DNA of 64,000 bases from Rhizobium sp. NXC14 (lineage in GTDB: Bacteria; Pseudomonadota; Alphaproteobacteria; Rhizobiales; Rhizobiaceae). The stretch is from contig NZ_CP021030.1 of assembly GCF_002117485.1 (NCBI RefSeq), forward strand, positions 1,057,001 through 1,121,000, given 5' to 3'. Numbering within the stretch: position 1 is the first letter of the stretch; every line of letters starts with the position of its first letter. Made by a program: the position numbers and the translations under genes. The notes beneath the pieces are model-generated. The model saw nothing but the letters and a program-made list of their open reading frames with translations. It was not told the origin of the DNA and ran no database searches. Shown one piece after another: positions 1-64,000 of this stretch.

Positions 1-839
1 CGCGCCGTCCAGGCTGTCGTCGGCACCTCGGTCATGCCGCCGAGCAGGCCGCTTTCACCGCGCCGCCTGAGCAGGATTTCGCCCTCTCTGGTCACCGCGA
101 TAAAGGCCGCGCCATGGCGCACGGGCTTTTCCTTCTTCGCCGCCTTGACCGGAAAGAGCTCGGGATCGGAAAGCCTCAGTGCCTGACAGGCATCGCGGAA
201 CGGACAGAGTGAACAGGCCGGCCGCTTCGGCGTGCAGATCGTCGCTCCGAGATCCATCATCGCCTGGGCGAAATCGCCCGGCCGGCCCGGCGGCGTCAGC
301 AGCGCCACCTTCGCCTTCATCAGCGGCTTGGCGGCCGGAAGCGGTGTTTCGATCGCATAAAGCCTGGAGATCACCCGCTCGACATTGCCGTCCATGACCG
401 CAGCCTGCCGGTTGAAGGCGATGGCCGCGATGGCCGCTGCCGTATAGTCGCCGATCCCGGGGAGCGATTTCAGATCCTCCTCGGTGTCCGGAAAGACGCC
501 GCCATGTTCCCTCGCCACCGCTTCGGCGCATTTCTTCAGATTGCGGGCGCGCGCGTAATAGCCGAGGCCCGCCCAGGCGGCCATCACCTCGTCGTTGTCG
601 GCGGCGGCGAGATCGGTGACGTCAGGCCAGCGCCGGAGAAATTTCTCGAAATAGGGTTTGACCGCCTGCACCGTGGTCTGCTGCAGCATCACCTCGGACA
701 GCCAGACGCGATAGGGATCGGCGCGGACGCCGCGCGCCGCCATGCCGGGCGAAACGCGCCAGGGCAGGTCGCGGTGATGGCGGTCGTACCAGTCGAGGAG
801 GGGCTTTGCCGAGGGGGTGTCGAGTGTGGTGGTCGTCAT
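1..839 (-). CDS. mutY: A/G-specific adenine DNA glycosylase MutY (3' end outside window)
   Basis: Base-excision repair enzyme that removes adenine mispaired with 8-oxoguanine or guanine. The reading frame runs off the left edge, so the C-terminal end of the MutT-like domain is missing. Visible: the catalytic Glu at about residue 49 in SEVMLQQT, the helix-hairpin-helix LPGIGDYTAAA near 126-136, the catalytic Asp at about 150 in VMDGNVERV, and a complete 4Fe-4S cluster signature (C202-x6-C209-x2-C212-x5-C218). The ATG at 839 starts MTTTTLDTPSAKP and fits family length. Divergent from the DUF721 gene. The order mutY / DUF721 / DsbA-like / smc is a familiar rhizobial arrangement. Confidence 0.95.
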   Translation of the reverse strand, partial: MTTTTLDTPSAKPLLDWYDRHHRDLPWRVSPGMAARGVRADPYRVWLSEVMLQQTTVQAVKPYFEKFLRRWPDVTDLAAADNDEVMAAWAGLGYYARARNLKKCAEAVAREHGGVFPDTEEDLKSLPGIGDYTAAAIAAIAFNRQAAVMDGNVERVISRLYAIETPLPAAKPLMKAKVALLTPPGRPGDFAQAMMDLGATICTPKRPACSLCPFRDACQALRLSDPELFPVKAAKKEKPVRHGAAFIAVTREGEILLRRRGESGLLGGMTEVPTTAWTA

Positions 840-935
840 GATTTGCCGCATTGGGGGGAAGGCCCTATACTTGGCGAAGCAACGCCGCGCGATCAAGTCG
901 GCCGCACCAATTCGGGGCGCCGTCCAAGGGTTTCG

Positions 936-1433
936 ATGAGTTATCCACGCAAAGATGTGAAACAGATTTCCGAGCTGGCGAACGGGCTGATCGATCCGGT
1001 CCTTGCCCGGCGCGCCGGCATCAACACGGCGCTGCTCGGCTCGTGGAGCGAAATCGCCGGCGAGGATTTTGCCGATTGCACCCGCCCGGAGAAAATCGCC
1101 TGGGCTCGCGGCGGCGGCGATGACGGCAACTTCCGCCCCGGCGTGCTGACCATCGCCTGCGAAGGGGCACGCGCGCTCTTCCTCACCCATGCCCAGGGCG
1201 AACTCATCCAGCGCATCAACAGCTTCTTCGGCTTCGCCGCCGTCCACCAGATCCGCATCGTCCAGAAACCGGTGTCGCAAGCCGTCCGCCGCTCCCGCAC
1301 CCCGCCGCCGCTGAAGGGCGAAGCCGCCCGTAAGCTCGAAGGCATGATGGAGGGCATCGAAGGCGACAAGCTGCGGCAGGCGATTGAGCGACTGGGGACT
1401 GCGGTGATGGGCAAGCGGGGGAATGGGCGCTGA
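936..1433 (+). CDS. DUF721 protein (DciA-like)
   Basis: A 165-residue protein of the DUF721 family, which includes DciA, the replicative-helicase-associated factor of bacteria lacking DnaC. Visible: N-terminal region MSYPRKDVKQISELANGLID, then LGSWSEIAGEDFADCTRPEKI (the W..I.G...A..T.P conserved pattern) and a beta segment VLTIACEGARALFLTH. The start is the ATG at 936; the open frame extends further upstream but there it only mirrors mutY on the other strand. The link to helicase loading is family knowledge, not visible here. A short stretch separates it from mutY, so the two probably share a divergent promoter region. Confidence 0.85.
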   Translation: MSYPRKDVKQISELANGLIDPVLARRAGINTALLGSWSEIAGEDFADCTRPEKIAWARGGGDDGNFRPGVLTIACEGARALFLTHAQGELIQRINSFFGFAAVHQIRIVQKPVSQAVRRSRTPPPLKGEAARKLEGMMEGIEGDKLRQAIERLGTAVMGKRGNGR

Positions 1434-1487
1434 TGAGCGACGCCCATCTTGGCCGGCAACACATTGGGGTGCCACGGCACCGCATGC

Positions 1488-1853
1488 TTAGTTTTTTGAT
1501 CCTGCTTCGATACGCTCGCGGGTAACTGCGAATTCCATCCTGCCTGAGATCGAATTGTAAGGCTCACATTCTGTGATCGCATCAGCGATCAACGGGGCAG
1601 CCGTTTTTTCCCATTCGGATGGCGGCGTGTGGAAGTTGATGGATAGAAAATCGGCAGATCCGTCCTTGATGACCGCCACAACCATGAAGTCATAGGAGCT
1701 CGGCGCGTCCGCGGGTAGCTTCAGACATTTAAGCATCTGGCTGAAAACAATATTCCCGCCGTCTTCAGAGGCGATGCCGCTTGTGACCTTCGTGGCCAAT
1801 GCGACAGAGACAATGAGTACGGAATAGAGAAAAGCTTTGGTGAAAGAACGCAT
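1488..1853 (-). CDS. Small secreted protein of unknown function
   Basis: 121 residues with an N-terminal hydrophobic segment (FLYSVLIVSVALATKV) followed by a probable cleavage region near residues 22-28, so likely exported to the periplasm. The rest is soluble with two cysteines (MLKCLKL and ITECEPY) that could pair. The fold pattern (a short helix, beta strands in DFMVVAVIKDG, a helix in APLIADAITEC, a final strand MEFAVTRERI) recalls TonB C-terminal-like small domains of rhizobia, but this is only an impression. Base composition is less GC-rich than the neighbours. Monocistronic, reading toward DUF721. Confidence 0.6.
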   Translation of the reverse strand: MRSFTKAFLYSVLIVSVALATKVTSGIASEDGGNIVFSQMLKCLKLPADAPSSYDFMVVAVIKDGSADFLSINFHTPPSEWEKTAAPLIADAITECEPYNSISGRMEFAVTRERIEAGSKN

Positions 1854-1911
1854 TCAAATTACCCTCTGAGTAGGCGTCGGCTATACTTCTACAGCAGACT
1901 GGAGAAAAATC

Positions 1912-2134
1912 ATGCTAGTCTTGCAGTTGCCCCCTGATATCGAAGCGACTGACTCAGCTTTCGAGGCGTACCGGCCGCAGCAAGAGTTTCTATGCGCGGC
2001 AAGCCATCATCGAGCAGCTCGACGACCTCGAAGATATCTATCTTGCTGAAAAGCGCCTCAAAGAGCTTCGGCGGAGCGAGAGCGATACCGTGCCGCTGGC
2101 CGAGCTGTTGGCGCGTCATGGGTTGGACGACTGA
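1912..2134 (+). pseudogene. Frameshifted RelB/ribbon-helix-helix antitoxin
   Basis: The first frame (ATG at 1912) reads MLVLQLPPDIEA; from 1949 a different frame reads LTQLSRRTGRSKSFYARQA and continues to LAELLARHGLDD with a stop at 2132-2134. Together they make the usual ~75-residue antitoxin of the RelB/DUF6290 type (LPPDIE..L..L..RTGRSKSFYARQAI.E.L.DLED.YLAE). The join at 1945-1950 (GAAGCGACTGAC) appears to lack two bases, so the gene is broken unless this is a sequencing error. A remnant of the partner toxin start overlaps its end. Confidence 0.6.
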
Positions 2135-2216
2135 GTTTCGGAGCAAAACCTCCAATCCTGCAATTTTTGGTCTAGTCGTCTTCCCGCGGTCACAATTCTT
2201 TGAAGGAAGTTGCTGA
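2118..2216 (+). pseudogene. Stub of a RelE-type toxin gene
   Basis: An ATG at 2118 overlaps the last codons of the broken antitoxin, exactly where RelE-family toxin genes normally start, and reads MGWTTEFRSK, similar to the beginning of RelE toxins (M.W.VEF...A). After about ten residues all similarity to a toxin ends, and the frame stops at 2216. I read this as the truncated remains of the toxin half of a RelB/RelE-like module. With so little sequence, chance similarity cannot be excluded. Confidence 0.35.
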
Positions 2217-2288
2217 TCAGTGCCTTGTGGGCGGCTGTCAGCCGTTATATCGCACAGTCACGCCGTCAATCTCATTTATGGGGAACCC

Positions 2289-3065
2289 ATGCAGATGTCC
2301 GAAATGCAACTGACGAAACGCCGCCTCTTGAGCGGAATCGCCATCGCCGCAGCTGCCGCCGTGCTTGTCGCCTGCAACGACAGCAAGGACGCTGCCGATG
2401 CTTCGTCTTCCGGCAAGACCATGGCCGACGGCACCAATGTCGATACCATCAAGACGGCGGCCACCACGGCGGGGGACATGCCGCAGTCTGACGGCGATGT
2501 CGATATGGCCGAGGTGCTGAAACCCGGCGCGCTGCCGGAAATGGCGCTTGGCAAGGCCGACGCGCCCGTCAAGATCGTCGAATATATGTCGATGACCTGC
2601 CCGCATTGCGCCCATTTCCACAACACCACCTTCGACGCCATCAAGCAGAAATACGTCGACACCGGCAAGGTGCAGTTCATCATCCGCGAATTCCCCTTCG
2701 ATCCGCGTGCGGCGGCGGCCTTCATGCTCGCCCGCTGCAGTTCCTCCAATCCGGAGCAGTTGAGCACGCCGGAACAGTATTTCCCGATGGTTTCGATGCT
2801 GTTCAAGCAGCAGCAGGTCTGGGCCGCCGCCGATGACGGCCGCGCTGCACTGCTGCAGATGTCGAAGCTTGCCGGATTTACTGAGGATAGCTTCACGAAA
2901 TGCTTGACGAACCAGAAGCTTCTGGATGAAGTGAACGCCACGCGGGAAAGGGGATCGAAGGATTTCGGCGTCAACGCCACGCCAACCTTCCTCATCAATG
3001 GCAAGCGCTATTCTGGAGACATGCCGGTTGACACCATGTCGAAGCTCATCGACAGCCTCATCTGA
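2289..3065 (+). CDS. DsbA-family thioredoxin-like lipoprotein
   Basis: 258 residues. The N-terminus carries a positively charged stretch (KRR), a hydrophobic core and a lipobox LVAC (Cys29), so it is probably a lipoprotein facing the periplasm. A thioredoxin active site C104-P-H-C107 lies in MTCPHCAHFHNTTF and a cis-proline loop in NATPTFLINGKR near the C-terminus, as in DsbA/DsbG and BdbD-type thiol oxidoreductases. It probably forms or exchanges disulfides in exported proteins. The ATG at 2289 has a GGGGA ribosome-binding site about five bases upstream; the frame is open further upstream without a better start. It precedes smc with a RIME in between. Confidence 0.88.
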   Translation: MQMSEMQLTKRRLLSGIAIAAAAAVLVACNDSKDAADASSSGKTMADGTNVDTIKTAATTAGDMPQSDGDVDMAEVLKPGALPEMALGKADAPVKIVEYMSMTCPHCAHFHNTTFDAIKQKYVDTGKVQFIIREFPFDPRAAAAFMLARCSSSNPEQLSTPEQYFPMVSMLFKQQQVWAAADDGRAALLQMSKLAGFTEDSFTKCLTNQKLLDEVNATRERGSKDFGVNATPTFLINGKRYSGDMPVDTMSKLIDSLI

Positions 3066-3144
3066 ACCGGATCGTTCGACCACAACGGGCGACGGCGAAA
3101 GCCGTGCGCCCGTTTTTCGTTTTCAGCGCAGTTTGCGGGCGTGG

Positions 3145-3261
3145 CCCCCTCATCCGCCCTACGGGCACCTTCTCCCCGCTGGGGAGAAGAGGGAATCGAG
3201 ACGTTGCGGCAAATCCCCTTCGCCCCAGCGGGGAGAAGGTGCCGGCAGGCGGATGAGGGGG
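3145..3261. repeat. RIME palindrome between dsbA-like gene and smc
   Basis: Two-armed palindrome. The left arm begins CCCCCTCATCCGCCCTACGG, continues with CACCTTCTCCCCGCTGGGG, and the right arm mirrors it and ends GGCGGATGAGGGGG. This matches the described Rhizobium-specific intergenic mosaic elements. It is an uninterrupted copy and so shows what the IS110 target sites in this window look like before insertion (CACCTT-CT-CCCC and GGCCCC-CT-CATCC). Confidence 0.85.
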
Positions 3262-3284
3262 CTTCCTGCCGTGGATATCTCCGC

Positions 3285-6200
3285 ATGAAGTTCAACAAGC
3301 TGCGCCTGGTCGGCTTCAAATCCTTCGTCGAGCCGACGGAATTCATCATCGAGCGGGGGCTGACCGGCGTCGTCGGCCCGAACGGCTGCGGCAAGTCCAA
3401 TCTCGTCGAGGCGCTGCGCTGGGTGATGGGCGAGAATTCATACAAGAACATGCGCGCCTCCGGCATGGACGACGTGATCTTTTCCGGCTCCGGCAACCGC
3501 CCAGCCCGCAATACCGCCGAGGTGGCCCTCTATCTCGACAATGGCGAGCGGACCGCACCTGCCGCCTTCAACGACAGCGACGAGATCCAGGTCACCCGCC
3601 GCATCGAGCGCGAGCAGGGCTCGCTCTATCGCATCAACGGGAAGGAAAGCCGCGCCAAGGATGTGCAGCTGCTGTTTGCCGATGCCTCGACCGGCGCCCG
3701 TTCACCCTCGATGGTCGGCCAGGGCCGTATTGGCGAGCTGATCCAGGCAAAGCCGCAGGCCCGCCGCCAGCTCCTGGAAGAAGCGGCCGGCATTTCGGGC
3801 CTGCATTCGCGCCGCCATGAGGCCGAGCTGCGTCTGCGCGCTGCCGAAACCAATCTCGAGCGCCTCGACGACGTCACCTCGCAGCTCGAAAGCCAGATCG
3901 AGAGCCTGAAGCGCCAGGCGCGCCAGGCCAATCGATTCAAGACGCTGTCGGCCGATATCCGCGCCCGCGAGGCGATGCTGCTGCATATCCGCTGGGTGCA
4001 GGCCAAGGAGGCTGAGGCGGAGGCCGACAGCGCTCTGAACCAGGCGACATCAATCGTTGCCGAAAAGGCGCAAGCGCAGATGGAGGCAGCCAAGCAGCAG
4101 GGCATCGCCAGCCTGAAGCTGCCGGAACTGCGCGACGGCGAGGCGCGCGCCGCCGCCGCCCTGCAGCGCCTGCAGATCGCCAGGAGCCAGCTGGAGGAGG
4201 ATGCCGGCCGCATCCTGCGCCGCCGCGACGAACTGACCCGCCGTCTCGCCCAGCTTGCCGAGGATATCCGCCGCGAGGAGCGGCTGGTGGCCGATAATGC
4301 CGTCATCCTCGCCAAGCTCGACGCCGAAGAGGCCGAGATTTCGGACATCCTCGCCGATTCCGGCCGTCATGCCGAGGAGACACGCGAAGCCTTCGAAGCG
4401 GCGGCGGCAAAACTTGCCGACAGCGAGCGCATCTTCACGCAGCTGACGGCCGAGCGCGCTGAAGCCGCCGCCGGGCGCAACCAGCTGGAGCGCGCCATTC
4501 GCGATCTGGCTGACCGCCGCATGCGCCTCGAGCGCCAGATGGACGAAGCAAACGCGGAATTGTCGGCGATCGGCGAGAAGATATCAGGCCTGCCCGATCC
4601 GGATGAAAAACGCGCGATGGTCGAGGCCGGCGAAATCGCGCTTGCCGATGCCGATGCCGCCGTCCAGACGGTCGAACAGGCGCTGGCGGCTGCCCGTCAG
4701 GCCGAGGCACTGTCGCGCGCGCCGGTCGATCAGGCCCGCTCTGGCCTGAATGCGCTGGAAACCGAAGCCCGCACCATTTCCCGCATGCTCGCCGCCGGTG
4801 CCGCGGCCGGCAAGTTCCCGCCGATTGCCGAGGAGCTGAAGGTCGATCGCGGCTTCGAGACGGCGCTCGGTGCAGCACTCGGCGACGATCTGGAATCGCC
4901 GCTCGATGCCGAGGCGCCGGCCCATTGGTCTGTCAATGGCGATGGCGCCGGCGATCCGGCGCTTCCCGAAGGCGCCGTGCCGCTGATCGCTCATATCAGC
5001 GCGCCATCAGCTCTCACCCGCCGCCTGCGCCAGATCGGCCTGGTCGCCGATGGCGACGCGCGCTCCCTGATGGCGGCGCTGAAGCCCGGCCAGCGGCTGG
5101 TGACGAAGGAGGGCGCCGTCTATCGCTGGGACGGCCATGTCACCGGCGCCGATGCCCCGAGCGCTGCCGCGCTGCGCCTTGCCCAGAAGAACCGCCTGGC
5201 CGAACTCGAAAGCGAAGCGGCGATCGCCCGTGATGTGCTTGCCGAGGCCGAAGAGCGGCAGGCAGGGGCGGCCGATTCGATCCGCCTCGAGGAGCGGCGG
5301 CTGGCCGAGGCCCGCGACATGAGCCGGCTGTCGGCGCGCCATCTGGCCGAAGCGCGCGAGGCGCTGGCTGCGGCCGAGCGGGCTTCCGGCGATCTCATCC
5401 GCCGCCGCGACGTCGTCAGCGAGGCTGCGAGCCAGCTGGGCGCGCAATTGGAAGAGATCGGCGTCCAGGAGGAAAACGCCCGAATCGAGCTGGAGGACGC
5501 GCCCGATCTCACCGAGATCGACGAGCGCTTGCGCTTCCAGCAGGCGGAAGTGGCGACCGACCGCGGCACGCTCGCCGAGGCCCGCGCCCGTCATGAAAGC
5601 CTGGCGAGGGAAAACGAGGCCCGCCAGCGCCGCATCATGGCGATCGGCCAGGAGCGCGAGACCTGGCGCCAGCGGGCGGCAAGCGGCGAGGATCATGTCG
5701 CCACACTGCGCGAGCGCGAGGAAGAGGCGCGCGAAGAGGCGGCCGATCTCGAAATGGCGCCTGACGAATTCGACGACAAGCGTCGCGCCCTGCTGAGCGA
5801 ATTACAGAAGGCCGAGGAGGCGCGCCGCAATGCCGGCGATCTTCTGGCCGAAGCCGAACGCATCCAGCGCGATGCCGATCACAAGGCGGCGACCGCGCTT
5901 TCCGAGCTTGCCGAATACCGCGAACGCCGCGGCCGCGCCGAGGAGCGCCTGGTCTCGGCCCGCGAACGTCGGCACGAAAGTGAAGTCCGCATTCGCGAGG
6001 CGCTGAACGTGCCGCCGCATGAGGCGCTTCGGTTCGCCGGCCTGCAGCCGATGCAGGCTCTGCCCGATCCGCGCGAGGTCGAGCGCGAGCTGGAGCGGCT
6101 GAAGATGGAGCGCGAACGGCTCGGCGCCGTCAACCTGCGCGCCGACGAGGAGCAGAAGGAGCTGAGCGAGAAGCTCGAAGCGCTGATCAAGGAGCGCGAC

Positions 6201-6746
6201 GACGTCATCGACGCGATCCGCAAGCTGCGCGGCGCCATCCAGAGCCTGAACCGCGAGGGCCGCGAGCGCCTGGTCGCCGCCTTCGACGTCGTCAATGGCC
6301 AGTTCCAGCGGCTGTTCACCCATCTCTTCGGCGGCGGCACCGCCGAGCTGCAGCTGATCGAATCCGATGATCCGCTGGAGGCCGGCCTCGAAATCCTGGC
6401 CCGCCCGCCCGGCAAGAAGCCGCAGACGATGACGCTGCTGTCGGGCGGCGAACAGGCGCTGACTGCAATGGCGCTGATCTTCGCCGTCTTCCTCACCAAC
6501 CCGGCGCCGATCTGCGTGCTAGACGAGGTGGACGCGCCGCTCGACGACCACAATGTCGAACGCTACTGCAACCTGATGGACGAAATGGCGGCTTCGACCG
6601 AGACCCGCTTCGTCATCATCACCCATAATCCCATCACCATGGCCCGCATGAACCGCCTCTTCGGCGTCACCATGGCCGAGCAGGGCGTCTCCACCCTCGT
6701 CTCCGTCGACCTGCAGACAGCCGAACGCCTGCGCGAAATTGCCTGA
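3285..6746 (+). CDS. smc: Chromosome segregation ATPase SMC
   Basis: 1153 residues, full length for SMC. Walker A GPNGCGKS lies at residues 31-38. Long, Ala/Glu/Arg-rich coiled-coil arms flank a hinge around residues 500-620. The ABC signature LLSGGEQ is near 1051 and Walker B ICVLDEVDAPLDD near 1076. The protein works as a dimer with ScpA/ScpB to compact and segregate the chromosome. The ATG at 3285 (MKFNKLRLVGFKSF) is the canonical SMC start; the frame is open upstream only because it crosses the RIME. The gene follows the DsbA-like gene in the same direction, separated by that RIME. Confidence 0.97.
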   Translation: MKFNKLRLVGFKSFVEPTEFIIERGLTGVVGPNGCGKSNLVEALRWVMGENSYKNMRASGMDDVIFSGSGNRPARNTAEVALYLDNGERTAPAAFNDSDEIQVTRRIEREQGSLYRINGKESRAKDVQLLFADASTGARSPSMVGQGRIGELIQAKPQARRQLLEEAAGISGLHSRRHEAELRLRAAETNLERLDDVTSQLESQIESLKRQARQANRFKTLSADIRAREAMLLHIRWVQAKEAEAEADSALNQATSIVAEKAQAQMEAAKQQGIASLKLPELRDGEARAAAALQRLQIARSQLEEDAGRILRRRDELTRRLAQLAEDIRREERLVADNAVILAKLDAEEAEISDILADSGRHAEETREAFEAAAAKLADSERIFTQLTAERAEAAAGRNQLERAIRDLADRRMRLERQMDEANAELSAIGEKISGLPDPDEKRAMVEAGEIALADADAAVQTVEQALAAARQAEALSRAPVDQARSGLNALETEARTISRMLAAGAAAGKFPPIAEELKVDRGFETALGAALGDDLESPLDAEAPAHWSVNGDGAGDPALPEGAVPLIAHISAPSALTRRLRQIGLVADGDARSLMAALKPGQRLVTKEGAVYRWDGHVTGADAPSAAALRLAQKNRLAELESEAAIARDVLAEAEERQAGAADSIRLEERRLAEARDMSRLSARHLAEAREALAAAERASGDLIRRRDVVSEAASQLGAQLEEIGVQEENARIELEDAPDLTEIDERLRFQQAEVATDRGTLAEARARHESLARENEARQRRIMAIGQERETWRQRAASGEDHVATLREREEEAREEAADLEMAPDEFDDKRRALLSELQKAEEARRNAGDLLAEAERIQRDADHKAATALSELAEYRERRGRAEERLVSARERRHESEVRIREALNVPPHEALRFAGLQPMQALPDPREVERELERLKMERERLGAVNLRADEEQKELSEKLEALIKERDDVIDAIRKLRGAIQSLNREGRERLVAAFDVVNGQFQRLFTHLFGGGTAELQLIESDDPLEAGLEILARPPGKKPQTMTLLSGGEQALTAMALIFAVFLTNPAPICVLDEVDAPLDDHNVERYCNLMDEMAASTETRFVIITHNPITMARMNRLFGVTMAEQGVSTLVSVDLQTAERLREIA

Positions 6747-6885
6747 GGTCTTGCGAGGAGGCTGTGCTCCCAGGGTCAAGCCCTCGGATCACCAATGAGA
6801 GTTGGTGCGGGGCGCGATGAAGCTACGGCCGGCGCAGAGCCGCAAGCTGCGTCGCCGGTGCGTGGTGAGAACGCCAACCACACTC

Positions 6886-6930
6886 TCCGTCATCCCAGGG
6901 CTTGACCAGGCTTGACCCTGGGATCCATGG
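6886..6930. repeat. REP-like inverted repeat (CCCAGGGCTTGACCCTGGG family)
   Basis: Contains TCATCCCAGGGCTTGACC followed by a partly duplicated CTTGACCCTGGGATCCA, an imperfect palindrome. The same family recurs at 48.3-48.8 kb. The copy here has a 12-base internal duplication of AGGCTTGACC. It lies in the 260-base gap between smc and the glutathione transferase gene, which shows no other feature. Confidence 0.7.
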
Positions 6931-7007
6931 CCAAACACAAACACGCGGACTTCTATTTCTCTGCCGTGGGACGCCTTCGCCGTTCACCGACCCGCCATGA
7001 TCCCTGA

Positions 7008-7661
7008 TCAGTCCGCCGCCGATGCGGCCTGAAAAACCGCGAACTGCGCGGCGAAGGCGCGCTGATAGGCGGGTCGCGCCTCAGCGCGGGCGACATAGGC
7101 GGCGAGGCTGGGATAATCGTCGAGGATATTGGATGACTTCAGCCGCAGCAGCACCGACGCCATCAGCAAATCGCCGGCGCTGAATGCGCCGTCGAGCCAG
7201 TCGGCGTCGCCGAGATGGGCCGAAAGGCTGTTCAGCCGTTTGCGGATGCTGCCCTCCAGGGAACGCAGGCGCTTCTCATACCAGGGTTCGTCGCGCTCGA
7301 GAATCCTGGCGAGGCTGTGCTCGAAGATCGGCGTCTCCACCGTATTGAGCGCAGCAAACATCCAGGCAGTCGCCCGCGCCCGTCCATTGACGTCTTGCGG
7401 CAACAGGCCCCCATGACGCTCGGCGATATGAAGGACGATCGCGCCGGATTCGAACAATGTGAGATCGCCTTCCTCATAGGTCGGGATCTGCCCGAATGGC
7501 TGGCGCGCCAGGTGCGCCGGCTGCTTCATCGTCTCGAATGAGACGAGGCGGACATCATACGGCTGGCCGGCTTCCTCGAGCGCCCAGCGAACCCGCATGT
7601 CGCGCGCCAGCCCACGGCCCCGATCGGGCGAACGTTCAAAGGCGGTAATGGTGATCGTCAT
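7008..7661 (-). CDS. Glutathione S-transferase family protein
   Basis: 217 residues. The N-terminal thioredoxin-like domain has RVRWALEEAGQPYDVRLV and the glutathione-binding segment QPFGQIPTYEEGDLTLFESGAI (cis-Pro then ES), followed by an all-helical C-terminal domain. Likely cytosolic conjugation or reduction using glutathione; substrate unknown. The start at 7661 (MTITITAFERSP) is chosen because GGAGA lies six to seven bases upstream; an ATG 12 bases earlier is possible but would overlap that site. Convergent with smc. Confidence 0.9.
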   Translation of the reverse strand: MTITITAFERSPDRGRGLARDMRVRWALEEAGQPYDVRLVSFETMKQPAHLARQPFGQIPTYEEGDLTLFESGAIVLHIAERHGGLLPQDVNGRARATAWMFAALNTVETPIFEHSLARILERDEPWYEKRLRSLEGSIRKRLNSLSAHLGDADWLDGAFSAGDLLMASVLLRLKSSNILDDYPSLAAYVARAEARPAYQRAFAAQFAVFQAASAAD

Positions 7662-8099
7662 CGTTTTCTCCATGGCTTGTCTGCATTGAAGACGTGCGGC
7701 CAAACGGGGTTCCGACATTCACCGCCGTCGGGCGTCAGCTTTTTGCAGAAACGGCTGTCTGCAATCGGCGCAGGATCTGCCTCGCCGCATTTCGAGAGGG
7801 TCGTTTCGACGACGAGGCGATTGCTCACTGGTCGGTCGGGACTCGCGCTCGAGACGGAATTCGTACAAATCGCGTGCAATTTTCCCGCATTCGGCGATAA
7901 ACACCAAAAAAGGTCGGCTGTCTTGCGGTCCCTACCCCATTTGGGTGATGCTCTTTTCTCTGACTTGCATTAGAAGTTGTTTCAACGCAACCTGATGACT
8001 TTGCTGAAGAGCGGGGCGGTCAAAGTTGCGGATTTGTCGAATTTGCGATGCGCTTTTCAGGTAGAGGGCAAGGACCTGGAAGCTGTTTGAGCAATCCCT
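7662..8099. other. Gap without a supported gene
   Basis: Upstream of the glutathione transferase gene. Short open frames exist on both strands (for example a 68-residue frame at 7932-8138 on the minus strand starting with TTG), but none has a good ribosome-binding site or recognisable similarity. GC content falls toward 7900-8100 compared with flanking coding DNA. Confidence 0.4.
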
Positions 8100-8253
8100 G
8101 GAAATGCGAAGCGTCTCTTGAGGAGTTGCGGAAAACAAGGATCAGGGCGGTTCCATGAATCGCCCTGGGTTGAGGGACCCCCCGTCCGGTTTTCCTGGCC
8201 GGACGGAAACAAGGCTTTGCGGGACATTGTTGCAGTCCCGCAAAGCTTTTTTT
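8100..8253 (+). ncRNA. Candidate small RNA upstream of ppdK
   Basis: A non-coding stretch ending in two consecutive strong hairpins: CCGTCCGG / CCGGACGG (8182-8206) and GCTTTGCGGGAC / GTCCCGCAAAGC (8214-8246), the second followed by seven T. No protein-coding gene on the plus strand ends just upstream, so this terminator needs another transcript to serve; a trans-acting small RNA is the simplest explanation. The 5' end is not defined. It has not been matched to any named rhizobial sRNA family. Confidence 0.35.
8214..8253 (+). terminator. Rho-independent terminator
   Basis: Perfect 12-bp stem GCTTTGCGGGAC / GTCCCGCAAAGC with a nine-base loop followed by T7. It points in the plus direction. 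Confidence 0.8.
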
Positions 8254-8411
8254 ATGCCTTCTTCAGGCGGGGTTACATGGCTTTCAGCCGCCAGTGACTG
8301 TGAAAATATTGTGCGACGCAGCATTTTCGCCGCATTTGTCGATTTTCATTTCAACTCCAAGGCATTAAGCTGATTTCCCAGACGCTGGCGGTGTTTGTTA
8401 AACTTCTCCTT

Positions 8412-8486
8412 CGTCATGCTCGGGCTTGTCCCGAGCATCTGCAGCCAGTCGATCTGGAGCAGATCCTCGGCACAAGGCCGAGGATG
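8412..8486. repeat. REP-like repeat pair
   Basis: Two palindromic units in opposite orientation: TCATGCTCGGGCTTGTCCCGA and, about 40 bases later, TCCTCGGCACAAGGCCGAGGA followed by TGACG. This is the family CGTC(C)TCGGGCTTG(A/T)CCCGAG seen elsewhere in the window. It lies about 70 bases upstream of the ppdK start. Confidence 0.65.
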
Positions 8487-8557
8487 ACGGCGAGGGGAGC
8501 AAGACATGTCAGCAAACTGAGGGATCACGCTGATCCTTTTGTGGTGTTGGGGGGAAG

Positions 8558-11224
<2,667 letters not shown>

Positions 11225-11242
11225 AACCGGGCGAGCCGGCCT

Positions 11243-11518
11243 TCAGTGGTGATAGCGCCAGTGATCGCGGTAGACGTATGGCCCGTTCAGATCCCAGGCC
11301 ATGCTGTGCATCAGCTCGGCACTCGCAGCCCGCGATTCGGCCCGCCGGTCGAGCTCGATGCGCTGCAGGCAGGTGGCGAACGCATCGGTGCCGCGGCGGA
11401 AACCATAGCTCAGGCACTTCTGCTCATCCGCCGCCCGCCGCTCCTCCGGCGTCATCGTCTGGCAGGCGGAAAGGCCGGCGGTCACGGCGAGGAGGGTGAG
11501 GAGAAGGGGGAGGCGCAT
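11243..11518 (-). CDS. Small lipoprotein, unknown function
   Basis: 91 residues starting MRLPLLLTLLAVTAGLSAC; the lipobox LSAC (Cys19) marks a lipoprotein. The mature part has CQTMTPEERRAADEQKC then a conserved-looking LSYGFRRGTDAFATCLQRIE with two further cysteines, and a His-rich tail (WRYHH). The pattern E..C...G...G...F..C is common in small alphaproteobacterial lipoproteins of unknown role. Start chosen at 11518 because a longer frame would add residues before the signal peptide. Convergent with ppdK. Confidence 0.75.
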   Translation of the reverse strand: MRLPLLLTLLAVTAGLSACQTMTPEERRAADEQKCLSYGFRRGTDAFATCLQRIELDRRAESRAASAELMHSMAWDLNGPYVYRDHWRYHH

Positions 11519-11617
11519 CGGGGTGTTCCTTGCTTTTCCCTGAGGAAATGCCATTCGGGTGGTGGCGTCAAGCGAGCGAACGCCGAGATGGGTGATGACG
11601 TGAATGGTGTGCCGTGC

Positions 11618-11740
11618 GGCCCCTCATCCGACCCTTCGGGCCACCTTCTCCCCGCTGGGGCGAAGGGGTTATGCCGCGACCTCGCGATTCCCTCTTCTCC
11701 CCAGCGGGGAGAAGGTGCCCGTAGGGCGGATGAGGGGGCC
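11618..11740. repeat. RIME palindrome
   Basis: Complete element from GGCCCCTCATCCGACC through the central hairpins (CTTCTCCCCGCTGGGG and CTTCTCCCCAGCGGGG) to GGCGGATGAGGGGGCC. The two arms are slightly different variants (GACCCTTCGGGCC on the left, GCCCTACGGGC on the right), which shows the mosaic nature of the family. Uninterrupted. Confidence 0.85.
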
Positions 11741-11794
11741 GCCGACGCCGAGGCTAACCTCAAAAAAGTGAGGAGTGCAAAAGGGGACGTGTTG

Positions 11795-11992
11795 CTACGC
11801 CGCCCCGGCCGGATCCCCGATCGGCAGTAACGCCGGGTCGAGCGGCGGGTCTTGCGGGTTTTTCGTATCACCCGGGTCCTGCGCCGGTGTGAGCGGCGGT
11901 TTTTCCTGGGTGCGGTCGGGGACGCCCGGCGTCGGCGTCGGACCGCGCGGTGTGTCAGTCGTCGGTGTCGGGATCGGGTCTCTGTTCGGCAT
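11795..11992 (-). CDS. Small proline-rich protein
   Basis: 65 residues, MPNRDPIPTPTTDTPRGP and onward, with about a third proline and many Thr/Asp; it looks disordered. The ATG at 11992 has an excellent ribosome-binding site, AGGAGG, five bases upstream, which is the main reason to call it a gene. No domain recognised. Divergent from the zinc-ribbon-like gene at 12098; the two may share regulatory DNA. Confidence 0.65.
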   Translation of the reverse strand: MPNRDPIPTPTTDTPRGPTPTPGVPDRTQEKPPLTPAQDPGDTKNPQDPPLDPALLPIGDPAGAA

Positions 11993-12097
11993 GATCGCCT
12001 CCTTTTGAAAAAGGGAACGGCAGCCCAGGCAGATGGTTCCACTTTCGCCGCCGGCGATTCCTCTGTATGAGGAGGCCGGAAAACACTGGAACCGAGC

Positions 12098-12343
12098 ATG
12101 GCCATCCGCGATCGATTTTCGAAGAAGCTGAACTGCCCGCAATGCGGCAATGCTGGTTTTGCCGAGGCCTCGGAGATCGACGATCCCAAGCGCAAGCATC
12201 CGGGTTTCACGGTCGATCACCTGCCGCGCGGCTTCGGCGTGCAGCGGGCTTCCAACCATCAGGAAAGCTTCATGATCAAATGCGAATGCGGGCGCAAGTT
12301 TCCCTTCCGCAGCCTGGCGGAAGCCGCGGCCGAGCGGCGCTAG
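12098..12343 (+). CDS. Small zinc-ribbon-like protein
   Basis: 81 residues with two cysteine pairs, CPQCG near residue 13 and CECG near residue 62, which could hold a zinc ion. The middle part (FTVDHLPRGFGVQRASNHQE) has no obvious match to a named family. Probably cytosolic. The ATG at 12098 starts MAIRDRFSKKLNC. Function unknown. Confidence 0.65.
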   Translation: MAIRDRFSKKLNCPQCGNAGFAEASEIDDPKRKHPGFTVDHLPRGFGVQRASNHQESFMIKCECGRKFPFRSLAEAAAERR

Positions 12344-12350
12344 GTCGCGC

Positions 12351-12737
12351 TCAGATCCGCTCCAGCACCTCGATGAAGGCATCGGCAAAGCGCACCAGAT
12401 GGGCGGTCTCCTCGTCGGGCGCCTGCATGCGTATCTCGGTGCCGTTATGATCGAGCAGCGCCAGCACGACGCGCATGTTCTCGCCATCGGGAATGCGCAA
12501 GACGGCGATGCGCCGGCAATCCTCGATCAGGCCGGCGGCCGGCAGGTCGAACAGCAGTTCGCCGCCGGAACGACCGGCTGCCTGGCGCACCGCCTCGCAG
12601 AAGCCGGCGTCACCGCCGGCATAACCTTCGAGTGAAAGTTCGAGCTCGACGAGCTCCATCGGCAGCGACGGCTCGGTGTGATCGATCGCGCCAAGCGCAG
12701 ACGCCTGCGGCCTTGCTGCTATCTCGGGTGAAATCAT
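12351..12737 (-). CDS. Conserved hypothetical protein
   Basis: 128 residues, acidic, soluble, no signal peptide or membrane segment. It reads MISPEIAARPQASALG then alternating helix and strand stretches (RIAVLRIPDGENMRVVLALLD, AHLVRFADAFIEVLERI). Ribosome-binding site AGGAGA about six bases before the ATG at 12737. Not recognised as a named family. It ends eight bases from the end of the convergent zinc-ribbon-like gene. Confidence 0.6.
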   Translation of the reverse strand: MISPEIAARPQASALGAIDHTEPSLPMELVELELSLEGYAGGDAGFCEAVRQAAGRSGGELLFDLPAAGLIEDCRRIAVLRIPDGENMRVVLALLDHNGTEIRMQAPDEETAHLVRFADAFIEVLERI

Positions 12738-12957
12738 CCCGTCTCTCCTGTCCGTGACCCTGGAGATGAAACCGCGGCAGAATGGCCTTTTTTTGGCATA
12801 TCAGCAAGGGCTCATGTAGAAGGGCTCCAGCTTCACCGCAGATTCCAGCGGATATGCTTGCGACAACAGTTTCAATTCATCCGAATCTTGCACTAAACAA
12901 TGATATGGCGATTTGCGTGGTCCATGACGCGGCGCTGACGAGCAACCGGTAAGTTTG

Positions 12958-13866
12958 ATGGCCATCCGTTACGACCGTCCCGTTTCCAACGCCGCCCACG
13001 CTTCGCGGCTGCTCGGGGCATTTTCCCTGGTTCTGGCGCTCGCCGTGCTGATCGCCCACCGCTTCGGCGGGCTCGCCACCCCCTATCTGGTGCTGCTCTT
13101 GATCGCCGCTGCCGGCTGCGCGCTGCTTGCAGCACTGCTCGCCGCGGCCGGCCTGCGCAGCCTCTGGGTATCGGGCGCCGAAGGTGGGCTCGCTGCGCTG
13201 GCGGCGCTGATCTATGCTGCCTTTCCGCTTGGTATCGGCGCTGTGGCCGCCGAACGCTACATCAGCCTGCCTGCGATCTACGATGTCTCCACCGATCCGG
13301 TCTCGGCACCGGACTGGCTATCGCCGCCGAAATCCGACCAGATCTGGCTGAAGCGCAATCCGGTGGTGACGCCTGAAGATCGCGAGAAGCAGATGGAGGC
13401 CTATCCCGAACTCACCGGCCGGCGTTATGAGGGCGCGCTCGACCGCGTGCTGGAAGCGGTCCGCAAGGTTGCCAAACAGAGCGGCTTTACGATCGTCAGG
13501 AGCACCGGCACATCAGAGCCGGACCGCGATCTCGAGGACAGACCGGCCAAGCCCGCCCCCGGCGACGACGCCGTGACCGATGCGCCCGGCATCATCCCGG
13601 TGCCGACGCCGCGCCCCTATGATGACGATGTCGCCAAGCTGATCCGCGGCGCCAACGGCGTGACGCTGCAGGCCACCACCCGCACGCTGATCCTCGGCCT
13701 GCGCTTCGATATGATGATCCGGCTGCGCGAAGAGGCCGAAACCACCTTCGTCGACATCCGCGTCGCCTCCCGCTACGGCCAGCACGACCTCGGCCTCAGC
13801 GCCGAAATCGCCGGCGATTATCTGAAGGCGCTCGACGCCGAACTTCTGGGGATTGCGGGTGGGTGA
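12958..13866 (+). CDS. DUF1499 membrane-anchored protein
   Basis: 302 residues. Three hydrophobic segments lie in the first ~95 residues (LLGAFSLVLALAVLIA, YLVLLLIAAAGCALLAALL, GGLAALAALIYAAFPLGIGA), followed by a soluble domain with RYISLPAIYDVSTDP and the C-terminal FDMMIRLREEAETTFVDIRVASRYGQHDLG, typical of the DUF1499 family (which has no assigned activity). A Pro/Asp-rich linker interrupts the domain around residues 185-220. ATG at 12958 preferred to the TTG three bases before. Confidence 0.8.
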   Translation: MAIRYDRPVSNAAHASRLLGAFSLVLALAVLIAHRFGGLATPYLVLLLIAAAGCALLAALLAAAGLRSLWVSGAEGGLAALAALIYAAFPLGIGAVAAERYISLPAIYDVSTDPVSAPDWLSPPKSDQIWLKRNPVVTPEDREKQMEAYPELTGRRYEGALDRVLEAVRKVAKQSGFTIVRSTGTSEPDRDLEDRPAKPAPGDDAVTDAPGIIPVPTPRPYDDDVAKLIRGANGVTLQATTRTLILGLRFDMMIRLREEAETTFVDIRVASRYGQHDLGLSAEIAGDYLKALDAELLGIAGG

Positions 13867-13870
13867 GCCG

Positions 13871-14058
13871 CGGTGCCGCCAGAGGCGCCAGCAATCGATC
13901 CAGTGAATCGATTGCAGCGGCGAACGCCCTGAGCCCAAGCGAAGGGCCGGGAGAGGGCGCGGCAGACGCGACCGCTGATCCGGTGCCGCCAGAGGCGCCA
14001 GCAATCGATCCAGTGAATCGATTGCAGCGGCGAACGCCCTGAGCCCAAAGCGAAGGCC
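13871..14058. repeat. Tandem direct repeat, 110-bp period
   Basis: A unit beginning CGGTGCCGCCAGAGGCGCCA occurs at 13871 and again at 13981, nearly identical for about 75 bases; each contains the palindrome AATCGATCCAGTGAATCGATT's two arms (AATCGAT / ATCGATT) and GAACGCCCTGAGCCCAA. The space between units is GC-rich and unrelated. Located just after the DUF1499 gene. Confidence 0.8.
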
Positions 14059-14087
14059 GGAATAGGCTGATATGCCGCAACCTGTCG

Positions 14088-14141
14088 ATCTCCTCTTCTC
14101 CCCTCGGGGAGAAGGTGCCCGTAGGGCGGATGAGGGGGCCG
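14088..14141. repeat. Half RIME
   Basis: Only the right arm is present: TCTCCTCTTCTCCCCTCGGGG then AGAAGGTGCCCGTAGGGCGG and ATGAGGGGGCC. The left arm is missing, replaced by the tandem 110-bp repeats. Confidence 0.65.
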
Positions 14142-14193
14142 GTCGCGCTGATCTTTCCAAACAGCTGCGCATCCTTCGAAAATTCTCGCCTAG

Positions 14194-15235
14194 AGCACGC
14201 TTCGATTTTTCAGAATCGCAGATTCGCAAATCAGCTGAAATATGATTCTCTGTCCTACCGGAAAAGGACGGCCGGCAAGGATGACGCACCCATATTCTGA
14301 GGATCTTCGCGAACGGGCGATGGCGCGCCTGAACACCGGAGAAACGATACGATCGATCGCAGCAGCACTTGCGATTGCTCCCTCCTGTGTTTCGAAGTGG
14401 AAGAAGCGCCTTGCGGAGACCGGCGCTCTGACGCCCGGCCGCGTCGGCGGTCGCAAGCAGCGGACTTTGTCCGGCGAACGGGCCGACTGGCTGCGCCAGC
14501 GCTGTCGATCCGGCCCGTTCACGACGCGAGGCCTTGTGGCGGAACTGGCCGAACGCGGTATCAAGACCGAGCGACGCGCCGTTTGGGTGTTCGTCCGGGC
14601 CGAGGGCCTGAGTTTCAAAAAAAACGGTTCTGCCGGCCGAGCAGACGCGGATGGATATCGCCAGGAAACGGTTGCGTTGGAAGACCCATCAACGGCGGAT
14701 CGAAGCGCAGCGGCTGGTCTTTCTCGATGAGACCTGGATCAAGACCAACATGGCGCCCCTCAGGGGTGGGCACCGCGTGGTCAACGCCTATGTGCCGCGG
14801 TTCCGCATGGGCACTGGAAAACCCTGACATTCATTGCCGCCTTGCGCTGCGACCGCATCGACGCCCCTTGGGTCATCGATGGGCCGATCAACGGCGAACT
14901 CTTTACCCTCTATATCCAGAGGATCCTCGTGCCCACGCTCGCCAAGGGCGACATCGTCATCCTCGACAATCTCGGCAGCCATAAGGGCCAAGCTGTCCGT
15001 CGTGCCATCCGGGCCGCAGGCGCGCACCTCTTCTTCCTGCCGCCTTACAGCCCGGACCTCAATCCCATCGAGCAAGTCTTTGCCAAGCTCAAGCACCTAA
15101 TTAGGAGAGAACAGCCTCGCACAGTCGAAGCGACATGGCGCAAGGCTGGTGAAATGCTCGACTGCTTCTCGCCAGCAGAATGCGCAAACTACCTCACAAA
15201 CTCAGGATATGCTTCCGTATGAAAGCAGCAGGCTC
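14194..15235 (+). mobile_element. IS630-family element, inactive
   Basis: About 1.04 kb, flanked on both sides by TA (14192-14193 and 15236-15237), the target duplication typical of IS630/Tc1-mariner elements. The ends read GAGCACGCTTCG... and, inverted, GAGCCTGCTGCTTTC, a weak terminal inverted repeat. It carries one DDE transposase gene broken by two frameshifts. It lies next to an IS110 element, forming a small IS cluster. Confidence 0.75.
14281..15222 (+). pseudogene. IS630 transposase, two frameshifts
   Basis: Starts at ATG 14281 (MTHPYSEDLRERAMARL) with an N-terminal helix-turn-helix (SIAAALAIAPSCVSKWKKRL). At 14617-14624 a run of eight A shifts the frame: before it FKKN, after it TVLPAEQTRMDIARKR. 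A second shift near 14767 (AGGGGTGGGCACC, apparently one base short) moves from MAPLRG to a frame reading TLTFIAALRCDRIDAPWV. All three catalytic acids can still be found: VFLDETW, VILDNLGSHK and SPDLNPIEQ. A single A8 shift might be programmed, but the second makes this copy a pseudogene. Confidence 0.8.
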
Positions 15236-15263
15236 TAAGGTTGTGATGCGAGGATGTACCTTG

Positions 15264-15294
15264 TGGCCCCCTCATCCGCCTGCCGGCACCTTCT
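15264..15294. repeat. Left part of a RIME, interrupted by IS110 type A
   Basis: GGCCCCCTCATCCGCCTGCC followed by GGCACCTTCT, then the IS begins. The continuation CCCCGAGGGGAGAAG is found at 16441 directly after the element. Beyond about 16465 the rest of the RIME is not recognisable. Confidence 0.75.
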
Positions 15295-15321
15295 TGGATA
15301 AGAAAAATGTAGGATATTGAT

Positions 15322-15470
15322 GCTTGCCGGGCGGGTGGCCGCCCGCCCGGCAGCTGGTTGTCGGATCGTCACCTTCTTAGCCGTTTTGGGCTGTGGGGAG
15401 CAGGATCGCAACCGGCTCTTCATCTGGCCCGTGTGGTTGCAGGAACCTTGGGGTTCGTATCCAAGACAGG
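15322..15470 (+). ncRNA. Putative bridge RNA of IS110 type A copy 1
   Basis: Same structure as in copy 2: a GC-rich 5' hairpin (15322-15354), a target-binding loop with guides CACCTTCT (15370-15377) and GGGGAG (15395-15400), and a donor-binding loop with guides TGGTTGC (15434-15440) and ATCCAAG (15459-15465). All four segments are intact although the recombinase gene of this copy is broken. Confidence 0.6.
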
Positions 15471-15480
15471 GACGACGAAG

Positions 15481-16429
15481 ATGACCGATAATAGCATGAT
15501 TTGTGCCGGAATCGATGTCGGCAAAAGCCATCTCGACATTGCCCTCCATCCCGGTAAGGCAAGGCTGAGGGTCACGTACGACACCGCTGGCCTGAAGGCG
15601 CTTGACGCCTTTCTTCGAGAGCATGACGTCAGCCGCATCGGCTTCGAAGCCTCCGGCGGCTGTGAATGGCGGCTGCTGGCGCATCTGCGGGCCGGCAAGC
15701 GGCCGGGCGCGTCTGCAGCCGGCGCAATTGCGCTTCTTTGCCAAGAGCCGGCTCAAGCGGGCCAAGAACGATCGGCTCGATGCCGTGCTGATTGCGCTCT
15801 TCACGGCAAGTCTCGAGCAGTTGCCGGCGCTGCCGGACGCACGCTTCGACAAGTTGGCCGCCGAACTGACCTATCTGGAACAGATCGAGCAGCAGATCGC
15901 GCTGGTCAAGACCTTTGCCGAGACCGCCTTGTCGGAGGCGATCAAACGCCGCCACCTGCGCGAGGTCGCCCGCCTCGAAACCTGCCGCAAGGCCCATCTG
16001 CTGCGGCTCGAAAAGACGGTTCGCGACGATTGCGACCTGGCGCAACGGCTCGATCTGCTGATCTCCATCAAGGGGATCGGGCTGCGCAGCGCCCTGTGCT
16101 TGATCATTCGGCTGCCCGAACTCGGCCATGCCAGCCGCGCCGAGATCGCCGCCCTTGCCGGCGTCGCACCCTATGACGACGATAGCGGAAAGTATCATGG
16201 CAGACGCCGCATCCAGGGTGGTCGCGAACGCCTGCGAAAGAGCCTATTCATGTGCGCATTCACGGCAACCCGGCACAATCCGGATCTCGCCGCTTTCTAC
16301 ACGCGCTTGCGTCAGAACGGAAAGGAGCACCTGTGCGCCGTTATAGCCGTCGCCCGAAAACTCATCGTTCTCGCCAACACAATCCTCTTTCGAAAGACCG
16401 AATGGACGCCACAACACCGCAAGAATTAA
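15481..16429 (+). pseudogene. IS110 type A recombinase, frameshifted
   Basis: Starts ATG 15481 (MTDNSMICAGIDVGKSHLD). Near 15705 the sequence CGGCCGGGCGCGTC lacks two bases relative to the intact copy (CGGCCGGCGGCGCGTC), shifting the frame; the rest (LQPAQLRFFAKSR... to WTPQHRKN) is open in the second frame to 16429. One conserved Tyr is changed to Cys (GGCEWR instead of GGYEWR). The RuvC-like DEDD part and the C-terminal Ser domain are split between frames, so the protein is probably inactive, but the element could be moved by the intact copy. Confidence 0.85.
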
Positions 16430-16523
16430 ACATGGTTGCTCCCCGAGGGGAGAAGGGGGCGTGCCGCGAGCTCCGTTCCTTGCCCACGTGAATCGGGCCG
16501 CCAGAGCGCCGCCAATCATCCGG

Positions 16524-17219
16524 CTACGCCCCTGCAACCTCGCGTCCAAGCTCACCCACGGCGGCGATGATCTCCGCTGCCGTCGGGAAAATGCAAAGGC
16601 TGCTGGGTCCGTCCAGCGCCTCGATTTGCGCCCAGGCAATGGTGCCGTTCTGATCGACCAGGAAGTGCCCGACGAGCTGGGTGGCGTGTTTCGCGAAGAT
16701 CGCATGATCGGCTTCATCAAGCTCGAAGCGGTCCTTGGCGTTGAGCACCGTGTTGGCTTCCATCGGCTGGAGCGGTTCCGGGAACTCGCCCGTGGGGTTG
16801 ATGCGCGCCGCCTGGAACTGCGCCATCGTCGCGCGATAAGGCCATTCGGGCTGCGCGCTGCTGCCATCGGGCAGGAACTCGGCATGCGGCACGCCGTAGG
16901 CGCGATGCGTGTGGCAGTCGGGATCGCATAAGAGCGTCACAGGCGTCGGGCGGTGGCGGACATACAGGCGAGCGCGTTCCACCGGCGTGTTGATCACGGC
17001 CACGGTCTTCACCCCGGCTGCGCTGAGGATGGGCTCTATGCCGGCAAGCTGTTCGAGCTGGCGTCGGCAGAATGGGCAGTGCAGCCCGCGAAAGAAGCCG
17101 ATCAGGAACGCGCGACCGCTCAAGTCGGCCAAGGAAACCGTCCCGTCGAAATTGGCCGTGGCGAGTTCGAACGCGGGCGCGGTGTTTCCGGGTTGCAGCG
17201 GGCGCTTCTGGTCTCCCAT
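16524..17219 (-). CDS. AhpC/TSA-like redoxin (peroxiredoxin-like)
   Basis: 231 residues with a thioredoxin fold: PGNTAPAFELATANFDGTVSL, then FLIGFFRGLHCPFCRRQLEQL with a CxxC motif, and a later VGHFLVDQNGTIAWAQIEAL strand pair. This is the pattern of the peroxiredoxin-like family with GLHCPFCR, thought to reduce peroxides or thiols; substrate not known. ATG at 17219 (MGDQKRPLQPGN) is preceded by AAGGA at about nine bases. It lies about 80 bases from IS110 type A copy 1. Confidence 0.8.
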   Translation of the reverse strand: MGDQKRPLQPGNTAPAFELATANFDGTVSLADLSGRAFLIGFFRGLHCPFCRRQLEQLAGIEPILSAAGVKTVAVINTPVERARLYVRHRPTPVTLLCDPDCHTHRAYGVPHAEFLPDGSSAQPEWPYRATMAQFQAARINPTGEFPEPLQPMEANTVLNAKDRFELDEADHAIFAKHATQLVGHFLVDQNGTIAWAQIEALDGPSSLCIFPTAAEIIAAVGELGREVAGA

Positions 17220-17333
17220 GGAAGAATTCCTTTCCCGGATCGTCTCAGGTGAAACGACCGAAATTGAATATAGCACTCGTTGCAAGAAGACCCAGCGCCC
17301 GGTGTTGAGATCGGCTGGAGTGGCCAGGCATGC

Positions 17334-18332
17334 TTACCGCCTCGGCAGACGCCACAGACGCATCAGTTCGATCGGAGCCGAGATCTCCGCTGCCAACACG
17401 AATGGGTCTATCGCTCCTGAGGGGGCCGGCTTTCGACTCTTGACGGGAAGACCGTGCCCCATGCCATGGATCGAATAGAGCGATACGGGGCGGGCGCCTG
17501 CAACGTTCCAGGAGGACAACTCGCCCCAGGGCTTCTTCTCGACACGGACGCTGCTTCGATCGACAGCGTTCGCTTCAAGCCATTGATCGGCGCAGGCCCT
17601 CGCATTTGCCGGGTTGACCGTGCGATCCGCAGTCCCCTGCCAGATGCTGATCGGCGGCCAGGACCGTTGGCGAGGGGAGATTTCGGCAATCCTTGCGCCC
17701 CAGCCATCCGCGGGCAGTGCCGCGCCGGACTTCATCGCCCGCAGCGCTGACATCGCATCGCGCACGGCGCCAACGGGCATGCCGGCGACGATGGCGGCGC
17801 CTGCAAACATATCCGGATAGTTGGCGACCAATGCACCTGTCATCGCTCCGCCGGCAGAAAGGCCGACAATGTAAACGCGCGTGCGATCGGCTCGATGTCG
17901 TTTGAGGGCATGGTCGATCATCTGCTTGACGGAAAGCACCTCGCCGCGATCGCGAGCGACCTCGCTCGGACGGAACCAGTTGAAGCATTTGTGCGCATTG
18001 TTGGCGTGGGTCTGCTGCGGGTAAAGCACCACGAACCCTCTCTCCCTGGCCAGTCGCGAGAAGCCGCTGGCGGCGTCCAGGCTTTCCGGCGTTTGCCGGC
18101 ATCCATGAAGCACCACCACAAGGGCCGGCTTGCTTGGCAGATCGGCGGGCACGAAGGTCTTCATCACAAGCCTTCCGGGGTTGCTGCCAAATGCGGAGGT
18201 CGTCTGGAGCCTCGGTCGCTCCTGCCTGGATGGCTTATGGCGAAGCGGACTCCATGTCTTCTCCAACAGACGTACGGCTCGCCGTCGCGTCTTCAACAAT
18301 CTCGACAGCGATTTGGTGAAGCCGAGCTTCAA
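17334..18332 (-). CDS. PHB-depolymerase-family (LpqC-type) esterase
   Basis: Alpha/beta hydrolase of the poly(3-hydroxybutyrate) depolymerase / feruloyl esterase type. Visible: LVVVLHGCRQTPESLD, the block NNAHKCFNWFRPSEVARDRGE, nucleophile elbow GLSAGGAM, Asp region GTADRTVNP and the C-terminal GMGHGLPV with the catalytic His. No signal peptide, so perhaps an intracellular esterase. I take TTG 18332 as start: it overlaps the stop of the NUDIX gene and has GGAAGG upstream, giving 332 residues; the frame is open further upstream. Translationally coupled to the NUDIX gene. Confidence 0.75.
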   Translation of the reverse strand: MKLGFTKSLSRLLKTRRRAVRLLEKTWSPLRHKPSRQERPRLQTTSAFGSNPGRLVMKTFVPADLPSKPALVVVLHGCRQTPESLDAASGFSRLARERGFVVLYPQQTHANNAHKCFNWFRPSEVARDRGEVLSVKQMIDHALKRHRADRTRVYIVGLSAGGAMTGALVANYPDMFAGAAIVAGMPVGAVRDAMSALRAMKSGAALPADGWGARIAEISPRQRSWPPISIWQGTADRTVNPANARACADQWLEANAVDRSSVRVEKKPWGELSSWNVAGARPVSLYSIHGMGHGLPVKSRKPAPSGAIDPFVLAAEISAPIELMRLWRLPRR

Positions 18333-18775
18333 AGGACCACGCCTTCCAGCCTGGAAAGCAGAGCCTTCAAGCCGGGCTGCGCCGCATCTCGGATCGCGAC
18401 TTTCAAAGGAAACCATTTCTGTTTGCGCATGCCCTTCTCCGGGAAATCAGATTGCGCCTCGACGACGCGCAGCAGGTGAACGGTGACATGGTAGTGATGC
18501 GGCGAGCTGTCTTTGTGGTAGCTGAATGAACCGAAGGCTGTCGCCTCCACGTCGCCGACGACGCCCGCTTCCTCGAAGGATTCCCGCCTCGCTGCTGCCG
18601 ATGTCGTCTCGCCAGGGTCGAGATTGCCTTTCGGAACGCCCCATCGTCCATGCCGACGACTTCCCACGAGAAGGATGCGAAGCTGCCCACTTCCGTTTCT
18701 TCGATAGCAGATCGCACCCGCCTGCGGAACGTCGGTTGCGATTGTCGAGTTGGATTGATCGTCACCGTGGAGCAT
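18329..18775 (-). CDS. NUDIX hydrolase
   Basis: About 148 residues from ATG 18775 (MLHGDDQSNSTIATD). It contains a full Nudix box GNLDPGETTSAAARRESFEE followed by AGVVGD, preceded by RRHGRWGVPKG, as in diadenosine/diphosphoinositol polyphosphate hydrolases of the DIPP group. It hydrolyses a nucleoside diphosphate linked to another moiety; the substrate is not visible. Start uncertain: the frame extends to 18874. Its stop overlaps the start of the esterase gene. Confidence 0.85.
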   Translation of the reverse strand: MLHGDDQSNSTIATDVPQAGAICYRRNGSGQLRILLVGSRRHGRWGVPKGNLDPGETTSAAARRESFEEAGVVGDVEATAFGSFSYHKDSSPHHYHVTVHLLRVVEAQSDFPEKGMRKQKWFPLKVAIRDAAQPGLKALLSRLEGVVL

Positions 18776-18981
18776 GGCTGTTTTCGATTTTTCCCGTCTT
18801 TCATCAGAGCTGTAGCATCGAACCGTGACAGTCTGCTCTGCATTGAGTTGTTTCCTCTGGCAGCCGGAGTTCAAGTTGTCGTCCGAAACCGACCGTCACA
18901 AGAAGCCCGCAATGCCGTCGTTGGTTCCGATCTTTTGCGAGAACCCGACGAGGCTGTGACGTCGCTCGCCGGCCGAAGCAG

Positions 18982-19689
18982 TTACGGCAGCCGACCCGGC
19001 TTGCGCATTTCGGCATCGCGCCACTGCTGCCATTGCTGCCGCAGCCGGCTCCTGGACATGCCGATGGATTCCGCGAGGATCTCGACCTTGAGGATCCGTT
19101 CGGTGCGGAAGTGACGGAAGGCCTGTTTCGATTGGCACCAGGCGATCAGAAGGCTGTGCGCCTCGGCATAGCCGAGCAGCACGGGCCAGACGATGCGGCT
19201 GCTGACCGTCCCATCCGCCGCGCGATAATCGAGTTCAAGCTTGCGGCCTTCCCTGATCGCCGACCTCAGCGGCCGCGTGTCGACCATCGCATCGCGGCCG
19301 ATATCCTCCGGTCTGATGCCGACCGCCGGCTCGGCAATATAGGGAAGCAGGTCCGGCGGCATGACCGATGTGATCTTGGCCATGACATCGCTGGCGGCAG
19401 TGCGCATGGCCGCATCATTCAGCCTTGCCACCATCTGCACGCCGAGCACGACCGCCTCGATCTCCTCGGGCGTCAGCATCAGCGGCGGCATGTCGTATCG
19501 CGGATCGAGCACGTAGCCGAACCCCGCTTCGCCTTCGATCGGCACACGCTGGGCAATCAGATGCGCAATGTCGCGGTAGACGGTGCGCCTGGCGACCTCC
19601 AGTTCCTCCGCGAGCGCCGACGAGGTCACCGGGCGGCTCGACCGGCGAAGAATCTGGATGATCTGAAAAAGCCGCTCCGCTTTTCGCAT
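18982..19689 (-). CDS. YafY-type regulator (HTH + WYL domain)
   Basis: 235 residues. N-terminal winged helix MRKAERLFQIIQILRRS...VTSSALAEELEVARRTVYRDI, then a WYL-type ligand-binding domain ending FRHFRTERILKVEIL. Family members are transcription factors often controlling a neighbouring detoxification gene. The ATG at 19689 is the canonical start. It is divergent from the VOC-protein gene at 19778, 88 bases away, which is its likely target. Confidence 0.88.
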   Translation of the reverse strand: MRKAERLFQIIQILRRSSRPVTSSALAEELEVARRTVYRDIAHLIAQRVPIEGEAGFGYVLDPRYDMPPLMLTPEEIEAVVLGVQMVARLNDAAMRTAASDVMAKITSVMPPDLLPYIAEPAVGIRPEDIGRDAMVDTRPLRSAIREGRKLELDYRAADGTVSSRIVWPVLLGYAEAHSLLIAWCQSKQAFRHFRTERILKVEILAESIGMSRSRLRQQWQQWRDAEMRKPGRLP

Positions 19690-19777
19690 GCCTGCTGACT
19701 CCCGCTGCCACAACGCTGTCAGCACGGCTGTGTGACAAAGGCAAGCCAAGAGATCGTGCGCAGCCAGGGAAAACATC

Positions 19778-20176
19778 ATGAAATTCGCATCCACCCGCCT
19801 GATCGCCGCTGATATCGCCAGCATGGTGGCCTTTTATGAATTTGTGACGGGCTGCCGCGCCGAATGGCTTGCGCCCGTCTTCGCCGAGATCGTCATGCCA
19901 GGCGCGACGCTCGCCATCGGCAGCGCCGAAACGGTCGCCCTGTTCAGCGAGGGCAGCGCCGAGCCGGGCACCAACCGCACGGCCATTCTCGAATTCATGG
20001 TCTCTGATGTCGATGCGGAATTCGCACGGCTCAAGGACCGGGTCACGGTGGTGCACCCGCCCAAGGATCTGCCATGGGGCAATCGGACCGCGCAGTTTGC
20101 CGATCCCGAGGGGACTCGCGTCGCCCTCTATACGCCCGTCACCGAAGCTGCCAGAGGGCGTTTCGCCGGCCGTTGA
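19778..20176 (+). CDS. VOC (glyoxalase/bleomycin-resistance fold) protein
   Basis: 132 residues with paired beta-alpha-beta-beta-beta modules: MKFASTRLIAADIASMVAFYEFVTG, then AILEFMVSDVDAEFARLKDR and a C-terminal WGNRTAQFADPEGTRVALY, the usual metal-site Glu region. Substrate unknown; VOC proteins include glyoxalases, dioxygenases and antibiotic-binding proteins. Divergent from the WYL regulator. Confidence 0.85.
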   Translation: MKFASTRLIAADIASMVAFYEFVTGCRAEWLAPVFAEIVMPGATLAIGSAETVALFSEGSAEPGTNRTAILEFMVSDVDAEFARLKDRVTVVHPPKDLPWGNRTAQFADPEGTRVALYTPVTEAARGRFAGR

Positions 20177-20213
20177 TCGGCCGCCTGCAAACGCAGGGAG
20201 AACGCCGCGTGCC

Positions 20214-20420
20214 CCTCATCCGCCTGCCGGCACCGACCGGGGTCGAGTCACGAGCCTCGACCCGTCCTTCGGACCCCCGCGCGCGGGGCGAAGGGGACAT
20301 GCCGCAACCTTTTTGTTCCCCACCAAACTCACGCGGGGCACGTCCCCTCGCCCCGTTTTACGGGGGTCCGCAGGACGGGTCGAGACCAGTGGCTCGACCC
20401 CGGCAAGGGTTAGGGTGAGG
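20214..20420. repeat. RIME variant with matched extra arm segments
   Basis: RIME ends (CCCCTCATCCGCCTGCCGG and, on the right, GGGTTAGGGTGAGGGG) with a 43-base extra segment in each arm: 20237-20279 and, inverted, 20361-20403. The two segments match at about 38 of 43 positions by eye (CCGGGGTCGAG ... CTCGACCCGTCCT). Total about 207 bases. Confidence 0.75.
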
Positions 20421-20464
20421 GGCAACCGTCACGAACGGGACAGCAGCGCGCTTGCCGCCACCCC

Positions 20465-22186
20465 TCACTCCAACACCAGCCACCCCGAATACCGCACCAC
20501 CAGCCCTGTCAGTCGGCCGCCGATCTCCACATGGAAATGGAAGCGGCCATCGCGCTCCTCCTCGTAGGTATCGCCGCCTGGCGCCAGGAACAGCGGCAGC
20601 GGAATGCCGCAGAAGCGCCAGCCGCGCACGAAGAGCCGCAGCTTCTGCCCCTCCGGTACCAGCGCCAAGAGCACCCGGAACGGCCCGAACACCTCGACGA
20701 GCAGGTGGCGTTCGCGGCCCTTGCCCGCGGCCTGCCAGCTGCGGAAGGTCTTGCTGCCGAAACTGCGCGTCCAGATCTCCCGCTCGCCATCGGCGGCAAA
20801 GCGCACCGCCACCGGCACATCCTCGCCGGCGGCGGGAAAGCCGATGAGGCCGGCGATCAGCCTGGCGAGGAGCCCGCTGCCGCGCTCGATCCGCGCCCGG
20901 CCGGAGGCAAGCCGCGTGCCGCCCGCATGCATCGCCGCCAGCGCCGGCGGCATCTTCTCCCAGGCGTCGCCGAGGATGCGCCGGTAGAGCGGCTGGGCCT
21001 CTTCCTGGTAATCCAGCCGGATGCCTGAAGCGATCGAGAAGTGGCTGAAGGCCGCTTCGAAATCCGCAAGCGACAATTCGCCCGCCGCCGGCCGCGCACC
21101 GCTTTCCGGCCGCTTGCCTTCGAGCAGCCGGCGCACCAGCAGCTCGACGCCGAGAACCGGAATGAACGGCCCGTCATCACCTTCGGCAATCACCGACCAG
21201 TCGGCCGTCAGCCGCCGCCCCTCATGATCGAGGCCGCCCAGGCGCACGAACATGCCGCCGCGATGGGCGCCGACGGCGAGGCGGTGGCTGGCAGCCTGCA
21301 GCGCCCGGGCGAACGGCGTGAGCGAGGGTAAGAGCCCGATCTCCACCAGCCGGGCGGCAAAGCTCAGCAGCCGCTGCAGCGCCTGCGGCTCAGTGCCGAC
21401 GCCGGTGAAGGTGGATTGCAGGCCGGCAAAGCGGGCGGGCAGCAGCGCCAGGTCGGGCGCATCGACCAGCAGGAAAGTGCGGCTGGCGAGCGGCGCCACA
21501 TCGGGCGGGGCGATCGTCACCCGCATCTCGTCGATCAGCCCGCGCCCCTCGGCCGGCTGCCCCTCGCGCAGCACCGCCACCGGCTTGCCGGCATAACTTG
21601 CGATCGCCCTGACGACATTGAGGCCGATCTTCACATGCGCCGACGGGGCAATGCCGGCCGCGACACTTTCGACGCGGGAGAAATGCGGCGCCATCGCCTC
21701 CAGCGCCGCAAAGGAGAGCGCCGGCAGGCTGCTGAGCCCGGAGAGCACGAAGGTGCCTTTCGCCTTCGCCTCAGCATCGAGCCCGCCGATGCCGGCGACG
21801 AAGCCGCTGCTGTCGGCGAGATCGGCATAATCGATGCCGAGCTCGATGCAGGCCCGCACCACCTTGTAGCCATCGCCGGTGAAGCTCTGGAACGGCCCCG
21901 AGGCATCGACGACGAGATTGGGCCTCAGCCGCGTCAGCTGCTCCTGGAGATCGCCGTCACGATCGAACACCACCGCCTGCAGCCAGGCCCCGAGATCGTT
22001 GCTGCCCAGCCGCCCGGCGCCGCCTTTCGGCGATCTCAAATCGAAGACGAAATCATCGGCCTTTTCGAGCGAGCGGCCGGCGATCAGCAGCCTGAGCCGC
22101 GGTTCCTCGCCGAGCAGCCGGGCGAGCCGGCCGCCGAAGGCGCCGTAGCCGCCGATGATCAGCAGGGAAAAGGTGCCGCCGCTCAT
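20465..22186 (-). CDS. Saccharopine-dehydrogenase-like protein with C-terminal DUF4166
   Basis: 573 residues. The N-terminus has a Rossmann fold, LLIIGGYGAFGGRLARLL, then LVVDASGPFQSF and YADLADSSGFVAGI, as in saccharopine dehydrogenase NADP-binding proteins. From about residue 390 a second domain (ASGIRLDYQEEAQPLYRRIL... to the C-terminal FHFHVEIGGRLTGLVVRYSGWL) matches the DUF4166 pattern. Substrate unknown. Its ATG overlaps the stop of the DCC gene (ATGA), so they are translationally coupled. Confidence 0.82.
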   Translation of the reverse strand: MSGGTFSLLIIGGYGAFGGRLARLLGEEPRLRLLIAGRSLEKADDFVFDLRSPKGGAGRLGSNDLGAWLQAVVFDRDGDLQEQLTRLRPNLVVDASGPFQSFTGDGYKVVRACIELGIDYADLADSSGFVAGIGGLDAEAKAKGTFVLSGLSSLPALSFAALEAMAPHFSRVESVAAGIAPSAHVKIGLNVVRAIASYAGKPVAVLREGQPAEGRGLIDEMRVTIAPPDVAPLASRTFLLVDAPDLALLPARFAGLQSTFTGVGTEPQALQRLLSFAARLVEIGLLPSLTPFARALQAASHRLAVGAHRGGMFVRLGGLDHEGRRLTADWSVIAEGDDGPFIPVLGVELLVRRLLEGKRPESGARPAAGELSLADFEAAFSHFSIASGIRLDYQEEAQPLYRRILGDAWEKMPPALAAMHAGGTRLASGRARIERGSGLLARLIAGLIGFPAAGEDVPVAVRFAADGEREIWTRSFGSKTFRSWQAAGKGRERHLLVEVFGPFRVLLALVPEGQKLRLFVRGWRFCGIPLPLFLAPGGDTYEEERDGRFHFHVEIGGRLTGLVVRYSGWLVLE

Positions 22187-22632
22187 GCGATGAAGCGGCC
22201 GCGCTGCTCCGGCGTCGGCACCATGCAGCTCTGCCGTCCGGCGATCTTCAGCCTGTTGCGGGCGATGAATTCATAAAGCACATCGGCGGCGCGCCGCGGC
22301 AGGAGCCGGAAGAGCTTCGCCAGCGAATAGGGAAAGCCGAGGCTTGCCACCATGCGGATCGTGCCGTCGGATTTGAAGAAGGCGCGGCCGCCTTCGATGA
22401 GGATATTGGTTTCGTAGTCGCGCGTATCGAGGCCGTAATGCCGGTAAAGCGCTTCGCCAAGCGGCGTCTGCGCCGCGAGGAACCGGTATCGCCGCTGCCT
22501 GTCGCGCTTCAGCACGAATTTCACCCAGCCGGAGCAGAAGACGCATTCGCCATCGAAGACGATCAGCGGCCGGTCATCGGCAAAGGCGGGAACGGCGGGA
22601 TCGGTGCGATAGCTGTAATCGGCGCGGCCCAT
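22183..22632 (-). CDS. DCC-family thiol-disulfide oxidoreductase (DUF393)
   Basis: 149 residues. Contains LIVFDGECVFCSGWVKFVLK, the DGxCxxC signature of the DCC family, followed by ETNILIEGGRAFFKSDGTI and a C-terminal helix pair. Thought to act in thiol-disulfide exchange. ATG at 22632 has GGAG about nine bases upstream; a longer frame upstream was rejected. Coupled to the downstream DUF4166 protein by an ATGA overlap, and 23 bases after the MBL gene, so all three probably form one operon. Confidence 0.85.
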   Translation of the reverse strand: MGRADYSYRTDPAVPAFADDRPLIVFDGECVFCSGWVKFVLKRDRQRRYRFLAAQTPLGEALYRHYGLDTRDYETNILIEGGRAFFKSDGTIRMVASLGFPYSLAKLFRLLPRRAADVLYEFIARNRLKIAGRQSCMVPTPEQRGRFIA

Positions 22633-22655
22633 GCAGATCTCCCTCCGCCTCTCCT

Positions 22656-23564
22656 TTACCCCGGCCAATAGCGCGCGGCAAGCGAAGGCGGCCCGTCCGC
22701 TGCAATCTCGCCGCGCTCCATGAGATGCTCGATATGGGCGAGCACGGAAAGTGCCGCCGCCCCATGCAGCTTCGGATCGGTATCGCGATAGATCGCCTTC
22801 ACCATCTCCGTGATCTCGCGATCGCCGGCCGCGACCCGCGCCAGCACCGCCTGCTCGCGCCTGAGCCGATGCGCCTTCAGCGCCGCCAGGAAGGTTTTCG
22901 GCTCGTTGACCGGCCCGCCATGGCCGGGCAGCAGCAGGCCGTCCTCGCGCGCGATCAGCTTGTCGAGCGAGGCCATGTAATCCGCCATCGCCCCATCCGG
23001 GGGTGCCACGATCGAGGTCGACCAGGCCATGACATGATCGCCGGAAAGGAGGATGTCGCGGCCTTCGAGCGCGAAGGCTGCATGATTGGCCGTATGCCCC
23101 GGCGTCAGCACCGCTGTCAGCGCCCAGCCATCGCCCGCAATCGTCTGACCATCGCTGAGCGCGATATCCGGCACGAAATCCATGTCCGCGCTTTCGGCAA
23201 AGGGATTGACCTCGCCCTCCCGCAGCCGCCGCGCCGGCCGGTGCGGCCCTTGCCCCACCGTCACCGCCCCGGTTTCCGCCTGCAGCCGACGCGCAAGCGG
23301 CGAGTGATCGCGGTGGGTATGGCTGACGAAGATATGCGTCACATCACGCCCGCCGATCGCCGCCATCAGCGCCTGATAATGCGCCTCATCCTCCGGCCCG
23401 GGATCGATGACGGCAAGCGCGGAAGAGCCGACGAGATAGCTGTTGGTGCCGAAAAAGGTAAACGGCCCAGGATTTTCCGCCGTGATGCGCAAGATATCGG
23501 GAGCAACCGGCACGGCCCGCCCATAGGCCGGCTCGAAAGCAAGGTCGAATGCGGGACTTTCCAT
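22656..23564 (-). CDS. Metallo-beta-lactamase-fold hydrolase
   Basis: 302 residues. The metal-binding motif SHTHRDHSPLARRL, then LTPGHTANHAAFAL, LSGDHVMAW and LLPGHGGPV give the HxHxDH plus downstream His/Asp set of two-metal MBL proteins; a C-terminal helical extension (HRLRREQAVLARVAAGD...) resembles the LACTB2 subgroup. Activity is likely hydrolytic; substrate unknown. First gene of the probable operon with the DCC and DUF4166 proteins. Confidence 0.88.
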   Translation of the reverse strand: MESPAFDLAFEPAYGRAVPVAPDILRITAENPGPFTFFGTNSYLVGSSALAVIDPGPEDEAHYQALMAAIGGRDVTHIFVSHTHRDHSPLARRLQAETGAVTVGQGPHRPARRLREGEVNPFAESADMDFVPDIALSDGQTIAGDGWALTAVLTPGHTANHAAFALEGRDILLSGDHVMAWSTSIVAPPDGAMADYMASLDKLIAREDGLLLPGHGGPVNEPKTFLAALKAHRLRREQAVLARVAAGDREITEMVKAIYRDTDPKLHGAAALSVLAHIEHLMERGEIAADGPPSLAARYWPG

Positions 23565-23728
23565 GCGGGACGATGATCTCAGGTTGATAATATCGCCTTA
23601 TGCTAGCACGCCGCCCGCCGCTTCGCGCGCATAAATCTGCCGCAGGCGCAACTTAGTCATTGTGACAGGCAAAGAGCTTTGCTAATCAGGCGTCGATTTG
23701 AGCAAGCGGTTCGCCGCTCAAGCTCTGG

Positions 23729-23803
23729 TGGGGCGTAGCCAAGCGGTAAGGCAGCGGTTTTTGGTACCGCCATCCCCTGGTTCGAATCCAGGCGCCCCAG
23801 CCA
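23729..23803 (+). tRNA. tRNA-Gln (anticodon TTG)
   Basis: Acceptor stem TGGGGCG / CGCCCCA, anticodon stem GCGGT / ACCGC with loop TTTTGGT (anticodon TTG), T arm CTGGTTCGAATCCAG, encoded CCA. A degenerate copy lies 1.3 kb downstream after two accessory genes. Confidence 0.95.
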
Positions 23804-23872
23804 CTGTTTGTTTTTCCGTCTCATTCCTGATTGTGCGGCTTCAACGAAGCGGCTTGCCGTCTCCTATGTCGG

Positions 23873-23955
23873 AATCATAAAGATAACTATAGAAGCGTAC
23901 CTATATCTTTACGATCCTATAGATATCACTATAATCATAAAGATATCTATACGAG
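23873..23955. promoter_or_regulatory. AT-rich repeat cluster, probable operator of the MNT/HEPN pair
   Basis: Two direct copies of AATCATAAAGATA(A/T)CTATA (23873-23891 and 23933-23951), exactly 60 bases apart, with inverted versions (CTATATCTTT, CTATAGATATC) between them. GC content here is far below the surroundings. The position immediately before the ATG at 23962, and the winged-helix-like N-terminus of the encoded protein, suggest autoregulation. Confidence 0.55.
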
Positions 23956-23961
23956 GCTTCT

Positions 23962-24600
23962 ATGGCGCGACCAAAACCAGAAAGCGCTCTCCGCTTCCCG
24001 CTTTCAACTGTTTTCGGGAGCGAAGCGAATGTGCGGGTAATGCGGGAATTATCGCTTCACGGCGGGCAATTGAGCGTTGGCGATCTCATCAGCAGAACCA
24101 GGATCTCCCGCCCGCCCATACTCGCTGCGTTGGCAACCCTCGCAAGTCTTCGAATAGTTGCCGAAGTTGGAACCGGCTATGCCCGTCTTTTCAGCCTCAA
24201 TCGAGACTCCCCGTTTTTTGCGCCGGTGCAAGCCCTGTTCGTGGCAGAGGAAAGACGCTTTGCCGATATCCTTGCCGCGGTGAAGGAATGCGCATCCCTC
24301 TTTGGCGACAAGGTTGTGGCCGCATGGATATTCGGCAGCGCCGCGAGACGGGAAGACAACGCCTCAAGCGATCTGGACGTGGCGCTCATCGCTGATACGC
24401 CAGACATCCAAACGATACAAAACGGCAGCATCGACTTTCTGGCCGCCAAGGGAAAAGAACTGTCGTTTTCGCCGTCGGTCAACACCTTGTCGATAACTGA
24501 CCTGAAACGATTGCGCCAAAGCGACGATCCCCTATGGAAAGCGTTTCTCAACGAAGGACTGGTAGTGCTCGGGCCTCGTCCGGAATCGATAAGGATGTGA
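23962..24600 (+). CDS. HTH + MNT-type nucleotidyltransferase (putative antitoxin)
   Basis: 212 residues. Residues ~15-80 look like a winged helix (SEANVRVMRELSLHGGQLSV then RTRISRPPILAALATLASL). The nucleotidyltransferase core follows: FGSAARREDNASSDLDVALI (residues ~122-141), the GS...SDLD signature of the pol-beta superfamily minimal nucleotidyltransferases. In MNT/HEPN modules this partner can AMPylate and neutralise the HEPN toxin; that role is inference here. It lies directly after tRNA-Gln behind AT-rich repeats, and 10 bases before the HEPN-like gene. Confidence 0.75.
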   Translation: MARPKPESALRFPLSTVFGSEANVRVMRELSLHGGQLSVGDLISRTRISRPPILAALATLASLRIVAEVGTGYARLFSLNRDSPFFAPVQALFVAEERRFADILAAVKECASLFGDKVVAAWIFGSAARREDNASSDLDVALIADTPDIQTIQNGSIDFLAAKGKELSFSPSVNTLSITDLKRLRQSDDPLWKAFLNEGLVVLGPRPESIRM

Positions 24601-24610
24601 AAGAGATACC

Positions 24611-25030
24611 TTGACCAGAAGCGGCCCTTCGAAACCATCCGAACCTCGTCACGGTGCAAACCGCCTGATCATCGCTAGAGGATTTCTGGAATCGGCGAGA
24701 CTGCAAATCAGCAGCGCCCAGGCCGGAACACTCGGAAACCCGATTGCGGCGACTGTGGTCAACGCAGCCATTGCCTATACGGACGCACTCACGGCAACCT
24801 TCGCCAACAAGATCAATCAAAACGATCACGCGGCGGTCATCAAGACCTTGCGGGATGCCTTGGGAAACCGACTGCCGAAATCTCAGGAAACCAGGCTCAC
24901 TCGCATTCTGGGAAACAAAGACTTGGCCCAATACGGCGGCCGTTTCATGCTGCTATCCGACGCGGAATCTCTGTTCGAGCAGTTGAAGGAATATGCAGAG
25001 TGGGTGGAAAACGAGATGGCCCGCCGCTGA
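24611..25030 (+). CDS. HEPN-like helical protein (putative toxin partner)
   Basis: 139 residues, almost entirely helical: ANRLIIARGFLESARLQISS, then ATVVNAAIAYTDALTATFAN, DHAAVIKTLRDALG and LLSDAESLFEQLKEYAEWVE. The arrangement of four to five helices next to an MNT gene resembles HEPN proteins, but the classical R-x4-6-H ribonuclease motif is not obvious, so it may be a non-catalytic HEPN member. The start is a TTG at 24611, ten bases after the MNT stop; GAGA precedes it. Confidence 0.55.
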   Translation: MTRSGPSKPSEPRHGANRLIIARGFLESARLQISSAQAGTLGNPIAATVVNAAIAYTDALTATFANKINQNDHAAVIKTLRDALGNRLPKSQETRLTRILGNKDLAQYGGRFMLLSDAESLFEQLKEYAEWVENEMARR

Positions 25031-25057
25031 CTTGGGCTGTAGGCAGTTGGTGCCTCT

Positions 25058-25129
25058 CGGGGCGTAGCCAAGCGGTAGGTCAACGGTTCTTGGTACCGCC
25101 CCCTGGTTCGAAGCCAGGCGCCCCAGCCA
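25058..25129 (+). pseudogene. Degenerate tRNA-Gln copy
   Basis: Similar to the tRNA-Gln at 23729 over its whole length and nearly identical from the anticodon stem to CCA. Changes include loss of the first base pair (T to C), an altered D loop, T33 to C in the anticodon loop, a three-base deletion in the variable loop and T to G in the T loop. Unlikely to be a working tRNA. It looks like an integration or duplication scar bounding the MNT/HEPN pair. Confidence 0.7.
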
Positions 25130-25229
25130 GTCCATTCACCCTGCCGCGCTCTCATTTAATCCTCTGATCACCTCGACCAGCTTCTTCGTCTTCTCGAAGT
25201 CGAAGACCTGTTGCGGTCCTTCTCCTGCC

Positions 25230-26009
25230 TTACTCCCGCTCCGCAAACAACCGAACACCTGTGAGCTGGGCCAGCCTCTCCACCAGCGCCTCCTGAAACC
25301 GAACATCATTCACCTCCGCCGCCGCCTCTCGCTGCTGGCGGTGATACCAATACCCGCCGCTCACCTTCGCAGCTTCGTCCTCGCTCGTCGCAAGCCACGT
25401 CTGCGTCAGATGCCCCATCTCCAGATCATCCGGCGCACCGGCGCCGCCCATCTTTGTCGGCACCCAGCCGGGGTCGACGGCGTTGCTGAGGACGTCGGGC
25501 CAGTGGCGGGCGACGGCGGCGGCAAGGGTGGCGATGTAGAGCTTGCTTTCGGAATAGGCCTGGCTGGCGCTCCAGGGGCGCTTCTTCCAGTCGATATCGT
25601 CAAGCGCGCTGCTGCCGCTGCGGTGCATGCCGCTGGTGAGATAGATCAGGCGGTGGGGCCGCGTGATCCAGGCGGTGAGGAGATAGGGGGCGAGCGTGTT
25701 GACGGCCAGCGTCTTGGCGTGGCCTTCAGGCGTTTCGCCGCGGCTGCGCTCGAGGTAGATGCCGGCATTGTGGATGACGGCGTCCATGCGGCCGATGGCG
25801 TTGACCTGGTCGGCGATGGAGCGGGTTTGCTCGGCGCTGGCGAGATCGCCTACGACGAGGCCGAGGGCGGCGGCGGAGGTCTCGGCGATGGCTGCGGCGC
25901 GCTCGCGGGAGCGGGCGTGGAGGACGACTTCGTGGCCTTCGCGGATGAGGGTGCGGGCGGCGGCGAGGCCGAGGCCATCGGTGGAACCGGTGATGAAGAT
26001 GCGGCTCAT
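25230..26009 (-). CDS. Short-chain dehydrogenase/reductase
   Basis: 259 residues. N-terminal cofactor motif ITGSTDGLGLAAARTL (TGxxxGxG), NAG at DAVIHNAGIYL, and catalytic Ser-Tyr-Lys represented by YLTSGMHRSG and AYSESKLYIATL. The C-terminal part ends SGGYWYHRQQREAAAEV, resembling retinol-dehydrogenase-type SDRs acting on small carbonyls. ATG at 26009 has AAGGAA upstream. Substrate not predictable. Confidence 0.88.
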   Translation of the reverse strand: MSRIFITGSTDGLGLAAARTLIREGHEVVLHARSRERAAAIAETSAAALGLVVGDLASAEQTRSIADQVNAIGRMDAVIHNAGIYLERSRGETPEGHAKTLAVNTLAPYLLTAWITRPHRLIYLTSGMHRSGSSALDDIDWKKRPWSASQAYSESKLYIATLAAAVARHWPDVLSNAVDPGWVPTKMGGAGAPDDLEMGHLTQTWLATSEDEAAKVSGGYWYHRQQREAAAEVNDVRFQEALVERLAQLTGVRLFAERE

Positions 26010-26257
26010 GGGGGTTCCTTTCGCGGGGGCGTGGGGTGGGTCCAGAGTGCTTGGGTAGGGGTGCTTGGGTCAAGCCCAGACGATGGGGGGTGGGGAAGGG
26101 GATTGGCTGAAGGCGAGATGTCGTTGACTCTCAAAAGTCGCCAATTCTGCTTCTCAAGCCACGTTGCCTCTCAGGAGCCACACTCAAAATGGTTTGTCTT
26201 TCAATATCTGCCTTTTTTGATAGACAAACGTCGTTGAGTTGCTTCTGGGCCGGCCAG

Positions 26258-26395
26258 CCCCTCATCCGGCTGCCGCCACCTTCTCCCCGCTTGCGGGGCG
26301 AAGGGGATATGCCGCCGCCTTTCCGTTCCTCTCCAACGTCTCGTGTGGCACGTCCCCTCGCCCCGTCAAGACGGGGAGAGGGTTAGGGTGAGGGG
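26258..26395. repeat. RIME (variant ending ...GGGTTAGGGTGAGGGG)
   Basis: Starts CCCCTCATCCGGCTGCCGCC and CACCTTCTCCCCGCTTGCGG; the right arm is a different module, CCCTCGCCCCGTCAAGACGGG then GAGAGGGTTAGGGTGAGGGGC. So the two ends are different modules, as expected of a mosaic element. Uninterrupted, and contains a potential CACCTT-CT-CCCC type A target. Confidence 0.8.
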
Positions 26396-26430
26396 CAGCT
26401 TTTGGGGTGGAGCTGCATCAGCACCGGGCA

Positions 26431-26461
26431 TGGGTCCTCGGGTCAGGCCCGAGGACGACGG
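26431..26461. repeat. REP-like palindrome
   Basis: TGGGTCCTCGGGTCAGGCCCG followed by AGGACGACGG. Same family as at 54.49, 55.83 and 62.30 kb. Confidence 0.65.
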
Positions 26462-26500
26462 AGGGGAGGAGGGCTCTTGCCAAACCACTGCCGGCCGCAC

Positions 26501-27118
26501 TCACACGCCGGCTTCACGCCGCAGCTCAGCCCCTGCGGCAATCGTCTGCACCAGCTCGTCCACCTCTCTTGCCAGCCGCTCCAGCGGCAGGCCGACGAAG
26601 CGGCCTTCGAGGCTGATGCTGACGACGCCGTGCACCGCCCCAAACAGCGTGCGGGCGCGGATGGCGCGGTCTTCGGCCGGCATGTCGGGCTGCAGTTCGG
26701 CGAGCGGCTCGGCGATCACGTCCATCAGGAAGAGGTGTTCGTCGAGGTGCCATTGCGGCGTCGGGCTGGTGGCGGGGGGGAAGTGGTCGAACAACGCCTT
26801 CCAGAGATTGCGGTGTTCCACCGCGAAGGCGAGGTAGCCCTGGGCGAGGTTGCGCAGGCGGTCGGTCGGGCTTTTGCCCTTGGCCTCGTCGAGCGTCAGC
26901 CTCGCCTCCAGCGCCTTGAGCGTCGAAGAATTGACGTGAATGACGAGTTCGGCGAGGTCTGAGAAGACGGTGTAGAGGCCGCCGAGCGCGCAGCCGGCAT
27001 CCTGGGTGATGTCGCGGGCGCGCAGGTTGGCGAGCCCGTCGCGGGCGATGCGCTCGCGTGCCGCCTCGATCAGCCGGGCCTTCAGGTCTTCGCGTTTTTC
27101 TTCTCGTCTGCCGGCCAT
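26501..27118 (-). CDS. TetR/AcrR-family repressor
   Basis: 205 residues. N-terminal HTH: KARLIEAARERIARDGLANL then ARDITQDAGCALGGLYTVF; the rest is a helical ligand-binding domain. ATG at 27118 (MAGRREEKRED). It is divergent from a PspA-like gene; the intergenic DNA carries three copies of a TGAACGWCGTTCA palindrome, its presumed operators. It therefore probably represses itself and the pspA-like operon; the inducing ligand is unknown. Confidence 0.9.
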   Translation of the reverse strand: MAGRREEKREDLKARLIEAARERIARDGLANLRARDITQDAGCALGGLYTVFSDLAELVIHVNSSTLKALEARLTLDEAKGKSPTDRLRNLAQGYLAFAVEHRNLWKALFDHFPPATSPTPQWHLDEHLFLMDVIAEPLAELQPDMPAEDRAIRARTLFGAVHGVVSISLEGRFVGLPLERLAREVDELVQTIAAGAELRREAGV

Positions 27119-27140
27119 TAACCATGTCCTTCCAAATTTT

Positions 27141-27212
27141 TGAACGACGTTCAAAATTTATCTTGAACGTCGTTCATGATTCTGCCATAACTCATCTCGT
27201 GAACAACGTTCA
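27141..27212. promoter_or_regulatory. Three TetR-type operator palindromes
   Basis: TGAACGACGTTCA (27141-27153), TGAACGTCGTTCA (27164-27176) and TGAACAACGTTCA (27200-27212). Thirteen-base palindromes in the divergent region between the TetR gene and the PspA-like gene; the third ends 17 bases before the latter's ATG. Confidence 0.8.
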
Positions 27213-27229
27213 TAAACCGGAGGACAGAA

Positions 27230-27916
27230 ATGTTCAAATTGATTTCCACATTGCTGCGGGGCAGGGCGCATGATGCCGAGCAGGCTTTCGCCGATCGCCA
27301 CGCCGTGCCGCTGCTGGCCCAGCAGATCCGCGATGCCGCGCAGTCGATCCAGACGGCGCGGCGCAGCGTCGCCGTCGCCATCGCCCAGAACGAGCAGGAG
27401 AAGGCGCAGCATCAGACGATCCTTGCCCGCATCGCCGATCTCGAGACCCGCGCCACCGCGGCGCTCACCAAGGGCAATGAGGGGCTGGCGCGGGAAGCCG
27501 CCGAGGCGATCGCCTTTCTCGAGGCCGAGCGCGATGCGTCGGAACAGGCGCAAAGCCAGTTCACCACTGGTATCGCCAAGCTGAAGGCCATCGTCAGGGA
27601 TGCCGAGGCGCGGCTGCAGGCGCTGCAGCGCGGCGAGCGGCTGGCCCGTGCCACCGAGGAGGCGCAGAAGCTCGATGTCGCGGTCGCCGGCCCCGGCCTT
27701 GCCACCCTCGACGATGCCGAGGAAACGCTGGCCCGCCTTCGCCTGCGCCAGAGCCAGAACGAGCTGACGGCGGCGGCGCTGAAGGAGATGGAAGGCGCCA
27801 CACGGCCGGCCGGCATCATCGAAAAGCTTGCCAATGCCGGCTGCGGCGCGCCGCTCACCTCATCGGCCGATGACGTGCTCGCCCGGCTGAAGAGCCGCAT
27901 CACGCCGGCCGCCTGA
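27230..27916 (+). CDS. PspA/IM30-family protein
   Basis: 228 residues, predicted long coiled coil: MFKLISTLLRGRAHDAEQAF, then RDAAQSIQTARRSVAVAIAQ and EAAEAIAFLEAERDASEQAQ. PspA/Vipp1-like proteins bind and stabilise stressed membranes. The C-terminal part (DDVLARLKSRI) is shorter than in some relatives. AGGAGG-like GGAGGAC precedes the ATG at 27230. First gene downstream of the three TetR operators, followed by the YiaAB-like gene. Confidence 0.82.
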   Translation: MFKLISTLLRGRAHDAEQAFADRHAVPLLAQQIRDAAQSIQTARRSVAVAIAQNEQEKAQHQTILARIADLETRATAALTKGNEGLAREAAEAIAFLEAERDASEQAQSQFTTGIAKLKAIVRDAEARLQALQRGERLARATEEAQKLDVAVAGPGLATLDDAEETLARLRLRQSQNELTAAALKEMEGATRPAGIIEKLANAGCGAPLTSSADDVLARLKSRITPAA

Positions 27917-27961
27917 GATCGTCATCCACCATTCACCCCTCAAAATTAAAGGGTCACCGAC

Positions 27962-28243
27962 ATGAACGACAGTTTTCAGAAACACTCCGCCAGCTGGGTC
28001 AGCTTCTCCTACTTCTCCTTCGGCGCCGCCGCCTTCATGCTGGCGCTCGGCCTCTACATGATGCCGCTCGATCTCTGGGGGAAGGGCTATCTCGCCATGG
28101 GCATATTGATGCTGGTGCAGACGACGGTGAATATCACCAAGACGCTGCGCGACAATGCCGAATCCGAGAAGCTGATCCGCAAGGTCGAAGATGCCCGCAC
28201 CGAAAAGCTGCTGGTCAAATTCAATCGTAGCGATGAAGATTGA
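27962..28243 (+). CDS. YiaA/YiaB-type two-helix membrane protein
   Basis: 93 residues with two hydrophobic helices (FSYFSFGAAAFMLALGLYM and YLAMGILMLVQTTVNITK) joined by a short loop, then a charged cytosolic tail. This matches the YiaAB two-helix domain, an inner-membrane family without known activity. Located between the PspA-like and acyltransferase genes, in the same direction, consistent with a membrane-stress operon. Confidence 0.85.
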   Translation: MNDSFQKHSASWVSFSYFSFGAAAFMLALGLYMMPLDLWGKGYLAMGILMLVQTTVNITKTLRDNAESEKLIRKVEDARTEKLLVKFNRSDED

Positions 28244-28335
28244 TCTTCCTTAACCACATCGCAGAGTTGTTATCGCACTCAACTTTTGCGTAACAACTCT
28301 GTGGCCTGCTCTGCCCACGAAAAGAGGGTCTCGCC

Positions 28336-31300
28336 GTGCAACAGAATCTGATGACATCGAGGAAATTCGCGCCGCTGTTCTGGACGCAGTTCCTGACCGC
28401 CTTCAACGACAATTTCCTCAAGAATACCCTGGTCTTCCTCATCCTCTTCAAGATGTCGGCAAGCGAGGGCGCGGCGCTGGTGACGCTCGCCGGCGTCATC
28501 CTCATCGTGCCCTTCCTGCTGCTCTCGGCACTCGGCGGCGAAATTGCCGACAAGCACGACAAGGCCAAGGTGGCCGAACTGCTGAAACGCTCGGAGATCG
28601 CTATTGCCGCACTTGCGGTGGTGGGCCTCGGCTTCTCCTCCATCTTTGTGCTGATGGCCGCCCTCTTCGGCTTCGGCGTCATCTCGGCGCTGTTCGGGCC
28701 GATCAAATACGGCATCCTGCCCGATCATCTCGAACGCCGCGACCTGCCGAAGGCGAATGCCTGGATCGAGGGCGGCACCTTCATCGCCATTCTCGGCGGC
28801 ACGATCATCGCCGCCCTTGCCTTTTCCAGCGGCGACAATGTGCTGCTGTTCGGCTCGATGATGATGGGGCTGTCGGTGCTCTGCTGGCTTTCGGCCCGCA
28901 TGATCCCGGCGACCGGCTCCAAGGCGCCGGATCTTCAGATCGACCGCAACGTCATCCGCTCCAGCTACAGGCTCGTCATGGAAATCCGTGAGGACAAGCG
29001 GCTGTGGCGCTCGGCGCTGATGAATTGCTGGTTCTGGCTGGTCGGCGCCTTCACCCTCTCCATCCTGCCGACCATGGTGACCGAGCTGCTCGGCGGCTCC
29101 GAGCTCGTCGTGCCGGCCTATCTCACCGTTTTTGCCATTGCCGTCGCCGTCGGCTCCGGCATTGCCGCCTGGATGTCGTCGGGCCGCATCGTGCTCTTGC
29201 CGGCCCCTGTCGGCACGGCGCTGCTCGGCCTCTTCAGCCTCGATCTCGCCTGGAACCTCTGGGGCCTCACCTCGACGTCGCACGCGACGACGATCCTCGG
29301 TTTCTTCGCCGGCCAGAATACCATCCGCGTCGCCATCGATCTCGCCGGCATGGCGATCTCGGGCGCCTTCATCGCCGTGCCGACTTTCGCCGGCCTGCAG
29401 ACATGGGCGCATGAGGATCGCCGCGCCCGCGTCATCGGTGCGGCCAATGTGCTCTCGGCGCTGTTCATCACCGTCGGCCTCGGCCTCGTCGCCGTCATCC
29501 AGGCGCTCGGCGCTTCCATACCTCAGATCCTGATCGGCCTCGGCATCGTCAATTTCGCCGTCGCCTGGCTGATGCTGAAGACGCTGCCGACCAATGCCTT
29601 CCGCGATTTCATCTCGATCCTGTTCCGCGCCTTCATGCGGCTCGAGGTCGAGGGGCTGGAGAATATCAAGAAGGCCGGCCCGGCGCCGATCATTGCGCTC
29701 AACCACGTCAGCCTGCTCGACGGCGCGCTCGCGCTCGCCATCACCGAGGAGGAGCCGGTCTTTGCCGTCGATTACAAGATCGCCCAGGCCTGGTGGGTGC
29801 GCCCCTTCCTGAAAATGTGCAAGTTCCTGCCGCTCGACCCGACCAAGCCGATGGCGACGCGCTCGCTGATCAAGGTGGCGCAGGAAGGCAATCCGATCGG
29901 CATTTTCCCCGAAGGCCGCCTGACGGTGACCGGCACGCTGATGAAGGTCTATGACGGGGCCGCCATGGTCGCCGACAAGACCGGCTCGATGGTGGTGCCG
30001 GTCAAGATCGACGGGCTGGAGAAGACCTATTTCTCCTATCTCGGCGACGGCAAGGTCCGCCGCCGGCTGTTCCCCAAGGTCAAGGTCACCATTCTCGAGC
30101 CGGTGAAGCTGGAAGTGCCGCCGGAGCTGAAGGGCCGCAAGCGTCGCACGGCGGCTGGGGCTGCCCTTTACCAGGTGATGTCGAACCTGCTCTTCCGCAC
30201 CGCCGATACCTCGTCGACCGTCTTGGAGCGCGTCATCCGCGCCGGCCATGAATTCGGCATGAAAACGCTCGCCGTCGAGGATCCGGTCACCGGCCGGCTG
30301 ACCTATGGCAAGCTCTTGACCGGCGCGGCGGTGCTCGGCGCCAAGTTCCGTGCGCGCTTCCCCGAGCAGAATCTCGGCGTCATGCTGCCGAATGCCAATG
30401 GCGCCGCCGCCACCCTTCTCGCCGTCATGAGCGCGGGCAAGGTGCCGGCCATGCTGAACTTCACCGCCGGTGCCGCCAACATCCTCTCGGCCTGCAAGGC
30501 GGCCGAGGTGAAACACGTGCTGACCTCGCGCGCCTTCGTCACCCAGGCCAAGCTCGGCCCTGTGATCGAGGAGCTGGAAAAGCAGCTGACGATCGTCTGG
30601 CTCGATGATCTCAGGGCCGAAATCTCATTCAAGGACAAGCTCATCGGGCTTCTCCGCAAGGCGCGGCCGCTGGTCAAACGCCGCACCGACGATCCGGCCG
30701 TCATCCTCTTCACCTCGGGCTCGGAAGGCACGCCGAAGGGCGTGGTGCTGACCCACCGCAACATCCTGTCGAACGCCGCCCAGGCCGCCGCCCGCATCGA
30801 TTTCCACAGCGGTGACAAGGTGTTCAACATCCTGCCGGTCTTCCATTCCTTTGGGCTGACGGCCGGTACGGTGCTGCCGCTGATCTCGGGCGTGCCGGTC
30901 TATTTCTATCCCTCGCCGCTGCATTACCGCATCGTGCCGGAGCTGATCTATGCCTCCAACGCCACGATCATCTTCGGCACCGACACCTTCCTCAACGGCT
31001 ATGCCAGAACGGCGCATCCGTACGATTTCCGTTCGATCCGCTATATCTTCGCCGGCGCCGAGCCGGTGAAGGCCGCAACCCGCCACACCTATATGGAAAA
31101 ATTCGGCCTGCGCATCCTCGAAGGCTACGGCGTCACCGAGACGGCGCCTGTCATCTCCATCAACACGCCGATGTACAACCGCTCCGGCACGGTCGGCAAA
31201 ATCCTGCCGGGCATGGAATGGAAGCTCGAGCCGGTGCCCGGCATCGATGAGGGCGGCCGCCTGCATGTGCGCGGCGCCAATGTCATGGCCGGTTATCTCC

Positions 31301-31728
31301 GTGCCGAAAAGCCCGGCGTGCTCGAGCCGCTCGCCGATGGCTGGCACGACACCGGCGACATCGTCAGCATCGACGAGGACGGCTTCGTCAAGATCCGCGG
31401 CCGCGCAAAGCGCTTCGCCAAGATCGGCGGCGAGATGGTGTCGCTGGCAGCAATCGAGGCGCTCGCCGCCGAACTCTGGCCCGGGGCGCTCTCGGTGGTC
31501 TCCTCGCTGCCCGACCCCAAGAAGGGCGAGCGCCTGGTGCTGCTCACCGACGCCGAAAACGCCACCCGCGCCGAATTCCTCGCCTTCGCCAAATCCAGGG
31601 GCGCCATGGACATGATGGTCCCGGCCGAGGTCACCATCGGCAAGGTGCCGGTGCTGGGCTCCGGCAAGGTCGATTTCGTGGCGGCGCGCAAGCTAGCGGA
31701 GGGGGCGGCCCAGGCGGACGCAGCGTGA
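28336..31728 (+). CDS. Acyl-[ACP]-phospholipid O-acyltransferase / acyl-ACP synthetase with MFS domain
   Basis: 1130 residues, three domains. Residues 1-410: an MFS permease with about 12 hydrophobic segments (LplT-like lysophospholipid flippase). Residues ~440-640: a PlsC acyltransferase with NHVSLLD near 455 and FPEGRLTVTG near 523. Residues ~660-1120: an AMP-binding synthetase with VILFTSGSEGTPKGVVLTH near 788-806 and GYGVTETAP. In E. coli these functions are split between LplT and Aas; here they are one protein that could import and reacylate lysophospholipids. GTG 28336 has GAGGG upstream; an ATG five codons later is possible. Probably the last gene of the TetR-controlled group. Confidence 0.88.
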   Translation: MQQNLMTSRKFAPLFWTQFLTAFNDNFLKNTLVFLILFKMSASEGAALVTLAGVILIVPFLLLSALGGEIADKHDKAKVAELLKRSEIAIAALAVVGLGFSSIFVLMAALFGFGVISALFGPIKYGILPDHLERRDLPKANAWIEGGTFIAILGGTIIAALAFSSGDNVLLFGSMMMGLSVLCWLSARMIPATGSKAPDLQIDRNVIRSSYRLVMEIREDKRLWRSALMNCWFWLVGAFTLSILPTMVTELLGGSELVVPAYLTVFAIAVAVGSGIAAWMSSGRIVLLPAPVGTALLGLFSLDLAWNLWGLTSTSHATTILGFFAGQNTIRVAIDLAGMAISGAFIAVPTFAGLQTWAHEDRRARVIGAANVLSALFITVGLGLVAVIQALGASIPQILIGLGIVNFAVAWLMLKTLPTNAFRDFISILFRAFMRLEVEGLENIKKAGPAPIIALNHVSLLDGALALAITEEEPVFAVDYKIAQAWWVRPFLKMCKFLPLDPTKPMATRSLIKVAQEGNPIGIFPEGRLTVTGTLMKVYDGAAMVADKTGSMVVPVKIDGLEKTYFSYLGDGKVRRRLFPKVKVTILEPVKLEVPPELKGRKRRTAAGAALYQVMSNLLFRTADTSSTVLERVIRAGHEFGMKTLAVEDPVTGRLTYGKLLTGAAVLGAKFRARFPEQNLGVMLPNANGAAATLLAVMSAGKVPAMLNFTAGAANILSACKAAEVKHVLTSRAFVTQAKLGPVIEELEKQLTIVWLDDLRAEISFKDKLIGLLRKARPLVKRRTDDPAVILFTSGSEGTPKGVVLTHRNILSNAAQAAARIDFHSGDKVFNILPVFHSFGLTAGTVLPLISGVPVYFYPSPLHYRIVPELIYASNATIIFGTDTFLNGYARTAHPYDFRSIRYIFAGAEPVKAATRHTYMEKFGLRILEGYGVTETAPVISINTPMYNRSGTVGKILPGMEWKLEPVPGIDEGGRLHVRGANVMAGYLRAEKPGVLEPLADGWHDTGDIVSIDEDGFVKIRGRAKRFAKIGGEMVSLAAIEALAAELWPGALSVVSSLPDPKKGERLVLLTDAENATRAEFLAFAKSRGAMDMMVPAEVTIGKVPVLGSGKVDFVAARKLAEGAAQADAA

Positions 31729-31757
31729 ATGTTCGCCGCCTTTGAGATCGCGAATTG

Positions 31758-31893
31758 CCCCTCACCCTAACCCTCTCCCCGCGCGCGGGGCGAGGGCACG
31801 TGCCCTGCGAGAGGTGGGCTGGGAACGGAGAGATCGCGGCTATCCCCTTCGCCCCGCGAGCGGGGAGAAGGTGCCGGCAGGCGGATGAGGGGC
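31758..31893. repeat. RIME (CCCCTCACCCTAACCC variant)
   Basis: Begins CCCCTCACCCTAACCCTCTC, has two inner hairpins (CCCCGCGCGCGGGG and CCCCGCGAGCGGGG) and ends GGCAGGCGGATGAGGGGC. Its right end contains the type B target GGATG-AG-GGGC in uninterrupted form. Confidence 0.8.
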
Positions 31894-31998
31894 TGATCTC
31901 GCCAATCGCCGCATGACATTGAATCTCCGCTCGTTCTAGCAGACAGCTAAACCTCGCAAAATCGATAGATGATCCTGGCGATCCCGGAGGAGCCCGAC

Positions 31999-33063
31999 AT
32001 GGCCGAAATCGAAATCTTCGACGGGCACAATGACGCGGTTCAATTCATCGCGGAATACACCTCCGCCGGCCGCGACTTTCTGCTGCGGTCGGAAAGCGGG
32101 CATCTCGATCTGCCGAGGGCGCGTGAGGGCGGTCTGGTGGGCGGCTTGTTTGCGCTGCATGCAGGCCCGGAGCATCCGCCGGAAAACGACCTGATCATCA
32201 GAGAAGACGGCTACGAGGTGATCTATGCCGAGACCGTCGATCCGCTCTATGCCCGCAGGCAGATCGAGGCGCAGCGTCTAGCGCTGGAGACATTGATCGG
32301 TCGCTCCGGCGGCCGGATGCGCCTGGCGGTTGATGTCGAGGAGATCGCCGCCGCCAGAGCCGAGGGCGCCTTTGCCGTCGTGCTTCACATGGAGGGGGCG
32401 GAAGCGCTGGATGGCGAGTTCGACTATCTCCATCGCCTGCATGCAGCCGGTCTGCGCTCGCTGGGTCCGGTCTGGAGCCGCCCGAACATCTTCGGCTTCG
32501 GCGTTCCCTTCGCCCATCCCAAGTCGCCGGATACCGGCCCCGGGCTGACCGGGAGCGGCAAGGATCTGGTCAGGACCTGCAATCGGCTCGGCATCATGAT
32601 CGATCTGGCGCATCTCAACGAACGGGGATTCTGGGATGTGGCGGCCTTGAGCGACGCCCCGCTCGTCGCCACCCATGCCTGCGCCCATGCCATCTGCCCG
32701 TCGACCCGCAATCTCACCGACCGGCAGCTCGACGCCATTCGCGACAGCGACGGCGTGATCGGCTTCAACCTCTCGGTCAACGACATCCGCGCCGATGGCC
32801 ACCTGAACGACGATACCCCGCTCGATCTCGTCGTTGAACATATCAAATATCTGATCGATCGCGTCGGAGAAGACCGGGTCGCCCTCGGATCGGATTTCGA
32901 CGGCGCGGTGATTCCCCGCGCGATCGGCGATGCCAGCGGCTTGCCGCATCTGTTCGAAGCAATGCGCAAGCGCGGGTTCGACCAGCAGAGCCTGTCGAAA
33001 TTCGCCTTCGACAACTGGCTGCGCGTGTTTGCGTTGACCTGGAAGAACGGCCGGTCGGCGTGA
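31999..33063 (+). CDS. Membrane-dipeptidase-like peptidase M19
   Basis: 354 residues, TIM-barrel metallopeptidase family M19 (renal dipeptidase). Visible: FDGHNDAV with the HxD zinc ligands, VVLHMEGAEALD (bridging Glu), LVATHACAHAICP (His ligands) and VALGSDFDGAVIP. It cleaves dipeptides; in bacteria the substrate may be D-amino-acid dipeptides. The ATG at 31999 has GGAGGAG upstream; a longer frame begins at 31969. Flanked by repeats, with no evident operon partner. Confidence 0.9.
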   Translation: MAEIEIFDGHNDAVQFIAEYTSAGRDFLLRSESGHLDLPRAREGGLVGGLFALHAGPEHPPENDLIIREDGYEVIYAETVDPLYARRQIEAQRLALETLIGRSGGRMRLAVDVEEIAAARAEGAFAVVLHMEGAEALDGEFDYLHRLHAAGLRSLGPVWSRPNIFGFGVPFAHPKSPDTGPGLTGSGKDLVRTCNRLGIMIDLAHLNERGFWDVAALSDAPLVATHACAHAICPSTRNLTDRQLDAIRDSDGVIGFNLSVNDIRADGHLNDDTPLDLVVEHIKYLIDRVGEDRVALGSDFDGAVIPRAIGDASGLPHLFEAMRKRGFDQQSLSKFAFDNWLRVFALTWKNGRSA

Positions 33064-33132
33064 AGGCGATTTCGACAAGCGCGGTGCAGGCGGGGGGAGG
33101 CGCCGCGCGGCCAGGCAGGCTAAAGGCGTCAC

Positions 33133-33303
33133 CCTCTCCTCCCTCATTCCTGTGCTCGTCACAGGAATCCAGCCACCGCGCGTCGGCGCGGTGAATGACT
33201 CATGCAATGTCAAAGAGTTCCCGCGCCCAAGGACTTGGGCGCACTGGATTCCTGTGACATCCCCTCGGGCCTTGCCCGAGGAAGGGAATGAGGGAGGAGA
33301 GAT
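33133..33303. repeat. Large inverted repeat (about 170 bp)
   Basis: Arms CTCTCCTCCCTCATTCC and GGAATGAGGGAGGAGAG close the element; inside lie TGTGCTCGTCACAGGAATCC and its near inverse GGATTCCTGTGACA. Not a RIME. It fills the gap between the M19 peptidase and the MFS gene, which has no coding features. Confidence 0.75.
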
Positions 33304-33358
33304 GGGCCTGCCTCAGCCACTGTCCCTTTTGTGGGCCGGGGGACGGGCGACACCCATG

Positions 33359-34552
33359 CTAGCCTGCCGCAACCCTCTCTGGCTTCTTCAGCCCGAGACC
33401 GAGAACCAGCGGCACGCTGATCGCATAAACCGCGACGACGGAGAGCCAGATGGCGCCCGGCCATTGCTGCCGGACGAGGAAGTAGAGGCTGGAGAAGCCA
33501 AGCGGGGCGACGATCGAGGCGAGGCTGACGGCCGAGGCGAGCACGCCCTGGAACTGGCCTTGGCTGTTTTCATCGACCTGCCGGGTCGCCAGCGACTGCA
33601 GCGCCGGCACACCGATGCCGCCGAGCGTAAAGACCGGCATGATGGCGAAGATCATCCAGCTCCGGTCGGCAAAGGCCATGGTGCAAAGCGCGATCGAGAC
33701 GCCAGCGACGCCGGTCAGGATCGCGCCGCGTTCGCCGAGCAGTTTGACGGCCGGTCCGGGCAGGAAGGCCTGGGCAAGCGCCTGGCAGAGACCGAAGGCG
33801 CCGAGCGACAGGCCGATCGCAAGCCCGTTCCAGTGAAAGGCGTCGCTGCCCCAGAGCGCCCAGCAGGTGCCATAGGCCTCGCCGGTGGCGCTGAAGAGGA
33901 AGAAGAGGATGATGATGGGCAGCAGGCTTTTGACCTCCAGCACCGAGCGCAGCGGCTGGAGTGGATTGAGGGTCGCGAGATCGATCCTCTCGCGGCTGCC
34001 AGGCCGCGATTCCGGCAGAACGAAGAAGGCGAGCAGCAGGTTGGCGCCGTTGAGCGCGGCGGCTGCGATGAAGGGCAGCCGCAGCCAATGATCGCCGAGC
34101 ACGCCGCCGAGCACCGGGCCGATGATGAAGCCGAGGCCGAACATGGCGTTGAACAGGCCGAACCGGCGGGCGCGTTTTTCCTCCGGCGAGATGTCGGTGA
34201 TATAGGCGGTGGCCACCGAGACGTTGGCGCTCGTCAGCCCGGCGACCGCCCGGCCGATGAACAGCAGCAGCAAGTTGGGCGCCAATGCGAGGAACAGGTA
34301 GTTCACGGCCGCGCCCGCGAGCGAAATCAGCAGCACGGGCCGGCGGCCGAGCCGGTCGCTCAGCGCCCCGAGCACCGGCGCGAAGATGAACTGCATCACC
34401 GCATAGAGTGCGGTCATCGCGCCGATATAAGGCGCGACGTCGTCGCTGTGGGTGATGTCCTGCAGCAGCGACGGCAGGATGGGGAAGATGAGCCCGATGC
34501 CGACGGCATCGAGGACAATGGCGGTAAAGATGACGATAAGGGATCTGGTCAT
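33359..34552 (-). CDS. TetA-like MFS efflux transporter
   Basis: 397 residues with 12 predicted transmembrane segments. MFS motif A GALSDRLGRRPVLL lies after segment 2, and the N-terminus MTRSLIVIFTAIVLDAVGIG resembles the TetA(A/B/C) family. An antiporter expelling a drug or metabolite is likely; tetracycline as substrate is not established. ATG at 34552 chosen over an upstream frame start. No TetR gene beside it. The ~300 bases upstream (34553-34857) show nothing recognisable. Confidence 0.85.
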   Translation of the reverse strand: MTRSLIVIFTAIVLDAVGIGLIFPILPSLLQDITHSDDVAPYIGAMTALYAVMQFIFAPVLGALSDRLGRRPVLLISLAGAAVNYLFLALAPNLLLLFIGRAVAGLTSANVSVATAYITDISPEEKRARRFGLFNAMFGLGFIIGPVLGGVLGDHWLRLPFIAAAALNGANLLLAFFVLPESRPGSRERIDLATLNPLQPLRSVLEVKSLLPIIILFFLFSATGEAYGTCWALWGSDAFHWNGLAIGLSLGAFGLCQALAQAFLPGPAVKLLGERGAILTGVAGVSIALCTMAFADRSWMIFAIMPVFTLGGIGVPALQSLATRQVDENSQGQFQGVLASAVSLASIVAPLGFSSLYFLVRQQWPGAIWLSVVAVYAISVPLVLGLGLKKPERVAAG

Positions 34553-34857
34553 GGGTGCGTTCCACGGTCGACGCGAGCGCACGAGCGCCCACGAGAGTGC
34601 GCCGATGGCTCACGATGAGGCCTGATCTTGTCAGGCGTTGGTTTCAGGGAGGTGCTGGCCGAACCATGGCTGATGCGCATGGCCGGCGTGTGCTCGACCG
34701 CCTGGACGACCCATTCGTCCACCTGTTTACTCCGCCACTGAGCGGATCAAGGGAGGCAGTCGCTTTTCGCGACGGGAAAGACATACGCCGGATGGTTGCG
34801 TGCGGCAAGTCTGTTTTGAGTGGGTGAGCGGGCAGAGGCCTCGGACCGACGGTTGCC

Positions 34858-34990
34858 CCTCACCCTAACCCTCTCCCCGTTCTGACGGGGAGAGGGGACG
34901 TGCCCTGCGAGAGGTTGGCGAGGGACGGAGAGGTCGCGGCCCGGTCCCTTCGCCCCGCGAGCGGGGAGAAGGTGGCGGCAGCCGGATGAG
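34858..34990. repeat. RIME interrupted at its right end by IS110 type B copy 1
   Basis: CCCCTCACCCTAACCCTCTC on the left, two inner hairpins (CCCCGTTCTGACGGGG, CCCCGCGAGCGGGG), then GGCAGCCGGATGAG where the IS begins. The last bases, GGGC, lie after the element at 36147. Confidence 0.8.
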
Positions 34991-35005
34991 AATCTGTGTT
35001 GGCTG

Positions 35006-35944
35006 TCAAGGCGGATTTGGTGTCCAGAGACGGTTCTGAGATAGAAGGCAGTTTGCCAGCACGAGCAGCTTTCGCATGATGGCGACAAGGATGACCTTGG
35101 CTGGTTTTCCTGTGGCTTTGAGCGTGTCTGCGAAACGAGCAAGCGCGGGATTGTAGCGACATGCCGACAAGGCGGCCATGTAGAGCGCGCGCCGGGGTGC
35201 GGGCCTGCCGGCGCGGATGGAACGACGTCCGGTTCGTGCACCGCTGTCGTTCGCGATTGGGGCAAGCCCTGCCAGCATGGCGGCCTGTTTGCCCGAACAT
35301 GTCCCCAACTCGTCCATGCCGGCCATCAAGGCCAGGGCCGTGACGCGGCCGATGCCGGGAATGGAGGTGAGGATCTCGGCCTTGCGGCAGAGCTGCGGAT
35401 CCTCGCCGACACATCGTTCGATCTCTTTGTCGAGACGTTCGACATGCTGTTCCAGCCGTCGCACAAGGCGGTTGAGTTCGCCGCGCAGAAAGGCAGTGGT
35501 GGCAGCCTTGCTGCGATTCTGCAGGGCGGTGATGTCGCATTTGGCTGCCGATCGTGCATTGACCAGCTCCTGCAAGGCCTCGATGTGAGGACTTGGCGGC
35601 GTGTCGGCCGGCGGGCGCAGGCTCTCGGCCAAGAGCGCCAGGAAACGGGCATCTAGCCGATCGGTCTTGGCGAGATAGCCGCAGGCGCGGGCAAACATGC
35701 GCGCGCGCAACGGATCGACCACGGCGACGGCAAAGCCATCGAGCCAAAGCGAGTGATGGGCGGGGCGATGGAACTTACCGGTTGCCTCCATCACGATGCT
35801 TTTGGGCCGATGCCTGGCCAGCAGCCGTTTCAGCTGGTCGATGCCGGTCTTGTCATTGCTAAACCGCCGGCTTTCGCCCAGCGGATGCAGATGAACATCA
35901 AGCCACTCTTTACTCACGTCCACACCGGCATAAACTACCGGCAT
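35006..35944 (-). CDS. IS110 type B recombinase (copy 1)
   Basis: 312 residues from ATG 35944 (MPVVYAGVDVSKEWLDVHL). N-terminal RuvC-like DEDD part: D in AGVDVSK, E in IVMEATGKFH, DxxD in KTDRLDARF. C-terminal Tnp20 domain: SIPGIGRVTALALMAG, then LAGLAPIANDSGARTGRR with the catalytic Ser. A longer start (35998) would lie inside the donor-binding loop of the bridge RNA, so it is rejected. Catalyses bridge-RNA-guided excision and insertion according to what is known of IS110 relatives. Confidence 0.9.
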   Translation of the reverse strand: MPVVYAGVDVSKEWLDVHLHPLGESRRFSNDKTGIDQLKRLLARHRPKSIVMEATGKFHRPAHHSLWLDGFAVAVVDPLRARMFARACGYLAKTDRLDARFLALLAESLRPPADTPPSPHIEALQELVNARSAAKCDITALQNRSKAATTAFLRGELNRLVRRLEQHVERLDKEIERCVGEDPQLCRKAEILTSIPGIGRVTALALMAGMDELGTCSGKQAAMLAGLAPIANDSGARTGRRSIRAGRPAPRRALYMAALSACRYNPALARFADTLKATGKPAKVILVAIMRKLLVLANCLLSQNRLWTPNPP

Positions 35945-35966
35945 CGCGTCTTCTTGGAACGAAACC

Positions 35967-36109
35967 TTGCCTTGCATGCGGGACTTGCTCCCCATCATCT
36001 GTTCAGGACAAACGCGAGGACGGCCGGACCAATCTCATCCCCGGTTCAAGCCAAGGGGCCTGCGGTCCCGGCCGTCCGCACTCCGGCGGATGGCCATCCG
36101 CCGGAGTGC
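35967..36109 (-). ncRNA. Putative bridge RNA of IS110 type B copy 1
   Basis: Same layout as copy 2: perfect 5' hairpin at 36078-36109, a target-binding loop with guides GGCCCCT (36054-36060) and GGATGAG (36034-36040), and a donor-binding loop with guides ACAGAT (35997-36002) and CATGCAAG (35971-35978), all read on the minus strand. The target here, GCCC-CT-CATCC, differs slightly from copy 2 on the left half. Confidence 0.6.
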
Positions 36110-36309
36110 GCACCGATCATCAATCAGCGCGAATTGAACATGCAAGGGGCAGGCATCGGCGCGTCCCGCCTGCTGCCAAACGCGCGAACATCACCGCAGC
36201 CATGGCAATGGCGCGTTTCGCCTGTCGTTCGGCGCATATGAGCTTGTCCTGCCGGTGCACTCACTTCACCATGAAGGCAATTTCAGCTCCGGACAGAGAC
36301 AGGCAGGCA

Positions 36310-39285
36310 ATGACAGAAATTGCGCAGATGCAGGAACAGCGACTGAGCGCCCTTCGACAGACCGCGTCGGGTGCGCCAAAACTGCCGTCCAACCCGTTTT
36401 TCGGCGTCGGGCCGATTACCGATGCGACGACCGACGAGGTCGACAGCCGCCTGCGGCGCATCGCCTTCGACGCCTGGATCGAGAAGACCTATCGCAAGTT
36501 CGACGATCGGGGCAACGATCTCGGCGGCTTCACCACGGCCGAGATCTCTCGCAGCATGCATCGCGGCTACCCGGCCGACAAGATCCTGACAGACATGATG
36601 CGGGCGATCCATCGCTATTTCGGCTTCCCGAAGGTCAACCGCATGGCGGTCGGGCTCGGCGGCGGCCATAGCGGCTTCACCGTCTGCATCCAGCATTTGA
36701 TGAATGCCAACGACGCCGGCCAGCGCGTCTATGTCGACACGCCGCGGCCGGAGAGCAATCCGTCGAAGGCCGCCGGCTTCTTCCGCCAGTCCTGGGCCAC
36801 ACAGCTGATCGAGATGCAGCGCTTCGCCGAAAAAGGCTGCGAGAGCCGCATTCATTTCGCCGCCTCCGAAGGCGTGATCCCGACGGCAGCCGAACTTGCC
36901 GACCTCGGCGTTTCGATCTTCGTCGGCGTCGGCCACGAGACGACGGGGGCGAACGCCTATACCAGCCGCGAAATCCGCGAACTCCTGAGCTGGCTCGACG
37001 GCGACCCGGCCAACCGCCATGCGGTGTTCGACGCCACCTCGATGCTCGGGGCCATGCCGTGGGAGCCGGAACTGGTCAGCGCCGTGATGGCGAAATGCTG
37101 CCTGTTCATGCCGTTCCAGAAGGCGATCGGCGGCATTTCGGGTTATTTCGTCGCCTCCTTCACCCCGCATGCGCTGGCGCTGATCGAGAAGAACCAGCAG
37201 GATCCGGCCTGGGCGATCCCGCGGCAGCTGAAGATCGCGCCGCCGATCGATCCCCGGCAGCCGTTTTCGGCCAAACGCTCGGTCGATGCCGGCCCGTTCT
37301 ACGATGCCGCCGAGGACCGCATGCTCGGCGGCGTCATCAACACCTACAGCGCGCTCGCCTTTGCCGAGACCACCTTCGGCCTGCTGCAGTCTGAGGCCCG
37401 GGTCGGCTCCGTCGTCGATCTCAACCGCCGCTCCGCCGCCAACCGCGCCGTGATCGACGAATGGGTCAAGTCGCACCCGCTGCTGTCATTGACCGTCACC
37501 GATGCCGATCGCCGCGGTGCTGCGGTGACGCTGCTGAAGGTCGAGGACGACGGCATCACCGACGCCGACATCCACGCCCGGATCATCGCCCGGTCGAAGC
37601 AGCTGCTGGGTTATGAGGGCATCACCCATCCGAACGGCGAATACGAGCCCGGCCTCGACGCGGCCCGCTACGTCAATGCCTTCCCGGGCACGCCGGGCGA
37701 TTACCGCGCCTGGGTCGGCGGCATCCGCGAGCCGGAGGATGTCGTGGCACTGCTGGAAAATCTGCAATATGCCTATCTCAGAGCCAAGATCGTCGTTCTC
37801 GAGGAGGAGCTGGCAAAGCACGGCGTGACCTTCGAGGCGCCGGTCAAAGCCGAAGGCGCCCTGCGCAAGGACGATCCGACCCGCGCTTACACGGTGCTGA
37901 TCGCCGACCTGGTGGGCCTGCGTTTCGGCGCCGACGGCGAGCCTGATTACAGCGAGGTCAAGGCCTATATCGAGGAGAAGGGTGGCGTCTTCCATCTCGG
38001 TCCGCTCGGCGATCGCGCCGGCCTCGAAAAGGGCCGCATCCACTTCTTCTATCAGCCGAACCTCAGCACCGAGGCGGAGATCCTGCCGCAGACCGACAAG
38101 GGCCAGTACGACGCGCTGATCGCGGCGGCGACCTTCATTCCAAAGGCCTCGGTCTTCCCGCTCGGCGGCGTGCGCATCGGTGCCGGCACCGGCAATATGG
38201 GCTCGGCTTCCTGGGGCGGCGGCAATGGCGAGGGCGGCACTTCGGCCCTGATGAATACGCCGGGGATCAACAGCCGGGCGACCGCCCAAATGGTGATGAA
38301 GGCGATCCTGAAGGTCGTTCCCGACTTGCCGGTCGATAGATTGCACCGCATGGTCGCGGGCGGCGATTTCGACACGGGCCGTCAGCTCAAGGATTTCCCG
38401 ACGGCAAAGCTTGAGGGCCGCAAGCTCGCCGTCCTCGGCTACGGCAATATCGGCCGTGAAGTCGCCAAGCTCGGCAAGGCCTTCGGCATGAATGTGGCGA
38501 TCTATGCCCGCGAGCACCACAAGCGCTGGATCGAGGCTGAGGGTTTCGACTATGCCGCAAGCCCGGTCGAAGCGGCTAGAGGCGCCGACGTGCTCTCCGT
38601 CCATATCGGCCTCGGCCGCCTGGATGCATCGACCGGCGTCTATTCGAATGCCGGCACCGTCGATGCAGAAGTGCTCTCCGCCATGAAGGACGGCGCGGTG
38701 CTCGTCAATTACGACCGCGGCGAAGTCGTCCATCCCAATGCGCTCGATGCAGCACTGGCATCCGGCAAGATCGCGCATGCGGCAATCGACGCCGACCTGT
38801 TCCGGGACGCTGCGACCGGCACGCTCAGCGGCCCGATGCTGCCCTACCTGCCGCTCGAACAGCGCCACAAGGGTAAGCTCGAACTGCTGCCGCATGCCGC
38901 TGCCGACACCGACCATCCCTCACGGGTGACCGGCGCCAAGCAGGCGGTCGAACAGATCTTCGACGTCATCCGCTTCAAGTCGGTCGTCAATCTGAAGGGC
39001 GACCTGCCGGAGGGTTACGTCTCGGCCGGCAGCCGCACGCCGGCCGGCATCGGCAAGGTGACGAAGCAGGTGGTCGCCGAGGCCGGCGGCAAGGCCGAGC
39101 TTCTGGAAGAGCTGCGCCAGACCTCGGAAAGGATCGCCGCCATAACAGGCGCGCTTTCCGCCGTCTCCGACCCGGATCACCGCGCGCGGATCGTCGAACG
39201 CTACACCGCCCTCCTGGTCGAAAATGCCGACCGGCAGCGGGCGCTTCTCGACCAGCTCGGCCTCTACGGGCCGGCGGAGGGGTGA
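36310..39285 (+). CDS. Fusion of a class-V-aminotransferase-like domain and a 2-hydroxyacid dehydrogenase (annotated in relatives as phosphoglycerate dehydrogenase)
   Basis: 991 residues. The first ~470 form a PLP aminotransferase-like domain related to SerC: AVGLGGGHSGFTVCIQHLMN, VFDATSMLGAMPW, and the probable PLP lysine in LFMPFQKAIGGISGYF near 271. After a linker (~470-620), residues ~640-920 are a D-isomer 2-hydroxyacid dehydrogenase with LAVLGYGNIGREVAKLGKAF near 706-725, VNYDRGEVVHPNALDAAL and a C-terminal LPHAAADT carrying the His. The two domains could catalyse consecutive steps of serine synthesis, but substrate assignment is inference. No ACT domain seen. ATG 36310 chosen; an in-frame ATG at 36271 is possible. 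Confidence 0.8.
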   Translation: MTEIAQMQEQRLSALRQTASGAPKLPSNPFFGVGPITDATTDEVDSRLRRIAFDAWIEKTYRKFDDRGNDLGGFTTAEISRSMHRGYPADKILTDMMRAIHRYFGFPKVNRMAVGLGGGHSGFTVCIQHLMNANDAGQRVYVDTPRPESNPSKAAGFFRQSWATQLIEMQRFAEKGCESRIHFAASEGVIPTAAELADLGVSIFVGVGHETTGANAYTSREIRELLSWLDGDPANRHAVFDATSMLGAMPWEPELVSAVMAKCCLFMPFQKAIGGISGYFVASFTPHALALIEKNQQDPAWAIPRQLKIAPPIDPRQPFSAKRSVDAGPFYDAAEDRMLGGVINTYSALAFAETTFGLLQSEARVGSVVDLNRRSAANRAVIDEWVKSHPLLSLTVTDADRRGAAVTLLKVEDDGITDADIHARIIARSKQLLGYEGITHPNGEYEPGLDAARYVNAFPGTPGDYRAWVGGIREPEDVVALLENLQYAYLRAKIVVLEEELAKHGVTFEAPVKAEGALRKDDPTRAYTVLIADLVGLRFGADGEPDYSEVKAYIEEKGGVFHLGPLGDRAGLEKGRIHFFYQPNLSTEAEILPQTDKGQYDALIAAATFIPKASVFPLGGVRIGAGTGNMGSASWGGGNGEGGTSALMNTPGINSRATAQMVMKAILKVVPDLPVDRLHRMVAGGDFDTGRQLKDFPTAKLEGRKLAVLGYGNIGREVAKLGKAFGMNVAIYAREHHKRWIEAEGFDYAASPVEAARGADVLSVHIGLGRLDASTGVYSNAGTVDAEVLSAMKDGAVLVNYDRGEVVHPNALDAALASGKIAHAAIDADLFRDAATGTLSGPMLPYLPLEQRHKGKLELLPHAAADTDHPSRVTGAKQAVEQIFDVIRFKSVVNLKGDLPEGYVSAGSRTPAGIGKVTKQVVAEAGGKAELLEELRQTSERIAAITGALSAVSDPDHRARIVERYTALLVENADRQRALLDQLGLYGPAEG

Positions 39286-39402
39286 GACCTATCGACGGCT
39301 CGTCGGGCAACGACGGCTCCTGTCATTGATGTCGTGCCGCGAGGCCCCCTCATCCGACCCTTCGGGCCACCTTCTTGGATGAAAAAAATGTAGGATATTG
39401 AT

Positions 39403-39551
39403 GCTTGCCGGGCGGGTGGCCGCCCGCCCGGCAGCTGGTTGTCGGATCGTCACCTTCTTAGCCGTTTTGGGCTGTGGGGAGCAGGATCGCAACCGGCTCT
39501 TCATCTGGCCCGTGTGGTTGCAGGAACCTTGGGGTTCGTATCCAAGACAGG
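39403..39551 (+). ncRNA. Putative bridge RNA of IS110 type A copy 2
   Basis: 5' hairpin GCTTGCCGGGCGGG / CCGCCCGCCCGGCAGC (39403-39435). Target-binding loop closed by GGTTG / CAACC, with guides CACCTTCT (39451-39458) and GGGGAG (39476-39481) around the inner stem AGCC / GGCT. Donor-binding loop with TGGTTGC (39515-39521) and ATCCAAG (39540-39546) around the inner stem GAACC / GGTTC. Left-target guide equals the target top strand CACCTTCT; right-target guide is the complement of CTCCCC; donor guides match the element's right end (ATGGTTG-CT) and left end (CT-TGGAT). Layout as in IS621. Confidence 0.65.
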
Positions 39552-39561
39552 GACGACGAAG

Positions 39562-40512
39562 ATGACCGATAATAGCATGATTTGTGCCGGAATCGATGTC
39601 GGCAAAAGCCATCTCGACATTGCCCTCCATCCCGGTAAGGCAAGGCTGAGGGTCACGTACGACACCGCTGGCCTGAAGGCGCTTGACGCCTTTCTTCGAG
39701 AGCATGACGTCAGCCGCATCGGCTTCGAAGCCTCCGGCGGCTATGAATGGCGGCTGCTGGCGCATCTGCGGGCCGGCAAGCGGCCGGCGGCGCGTCTGCA
39801 GCCGGCGCAGTTGCGCTTCTTTGCCAAGAGCCGGCTCAAGCGGGCCAAGAACGATCGGCTCGATGCCGTGCTGATTGCGCTGTTCACGGCAAGTCTCGAG
39901 CAGTTGCCGGCGCTGCCGGACGCACGCTTCGACAAGTTGGCCGCCGAACTGACCTATCTGGAACAGATCGAGCAGCAGATCGCGCTGGTCAAGACCTTTG
40001 CCGAGACCGCCTTGTCGGAGGCGATCAAACGCCGCCACCTGCGCGAGGTCGCCCGCCTCGAAACCTGCCGCAAGGCCCATCTGCTGCGGCTCGAAAAGAC
40101 GGTTCGCGACGATTGCGACTTGGCGCAACGGCTCGATCTGCTGATCTCCATCAAGGGGATCGGGCTGCGCAGCGCCCTGTGCTTGATCATTCGGCTGCCC
40201 GAACTCGGCCATGCCAGCCGCGCCGAGATCGCCGCCCTTGCCGGCGTCGCACCCTATGACGACGATAGCGGAAAATATCACGGCAGACGCCGCATCCCGG
40301 GTGGTCGCGAACGCCTGCGAAAGAGCCTGTTCATGTGCGCATTCACGGCAACCCGGCACAATCCGGATCTCGCCGCTTTCTACACGCGCTTGCGTCAGAG
40401 CGGAAAGGAGCACCTGCGCGCCGTTATAGCCGTCGCCCGAAAACTCATCGTTCTCGCCAACACAATCCTCTTTCGAAAGACCGAATGGACGCCCCAATAC
40501 CGGAAAAATTGA
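39562..40512 (+). CDS. IS110 type A recombinase (intact copy)
   Basis: 316 residues from ATG 39562 (MTDNSMICAGIDVGKSHLD). DEDD part: D in AGIDVGK, E in IGFEASGGYEW, DxxD in KNDRLDAVL. C-terminal domain: SIKGIGLRSALCLIIRL and AALAGVAPYDDDSGKYHGRR with the candidate catalytic Ser. The start lies just after the bridge-RNA donor loop, with GGGACGACGAAG before the ATG. Shares only family-level similarity with the type B recombinase, so the two elements are separate lineages. Confidence 0.92.
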   Translation: MTDNSMICAGIDVGKSHLDIALHPGKARLRVTYDTAGLKALDAFLREHDVSRIGFEASGGYEWRLLAHLRAGKRPAARLQPAQLRFFAKSRLKRAKNDRLDAVLIALFTASLEQLPALPDARFDKLAAELTYLEQIEQQIALVKTFAETALSEAIKRRHLREVARLETCRKAHLLRLEKTVRDDCDLAQRLDLLISIKGIGLRSALCLIIRLPELGHASRAEIAALAGVAPYDDDSGKYHGRRRIPGGRERLRKSLFMCAFTATRHNPDLAAFYTRLRQSGKEHLRAVIAVARKLIVLANTILFRKTEWTPQYRKN

Positions 40513-40688
40513 ACATGGTTGCTCCCCGCTGGGGAGAAGAGGGAGAGTGGCGCTTCGCCATCCACCCCATTGGATGAAGTGCCTACAAGCAGGCGGGTTC
40601 GTTTGCCAGTGTCGGAGCGACTTGCTTTCCCTTCTCCCCAGCGGGGAGAAGGTGGCCCGAAGGGTCGGATGAGAATCTGTGTTGGCTG

Positions 40689-41627
40689 TCAAGGCGGATT
40701 TGGTGTCCAGAGACGGTTCTGAGATAGAAGGCAGTTTGCCAGCACGAGCAGCTTTCGCATGATGGCGACAAGGATGACCTTGGCTGGTTTTCCTGTGGCT
40801 TTGAGCGTGTCTGCGAAACGAGCAAGCGCGGGATTGTAGCGACATGCCGACAAGGCGGCCATGTAGAGCGCGCGCCGGGGTGTGGGCCTGCCGGCGCGGA
40901 TGGAACGACGTCCGGTTCGTGCACCGCTGTCGTTCGCGATTGGGGCAAGCCCTGCCAGCATGGCGGCCTGTTTGCCCGAACATGTCCCCAACCCGTCCAT
41001 GCCGGCCATCAAGGCCAGGGCCGTGACGCGGCCGATGCCGGGAATGGAGGTGAGGATCTCGGCCTTGCGGCAGAGCTGCGGATCCTCGCCGACACATCGT
41101 TCGATCTCTTTGTCGAGACGTTCGACATGCTGCTCCAGCCGTCGCACAAGGCGGTTGAGTTCGCCGCGCAGAAAGGCAGTGGTGGCAGCCTTGCTGCGAT
41201 TCTGCAGGGCGGTGATGTCGCATTTGGCTGCCGATCGTGCATTGACCAGCTCCTGCAAGGCCTCGATGTGAGGACTTGGCGGCGTGTCGGCCGGCGGGCG
41301 CAGGCTCTCGGCCAAGAGCGCCAGGAAACGGGCATCTAGCCGATCGGTCTTGGCGAGATAGCCGCAGGCGCGGGCAAACATGCGCGCGCGCAACGGATCG
41401 ACCACGGCGACGGCAAAGCCATCGAGCCAAAGCGAGTGATGGGCGGGGCGATGGAACTTACCGGTTGCCTCCATCACGATGCTTTTGGGCCGATGCCCGG
41501 CCAGCAGCCGTTTCAGCTGGTCGATGCCGGTCTTGTCATTGCTAAACCGCCGGCTTTCGCCCAGCGGATGCAGATGAACATCAAGCCACTCTTTACTCAC
41601 GTCCACACCGGCATAAACTACCGGCAT
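40689..41627 (-). CDS. IS110 type B recombinase (copy 2)
   Basis: 312 residues, differing from copy 1 at only three positions (LLAGHRPK for LLARHRPK, GMDGLGTC for GMDELGTC, RPTPRR for RPAPRR). All catalytic motifs listed for copy 1 are present, so both copies may be active. Start at 41627 (MPVVYAGVDVSKEW) for the same reason: upstream Met codons fall in the donor-binding loop of the bridge RNA. Confidence 0.9.
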   Translation of the reverse strand: MPVVYAGVDVSKEWLDVHLHPLGESRRFSNDKTGIDQLKRLLAGHRPKSIVMEATGKFHRPAHHSLWLDGFAVAVVDPLRARMFARACGYLAKTDRLDARFLALLAESLRPPADTPPSPHIEALQELVNARSAAKCDITALQNRSKAATTAFLRGELNRLVRRLEQHVERLDKEIERCVGEDPQLCRKAEILTSIPGIGRVTALALMAGMDGLGTCSGKQAAMLAGLAPIANDSGARTGRRSIRAGRPTPRRALYMAALSACRYNPALARFADTLKATGKPAKVILVAIMRKLLVLANCLLSQNRLWTPNPP

Positions 41628-41649
41628 CGCGTCTTCTTGGAACGAAACC

Positions 41650-41792
41650 TTGCCTTGCATGCGGGACTTGCTCCCCATCATCTGTTCAGGACAAACGCGA
41701 GGACGGCCGGACCAATCTCATCCCCGGTTCAAGCCAAGGGGCCTGCGGTCCCGGCCGTCCGCACTCCGGCGGATGGCCATCCGCCGGAGTGC
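41650..41792 (-). ncRNA. Putative bridge RNA of IS110 type B copy 2
   Basis: Read on the minus strand: perfect 16-bp hairpin GCACTCCGGCGGATGG / CCATCCGCCGGAGTGC (41761-41792); target-binding loop closed by GGACGGCCG / CGGCCGTCC (41701-41760) with guides GGCCCCT (41737-41743) and GGATGAG (41717-41723); donor-binding loop with ACAGAT (41680-41685) and CATGCAAG (41654-41661) around a GGG / CCC stem. Target on the element strand: GGCCCC-CT-CATCC. Donor ends: ACAGATT-CT and CT-TGCATG. Confidence 0.62.
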
Positions 41793-41963
41793 GCACCGAT
41801 CATCAATCAGCGCGAATTGAACATGCAAGGGGGCCTCGCGGCACAACCAAAATTCATCATTGGCTCGGTGACTCCGTGCCCGACCCCGTCCCCGTCCCTG
41901 AAACGATCCGCAACTGCCCCTCGTGCGGATGCTTTGAGGCTAGACTTGTAGCCCCAAACGAAA

Positions 41964-41987
41964 ACAGGCGGCACCCTGGCCGCCTGT
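41964..41987 (-). terminator. Terminator after the lipoprotein gene
   Basis: Stem ACAGGCGGC / GCCGCCTGT, followed on the minus strand by TTTTCGTTT. It lies 25 bases after the stop of the 42013-42420 gene. Confidence 0.65.
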
Positions 41988-42012
41988 CTCCATGTGCCGG
42001 ACGAAGCGTCCG

Positions 42013-42420
42013 TTATTTCTGTTCGGGCGCCAGGAACTCTGCGCAATAGGACGGGCCGTTGACGCCCGGAATGTCGGCGACGGTGCGGATGTCGCGGATC
42101 GTGTAATCGGAATTGGTGGTGATTTCGGCCTGGCAGCGCAGATAGGCGGTGCGGGCGGCGGCGATCTGCTTGCCGCGCTTGCCGTCGGCGCCCTCGGCAT
42201 ATTTCGCCGGAATGCGCACGGTCTTGTAGCCGCCGCGCCAGGTGTAGATGGTGCTCGCACCTTCCTCGCGATCGCTGATCGGCGGCCCGTAGGCGGCAAA
42301 GAAGACGCCGGCCGATTTGCCGACCCAGCGGGCCTCGATCGGATTGCCGGCGGAAGGAATGGTCGTGCATCCGGCAAGCGCAATTGCAAGCCCGGCCGCG
42401 GTAATGGTGCGGAGTTTCAT
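42013..42420 (-). CDS. Lipoprotein of unknown function
   Basis: 135 residues: signal peptide MKLRTITAAGLAIALAGC with lipobox LAGC (Cys18). The mature part has GPPISDREEGASTIYTWRGG, a pattern of small outer-membrane lipoproteins where Y.WRGGY forms a beta strand, and a C-terminal CAEFLAPEQK; two further cysteines (LRCQAEI, YCAEF) may pair. ATG at 42420. Terminator just downstream. Confidence 0.78.
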   Translation of the reverse strand: MKLRTITAAGLAIALAGCTTIPSAGNPIEARWVGKSAGVFFAAYGPPISDREEGASTIYTWRGGYKTVRIPAKYAEGADGKRGKQIAAARTAYLRCQAEITTNSDYTIRDIRTVADIPGVNGPSYCAEFLAPEQK

Positions 42421-42682
42421 CGTGTCGTCCCTGATCTCTAGCGCATTGGCCGCGAAGCCGCCGTCACGGCGGTTTCGCCTGTCCCGCCGAGCCCTTTAGC
42501 GCGGAACCCGGCAAAAGAAAATTGCCCCTTTTGCACTTCCGTTCGATTTGCTCAGAGTGTGTCTTTTTGCAGCAGCGGCCCATTCCGGCCTCTGTCATCA
42601 ACCGGTCGAAAAATCCGTCGCCTTTTTGAAATTTGGCGCTTGTGCAACCAGATAGGCTGTTCTATAGAAGCGCCGCTGGTCA

Positions 42683-42759
42683 CGGAGTGTAGCGCAGTCT
42701 GGTAGCGCACCACGTTCGGGACGTGGGGGTCGAGTGTTCGAATCACTCCACTCCGACCA
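42683..42759 (+). tRNA. tRNA-Pro (anticodon CGG)
   Basis: Acceptor CGGAGTG / CACTCCG, anticodon stem CCACG / CGTGG with loop TTCGGGA (anticodon CGG), T arm GAGTGTTCGAATCACTC, encoded CCA. Followed by a terminator. The prophage-like genes begin a few hundred bases downstream, so this tRNA may be the integration site, though no matching attachment repeat was found. Confidence 0.95.
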
Positions 42760-42763
42760 GCTA

Positions 42764-42788
42764 GAAACCCCGCCACGGCGGGGTTTTT
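42764..42788 (+). terminator. Terminator after tRNA-Pro
   Basis: Stem GAAACCCCGCC / GGCGGGGTTTTTC, loop ACG, T5 tail; symmetric enough to act in both directions. Confidence 0.8.
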
Positions 42789-43015
42789 CATTTTCGGATC
42801 GAGTGATCATGCGGACCGCTTAGAAAGCGTTTGCTGCCTGCTGTAAGCTCCGCGCTTGCATGCGCACAACACCGTTTGATCTCTTCCGTGGTCATGATTT
42901 CGTGGAGCCAATATGCGTGATGGAAAGGCGGAGCTGCCGCGGTAACAGCACTCCGCGCTCCAAGGAAAAGCCCAGAATAGGTCCAACCGCCTCCGGAGAT
43001 TCAACTTGACAAAGA

Positions 43016-43036
43016 AAGCCCCGCGAAAGCGGGGAT
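43016..43036 (-). terminator. Possible terminator
   Basis: Stem GCCCCGC / GCGGGG with loop GAAA; on the minus strand followed by TTTCTTT. The gene it would serve is not evident; 42790-43159 holds no supported gene. Confidence 0.4.
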
Positions 43037-43159
43037 TAAGAAAGGGGGGTGTTTCCTTAGGCATTGCGCGTCTGGGCGCTGTGCAGTTACTTTACACAAA
43101 TCAATATTTATTGCAATGATTAATACTATCGTGAATGCTAGTCTGGCGGCTATATAGAG

Positions 43160-43417
43160 ATGAGTAGCCGTAAGATTGCAGCTTTATACTCCGAGGTGCA
43201 GATTATTTACAACTCAGGACTGATATCTATTCAGTGGGCCCTCCAACGAGATTTGCTAAACCCCCCGTCTCCCGTGCGTCAGGCGGTCGACCCAAAAATC
43301 GGTCGCCACGTTTTTCTGGCTCTCGAACGTCTGGCTGCCCGCAAGTTGATTCGCTCGGCGACAATTAGATGTGAGATAGTCATCGCAACCGGAACGAGTT
43401 CGAGCGCCGCTCGTTGA
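43160..43417 (+). CDS. Possible small protein, unknown
   Basis: 85 codons, MSSRKIAALYSEVQIIYNSG..., in an AT-richer patch after tRNA-Pro. TATATAGAG precedes the ATG. The C-terminal half (RHVFLALERLAARKLIRSAT) could be helical. No family recognised and no strong ribosome-binding site; it may be a decayed gene at the edge of the prophage-like segment. Confidence 0.3.
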   Translation: MSSRKIAALYSEVQIIYNSGLISIQWALQRDLLNPPSPVRQAVDPKIGRHVFLALERLAARKLIRSATIRCEIVIATGTSSSAAR

Positions 43418-43446
43418 GTCGCGTGTTCCGCGTGAGGGGCTGCATC

Positions 43447-43686
43447 ATGAGCAGGAGACGAAGCTTCAAGCCGGTGAAGATCACCATCAACGGCAAGACC
43501 AGGACCGTTTACAACGTCGTTCAGGCCGGCAATGCCTTGCTGAACGACTGGCCGGAGCAGACGCCGGCGGCCAAGGCCGCCGAGCTGCTGGTGCTCGATG
43601 TGTTCAACGATGTCGCCGAGCCCGAGCAGGTGCGCCGCGCCTTCATCACCGCGGCGAAGGCGAGCGACATCAAGTTCAGCTCCTGA
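43447..43686 (+). CDS. DUF982 family protein
   Basis: 79 residues: KPVKITINGKTRTVYNVVQA then ALLNDWPEQTPAAKAAELLV and a final VRRAFITAAKASDIKF, matching the DUF982 pattern (two strands, a LL..WP motif and A..AF..AA). This family is expanded in rhizobia and its function is unknown. ATG 43447 preferred over an upstream frame start. A second DUF982 gene is at 58132. Confidence 0.8.
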   Translation: MSRRRSFKPVKITINGKTRTVYNVVQAGNALLNDWPEQTPAAKAAELLVLDVFNDVAEPEQVRRAFITAAKASDIKFSS

Positions 43687-43712
43687 CCAGCGGCGCTTCG
43701 AAAACCATTCGC

Positions 43713-43940
43713 TTACTTCCATGATGCTTGCTTCCGATTATCGAGGTCGGGATTCTTGAGTTGCGGCTGCATCCAGGCGGCCGAGACGATCGCCGCCAGC
43801 AAGCCGAAGGCGATGCAGGTGATAGCCTGGAGCCGCCAGGAGACGAAGGTGACCGGCGCCGGGATAATGGGCTTCTCTCCGCATTGGCCGGGCGGGCAGG
43901 TACAGCCGGAAAAGGCTTTGATGATGCAATCGGCGGACAT
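43713..43940 (-). CDS. Small membrane protein with Cys-rich N-terminus
   Basis: 75 residues: MSADCIIKAFSGCTCPPGQC followed by one transmembrane helix (WRLQAITCIAFGLLAAIVSA) and a polar tail. Lies 14 bases downstream of the next minus-strand gene and probably in the same transcript. No family recognised; part of the prophage-like block. Confidence 0.55.
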   Translation of the reverse strand: MSADCIIKAFSGCTCPPGQCGEKPIIPAPVTFVSWRLQAITCIAFGLLAAIVSAAWMQPQLKNPDLDNRKQASWK

Positions 43941-43953
43941 GTCGGTTTCTCCC

Positions 43954-44217
43954 TCAGGCATAGAGCTGATCGCGATCGGTGATGCCCATGATCTCGCGGG
44001 CATAACGGTAATGCGCCTCGACGCTGGCCGTGGCGCCGCGCAGCCATGACGGGCCGCGGACCGAATGTTCGGGGCGGCCGAGATAGGCAAAGCCGAGGGC
44101 GCCCATGCGCTGGGCCTCGTTGGCCATATAGGCATCGCAGTCGTCGAGCCCTCGCACCGCATTCCAGCGGGCGTCCCGCCGGCTCTGCTCGGTCTCGATC
44201 CTGCGGATATGCTGCAT
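43954..44217 (-). CDS. Prophage-type hypothetical protein
   Basis: 87 residues from ATG 44217 (MQHIRRIETEQSRRDARWNA), soluble, helical (ASVEAHYRYAREIMGITDRD). Upstream lie two palindromes of the form GGTA-N7-TACC (44259-44273 and 44294-44308), the same operator as at the repressor gene, so it is likely repressor-controlled. Function unknown. Confidence 0.55.
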   Translation of the reverse strand: MQHIRRIETEQSRRDARWNAVRGLDDCDAYMANEAQRMGALGFAYLGRPEHSVRGPSWLRGATASVEAHYRYAREIMGITDRDQLYA

Positions 44218-44258
44218 TGCTCTGCCCTCTCGTGCCGGCCGGTCGGCATATCGGAAAA

Positions 44259-44308
44259 GGTACATAACATACCCCAAATCGTCAATCAAAAAAGGTACAG
44301 AAAATACC
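44259..44308. promoter_or_regulatory. Two GGTA-N7-TACC operators
   Basis: GGTACATAACATACC (44259-44273) and GGTACAGAAAATACC (44294-44308), upstream of the minus-strand gene starting at 44217 (and before a plus-strand open frame at 44341). Identical half-sites and spacing to 45733-45747. Confidence 0.6.
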
Positions 44309-44340
44309 TTACAGATTGACGAGGTACGAATCGTAGGCGT

Positions 44341-45025
44341 ATGTCTCGACCAGATGATTGGGCGACCGGGTGCAACTCCCGAGCTGACGAAGCCCAGCGG
44401 CGCGGGAAGCGAAAGTCCTTAAGTGCGCTGTCAGAAAATCAGGACGAGGGCGAAGCGAGTGGCCCCTCTGGCACGTGTCCCATCCCGGCTCCGGCCTTCA
44501 GGACATGGCCAATGCTCTCCCGGCCTCATGGGCTTTGCTCATGGGGTAGGGGGAAGCTTTGGCCGGAACCCTCCCTCACCAGCCTTCAGGAACTGGAAAG
44601 AGATGGAAGAGAGAGGGAGTGAGAGAGATCCGGATATCGCAGGCGCGCGGGGCGGGCGATGATCCGCTCTGCGGCGCGTCGCGGCCTTTGGATCGGACGC
44701 CTGCGCTCGAAGCGGTTGTTTGCAGGCGCGTCAGTGCAGCGAGGTCGCTGCAGGCACCTTGCGCGGGGCGAGTGGAGCCCGGGTAGAGCGGGCTTCGGTC
44801 TTGAGAGCCGTCTTCGTTGTGAGGGGTTCACCACAAAGCAGGATCGCCTGCGTGGCGCCGAAAGCGGTGATCAGCACGGCAAGTGTCGCGATTTGGAACC
44901 AGATCCTGCCGGCTCGTGAAGACGGGCGGATGATCTTGAATCTGTTTGGGAAGTGGTTGGAATTTTGCTGCAACGGTAAGCGTTAAGTCACAGATTAGAT
45001 TTATATTTTTTGAAGAGCCTTGCTC
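44341..45025. other. Gap with no firmly supported gene
   Basis: A 93-codon plus-strand frame from ATG 44341 and an 80-codon minus-strand frame (44731-44973, TTG start) are open. The latter contains one plausible transmembrane helix (IWFQIATLAVLITAFGA) and may be a real small membrane protein; the former has no protein-like features. This may be a degraded part of the prophage. Confidence 0.4.
44731..44973 (-). CDS. Possible small membrane protein
   Basis: 80 codons, TTG start, reading QQNSNHFPNRFKIIRPSSRA then a hydrophobic helix IWFQIATLAVLITAFGATQA and a basic tail. Amino-acid composition is protein-like, but there is no good ribosome-binding site and no family match. Lies downstream of the repressor gene on the same strand. 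Confidence 0.35.
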   Translation of the reverse strand: MQQNSNHFPNRFKIIRPSSRAGRIWFQIATLAVLITAFGATQAILLCGEPLTTKTALKTEARSTRAPLAPRKVPAATSLH

Positions 45026-45673
45026 TCACATCTCGATCACCGACCGGCGGACGCGGCCGACGATGGTGACGGCGCCGTGGAATTCCGGCGGCGGCACGTC
45101 CTCGTAGGAGGCGGGCTGGAAGGGCGGATTGTCGTTCGGGCGGTAGCGCTTGTAGGTCGCAGCCCCGGTCTCGTCGGCGACGACATAAAGCGCGTTCGGC
45201 GCCAGGCGCTTGTCGCGGCGGTTGACGAAAATGATCGAGCCTGGCGGCGAGATCTTGTTCATCGAATTGCCCTCGACCTCGAGCGCGATCCAGTCGCCGT
45301 CGGGCAGATCGAGCGCGGCGACGGTCGGGAATTCGGAGAAGTCGGTGATCGGCGCCTGCTCGGTCAGCTGGCCGGCGCTGACCCAGGAGATCTTCGGCAC
45401 GTCGGCGACGGAAACCGGCCGCTCCTCCGGATCGAGCGCATCGCCGGTTCCGAACTGCAGCCAGTTGAGATTGACCCTGAACGCCTTGGCATATTTCTTC
45501 GCGTCGGCGATGCCGAAGCCGTTCCGGCCCGACTCGTGCGCCTTGTAAACATTGGCGTTCCAGCCGAAACGATCGACGATCGCCTTCGGCCCGGCAAAGC
45601 CCGCGTTCTTCCTGGCCATGACCAGACGCTTTGCGCGTTCTTCGCGCTCAAATTGTTCCTGATCTTTCAACAT
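45026..45673 (-). CDS. Phage-type repressor (HTH + S24 LexA-like peptidase)
   Basis: 215 residues. N-terminal XRE-like DNA-binding part (RLVMARKNAGFAGPKAIVDR ... VYKAHESGRNGFG), C-terminal S24 domain with catalytic Ser137 in VEGNSMNKI and Lys175 in TYKRYRP. Such CI/C2-type repressors keep a prophage silent and self-cleave when RecA is activated. Two GGTA-N7-TACC sites lie just upstream in the divergent region, pointing to autoregulation and control of the gene at 45751. Confidence 0.88.
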   Translation of the reverse strand: MLKDQEQFEREERAKRLVMARKNAGFAGPKAIVDRFGWNANVYKAHESGRNGFGIADAKKYAKAFRVNLNWLQFGTGDALDPEERPVSVADVPKISWVSAGQLTEQAPITDFSEFPTVAALDLPDGDWIALEVEGNSMNKISPPGSIIFVNRRDKRLAPNALYVVADETGAATYKRYRPNDNPPFQPASYEDVPPPEFHGAVTIVGRVRRSVIEM

Positions 45674-45697
45674 GATATAAATAATACCCTAAAAAAA

Positions 45698-45747
45698 GGT
45701 ACATGTAATCCCCTAAATCGCTTGACGTGCGAGGTATTTTACGTACC
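45698..45747. promoter_or_regulatory. Repressor operators (divergent control region)
   Basis: GGTATTTTACGTACC (45733-45747) is a perfect GGTA-N7-TACC palindrome; GGTACATGTAATCCC (45698-45712) is an imperfect copy. They lie between the repressor start (45673) and the divergent gene at 45751, with the first ending three bases before its ATG. Confidence 0.6.
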
Positions 45748-45750
45748 CTT

Positions 45751-45981
45751 ATGCCCATGACAAGCACTGATTACATCAACAACCGGCCCCTGCTTTCAGG
45801 CATTGCCAATGTCCGCTACACCGGCTGCCCGCGCTGCGGCAGGGCGCTGTCGATCGCCGAGGTGATCGAGCGCCATTGCGAAAATTGCGGCCGGCAGACC
45901 GAGCCCGAAGAGATGCGGCAGACGCCGGTCTTCCCCAGCTCTCCGCCGATGATCAATTCCGACAGCCTCACTCCTCCCTGA
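45751..45981 (+). CDS. Small zinc-ribbon protein of the prophage early region
   Basis: 76 residues: CPRCG near residue 28 and CENCG near residue 45 form a zinc ribbon; the tail is Pro/Ser rich. It is the first gene divergent from the repressor, the position of cro in lambdoid phages, though it does not look like an HTH protein. The ATG lies immediately after the operator, so the transcript may be nearly leaderless, or the second ATG at 45757 is used. Confidence 0.55.
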   Translation: MPMTSTDYINNRPLLSGIANVRYTGCPRCGRALSIAEVIERHCENCGRQTEPEEMRQTPVFPSSPPMINSDSLTPP

Positions 45982-46117
45982 AGGCTATCGGCAGCTGGCG
46001 TCGCCGCGCTCCCTCGGCGACGCCGGCACCTTCCACAAGATTTGAGACAAACGATCTCGCCGGCGCCCGCTTTGCGAGAAGGCCTCGGCCGCGGATTGAA
46101 TGAAAAGAGATCAAACG

Positions 46118-46384
46118 ATGAGCACCGCCCCGGCGCATCAAGCCACTCACATGAACGCCCTCGAGCTCTTCCGCTCCGGCCGGGATTATATCGAAATCGC
46201 AGCCATCCTCGGCGTGCCGGTGCCTGCGGTGGAAAGCGAGATTCACCGTCTTCGCAGCGCCGAGAAGGGCGACACCGCCCAGCAGGATCATGACGGCCGC
46301 GCGGTCCGGCGTTTTCCCGGCCGCGCAGTAAGGCCGGGCGCCCTGGTCAACTTCGCCCGAGGGCGGCCGAGGCTCCCGGTATGA
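46118..46384 (+). CDS. Small HTH protein, prophage early region
   Basis: 88 residues. Residues ~9-45 (ALELFRSGRDYIEIAAILG then VPAVESEIHRLRSAEK) resemble a sigma-region-4/LuxR-like helix-turn-helix. The rest is basic and Pro/Arg-rich. Its stop overlaps the ATG of the next gene (ATGA). Function unknown; probably a regulatory protein. Confidence 0.5.
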   Translation: MSTAPAHQATHMNALELFRSGRDYIEIAAILGVPVPAVESEIHRLRSAEKGDTAQQDHDGRAVRRFPGRAVRPGALVNFARGRPRLPV

Positions 46385-46788
46385 CGACGGCAACACGTCG
46401 CGAGCGGAAAAGCAATCGCATGGAAAAGGCAGAGATGAGCAAGGACATCATGGAGATCCTCAGCCCCGTGCTCGGGCAGGAGCTGGCGGCTGCGATCATC
46501 GAGCATCGCAGCCGCACGCTGAAGAAGCCGCTGACGGCCTATGCGGCGAGGATCCAGCTCAAGGAATATCTCAAGACCGGCAACCCGGTCGAAGCCGCCG
46601 AGATGCAGATCCTGCGCGGCTGGCGGGCGATCAAATCCGATTGGTATTTAAATGAAAAGGCGAGGGAAGCCGGGTCGATCAATGCAAGCACGGGCAGAAG
46701 GACAACGGTCGATGCCGCAAGAGATTTCCTCTCCGGTGAAGATCATAGCGGGGATGCTTTCGGGCTTTCCGGCCTGCGCCGGCATTGA
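46381..46788 (+). CDS. Prophage hypothetical protein
   Basis: 135 residues from ATG 46381, with EILSPVLGQELAAAIIEHRS and LTAYAARIQLKEYLKTGNPV followed by MQILRGWRAIKSDWYLNEK. The pattern ITAYAA..L...L...G.P..A......GW...K..WY is typical of small phage proteins in rhizobia. Translation coupled to the upstream HTH gene. Its 3' end overlaps the next open frame, so the true end or the next start is uncertain. Confidence 0.5.
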   Translation: MTTATRRERKSNRMEKAEMSKDIMEILSPVLGQELAAAIIEHRSRTLKKPLTAYAARIQLKEYLKTGNPVEAAEMQILRGWRAIKSDWYLNEKAREAGSINASTGRRTTVDAARDFLSGEDHSGDAFGLSGLRRH

Positions 46789-47142
46789 TCCCGACATGCA
46801 GATCCGCGCCTATCTCGTCGCCATCGACGGCATTGCGGCAGAGGCGGTCTGGCGCGCCGCCAAGCTGTTCCTGTCAGGCAAGGTCAGGGACCATAACCGC
46901 GCCTTTGCCCCGAGCGCGGCGAGCTTTGCCGAAATTGCCCGCCAGCAGCAGGCGGTGATGGAAGCGCAAAGCCGCCCGCGCGTCGAGGCGCCGCCCGAAC
47001 CGCCGCAGCCGAAGGTCGCCGCCCACAAGATGCGGCTGCTGAGACAGGCAGCCGCAGCGCCAAGCGGGCGCTGGCTGAGATGTTTCCCGACAATCCGGTC
47101 ATCGCAAGGGCCGCACGAGACGCACAGGAGGCAGTGGGATGA
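46712..47142 (+). pseudogene. Prophage replication-region protein with a probable frameshift
   Basis: From ATG 46712 (MPQEISSPVKIIAGMLSGFP) through AIDGIAAEAVWRAAKLFLSG and RAFAPSAASFAEIARQQQAV, a pattern seen in proteins of the replication region of rhizobial phages. After about 47055 the frame stops making sense, while another frame reads AEMFPDNPVIARAARDAQEA and ends TGA at 47140-47142, overlapping the next ATG (ATGA). One base seems missing near 47055-47065. It could be a sequencing error. The start may instead be ATG 46754. Confidence 0.5.
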
Positions 47143-47435
47143 GAGATCTGTTCTGGACGGAAGACAAGATCGTCAAGGCGCAGAAGCTCTGGCAGGAGGG
47201 CTTGTCGGCACGTCAAATCGCCGAACTCTTCGGCTCGAAGAAGAACACCGTCATCAACATGGCGCATCGCAACCGCGACCGGTTTCCGCCGAGGCAGGAC
47301 CCGCGCAAGACGCTGGCGGTCGCCAGCGCGACGCCCGCACCGATAAGCCATCCCGACCGGGTGCGGCGGGTGACGCTGTCCGGCGCCGAGGTGACGATGC
47401 CGCGCGTGCCGACGATCGACGGGCCGGCGTCATGA
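47139..47435 (+). CDS. GcrA-like HTH protein
   Basis: 98 residues: DLFWTEDKIVKAQKLWQEGL then SARQIAELFGSKKNTVINMA and HRNRDRFP, matching the N-terminal W.....LWxxGxSaxxIAxxLG pattern of GcrA-family proteins, which bind DNA and sigma70 in Caulobacter. Here it is a small phage-type variant. Its stop overlaps the ATG of the following LuxR-type gene. Confidence 0.7.
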   Translation: MRDLFWTEDKIVKAQKLWQEGLSARQIAELFGSKKNTVINMAHRNRDRFPPRQDPRKTLAVASATPAPISHPDRVRRVTLSGAEVTMPRVPTIDGPAS

Positions 47436-47641
47436 GTGCCGTGACCAGTGCTGTGACCCCGCGCGAGCGAGAGATCATCGGCTGGATGGCGCAAGGCAAG
47501 ACCGCCGCAGAGATCGGCGCCATCCTCGGCATCTCGCCGATCACCGTCAACACCCACATTGCCAATGCCAAGGCGAAACTCGGCGTGTTCAGGGAGACCG
47601 CCCTGGTCGCCGCCGCGCTGCGAAACGGCATCATTCGATAG
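47432..47641 (+). CDS. LuxR-type HTH protein
   Basis: 69 residues: VTPREREIIGWMAQGKTAAE then IGAILGISPITVNTHIANAK, a complete GerE/LuxR helix-turn-helix with no receiver or ligand domain. Coupled to the GcrA-like gene by ATGA. Possibly a late-gene activator of the phage. Confidence 0.75.
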   Translation: MSAVTSAVTPREREIIGWMAQGKTAAEIGAILGISPITVNTHIANAKAKLGVFRETALVAAALRNGIIR

Positions 47642-47655
47642 GAAGGATAATCAGC

Positions 47656-48249
47656 ATGGGCGGCAAGGCCACCAAGGTGAAGATACAGCGGGCAAACAAG
47701 GGCGCCGGCCGGCCGCGCAAGGCCAATGTCGAGCGTTTCCCCTGCGGCAAGATCAAGCCCTTCGAAACCGAGAAGGAGAATATCAGCGTCGCGATGGCGG
47801 CGCGCCGGCGTATCCACGGCTTCGGCAGGACGGTTGATGACGAGACGGTCAGGAGCCCCTATGCCGGTTATACCCTCGGCCGCATGTTCCTCGATGGTCT
47901 GATCACTGACGAACAGCGCCAGGCCGGCGACGACTATGCCGAGGTCATGGCCCGCTACCACAAGACGACCGGCATCCCGGCCCCGAGCCCGAGGGCCCAG
48001 TCGCTCTTCGCCGTCAAGGGCCATGAAGGCGAGGTGACCGAAAGCCTCGCCGACCGCGCCCGCAAGGCCAGCAACCGCATGATGGAACTGCAGGCCGTCC
48101 TTCTGCGCTGCGAGGACGGGCCGCAGGTGCGCAGCACCGTCTATAACGTGGCGGTGATGGATTACGAACACCTGCGCCAGATGCCGCCGCAGCAACTGCT
48201 GTGGCTGCGGCGGGGCTTGATCGCGCTAAGGAGGGCGAAGGTTGGGTAA
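47656..48249 (+). CDS. Prophage hypothetical protein
   Basis: 197 residues, basic N-terminus (KVKIQRANKGAGRPRKANVE), then SPYAGYTLGRMFLDGLITDE, AGDDYAEVMARYHKTTGIPA and a helical C-terminus. The GRMFLDG.IT..Q..AG..Y pattern recurs in rhizobial phage proteins. AAGGA lies about ten bases before the ATG. It is the last recognisable gene of the prophage block; structural genes and an integrase are absent. Confidence 0.6.
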   Translation: MGGKATKVKIQRANKGAGRPRKANVERFPCGKIKPFETEKENISVAMAARRRIHGFGRTVDDETVRSPYAGYTLGRMFLDGLITDEQRQAGDDYAEVMARYHKTTGIPAPSPRAQSLFAVKGHEGEVTESLADRARKASNRMMELQAVLLRCEDGPQVRSTVYNVAVMDYEHLRQMPPQQLLWLRRGLIALRRAKVG

Positions 48250-48290
48250 TATGGGTGTCGGCCCCAGAGCGTGCCTCATCCTCCGTCCGC

Positions 48291-48814
48291 ACCGGCGGGT
48301 GCGTTGGGCAACAAGGCCAACCCCACACTCCGTCATCCCAGGGCTTGACCCTGGGATCCACAGCCACGCACGCGGCTGCAGTTGTTTGCGTCGCACACCA
48401 TCGGCACGCAGTGCCTCGCCCGCGTGGATCCCAGGCTCAAGGCCTGGGATGACGGAGGAGAAGTGGTGCCGGGAGAGATAGGCGGCGTCGGCGCGACGAC
48501 GTTCCGGCAAAGGCGGCGCCTCACGCTGGCCGGCGGTACCACGCCAAAAGCCGCGCCTCACGCGCTTCACCCGCGGTCGCTCCGGCAACAGCGGGCGCAA
48601 TCGGCACCGGCGGTGCGTTGGGCAACAAGGCCAACCCCACACTCCGTCATCCTAGGGCTTGACCCTGGGATCCACACAGCCACGCACGCGGCTGCAGTTG
48701 TTTGCGCTGCTCACCGTCGGCAAGCAGTGCCTCGCCCGCTGGCTTGACCCGAGGATCCACGCTGATCTCCAACTCCGGGCATGGATCCCAGGCTCAAGGC
48801 CTGGGATGACGGAG
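48291..48814. repeat. Duplicated composite REP cluster
   Basis: A unit starting ACCGGCGG(G)TGCGTTGGGC occurs at 48291 and again at 48606; both contain CGTCATCC(C/T)AGGGCTTGACC, CACGCACGCGGCTGCAG and end in the inverted REP GATCCCAGGCTCAAGGCC then TGGGATGACGGAG. The stretch 48250-49166 has no supported gene. Confidence 0.75.
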
Positions 48815-49166
48815 GGTGCGGGTGCGGCTCCAATCGCGAAGCCGATCGGAAGTGGGTAATGGCGTGGGCGCTTCCAAACCTATGGACGCGTCCTGGCTTT
48901 GACCGGAGTGGGCCGCACAGAGTATCGAAGTGCATGGCTGTGTTATAAGCACCTCCGCACGGCCCACAAACCTTACGATCGGCGGAGCCCGTTGTTCCCG
49001 AGCCGACGAAGTATTTTGATCGATCGCAGAAGGGGCGCCGCTGCTAATTTCGGTCACTTTGTGGCTTCAGTTTCCGTTGCTACGCCATCTTGAATTGCTA
49101 TGCTGACGCCAGCAACTTTTCGTTCGGGTCGTCCATGATCTATTCTGATTTGCCCGGGGGGCAGAA

Positions 49167-49571
49167 TTGCTGGCGTGGTTTGGTAAACAGCCAACTTTCC
49201 ACGACGCGGAAATCATCAGCCTTTCCCTCAACCGAACCGGCGCGAGTGAGTTGAAAATTCATGGCTGGATCATGACCGACGATGTTGATCTCAACGGTTA
49301 TATCGTCCTCGATAAGCACGCCGTAGTGACGTTTAGGCTCGAAGGGGTCATGGATCTTCAACTGGATGGGTTTAGCGGCCAGAACGTCATTGCGGGATTA
49401 GTCCTCCGCTATGCGATCGACAGAGGTCGATCCTGCTATTATGCCATGCCTGAAGACCCCCGCGATATCGAAATTGAACTTATCCCATGCTACGGCCTGG
49501 ACGGCTTCATCAGAGCAAAAAAGGTCGCCATCTCGTTCAATCCGGGCCGCCCGACAGGCGAGCGAGCGTAA
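49167..49571 (+). CDS. Imm50-like immunity protein
   Basis: 134 residues: PTFHDAEIISLSLNRTGASE, VDLNGYIVLDKHAVVTFRLE and LDGFSGQNVIAGLVLRYA match the Imm50 family pattern (FHDAE..S..L, HxVxFxFxGV..L.L..FN.QNVI). Immunity proteins of this type protect against secreted polymorphic toxins. No toxin gene is visible nearby, so it seems an orphan. The start is a TTG at 49167; the frame is closed by TGA shortly upstream. Confidence 0.7.
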   Translation: MLAWFGKQPTFHDAEIISLSLNRTGASELKIHGWIMTDDVDLNGYIVLDKHAVVTFRLEGVMDLQLDGFSGQNVIAGLVLRYAIDRGRSCYYAMPEDPRDIEIELIPCYGLDGFIRAKKVAISFNPGRPTGERA

Positions 49572-49591
49572 AACAACGGTTTCAACATGGA

Positions 49592-50002
49592 ATGAGCCAA
49601 ATGCCAGTCTTTCATGCCAAGTGCATCTGCGGCGCCCTGTGCCTGGAGGTCGATGGCGATCCGGTGCACAATCACGTCTGCACGTGCACGCGCTGCCAGC
49701 GCGCATCCGGTAGCGCTCTCGCCCACAATGTATGGTTCCGTGAGGAAGATGTCCGGATCGTTTCGGGAGACTATTCCCTATGGTTAGGCGAAACCGTACC
49801 GGATGTGATGAAAGCCTTCTGCCGGATCTGCGGTGGGGGCGGATTTTCCAGATCCGGCGCATACTTCCCCGGCACCGTCGTCATCGCGGCCGGCACATTC
49901 GCCGATCCGTCCTTTCCTGCGCCCGATCACGTTCATTGGTGGGACAATCGCCCTCAATGGATCGACCTCGCCCACTCGATCGAGCGTCATGCCGGAAATT
50001 AG
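49592..50002 (+). CDS. GFA-family (CENP-V/GFA fold) protein
   Basis: 136 residues with the zinc ligands of the glutathione-dependent formaldehyde-activating family: AKCICGALCLEV, HVCTCTRCQRASGSA and FCRICGGGGFSRSG. These proteins bind glutathione-type adducts; formaldehyde as substrate is established only for a few members. ATG at 49592 (MSQMPVFHAKC). It follows the Imm50-like gene by 20 bases. Confidence 0.85.
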   Translation: MSQMPVFHAKCICGALCLEVDGDPVHNHVCTCTRCQRASGSALAHNVWFREEDVRIVSGDYSLWLGETVPDVMKAFCRICGGGGFSRSGAYFPGTVVIAAGTFADPSFPAPDHVHWWDNRPQWIDLAHSIERHAGN

Positions 50003-50038
50003 GGGTTCCGGCCGACGCGAGTTTCTGACTCCGGCGCG

Positions 50039-50184
50039 GCACGCAATGGGTCGCCGTCGTCATCGAAGGCGTGATTGATGTCATGATCGCGGGAAGGGAA
50101 GTGACCCATTGCGTGCAGCAAGCGAGATCTAGCGCGGCATTCTTACGGGCTTTTTGCCGGGACAATACCAATCCGTAAGAATGC
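50039..50184. other. Two nested inverted-repeat pairs in an intergenic stretch
   Basis: GCACGCAATGGGTC (50039-50052) and its inverse GACCCATTGCGTGC (50103-50116), then GCATTCTTACGG (50137-50148) and CCGTAAGAATGC (50173-50184). The gap 50003-50297 has no gene. Possibly a small repeat element or structured leader. Confidence 0.55.
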
Positions 50185-50297
50185 ATCGCTCTGGCCGGCG
50201 ATGGCGCAGCTTACGAAAATGTATGATTCAGGCGAAGTCCCGGTGAGATTGGCAGCGCAGGCTTGGCGTCGTCATTGCCAAGTCGAGGCCAAGTCTC

Positions 50298-51194
50298 ATG
50301 AATATGCGCGCCACACCTGCCGCCCTTATGCCTGCCTTTCATCCGGTCAGCCTGCGGGTGAATACCTATCTCATCAATCTCGACCGCGCGCCGTTGCGAC
50401 GGTTTCGAATGGAGCGGCTGCTGTCAGGCTTCGGCCTTGCCTATGAGCGCGTGGCGGCCGTCGACGGGGCGGGGTTGAGCCTGCCGCATCCCGACTTCGA
50501 CGAGAGATCCTATCTCCGCCGGCACGGCCGCCGGCCGAACCTTTTCGAGATCGGCTGCTATCTCAGCCATGTCGTATGCGCCAGGCGCTTCCTCGGCAGC
50601 AATGCCGAATTCGCGCTCATCCTCGAAGACGACCTCGACTTCGATGATGATTTTGCCGAGCTGCTCGAGGCCGCCCTCCAGCACGAGGCGCAGTGGGACA
50701 TTCTGCGGCTCTCGACGGTCAATTCCGGGCGGAAGCACCGGGTCGAGCCGCTGACCGCCGCCCGCTCGCTCGCCATCGCGCTGACCCGCGAGAAGGGCTC
50801 CGGCGCCTATCTGATCAACCGCAAGGCGGCGGGCTGGATTGTCGGGGCGATGTTGCCGATGCGGCTGCCCTATGATCTCGCCTTCGACCTGGAGTTCGAT
50901 GAGGGGCTACGCGCCTGCTTCGTCGATCCGCTGCCGGTGAGCCAAAGGGCCGATCCCTGCTCGCAGATCCAGGCGGGGCTTTCGGCCTACCGGCTCGGCC
51001 GCCGGAGGCCTTGGAGCGTGCTGCCCTTTCGCGCTGCGGCCGAAATCCGCCGTTTTGTTGCCCGCTTCGTCAGGCTCGCGGCATGGCGGCTCAGGATTTC
51101 TCCGGCATCAATGGGAAGGCGATCGAAACGCGAAGGCCGGGATAATTGTCCGTCAGCGCAATCTCGGCCGAATGCAACTCGGCGATCGCCTTGA
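50298..51194 (+). CDS. Glycosyltransferase family 25 (LPS-type)
   Basis: 298 residues. Begins VNTYLINLDRAPLRRFRMER, typical of GT25, with GCYLSHVVCARRF and the acidic motif ALILEDDLDF (metal/nucleotide-sugar binding). Acts probably in lipopolysaccharide or exopolysaccharide side-chain synthesis. ATG 50298. The last ~35 codons run convergently over the 3' end of the histidine kinase gene (104 bases), an unusually long overlap; that tail (Arg/Ser-rich) is probably not functional protein. Confidence 0.82.
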   Translation: MNMRATPAALMPAFHPVSLRVNTYLINLDRAPLRRFRMERLLSGFGLAYERVAAVDGAGLSLPHPDFDERSYLRRHGRRPNLFEIGCYLSHVVCARRFLGSNAEFALILEDDLDFDDDFAELLEAALQHEAQWDILRLSTVNSGRKHRVEPLTAARSLAIALTREKGSGAYLINRKAAGWIVGAMLPMRLPYDLAFDLEFDEGLRACFVDPLPVSQRADPCSQIQAGLSAYRLGRRRPWSVLPFRAAAEIRRFVARFVRLAAWRLRISPASMGRRSKREGRDNCPSAQSRPNATRRSP

Positions 51195-52488
51195 CGAGGC
51201 TGAGGCCGAGGCCGCTTCCCGGCGTCGTGCGGCTCTTGTCGATCCGGTAGAGCCGCCGGAAGACCTTGTCCCTTTCCTCGGCGGGTATGCCGGGGCCGGT
51301 ATCGGCGACCGAGAGAAGGGCGCGGCTGCCGTCGCGGCGGAGCGAAAGCGTGATGCCGGTTCCGGCCGGGCAGTGGGTGATCGCGTTCTCCACCAGGTTG
51401 GCGATCATCTGCGTCAGGAGATCGCGGTCGCCCCAGATGACGGCAGGCGCGCGCCCGGCGATCCGGAACGACTGCCCCGCGTCTTCGGCGACATCGACAT
51501 AGACCTCGGAGATGACGGTGAGCACGGCGTCGAGATCCGTCTGCTGGAAACGCTCCTTGCGGGCGCCGGCCTCGATCTGGGAAATGCGCAGCAGCGCCTC
51601 GAAGGTGGCGTTGATGCGGTCGCTCTCATTCCGCGCCTCGTCGAGCAGAGCCGAAACATCCGCCTGCTGCTCGTTTCCGGCCGCGGCAGCATCGAGCGTC
51701 AGGCGCAGCCTGTTGAGCGGCGTTTTCAGATCATGGGCAATATCGGCGCTCACCTGCCGCATGCTCTCGACCAATCGCTGCAGCCGCTCCAGCGCGGCGT
51801 TGATCTGGATCGCCACCGTATCGAGATCGTCGCCGTTGCCGGTGATCGGAATGCGGGCGTCGAGCGCGCCGTGGGAGACCTCGTTCATGGTGTTGGCGAC
51901 CCGGTCCAGCCGTGCCTGGGCGCGAACGGCGAGAAAGACGCCGCCGCCGATCGCCGTCGCCACCACGATGGCGGCTGCCCATTCGAAGCTGACCAGCACG
52001 ATCCGCAGCATCTCGTCGGCATCGTTGAAGTTCTCGGCCACGACAAGGCTGTAGGGGCCGATCGTCGAGACCTGCATGCGGTAGCGTTCATGCCCCTTGA
52101 GCCCGACATCGCCCGAGGTGACAGTATAGACGCCGTTCGGGATGCGGGGTGCCGCGAAATTGCCGGCAAGCTTGCGCCCGCCGGCATCGGTCAGCGAATA
52201 GAGCCCGTCGGAGGTCGACTGGAAGCTTGCATAATTGTTCAGCGTGTTGATCAGATCTTCGGTGTCGCCAGGCTGATAGGTCGAGACAATCAGTGAATTC
52301 ATCTCGCTCAGCGACTGGTCCACATCGCGGCCGAGGCCGAGGCTGAGCATGTGATAGATGATCGCGCCGCTGAAGACGAAGGCGACGACGAAGAGCACGC
52401 CGAAGGTGACGGCCAGGCGAAACGGCGTGCTCCTGCGCAAGCTAGAGCATGATGCCGAAAAGTGTGCGCGGTTTTCGGAAGACATCAT
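51091..52488 (-). CDS. Two-component sensor histidine kinase
   Basis: About 465 residues. Two transmembrane helices (LAVTFGVLFVVAFVFSGAII; WAAAIVVATAIGGGVFLAV) flank a periplasmic sensor region; HAMP, then H-box IAHDLKTPLNRLR and ATPase motifs NLVENAITH, DTGPGIP, GLGLSLVK. It phosphorylates the OmpR-type regulator encoded upstream. The start is uncertain: from ATG 52488 the first ~14 residues (ENRAHFSASCS) are encoded by a dispersed palindromic repeat, so a TTG at 52440 may be the original start. Confidence 0.87.
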   Translation of the reverse strand: MMSSENRAHFSASCSSLRRSTPFRLAVTFGVLFVVAFVFSGAIIYHMLSLGLGRDVDQSLSEMNSLIVSTYQPGDTEDLINTLNNYASFQSTSDGLYSLTDAGGRKLAGNFAAPRIPNGVYTVTSGDVGLKGHERYRMQVSTIGPYSLVVAENFNDADEMLRIVLVSFEWAAAIVVATAIGGGVFLAVRAQARLDRVANTMNEVSHGALDARIPITGNGDDLDTVAIQINAALERLQRLVESMRQVSADIAHDLKTPLNRLRLTLDAAAAGNEQQADVSALLDEARNESDRINATFEALLRISQIEAGARKERFQQTDLDAVLTVISEVYVDVAEDAGQSFRIAGRAPAVIWGDRDLLTQMIANLVENAITHCPAGTGITLSLRRDGSRALLSVADTGPGIPAEERDKVFRRLYRIDKSRTTPGSGLGLSLVKAIAELHSAEIALTDNYPGLRVSIAFPLMPEKS

Positions 52489-52552
52489 GCTCTTACTCTT
52501 TAAATTGCGAACAGGATTTGAGATTTTCAGGCCGATGGGCCTGAAATCATGC
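52443..52552. repeat. Dispersed rhizobial palindrome in the RR-HK junction
   Basis: AGAGCATGATG (52444-52454) and CATCATGCTCT (52483-52493) enclose CCGAAAAGTGTGCGCGGTTT; followed by a second palindrome TTTCAGGCCGATGGGCCTGAA. This repeat family (GAGCATGATGCCGAAAAGTG) is common in Rhizobium intergenic DNA. It touches the end of the response regulator gene and the start of the kinase gene. Confidence 0.75.
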
Positions 52553-53230
52553 TGGTCGAGGCGCATGCAGGCTGTATCCGGTGTTGCGGATCGTATGCAG
52601 GAGCTGGACCTGGAACGGCTTGTCGACCTTGGCCCTGAGGCGGCTGATATGGGTCTCGACGACGCTGGTCTTCGGGTCGAAGTGGAAATCCCAGACCCGC
52701 TCCAAGAGCATCGTCTTGGTGATGACCCGGCCTTCGCCGCGCATCAGCACCTCGAGCAGGGTGAATTCGCGCGGCTGCAGCTCGATCACCTGGCCGGCGC
52801 GCCGCGCCTCTCGCCGGATCAGATCGAGCTCGAGATCGGCGACCTTCAAGACGGTGCGCTGCTCCTGCACCGGCGGGCGACGGCCGAGTGCATTGACGCG
52901 CGCCAGAAGCTCGGAGAAGGCGAAGGGTTTGGTGAGATAATCGTCGCCGCCGGCCTCCAGCCCCTCGACCCGATCGTCGACGCCACCGATCGAGGTCAGG
53001 AACAGCGCCGGCGTGCCGACCTTGGCAGCCCTGAGGGAACGCACGATCGCCAGGCCGTCGAGGCCCGGCAGCATGCGATCGACGACGATGACGTCATAGG
53101 CCTCGCGCTGCGCCTGAAACAGCCCGTCGCGGCCGTCGCCGATGACGTCACAGACATGCCCGGCCTCGGAGAAGCCCTTGGCGATATAATCGGACGTCTT
53201 GGTATCGTCCTCGATCAGCAGGATTCGCAT
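52547..53230 (-). CDS. OmpR-family response regulator
   Basis: 227 residues. Receiver domain MRILLIEDDTKTSDYIAKGF with phospho-acceptor Asp51 in VVVDRMLPGLDG and Lys in DDYLTKPF; C-terminal winged helix (LELDLIRREARRAGQVIELQ ... SVVETHISRLRAKVDKPF). Resembles CusR/CopR-type regulators of metal or envelope response. ATG 53230. Upstream of the histidine kinase gene in the same direction, with the repeat at the junction. Confidence 0.9.
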   Translation of the reverse strand: MRILLIEDDTKTSDYIAKGFSEAGHVCDVIGDGRDGLFQAQREAYDVIVVDRMLPGLDGLAIVRSLRAAKVGTPALFLTSIGGVDDRVEGLEAGGDDYLTKPFAFSELLARVNALGRRPPVQEQRTVLKVADLELDLIRREARRAGQVIELQPREFTLLEVLMRGEGRVITKTMLLERVWDFHFDPKTSVVETHISRLRAKVDKPFQVQLLHTIRNTGYSLHAPRPA

Positions 53231-53377
53231 CGGCCGCTCCCGACATGCCTGGTGCGGCAAGATCTAGCCGAGACGACAGTCTGGCGGCAACTTACGGATT
53301 GGTAAGGCAGGGCGGGCAGGGTGCTCCACCGGTGAAGTTCGACTCGAGTGTGACAATGCCTCCCTGCAACTAGGGGC

Positions 53378-53722
53378 TCATTGCTGCTGGTTGCCCGTCC
53401 GGCCGGTCGGAGCGGCTCCCCACTGGCGTTCAAAGAATTTCGTCTTGGCGCCGAGATAAACGAGCGCGAGCAACAGGGCGATGCCGAAATAGCGGTGGAC
53501 GTAGACCGTGGCCAGAAGGACGAGCGCGATGCCGCTGGCGCAGATGAACCCGAAGCGGATCGAGTACGGCTTGTCCTTTCCTCCCCACCCCAAGCCGAGG
53601 CCCAGGAGCCACGCGAGGAAGATGAAGCTGGGCACACCCCATTCGGACAACCAGAAAGATCTGAACAGCACGCCGGACACGGCCAGCAGACACGCTACGA
53701 CCAACGAACAAACTCTGATCAT
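53378..53722 (-). CDS. Small multi-pass membrane protein
   Basis: 114 residues with about four hydrophobic segments (VCSLVVACLLAVSGVLFRSF, PSFIFLAWLLGLGLGWG, FGFICASGIALVLLATVYV, YFGIALLLALVYLGA). No family recognised. ATG 53722. Confidence 0.6.
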   Translation of the reverse strand: MIRVCSLVVACLLAVSGVLFRSFWLSEWGVPSFIFLAWLLGLGLGWGGKDKPYSIRFGFICASGIALVLLATVYVHRYFGIALLLALVYLGAKTKFFERQWGAAPTGRTGNQQQ

Positions 53723-53971
53723 CCCTGTGCCGCCTCCATGATTCCGAAATTGGCGGATCGGTTAGCAATGAAATGATGCAACATGCAAAGGCGGCCTTCC
53801 CGTGGTGGCTGTGTCACAACCCGATCGCGATGCGCAATCACTAGCAGCGGAACTTAAACCAAAGGCAAATACGTATGGTTGTGTTCTAACTAAATTGCGC
53901 GGGAACTCGCAGACGCCATCAGCGCCGCGGTCGCGTCCGCTGAGGTGTGAAAAAAGCCGGACGATGCGTGT

Positions 53972-54030
53972 TACCCCTCATCCGCCTGCCGGCACCTTCT
54001 CCCCGTTCTGACGGGGAGAAGGGGATATGC
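53972..54030. repeat. Half RIME
   Basis: CCCCTCATCCGCCTGCCGGC, then ACCTTCTCCCCGTTCTGACGG followed by GGAGAAGGGGATATGCCGC; the right arm is missing. An uninterrupted CACCTT-CT-CCCC site is present. Confidence 0.65.
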
Positions 54031-54487
54031 CGCACGCAACCGGGACCCATGGCTCAAAGCCCCGGGGTGACGCAAGCCGAGTGCGCGATCTCGTTAACTT
54101 TTTGCGCGACGACGAATGGCAACCGCCTTAGGCGGCGCCGGCAGGGCTGCGTAGCCGTTGGCCGGCAATGGCAGCGACATCACAATGGCTTCAGGAGGGC
54201 AACATGACTTCCATATTGCATAGGCTGCGAAGTCCTCATTTCACTTCGTTATAAGTTTCTGCCAAAACCTTATAACGCGTCGGCAAGTCTCGATCAGCCG
54301 GGCATGGATCCCAGACTCAGGGACTGAGGCGCAGGGCCGGGATGACGGAGTTTGAAGGTACGTTCTGCCAATTCGCAGCGGATGGCGCGTCGGCTAACGG
54401 TGAGTGATGAAGTTTGGCGGTGAGATCAGAAAGCGCGATGTCCTGGTTTTGCCAGGGGTCTGCGTTTGCCGCAATCGCCTCCCCACC

Positions 54488-54520
54488 CTCCGTCGTCCTC
54501 GGGCTTGACCCGAGGACCCA
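54488..54520. repeat. REP-like palindrome
   Basis: CTCCGTCGTCCTCGGGCTTG followed by ACCCGAGGACCCA. Same family as at 26431, 55828 and 62298. Confidence 0.65.
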
Positions 54521-54561
54521 GGCCTGCACCGGCAGCACCCATCGAAGGTATTCAAGGTCCG

Positions 54562-54906
54562 TCAACCCGTCTTCAGCTGCTCGGGAAGCTGTCCGTAAGC
54601 CGTCAGAATCGCCCTGACCAAGCCGGGAAAGCGCTCGTCGAGTTCGGCGCAGCGGGTCTGGTTGCGCATCTCCACCCCCTGGCGCTCGCTGCGGATCAGG
54701 CCGGATTCGCGCAGGACCTTGAAATGGTTCGACAGCGACGATTTCGGAATGACGCGGTCGCCGAGATCGGCGAGCGCCGAACAGGTGCCGCCGCAGGCGG
54801 TGCCGGCGAGTTTGGCGAAGATCGCGACGCGCTCCGGATCGGAGAGCGCATAGAGGATCGCCTCGGGTTTTATGTCCTCCAGGGCGGGGTGAAAAATCGG
54901 TCGCAT
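54562..54906 (-). CDS. ArsR-family transcriptional regulator
   Basis: 114 residues. Winged helix: ALSDPERVAIFAKLAGTACG, then IPKSSLSNHFKVLRESGLIR and SERQGVEMRN. Cysteines at TACGGTC and in the tail could sense metal or oxidants, but the classical ArsR metal site is not clear. ATG 54906. Divergent from an SDR gene at 55014, with a GTTCCG / CGGAAC palindrome between them, so it probably represses that gene. Confidence 0.85.
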   Translation of the reverse strand: MRPIFHPALEDIKPEAILYALSDPERVAIFAKLAGTACGGTCSALADLGDRVIPKSSLSNHFKVLRESGLIRSERQGVEMRNQTRCAELDERFPGLVRAILTAYGQLPEQLKTG

Positions 54907-54942
54907 GAATTTTATATAGGGCCACTTGACATCGAGATCAAC

Positions 54943-54968
54943 AGTTCCGAATTTCTGAACTACGGAAC
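54943..54968. promoter_or_regulatory. Probable ArsR operator
   Basis: Inverted repeat GTTCCG (54943-54948) and CGGAAC (54963-54968), with an inner TTC / GAA pair (GAATTTCTGAAC), between the divergent regulator and SDR genes. Confidence 0.5.
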
Positions 54969-55013
54969 AAGGCCGTCAATTCCGGCGGTCATCCGGATCA
55001 GAAGGAACAAGAA

Positions 55014-55760
55014 ATGGCTAAGCTCACAGGAAAGGTCGCAGTGGTCACGGGAGCCTCCAAGGGCATCGGCGCCGCGATTGCCAAAGCGATGGCGGCTGAA
55101 GGTGCTGAAGTGGTGGTGAATTACGCCTCGAGCAAGGCCGGAGCCGAGGCCGTGGTCGAGGCGATCGGTGCGGCCGGCGGCAAGGCCATCGCGGTGCAGG
55201 GCGATGTTTCCAAAGCCGAGCAGGCGCAGGGCGTGGTCGATGCCGCGGTCAAGGAATTCGGCAAGCTCGACGTGCTGGTCAACAACTCAGGCGTCTATGA
55301 ATTCGCCCCGATCGGCGAGGTGACCGAGGAGCACTATCGCCGCATGTTCGACGTCAATGTTCTCGGCGTTCTCCTGACCACCCAGGCAGCGGCCAAGCAT
55401 CTCGGCGAGGGCGGCAGCATCATCAACATCTCCTCGGTGGTCACCAGCATCGGGCTGCCGGCCACTGCCGTCTACACCGGCACCAAGGGCGCCGTCGAGG
55501 GCATCAACAGCGTGCTTGCCAAGGAGCTTGGCCCGCGCAAGATCCGCGTCAACGCCATTCTGCCGGGCATGGTCGAGACCGAGGGCACCCACACGGCCGG
55601 CGTCATCGGCTCCGATCTCGAACAGAACATGGCCGACCAGACGCCGCTCGGCCGCATCGGCCAGCCGGACGATATCGCCGATGTTGCCGTCTTCCTCGCT
55701 TCCGACGATGCCCGCTGGCTGACCGGCGAACGGCTGGTCGCGAGCGGCGGTTTCCGCTAA
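55014..55760 (+). CDS. Short-chain dehydrogenase (FabG-like)
   Basis: 248 residues, classical SDR: VAVVTGASKGIGAAIAKAM (TGxxxGxG), LDVLVNNSGVYEF (NNSG instead of NNAG), catalytic SSVV..., YTGTKGAVEG (Tyr-x3-Lys), and the C-terminal DARWLTGERLVASGGF. NAD(P)H-dependent reduction of a keto group is likely; substrate unknown. ATG 55014 follows AAGGAACAAGAA. Probable target of the divergent ArsR regulator. Confidence 0.92.
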   Translation: MAKLTGKVAVVTGASKGIGAAIAKAMAAEGAEVVVNYASSKAGAEAVVEAIGAAGGKAIAVQGDVSKAEQAQGVVDAAVKEFGKLDVLVNNSGVYEFAPIGEVTEEHYRRMFDVNVLGVLLTTQAAAKHLGEGGSIINISSVVTSIGLPATAVYTGTKGAVEGINSVLAKELGPRKIRVNAILPGMVETEGTHTAGVIGSDLEQNMADQTPLGRIGQPDDIADVAVFLASDDARWLTGERLVASGGFR

Positions 55761-55773
55761 GGCTTGCGATGTC

Positions 55774-55922
55774 GGTGCGTGCGCCTTTATGGAGGCGCGC
55801 GCATACTGTGTCGGCAGAAGGTTCACCCCTCCGTCGTCCTCGGGCTTGACCCGAGGACCAACGCCGGCGTTATCGGCTGTGGCCATCGTCCTTGGGATGA
55901 CGGAGAATGAGGGTGCGTTTCC
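55774..55922. repeat. Dispersed repeat (copy 1 of 2)
   Basis: GGTGCGTGCGCCTTTATGGA then GCGCGCGCATACTGTGTCGG, CAGAAGGTTCACCCCTCCGT and the REP palindrome CGTCCTCGGGCTTGACCCGAG. A second copy is at 62248. The gap 55761-56085 has nothing else. Confidence 0.7.
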
Positions 55923-56085
55923 GTCCAACTCGCCGCATCGAGCAGACGCGATCTGGGAACTCAAGCACTCGGAATTGCTGGGTCGACGCAATTCAAAACT
56001 TATCCCATCATTGTCACGAGGAAGGGCACTGGAACGAAATCCTGAACTCACAGGTTCGGGGCTTTTGAGTGCGAAGGTCGTCCGT

Positions 56086-57372
56086 ATGAAAATCCTTGTT
56101 ACCGGTGCAACAGGTCTTGTTGGCTGTGCCGTCTGCGCCAGGCTAGCGGCATGCGGACATGATATCATCTGTGTGGTGCGTCCTGGAAAACGGCCGGTTG
56201 AAGGCACCGGCAGTTGGGTTGAAGTCGATGTGGCCAAAGCAGTGGCGCCCTCTGCCTGGCTGCATCATCTCGAGGGAATGGACGCCGTCGTCAATTGCGC
56301 CGGGGCATTGCAGGACGGAGTGACCCACAACATGGCCGGCGTCCACGCGCAGGGACCGGGAGCGCTGTTCCTCGCATGCGAGCAATCCGGCGTGCGCCGT
56401 GTGATTCATTTCTCGGCAATTGGAGTGGATCGGCAGCAGCCATCGACGTTCTCGCGGACGAAACTTTCCGGCGACATGGCCTTGATGGAGACGGATCTCG
56501 ACTGGGTAATACTGCGTCCGTCCGTGATCCTTGGTGATGCGGCCTTCGGCTCCAGTGCATTGTTTCGCGGACTTGCGGCGCTGCCGTTTCTGCCAGTGAT
56601 GCCATCGACCGGGAAACTTCAGGTGGTGCAGCTCGACGACGTCGCCGAAACCGTCATTCGGCTGCTCGACAAAACGGCCCCGTCTAAAATCGCGCTCGAA
56701 ATCGTCGGCCCGCAGGCGCTCGAGTTTGAAGAGATTGTGGCGCGATACCGCAGATGGCTTGGCTGGCCTCCGGCCAAGCGCTATCTGCTGCCCCGCCCGC
56801 TCGCCAGCCTTCTCTATTGGCTCGGCGATTTTGCCGGGTTGCTGGGCTGGCGGCCGCCGGTTCGAACCACGGCCGCAAGGGAGATCGTCCGCGGCGCCGT
56901 CGGTGATCCCAGCGAATGGATCGACGCAACGGGTATCCGGCCATCGTCGTTGGACGATGCCTTGGCACGTCGCCCGGTTTCGGTTCAGGAGCGTTGGTTT
57001 GCAAAACTCTACTTCCTGAAGCCCGTCACTTTTGTGCTGCTGCCCCTCTTCTGGATATCGACGGGAATAATTTCGCTGACATCGGGCTTCGAGCAGGGTG
57101 TCAAGCTGATGATGGGGGGCGGGGCAGGTAGTTTGGCGGTACCAACCGTTATTGCCGGGGCACTTGCGGACATCGCGATAGGATGCGCCATCGCCATACG
57201 CCGCACTGCGCGGTGGGGCCTTTACGCAGCTATCCTGCTGTCACTTTTCTATGCGGCGGCCGGCACCGCGATATTGCCAGAGTTATGGAATGAGCCGCTT
57301 GGCCCGTTGACAAAGATATGGCCGATCCTCGTGTTGCACCTGGTTGCTCTCGCAATCCTGGAGGAGCGATGA
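56086..57372 (+). CDS. NAD(P)-binding protein with C-terminal DoxX-like membrane domain
   Basis: 428 residues. Residues 1-290: extended SDR, MKILVTGATGLVGCAVCARL (TGxxGxxG), DAVVNCAGALQDG, VIHFSAIGVDRQQPSTFSRT, resembling complex I NDUFA9-like or atypical SDRs. Residues ~300-428: four hydrophobic helices (FVLLPLFWISTGIISLTSGF and onward), matching the DoxX-like domain found fused in this family. Substrate unknown. ATG 56086; the frame continues upstream through a repeat and is not used. Overlaps the next gene by ATGA. Confidence 0.82.
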   Translation: MKILVTGATGLVGCAVCARLAACGHDIICVVRPGKRPVEGTGSWVEVDVAKAVAPSAWLHHLEGMDAVVNCAGALQDGVTHNMAGVHAQGPGALFLACEQSGVRRVIHFSAIGVDRQQPSTFSRTKLSGDMALMETDLDWVILRPSVILGDAAFGSSALFRGLAALPFLPVMPSTGKLQVVQLDDVAETVIRLLDKTAPSKIALEIVGPQALEFEEIVARYRRWLGWPPAKRYLLPRPLASLLYWLGDFAGLLGWRPPVRTTAAREIVRGAVGDPSEWIDATGIRPSSLDDALARRPVSVQERWFAKLYFLKPVTFVLLPLFWISTGIISLTSGFEQGVKLMMGGGAGSLAVPTVIAGALADIAIGCAIAIRRTARWGLYAAILLSLFYAAAGTAILPELWNEPLGPLTKIWPILVLHLVALAILEER

Positions 57373-57836
57373 CCTATTTCGTGCTGAAATTCCTGCATAT
57401 CATCGGCGCCACCGTTCTCCTCGGCACCGGCGCGGGCATCGCCTTTTTCATGTTGGTCGCGCATCGCACCGGCAATGCAGCGACCGTGGCCGCCGTCGCG
57501 AGGATCGTGGTCATTGCGGATTTCGTCTTCACAACAACGGCCGTGATCGCTCAGCCGGTCACCGGCATAGCACTCGCCTGGTATGTCGGCTATTCCCTTT
57601 GGGAGCGCTGGCTCATTTGGTCGATCGTTCTTTATCTCATCACGGGTGCTTTTTGGTTACCAGTCGTTTGGATGCAGATGGAGATGCGCAAGATTGCGAA
57701 GGGAGCAGCGGCCAACGGTGAGCCGCTGCCGGCGCGATACCATCGGCTGTTCTGGACCTGGTTCTATTTCGGCTTTCCGGCTTTCGCGGCGGTGCTGGCA
57801 ATTCTCTGGCTGATGATCACCCGCCCGGTTGGATAA
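57369..57836 (+). CDS. DUF2269 membrane protein
   Basis: 155 residues, four transmembrane helices (YFVLKFLHIIGATVLLGTG, VIADFVFTTTAVIAQPVTGI, WLIWSIVLYLITGAFWLPVV, WFYFGFPAFAAVLAILWLM); the pattern LKFLHI.G..LLGTG is the DUF2269 signature. Its ATG overlaps the stop of the SDR-DoxX-like gene, so they are co-translated and probably act together in the membrane. Confidence 0.85.
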   Translation: MTYFVLKFLHIIGATVLLGTGAGIAFFMLVAHRTGNAATVAAVARIVVIADFVFTTTAVIAQPVTGIALAWYVGYSLWERWLIWSIVLYLITGAFWLPVVWMQMEMRKIAKGAAANGEPLPARYHRLFWTWFYFGFPAFAAVLAILWLMITRPVG

Positions 57837-58131
57837 TCCGCGGAGTTCCGGCTTTTCGACCAACCTCCTGCCTGTCCGACCTCCGTGCCACCCTCTGACC
57901 GGAAATGTAGCTCCACCGCCGCTGCACGAACTTGGCGTCATCGCGGACGCCGTCGCTCAGACTGCACACTCCAGCGAATCCGTCCGTATCGACGCTCGTG
58001 TAAGATCTCAACGATCACGACCTTCTCCCCATGTTCTCTTCCAAGCTGTCCGATAACGGACCAACCATTACGGCTTGGGAACTCGGACAGCTGAAGGCGG
58101 TTGTCGGGGAAACCTGGCAATGAGGTCTGCA
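57837..58131. other. Gap without a supported gene
   Basis: No repeat of the window's families and no protein-like frame with a ribosome-binding site; nothing recognised. Confidence 0.4.
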
Positions 58132-58392
58132 ATGGAAAAGGTTATCAATATCGACTTCCATGTCACTTGGAAGCCACCGGTATACGTCCGGATCGGCGAC
58201 GGCATGCGTGAGCGCATTGAGGGTCCGGACGCGGCGCTTGCGGCGCTTCTCCATCGCTGGCCGTCGACCAATTCTCGTGAGTTCGGCATCGCCAAGCGCA
58301 GATGCGTCGATGCCATCGCTCGCCGTGGAAGTGCCGAGGGAGCCCGCAAGGCGTTTATGGAGGCGGCGCTCGCCGCGAGGGTATTCGCATGA
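58132..58392 (+). CDS. DUF982 family protein
   Basis: 86 residues: FHVTWKPPVYVRIGDGMRER then GPDAALAALLHRWPSTNSRE and ARKAFMEAALAARVFA, the DUF982 pattern (W..PV.V..G.....I.....A...L...WP). Second member in the window, only distantly similar to that at 43447. ATG 58132 with GAGG seven bases upstream; ATG 58120 is an alternative. Coupled to the following gene by ATGA. Confidence 0.8.
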   Translation: MEKVINIDFHVTWKPPVYVRIGDGMRERIEGPDAALAALLHRWPSTNSREFGIAKRRCVDAIARRGSAEGARKAFMEAALAARVFA

Positions 58393-58607
58393 CCGTGCTT
58401 TCGATCGACGCACCGCACTGGGCGATACTTTTGGGGACGTTGACGCTTACATGCTGGATTGCTGCCGGCCTGGCGGCCGTTCTCGGCACCGCTGAGGAGA
58501 TCAGGCACGGCCAAGCCGGGAGATTTGCCGGCTATATGACAACGGGCCTCGCTGGGGCGGGCGTTGGCTCCGCACTAGTGATGATCACCATCTTGGTATC
58601 CGCCTGA
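58389..58607 (+). CDS. Small two-helix membrane protein
   Basis: 72 residues with two hydrophobic helices (WAILLGTLTLTCWIAAGLAA and MTTGLAGAGVGSALVMITIL) joined by a polar turn. No family recognised. Its ATG overlaps the DUF982 stop. Confidence 0.6.
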   Translation: MTVLSIDAPHWAILLGTLTLTCWIAAGLAAVLGTAEEIRHGQAGRFAGYMTTGLAGAGVGSALVMITILVSA

Positions 58608-58716
58608 CGAGCAACGAACGCCGGACGGCTTCCTCGGAGCGGTCTACCTGGTCGATGCAGGCGATGTGAGTTATTCCAACGCCTTACGACGTCTTGAGCG
58701 GCGACGGTCTGGAGAC

Positions 58717-59625
58717 ATGATGCGCGACTGCATTATCATCGGAGGTGGACCTGCTGGCTTGACTGCGGCCGTTTATCTCGCGCGCTACCACCTTTCGACA
58801 ACCGTCTTCGATGACAATAGCAGTCGTGCCGCCACCATTCCGATTTCCCATAACCTCGCAGGGTTCCCGGAGGGCATCAGCGGAGGGGAGCTTCTCGTCA
58901 GGATGCGCACACAGCTTCAAAGGTACAAAGTTCAGATCCGCAGTGAGAGCGTCAGACAGCTTCAGCAGGAGCAGGTCGGCTTTCGAGTTCTCTCCAGCAG
59001 CGGCAGCATGCGGGCGCGAACAGTCCTTCTCGCCACCGGCGTCGTCGACCGCAAGCCACCGATGTTGGCCGAGCGTCATGACGAGGCTGTTGCGCGCGGC
59101 CTTATCCGCTACTGTCCTGTCTGCGACGGGTTCGAGATCACCGACAAGCCTGTCGCCGTCATCGGTTGCGGATCGAGAGCGTTTGCAGAGGCGCTGTTCC
59201 TGCGGAGTTATACGACACACGTAACGATCATTACTCCGCAAGAGGAACACGAGCTCTCGGAGATTGAGCTCAATCGGCTGCGGGACTTGCGGATCGGCCT
59301 CCAGGAAGGTCCGATAAAATCTATCGACCCTGAGCGCGATAGGATCACAATCGCAACAGCTTCCAGCATCGGCGTGTTTTCGTCTATTTACCCGGCGCTA
59401 GGATCGGACGTTCGGTCGGAACTGGCAGCTATGGTCGGCGCAGAATTGTCGGAGAACGGCTGCGTCATCGTCGACAGTCACCAAAGGTCAAGCCTTCCTG
59501 GCCTTTATGCAGCGGGAGACGTGGTCATCGGCTTGGATCAGATCGGGACCGCAATGGGGCAGGCGGGCATAGCGGCCACCGCGATCCGAAACGATCTGAA
59601 CGAGGCTAGTCCTCTAGCACGCTAA
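58717..59625 (+). CDS. Thioredoxin-reductase-like FAD oxidoreductase
   Basis: 302 residues. FAD-binding GxGxxG in CIIIGGGPAGLTAAVYLARY, redox-active CxxC in RYCPVCDGFEITDK, NAD(P)-binding VAVIGCGSRAFAEALFL and the C-terminal GLYAAGDVVIGLDQIGTAMG. Shorter than true TrxB (about 315-320) and with altered Gly pattern at the NADP site (GCGSRA), so its partner may not be thioredoxin. ATG 58717 or 58720. Confidence 0.85.
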   Translation: MMRDCIIIGGGPAGLTAAVYLARYHLSTTVFDDNSSRAATIPISHNLAGFPEGISGGELLVRMRTQLQRYKVQIRSESVRQLQQEQVGFRVLSSSGSMRARTVLLATGVVDRKPPMLAERHDEAVARGLIRYCPVCDGFEITDKPVAVIGCGSRAFAEALFLRSYTTHVTIITPQEEHELSEIELNRLRDLRIGLQEGPIKSIDPERDRITIATASSIGVFSSIYPALGSDVRSELAAMVGAELSENGCVIVDSHQRSSLPGLYAAGDVVIGLDQIGTAMGQAGIAATAIRNDLNEASPLAR

Positions 59626-59640
59626 GGGATGCCGTCGCTG

Positions 59641-59742
59641 CTAGAGCAATTCCAGGAAAAGTGCGAAGCGGTTTTTCGTCCGGAATTGCGTAAAAACAAA
59701 AGGTCAGAGCGGTTCAGCTCTGAAAACCTGAACCGCTCTAGG
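59641..59742. repeat. Dispersed rhizobial palindromic repeat
   Basis: CTAGAGCAATTCCAGGAAAA then GTGCGAAGCGGTTTTTCGTC and CGGAATTGCG, followed by the inverted pair AGAGCGGTTCAG / CTGAACCGCTCT. A common Rhizobium intergenic repeat. The rest of the gap to 59925 contains only a hairpin. Confidence 0.75.
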
Positions 59743-59869
59743 CCCCGGGTGAGCCTGGAGCCTTGCTCTACGTCGGCGCTCACGATCTCGCAAATCAAAG
59801 TTGAGCCGCTGCCAGGAAGCTCGACGGGGAGGCGTGCGATAGAGCCTTAGCCCAATTCTGCCGTAAAGC

Positions 59870-59909
59870 GGCACCCGCGGGCGGCGCCTCTGACGCCTCC
59901 GCGGGTGCC
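59870..59909 (-). terminator. Hairpin after the Mn-catalase gene
   Basis: GGCACCCGCGG (59870-59880) pairs with CCGCGGGTGCC (59899-59909), 16 bases downstream of the catalase stop on the minus strand. Only a short T stretch follows, so termination is likely but not certain. Confidence 0.45.
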
Positions 59910-59925
59910 ACGATTACCAGCCACG

Positions 59926-61194
59926 TCAACGGACGCTGGCAGGCATTCTTGCCGCCGACATAAGGGGTTGAGCAAGCTGATCCAAGAGATGGCCCGCATT
60001 CTGTTCCTCACCCAGCGACAATGTCAGCAATCGAGCGACCGCCGGCTGTGCAAGCTGAAGGGCAAGATTACGCGCGGTGGTGTAAGCGGCAATTTCGTAA
60101 TGTTCGACGCGCAATGCTGCACCGATGAGAGCCAGATCTGCAGGAGCGTCTTCTCTCTTCTTGCCTTCCGCCATTACCTCTTCACCCTCCTCGATCAGGC
60201 CAGCCATTCCCTTGCAAGGTTTTGCTCTTGCCGCGGAGCCGAGTACTCGCAGACACTCGTTCAGCCGTTCGACCTGCGCTTCGGTCTCGGCAAGATGTTT
60301 CTGCAGCAAGGTCTGCAGTTGCTGGGAGCGGGCTGCCTTCTGCAGCTTGGGAAGCGCTTTGAGCAACTGCTTTTCGGCATGCAGCAGGTCGCGAAGCTCG
60401 TCCACGAGCACCGCCTCGATCCCTTCCGATCTTTCCGGCGGCGCGCTTCGCGCTTCGATTGCCGGTGCAGTCTCGTCGGCGCCCTTGAACCCCTGGAACG
60501 CCGGAGCCTCGACGAATTTCCAGGGCTCTCCTTCGTTCCACGGACCGCGAACATCGACCTCGCCGAGGTCGCCTTCGCCCGTCGAGTCGTTGAAGAATTG
60601 GTCGACCAGCCCCGGTGTGGGAGCGATTCTTCCAACACTGAGGGGAGGTTTGCCCATGCTTTCGAGTGCGAGCTGGAATGCCCGCATATGGGTGATCTCT
60701 CTTGTCATGAGAAATTGCAGAGCGTCCTTCGTGCCGGAATCGCGGCAGAAGTCGATCAGGCGTTCATAGACGATCTTCGCACGGGCTTCGGCTGCGATGT
60801 TGCTTCGCAAGTCCACGTCGAGCTCGCCGGTTATCTTCAGATAGTCGGCCGTCCAGGGGTTGCCCATGGAATTGAAGAGGTTCACGCCGCCGCCGCCAGC
60901 AATGGCAATCAAAGGATCGGCTTCAGCCTCCTCGCGAACGGACTTCAAGGGTTTTAGGTGCATTCTGGCAAGCGTGCCGACGATTTCGAGATGGCTGAGC
61001 TCCTCGGTGCCGATATCCATCAGCAGGTCTTTCCGCCCGGGATCCTCGCAGTTCAGGCCTTGGATCGAATACTGCATTGCCGCCGCGAGTTCGCCGTTGG
61101 CCCCGCCGAACTGCTCAAGGAGCATATTTCCGAATCGGGGATCAGGCTCATCCACCCGAACGGTGTACATGAGCTTTTTGACGTGATGGTACAT
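59926..61194 (-). CDS. Manganese catalase fused to a DUF892 (YciE-type) domain
   Basis: 422 residues. Residues 1-240: dimanganese catalase (MYHHVKKLMYTVRVDEPDP, LLMDIGTEELSHLEIVGTLA with ligands E and H, LQFLMTREITHMRAFQLALE). Residues ~260-420: a ferritin-like DUF892 four-helix domain (VLVDELRDLLHAEKQLLKAL, RVEHYEIAAYTTARNLALQL). The first part disproportionates hydrogen peroxide without heme; the role of the second is unknown. ATG 61194 has AAGGAGG upstream. Divergent from the DUF1003 gene. Confidence 0.88.
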   Translation of the reverse strand: MYHHVKKLMYTVRVDEPDPRFGNMLLEQFGGANGELAAAMQYSIQGLNCEDPGRKDLLMDIGTEELSHLEIVGTLARMHLKPLKSVREEAEADPLIAIAGGGGVNLFNSMGNPWTADYLKITGELDVDLRSNIAAEARAKIVYERLIDFCRDSGTKDALQFLMTREITHMRAFQLALESMGKPPLSVGRIAPTPGLVDQFFNDSTGEGDLGEVDVRGPWNEGEPWKFVEAPAFQGFKGADETAPAIEARSAPPERSEGIEAVLVDELRDLLHAEKQLLKALPKLQKAARSQQLQTLLQKHLAETEAQVERLNECLRVLGSAARAKPCKGMAGLIEEGEEVMAEGKKREDAPADLALIGAALRVEHYEIAAYTTARNLALQLAQPAVARLLTLSLGEEQNAGHLLDQLAQPLMSAARMPASVR

Positions 61195-61541
61195 GCCGAG
61201 TCCTCCTTTGAACTGGCCCATAACCGCACTCGGTGGCGAATGTTCCACACGGGCCGGCGGAGGAGGTAGCTAGTCACCCGGTCGTCAAGCGCGTGCAATC
61301 TTTCGGTCATAGCCTGCTCGCCAGCGCAGGCCGCATGATACTTGATTGCTGTCTGAGTTCGCCGCGCCCACAGTCCACTCCACTCAAAGCGAGATATTGC
61401 AGAACGACGGCGGCAACGCTTGGCGCAAACTGCCGGGGCGACGTTCGCCCCAGGGAATTGCAGCCAACATTAAACCGGATCTTCGTAGGGCAGTTTTCGG
61501 CAAAGGTGGAAACCATCAATTACAGATCCGAGGATTGCGGA
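61195..61541. other. Gap between Mn-catalase and DUF1003 genes
   Basis: Divergent promoter region. No palindrome or repeat stands out and no supported gene. Confidence 0.4.
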
Positions 61542-62093
61542 ATGAACGACGACCATCCGGAGCGCAAGAGCCCGACAACACCGGCCGCGGAAGGATTAAC
61601 GCCTGCGTTAACCCGTAACATCGAGGCTATCATGCAGCGCCGCCGGCAGAGCCAAAATGCAGCGTCTGCTCAGGAGCGTTCCGCTGCTTTGATCAGCAAG
61701 TTCGCCGGTTCCATGATGTTCGTCTACATTCACATCGTGTTTTACGGAGTCTGGATCATCGCCAATGTGGGATTGCTCCCACAGGTTCCACCCTGGGACC
61801 CCTCTTTGGTCATTCTCGCTATGGAGGCTTCGGTCGAGGCGATCTTTCTCTCGACATTCGTCTTGATCAACCAGAACCGAATGGCTGCACAAGACAATAT
61901 CCGCGCCGATCTCGACCTCCAGATCAGCTTATTAAACGAACACGAGACGACACGCCTGATCGCCATGGTCGAAGCCATTGCAAAGAAGCTTGAAGTCCCG
62001 ACCGAGGCGGACCATGAGGTAGAAGAGCTGAAGAAGGACATCGCGCCGGAAGCCGTGTTGGATCGCATCCAGGCGGAAGGGGAAGACAAGTAG
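61542..62093 (+). CDS. DUF1003 membrane protein
   Basis: 183 residues. Cytosolic N-terminus with ALTRNIEAIMQRRRQSQNAA, two transmembrane helices (MMFVYIHIVFYGVWIIANVG and EASVEAIFLSTFVLINQNRM) joined by the conserved WDPSLVIL loop, then a long helical tail. Matches DUF1003, of unknown function. ATG 61542. Confidence 0.88.
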   Translation: MNDDHPERKSPTTPAAEGLTPALTRNIEAIMQRRRQSQNAASAQERSAALISKFAGSMMFVYIHIVFYGVWIIANVGLLPQVPPWDPSLVILAMEASVEAIFLSTFVLINQNRMAAQDNIRADLDLQISLLNEHETTRLIAMVEAIAKKLEVPTEADHEVEELKKDIAPEAVLDRIQAEGEDK

Positions 62094-62247
62094 AAGGGGC
62101 AATGTTCGCGCTGTAAAAGCGGGCGGATGTTGGTGCCTCGCCGTTGTTGTCGGCGCAGTGGACGGCCGCTGTCGGAAATAGCTTGTAGGCGGCCACGGAT
62201 GCCGTGTTGATGATGTGGCCGCGGTGTCCGCTGAGGCTTGCGGTGGC

Positions 62248-62405
62248 GGTGCGTGCGCCTTTGGCGCGCGCATACTGTATCGGCAGAAGGTTCACCCCTC
62301 CGTCGTCCTCGGGCTTGACCCGAGGACCCACGCCCGCCTCCGCGACTGTGGCAATGGATTCCGGCTCAAGGCCTGGAATGACGGTGAGTGGGGGGTGCGT
62401 TGCCG
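62248..62405. repeat. Dispersed repeat (copy 2 of 2)
   Basis: GGTGCGTGCGCCTTTGGCGC, GCGCATACTGTATCGGCAGA, then the palindrome CGTCCTCGGGCTTGACCCGAG (62302-62322). Same unit as at 55774. The gap 62094-62442 has no supported gene. Confidence 0.7.
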
Positions 62406-62442
62406 CCCGCTCGCCGTTGGCCCTCCAATATATTCCATCGAG

Positions 62443-62832
62443 TTATTTCCCGATGAGAGCCAACTGCCGATCGAAATCAGAGGGATCGAAATAGTCGCGC
62501 CACACGGTGATCGCTCCCTCCACGACCGTCAGCGTCCCCATGACCGGAAGTATGATTTTTCCACCACCCTCATGCAGGAACACATCAAGCCGTTCGTTAA
62601 GGACGACATTTCCGGCCGCCGCGATCTGTGTCACCGTCCAATCGACGGTGAATGTCGTTCCAATTCCGAAATCCCGGTGAAACTTTCGGACGTTCTCGCG
62701 CCCGATGATATTCGGGAGCGGTACGTTGTCATACAGCACTTCTTCGGAAAGCATGGCGATCGCCTCGTCGATGTGGCCCGCGTTCCAGTGGCCGAAGAAG
62801 GTCAGGGCTGTCTTGGTTGGGTCAGTCGACAT
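62443..62832 (-). CDS. Limonene-1,2-epoxide hydrolase-like protein
   Basis: 129 residues of the SnoaL/NTF2 fold. Residues match the active site of limonene-epoxide hydrolase: Tyr and Asn in LYDNVPLP, Arg and Asp in NERLDVF, and a second Asp in TVWRDYFD, so it may open a small epoxide. ATG 62832. Lies downstream of an SDR gene on the same strand, about 80 bases away. Confidence 0.82.
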   Translation of the reverse strand: MSTDPTKTALTFFGHWNAGHIDEAIAMLSEEVLYDNVPLPNIIGRENVRKFHRDFGIGTTFTVDWTVTQIAAAGNVVLNERLDVFLHEGGGKIILPVMGTLTVVEGAITVWRDYFDPSDFDRQLALIGK

Positions 62833-62910
62833 TTAGTGAATTCCTTCTTGAAGGGTTCGAAAACCCGAGCGACATTTCAGAGAGTTCTGGATCGAAATGC
62901 TGAAAAGCCT

Positions 62911-63651
62911 TCAGACCAGCCGCGATCCACCGTCCAGGTTGAGCGTCGCGCCGTTCATCCAGCCATTCGCCATCAAGAACACCACTGCCGCCCCGGCTTC
63001 CTCAGCGCTCCCGAGACGATGTAACGGCAATGTTGCCCTGAGGCCCTCGACAAAGGCGTCGCGACCGTCGCCAAGTGCCTTGCCGAGCAGTGGAGTATCG
63101 ATCGGACCCGGCGAAAGGGTGTTCACCCGGCGCGGCGCGAGTTCCAACGCAAGGCCGCGTGCCAATGCTTCCATCGCTGCCGAAGCGGCAGCTAGAACCG
63201 CCGTCCCATAGGCATTTGGTCGGTCGCCCAGTGCTCCGGATATGAATGTCACCGAACCGTCGGCGGCGAGCCGGTCTCCAAGGGACCGAAGCGTATATAT
63301 CGCCGCCCAGACGCGCTCTTCGAACGCGCGGCGGAGATGGTCGACGTCGGCTTCCAGCACCTTGCCGACGACGAAGCTTCCGGCCATCAAGACGAGGTGA
63401 TCGACATGGTCGATATCAGCGAGCGCGGATTCGATGGCCGCGCGCTTGGTCACATCGGCCGCCCTCCAGCCACTGAGGCCATGTTGTTCTGCGGCTTGTT
63501 TTGCCCGTTCGGCGTCAGATCCAACCACGATGACTTTTGCGCCGAAGGACTTGGCTTGTGTGGCTGCGGCGAGGCCGATCCCCGAGGTGCCGCCGACGAT
63601 GAGTATGGTTTTGCCTGATAGGGTATCCGAGATGTTTGATTGAGTGCCCAT
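62911..63651 (-). CDS. Short-chain dehydrogenase/reductase
   Basis: 246 residues. [20 protein letters not shown] (GGxxGIG), HLVLMAGSF (NAG replaced by MAG), SFISGALG and the C-terminal [16 protein letters not shown]. The canonical YxxxK is replaced by [11 protein letters not shown] (no Lys in place), so catalysis may be altered, as in the SDR group of LysR-linked oxidoreductases. ATG 63651. Divergent from the LysR gene, which probably controls it. Confidence 0.85.
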
Positions 63652-63705
63652 CGCTCTGGCTCCGTTTTGGAGGCGCTCGATTGCGCCGATGGCCAGAAAG
63701 TAATT

Positions 63706-63729
63706 CCAATTGCCTCGATTGATAATTGG
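63706..63729. promoter_or_regulatory. Possible LysR operator
   Basis: Inverted repeat CCAATT (63706-63711) and AATTGG (63724-63729), inside GCCTCGATTGATAATTGG, between the divergent SDR and LysR genes. Confidence 0.4.
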
Positions 63730-63756
63730 CCCAATATTCGCTTTACTCATGCCATC

Positions 63757-64000
63757 ATGGCACAAAGCGGTATAGAACGTCTCACGGGCCTGATTGCATT
63801 TGCGCGGGCCGCATCCCTTGGAAGCTACACTGCGGCAGCCCGCGCGCTTGCGGTGTCACCGTCGGCCGTCAGCAAGAGCGTCCAGCGGCTCGAGCAGCAG
63901 CTCGGCATTGTCCTGTTCCTCCGTACCACGCGCTCTCTGACGCTTACGCCGGAGGGCCGCGATCTGCACGATCGCGCGCTGCGTCTGCTGCGGCAGGCCG
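63757..64000 (+). CDS. LysR-family regulator (5' part only)
   Basis: First 81 codons: [20 protein letters not shown] then [20 protein letters not shown] and [20 protein letters not shown], the LysR N-terminal helix-turn-helix. The rest is outside the window. Divergent from the SDR gene. Confidence 0.9.

Follow-up and report, generated by a model that had tools for sequence, protein, structure and literature searches.

The window analysed here, a stretch of 64,000 nucleotides from Rhizobium sp. NXC14 (NZ_CP021030.1, positions 1,057,001 to 1,121,000 of the forward strand), harbors an insertion sequence of the IS110 group, hereafter type A, that splits a palindromic repeat. Its extent had been placed at 39374..40523 by an earlier, sequence-only reading; these coordinates are correct, and a CT core lies at each edge. 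The element, the repeat that it interrupts and the guide-bearing RNA that it appears to carry comprise the following features, in window coordinates:

39349..39375, +: left portion of the split palindromic repeat, from sequence, repeat copies and empty sites
39374..39375, +: left CT core, the junction of repeat and element, from the flanks of eight copies and empty sites
39376..40521, +: type A element (IS110), present in eight full copies, with 1,146 bp separating the CT cores
39394..39399, +: -10-like hexamer GATATT, 17 bp from a TTGCTT formed at the joint of the ends
39405..39561, +: modelled part of the putative bridge RNA, from a covariance model and pair counts, the ends being model limits only
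39406..39433, +: 5' hairpin of the putative bridge RNA, helix 1 of the pair count and present in the fold
39450..39458, +: left target guide TCACCTTCT, fitting the left half of the repeat plus the core
39476..39481, +: right target guide GGGGAG, pairing with CTCCCC
39514..39521, +: left donor guide GTGGTTGC, fitting the right end ATGGTTG-C save for one base
39540..39546, +: right donor guide ATCCAAG, pairing with CT-TGGAT
39562..40512, +: type A recombinase, 316 residues, DEDD plus serine (PF01548, PF02371), with an assumed start codon
40522..40523, +: right CT core, from copy flanks and empty sites
40522..40541, +: right portion of the split palindromic repeat, from sequence and hairpin analysis

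Type A has 186 noncoding nucleotides before the assumed ATG and 9 after the stop codon, the long left end and short right end expected of IS110/IS621-type elements; its noncoding region lies upstream of the gene and not downstream, as it would in an IS1111 element. The recombinases of type A and of a second element in the window, type B, both score above the cut-off for PF01548 and PF02371, combining a RuvC-like DEDD domain with a serine-bearing Transposase_20 domain. Residues D12, E56, D98, D101 and S236, which we take to be catalytic, are invariant across the six recombinase proteins compared, and the relatives of the type A protein in the PDB are IS621 and ISCro4.

Within its own genome (6.69 Mb, four contigs), type A is present as eight full copies and one left fragment of 292 bp, the seven other full copies being 98-99% identical in DNA to the one described above. 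All eight carry a CT core at both ends and lie at one and the same position of the palindromic repeat, with the left flank reading CACCTT-CT in six copies and CATCTT-CT in two, and the right flank CT-CCCCG in all eight. The flanks of the other copies had been named beforehand as an observation on which the sequence-only reading would stand or fall, and the agreement with CA[C/T]CTT-CT and CT-CCCCG is complete (8/8). The repeat, known here only as an abundant palindromic one and presumably the RIME of that reading, is represented by 65 occurrences of CACCTTCTCCCC in the genome, against a single occurrence of the reversed control pattern, and its variants among the type A copies are GGGCCACC, CCGGCACC, CAGGCATC, CCGGCATC and CCGCCACC. 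All eight copies lie in the palindrome arm matched by the left guide, and none in the other arm, which reads CCCTTCT, CTCTTCT, CGCTTCT or TCCCTTCG.

For two of the eight copies (L004 and L005), the left and right flanks were fused at a single CT, and the product was used to search 60 genomes from the genus. For L004, six matching loci were read, four of which contain CACCTTCTCCCC with at most one change (intact in L189 and L192, one base changed in L188 and L190; L194 and L196 are altered by more than one base). For L005, four loci were read, three of them with CACCTTCTCCCC and at most one change (intact in L207, one base missing or changed in L204 and L205; L203 is disrupted). Altogether seven of the ten loci are altered, four by one base and three by more, and the empty sites of both copies carry a single CT. 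At both places tested the repeat is unbroken in relatives, from which it follows that the element splits the repeat on insertion and ends up with a CT at either edge.

A further type A copy lies in the same window at 15293-16459 (+), with a gene that stops after 231 residues. The 292-bp fragment (L009/L169, C1:2511491-2511782) is located in the same kind of repeat and has lost the first bases of the left end; it retains the whole RNA and no full recombinase. The genome also encodes other recombinases of IS110/IS1111 type on contigs C2 and C4 (L031-L035).

The four guide strings proposed in the sequence-only reading occur at the implied places (CACCTTCT at 39451-39458, GGGGAG at 39476-39481, TGGTTGC at 39515-39521 and ATCCAAG at 39540-39546), and the left end folds as described there, with a hairpin on the 5' side followed by two more stem-loops that contain internal loops. 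The target guides fit both halves of the repeat, CACCTT-CT-CCCC, and the donor guides fit the element's own ends: once the copies have fixed the ends, matching the four guides in order gives a score of 31.5, a value reached by none of 2,000 RNA shuffles (mean 18.7, maximum 26.3). When possible ends were scanned blindly, the same solution ranked first and a neighbouring register scored 30.5. When the guides are allowed to occupy any place in the RNA, the type A target score is attained by 2 of 2,000 randomly chosen window positions, and a score of 31.5 is attained, over both strands, by 49 of the 127,920 window positions taken as target; eight of these 49 are repeat copies, 26 fall within the window's two type A RNAs and 15 are of neither kind. 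Guide matching in one element taken alone is only moderately convincing, and the case is carried by the copies and by related elements.

An alignment of 19 elements yielded a 5' hairpin, a target loop and a donor loop, to which a small hairpin between the two target guides was added (94.1% of cells paired). In 27 of the 42 pairs both sides have changed, whereas slid structures reach at most 12, and none of 500 shuffles attains the observed value on any of five covariation measures. The covariance model recovers all eight type A copies and the fragment in their own genome, and of 297 genomes sampled from the family it gives matches in 12, that genome among them; type B is not matched by the type A model, and no Rfam family matches the type A RNA above its cut-off (best E 0.49). 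One genome outside the training set (G257; its near relative L050 was inside) contains five copies with L050-type guides, and their left flanks read CCGGCAC-CT as predicted in 5/5, the right flanks lying outside the loci.

Joining the right end to the left end creates a -35-like TTGCTT that spans the joint, 17 bp from the -10-like hexamer. Over 36 distinct joints, the hexamer at exactly 17 bp has a mean of 3.42 of 6 matches to TATAAT, with at least four matches in 23 of them, while any other spacing from 8 to 31 gives a mean of at most 2.17. The -35 TTG, present at the joint, is absent in 39/39 integrated left ends, and a promoter-like -35 thus arises only where the ends of the element are joined. 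A promoter at the joined ends of IS621 and five relatives is reported by Durrant et al. 2024 (PMC11208160).

The correspondence between guides and targets extends across relatives. A total of 56 elements was aligned (53 of 80 loci together with type A, L050 and L053), of which 10 had no end motif and 6 failed the end rule (L086, L126, L141, L149, L151 and L153); 40 passed, 36 of them with distinct guides. The ends of the relatives were taken at CTTG on the left and GTTG on the right, chosen blind to the target, except for four set by hand after the targets had been seen (the left ends of L118, L120 and L122 and the right core of L050). Two other automatic end-finders misplaced the ends and were dropped. 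Blind four-guide scans recovered types A and B but, because wrong ends score 24-30 in many relatives, they were left out as evidence. Across the 36 elements, type A included, the mean guide score is 13.53 on the own target versus 8.26 on permuted targets, a difference (z 14.9, with kinship ignored) matched by none of 20,000 permutations of the 36 distinct guide pairs. The z value is 13.1 without the four hand-set ends, and 12.2 (n 23) when near-identical rows are also thinned. Exact runs of at least six bases occur in 25/36 left and 24/36 right guides, and the own target is the best of all in 21/36 elements. Half-sites fail to fit in L095, L120 and L123 on the left and in L090 on the right, whether through decay, a misplaced guide window or a true mismatch. 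Since the donor motifs set the ends of the relatives, the fit of donor guides to the element's own ends is independent only for types A and B; it is evident in type A and weaker in type B.

Several relatives are directed to sequences that are repeated in their hosts, although the hosts in which these were counted were picked rather than drawn at random. The L053 target, CCACCT-CT-CCCCGC, occurs nine times in its host genome, and that of L087 from Rhodopseudomonas, CAC-CT-CAGGATGA, 139 times, with no occurrence of the control in either case; the L087 target is absent from two other genomes checked, whose elements have other targets. L103 of Mesorhizobium has the target ACCC-CT-CATCCG, and its repeat ACCCCTCATCCGNC is found 148 times (control 0) and is absent from three other genomes checked, whose elements likewise have other targets. 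The A. canadense copies L110-L117 share the right flank CT-CCCCCC (8/8), with CCAAC-CT on the left in seven and CCATC-CT in one. In L122 and L128, from Azospirillum and Roseomonas, the right guide fits 10/10 target bases and the targets have no strong hairpin. L082, closely related to type A, occupies the palindrome's opposite arm, where its own left guide has two mismatches.

The copies, the empty sites, covariation, the permutation analysis, the donor guides and the promoter-like joint support the earlier proposal of an IS621-like bridge RNA programmed for the palindromic repeat, and we consider it highly probable that type A, an insertion sequence of the IS110 group, is autonomous and has a bridge RNA aimed at this repeat. 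In the corresponding mechanism, excision would bring the two ends of the element together at a single CT core, and the joint would build a promoter, identified by sequence evidence only, from which the left end would be transcribed as bridge RNA. In the first loop of this RNA, TCACCTTCT and GGGGAG would recognise CACCTT-CT-CCCC, and in the second loop the donor guides would recognise the joined ends of the element itself. The DEDD/serine recombinase would then exchange strands at CT, as is known for IS621, and type A would thereby spread among palindromic intergenic repeats. For type A, it is the transcription of the bridge RNA, the circle and catalysis that we infer.

The alternative that survives best accepts this reading of type A and regards the element as dead, its guides and ends being the fossil of past transposition. 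Two of the eight full copies do have a broken recombinase gene (L006 stops after 28 residues and L008 after 231), and the 292-bp fragment has been left behind, but six of the eight keep the whole 316-residue frame, with proteins 99-100% and DNA 98-99% identical, and we deem extinction unlikely. It is far less plausible that the recombinase reads the palindrome itself, as hairpin, cruciform or sequence, and that the left end, though RNA-like, serves as a regulatory leader and matches the target only incidentally. A strong hairpin overlaps 15 of 36 reconstructed targets versus 14 of 180 control stretches, and palindromes are thus favoured as targets; however, in 21 of the 36 the insertion point lacks a strong hairpin, and yet in many of these the guides fit (L122 and L128 among them), all eight type A copies pick the guide-fitting arm over a near-identical other arm, and the guides change along with the targets among relatives. 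That the shared flanks arose by homologous recombination or duplication of repeat-bearing segments rather than by repeated targeted insertion is the least credible explanation, for although copies and repeats are near-identical and copies of types A and B lie near each other at two places, the flanks past the repeat differ among the eight copies, the repeat variants differ, and relatives have an empty site at both places tested.

A neighbouring element, which the sequence-only reading of type A leaves unmentioned, may exploit the same repeat by means of a guide RNA of its own. This second element, type B, comprises the following features:

40674..41827, -: type B element (IS110), entering the neighbouring repeat at its outer edge, with cores at 41828-41829 and 40672-40673
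40689..41627, -: type B recombinase, 312 residues (PF01548, PF02371), 33% identical to that of type A
41737..41744, -: candidate left target guide AGGCCCCT
41717..41723, -: candidate right target guide GGATGAG, pairing with CTCATCC
41680..41685, -: candidate left donor guide ACAGAT, a weak match to the right end ACACAGATT
41654..41661, -: candidate right donor guide CATGCAAG, pairing with CTTGCATG

All five type B copies have GCCC-CT as left flank and CT-CATCC as right flank; the latter runs on as the repeat in four of them, and in L038, the fifth, it continues with CTCATCCTAACCC and another hairpin. The guide score of type B is reached by 1 of 1,000 shuffles, a weaker result than for type A, the left donor guide being poor, and the candidate RNA is predicted to aim at the outer edge of the repeat that type A enters. 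L220, a 64% relative of type B, is also at the edge of the repeat, with a right guide that fits and a left guide with one mismatch, and at C1:2159 elements of types A and B occupy one same repeat, about 20 bases apart. A further type B copy lies in the window at about 34990-36145 (-).

On the protein tree, two sets of elements aim at the inside of the repeat, type A with its kin (L053, L081-L083) and the pair L050/L218, and they are separated by elements with other targets. Those that aim at the repeat edge (L102-L104, L118 and type B) fall on three branches, again with other targets between. A formal count on the tree gives one change per target label, with moderate support for the deep branches, and fails to prove several origins because only labelled rows were counted. 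L084, sister to the type A group, has nearly kept the left guide, and its changed right guide, ATGGGAG, fits its own flank CTCCCAT. We lean towards the view that an alphaproteobacterial IS110 clade keeps its donor loop and repeatedly re-aims its target halves among the common intergenic repeats of its various hosts, distant lineages having met on the same repeat; the routes would be shifts of a few bases along the repeat, a change of one half-site (as in L084) or a move to another repeat. Two distant elements would then divide one palindrome in one genome, and repeats, if the view holds, would be safe and renewable landing sites that drive the evolution of guides.

Type A resembles the E. coli element IS621, whose bridge RNA and structures (8wt6 etc.) have been described (Durrant et al. 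2024, PMC11208160), in its putative left-end noncoding RNA with a 5' hairpin and two loops, its CT core and its related recombinase, as well as in having guides of 8-9 and 4-7 nt, a REP target and, at the joined ends, a predicted sigma-70 promoter. It differs from IS621 in its guides, its host repeat and its distant protein, and is known here from sequence alone. Covariation of IS110 bridge RNAs over 5,511 target pairs has also been published (PMC11208160). Among IS1111 elements, ISEc11 and ISXne4 possess seekRNAs, with natural re-aiming via changed guides (Siddiquee et al. 2024, PMC11187229); in these the RNA is usually downstream of the gene, whereas type A is of the IS110 type, with the RNA upstream.

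The reported association between rhizobial IS110 elements and repeats predates the discovery of bridge RNAs: in 2006, Tobes and Pareja (PMC1525189) found all four copies of ISRm19, an IS110 element of Sinorhizobium meliloti, in REPs. L050 and L218 are probably ISRm19, as two positions on pSymB agree with the two given in that study. The L218 protein is 45% identical to that of type A, and its guides CCGGCACC and GGAGAAG aim three bases further upstream in the repeat. The same study describes ISPpu9 and ISPpu10 of Pseudomonas putida, two dissimilar IS110 elements that use a common REP in the same genome (PMC1525189); these enter the very same REP position, whereas types A and B use separate positions within a single repeat. 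One small-RNA survey of S. meliloti (PMC2873474) notes an antisense RNA at TRm19, which has no bearing on a sense bridge RNA. Among titles and the opening lines of abstracts we found none linking rhizobial repeats with bridge RNAs, which does not prove absence, and no study of type A was found in the literature searched, subscription literature being mostly outside it.

The mechanism of type A is already known from relatives; what is new is that guides re-aimed in nature here form a clear series, and one repeat common to two elements with predicted guide RNAs is also notable. These elements offer a base-by-base reason why rhizobial IS110 elements sit in repeats and provide a set of natural bridge RNAs with differing target guides and rather constant donor loops. 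Such a series, with its register shifts and half-site changes, is useful for studying guide change and for choosing alphaproteobacterial programmable recombinases to test.

Plasmid records matching type A belong almost exclusively to Sinorhizobium (87/88), and among the matches listed 39/40 cover only positions 26-186. One of the Sinorhizobium loci, L049, is a related bridge RNA remnant without a recombinase in which the left guide CACCTTC is still readable. A mobile RNA-only element in Sinorhizobium was considered and set aside: four of the seven fetched regions holding this remnant (L049, L221-L226) lie just downstream of groL, and the other three have no annotation there. Given the groL position in those four, the Sinorhizobium RNA is most simply one old remnant that has been carried along.
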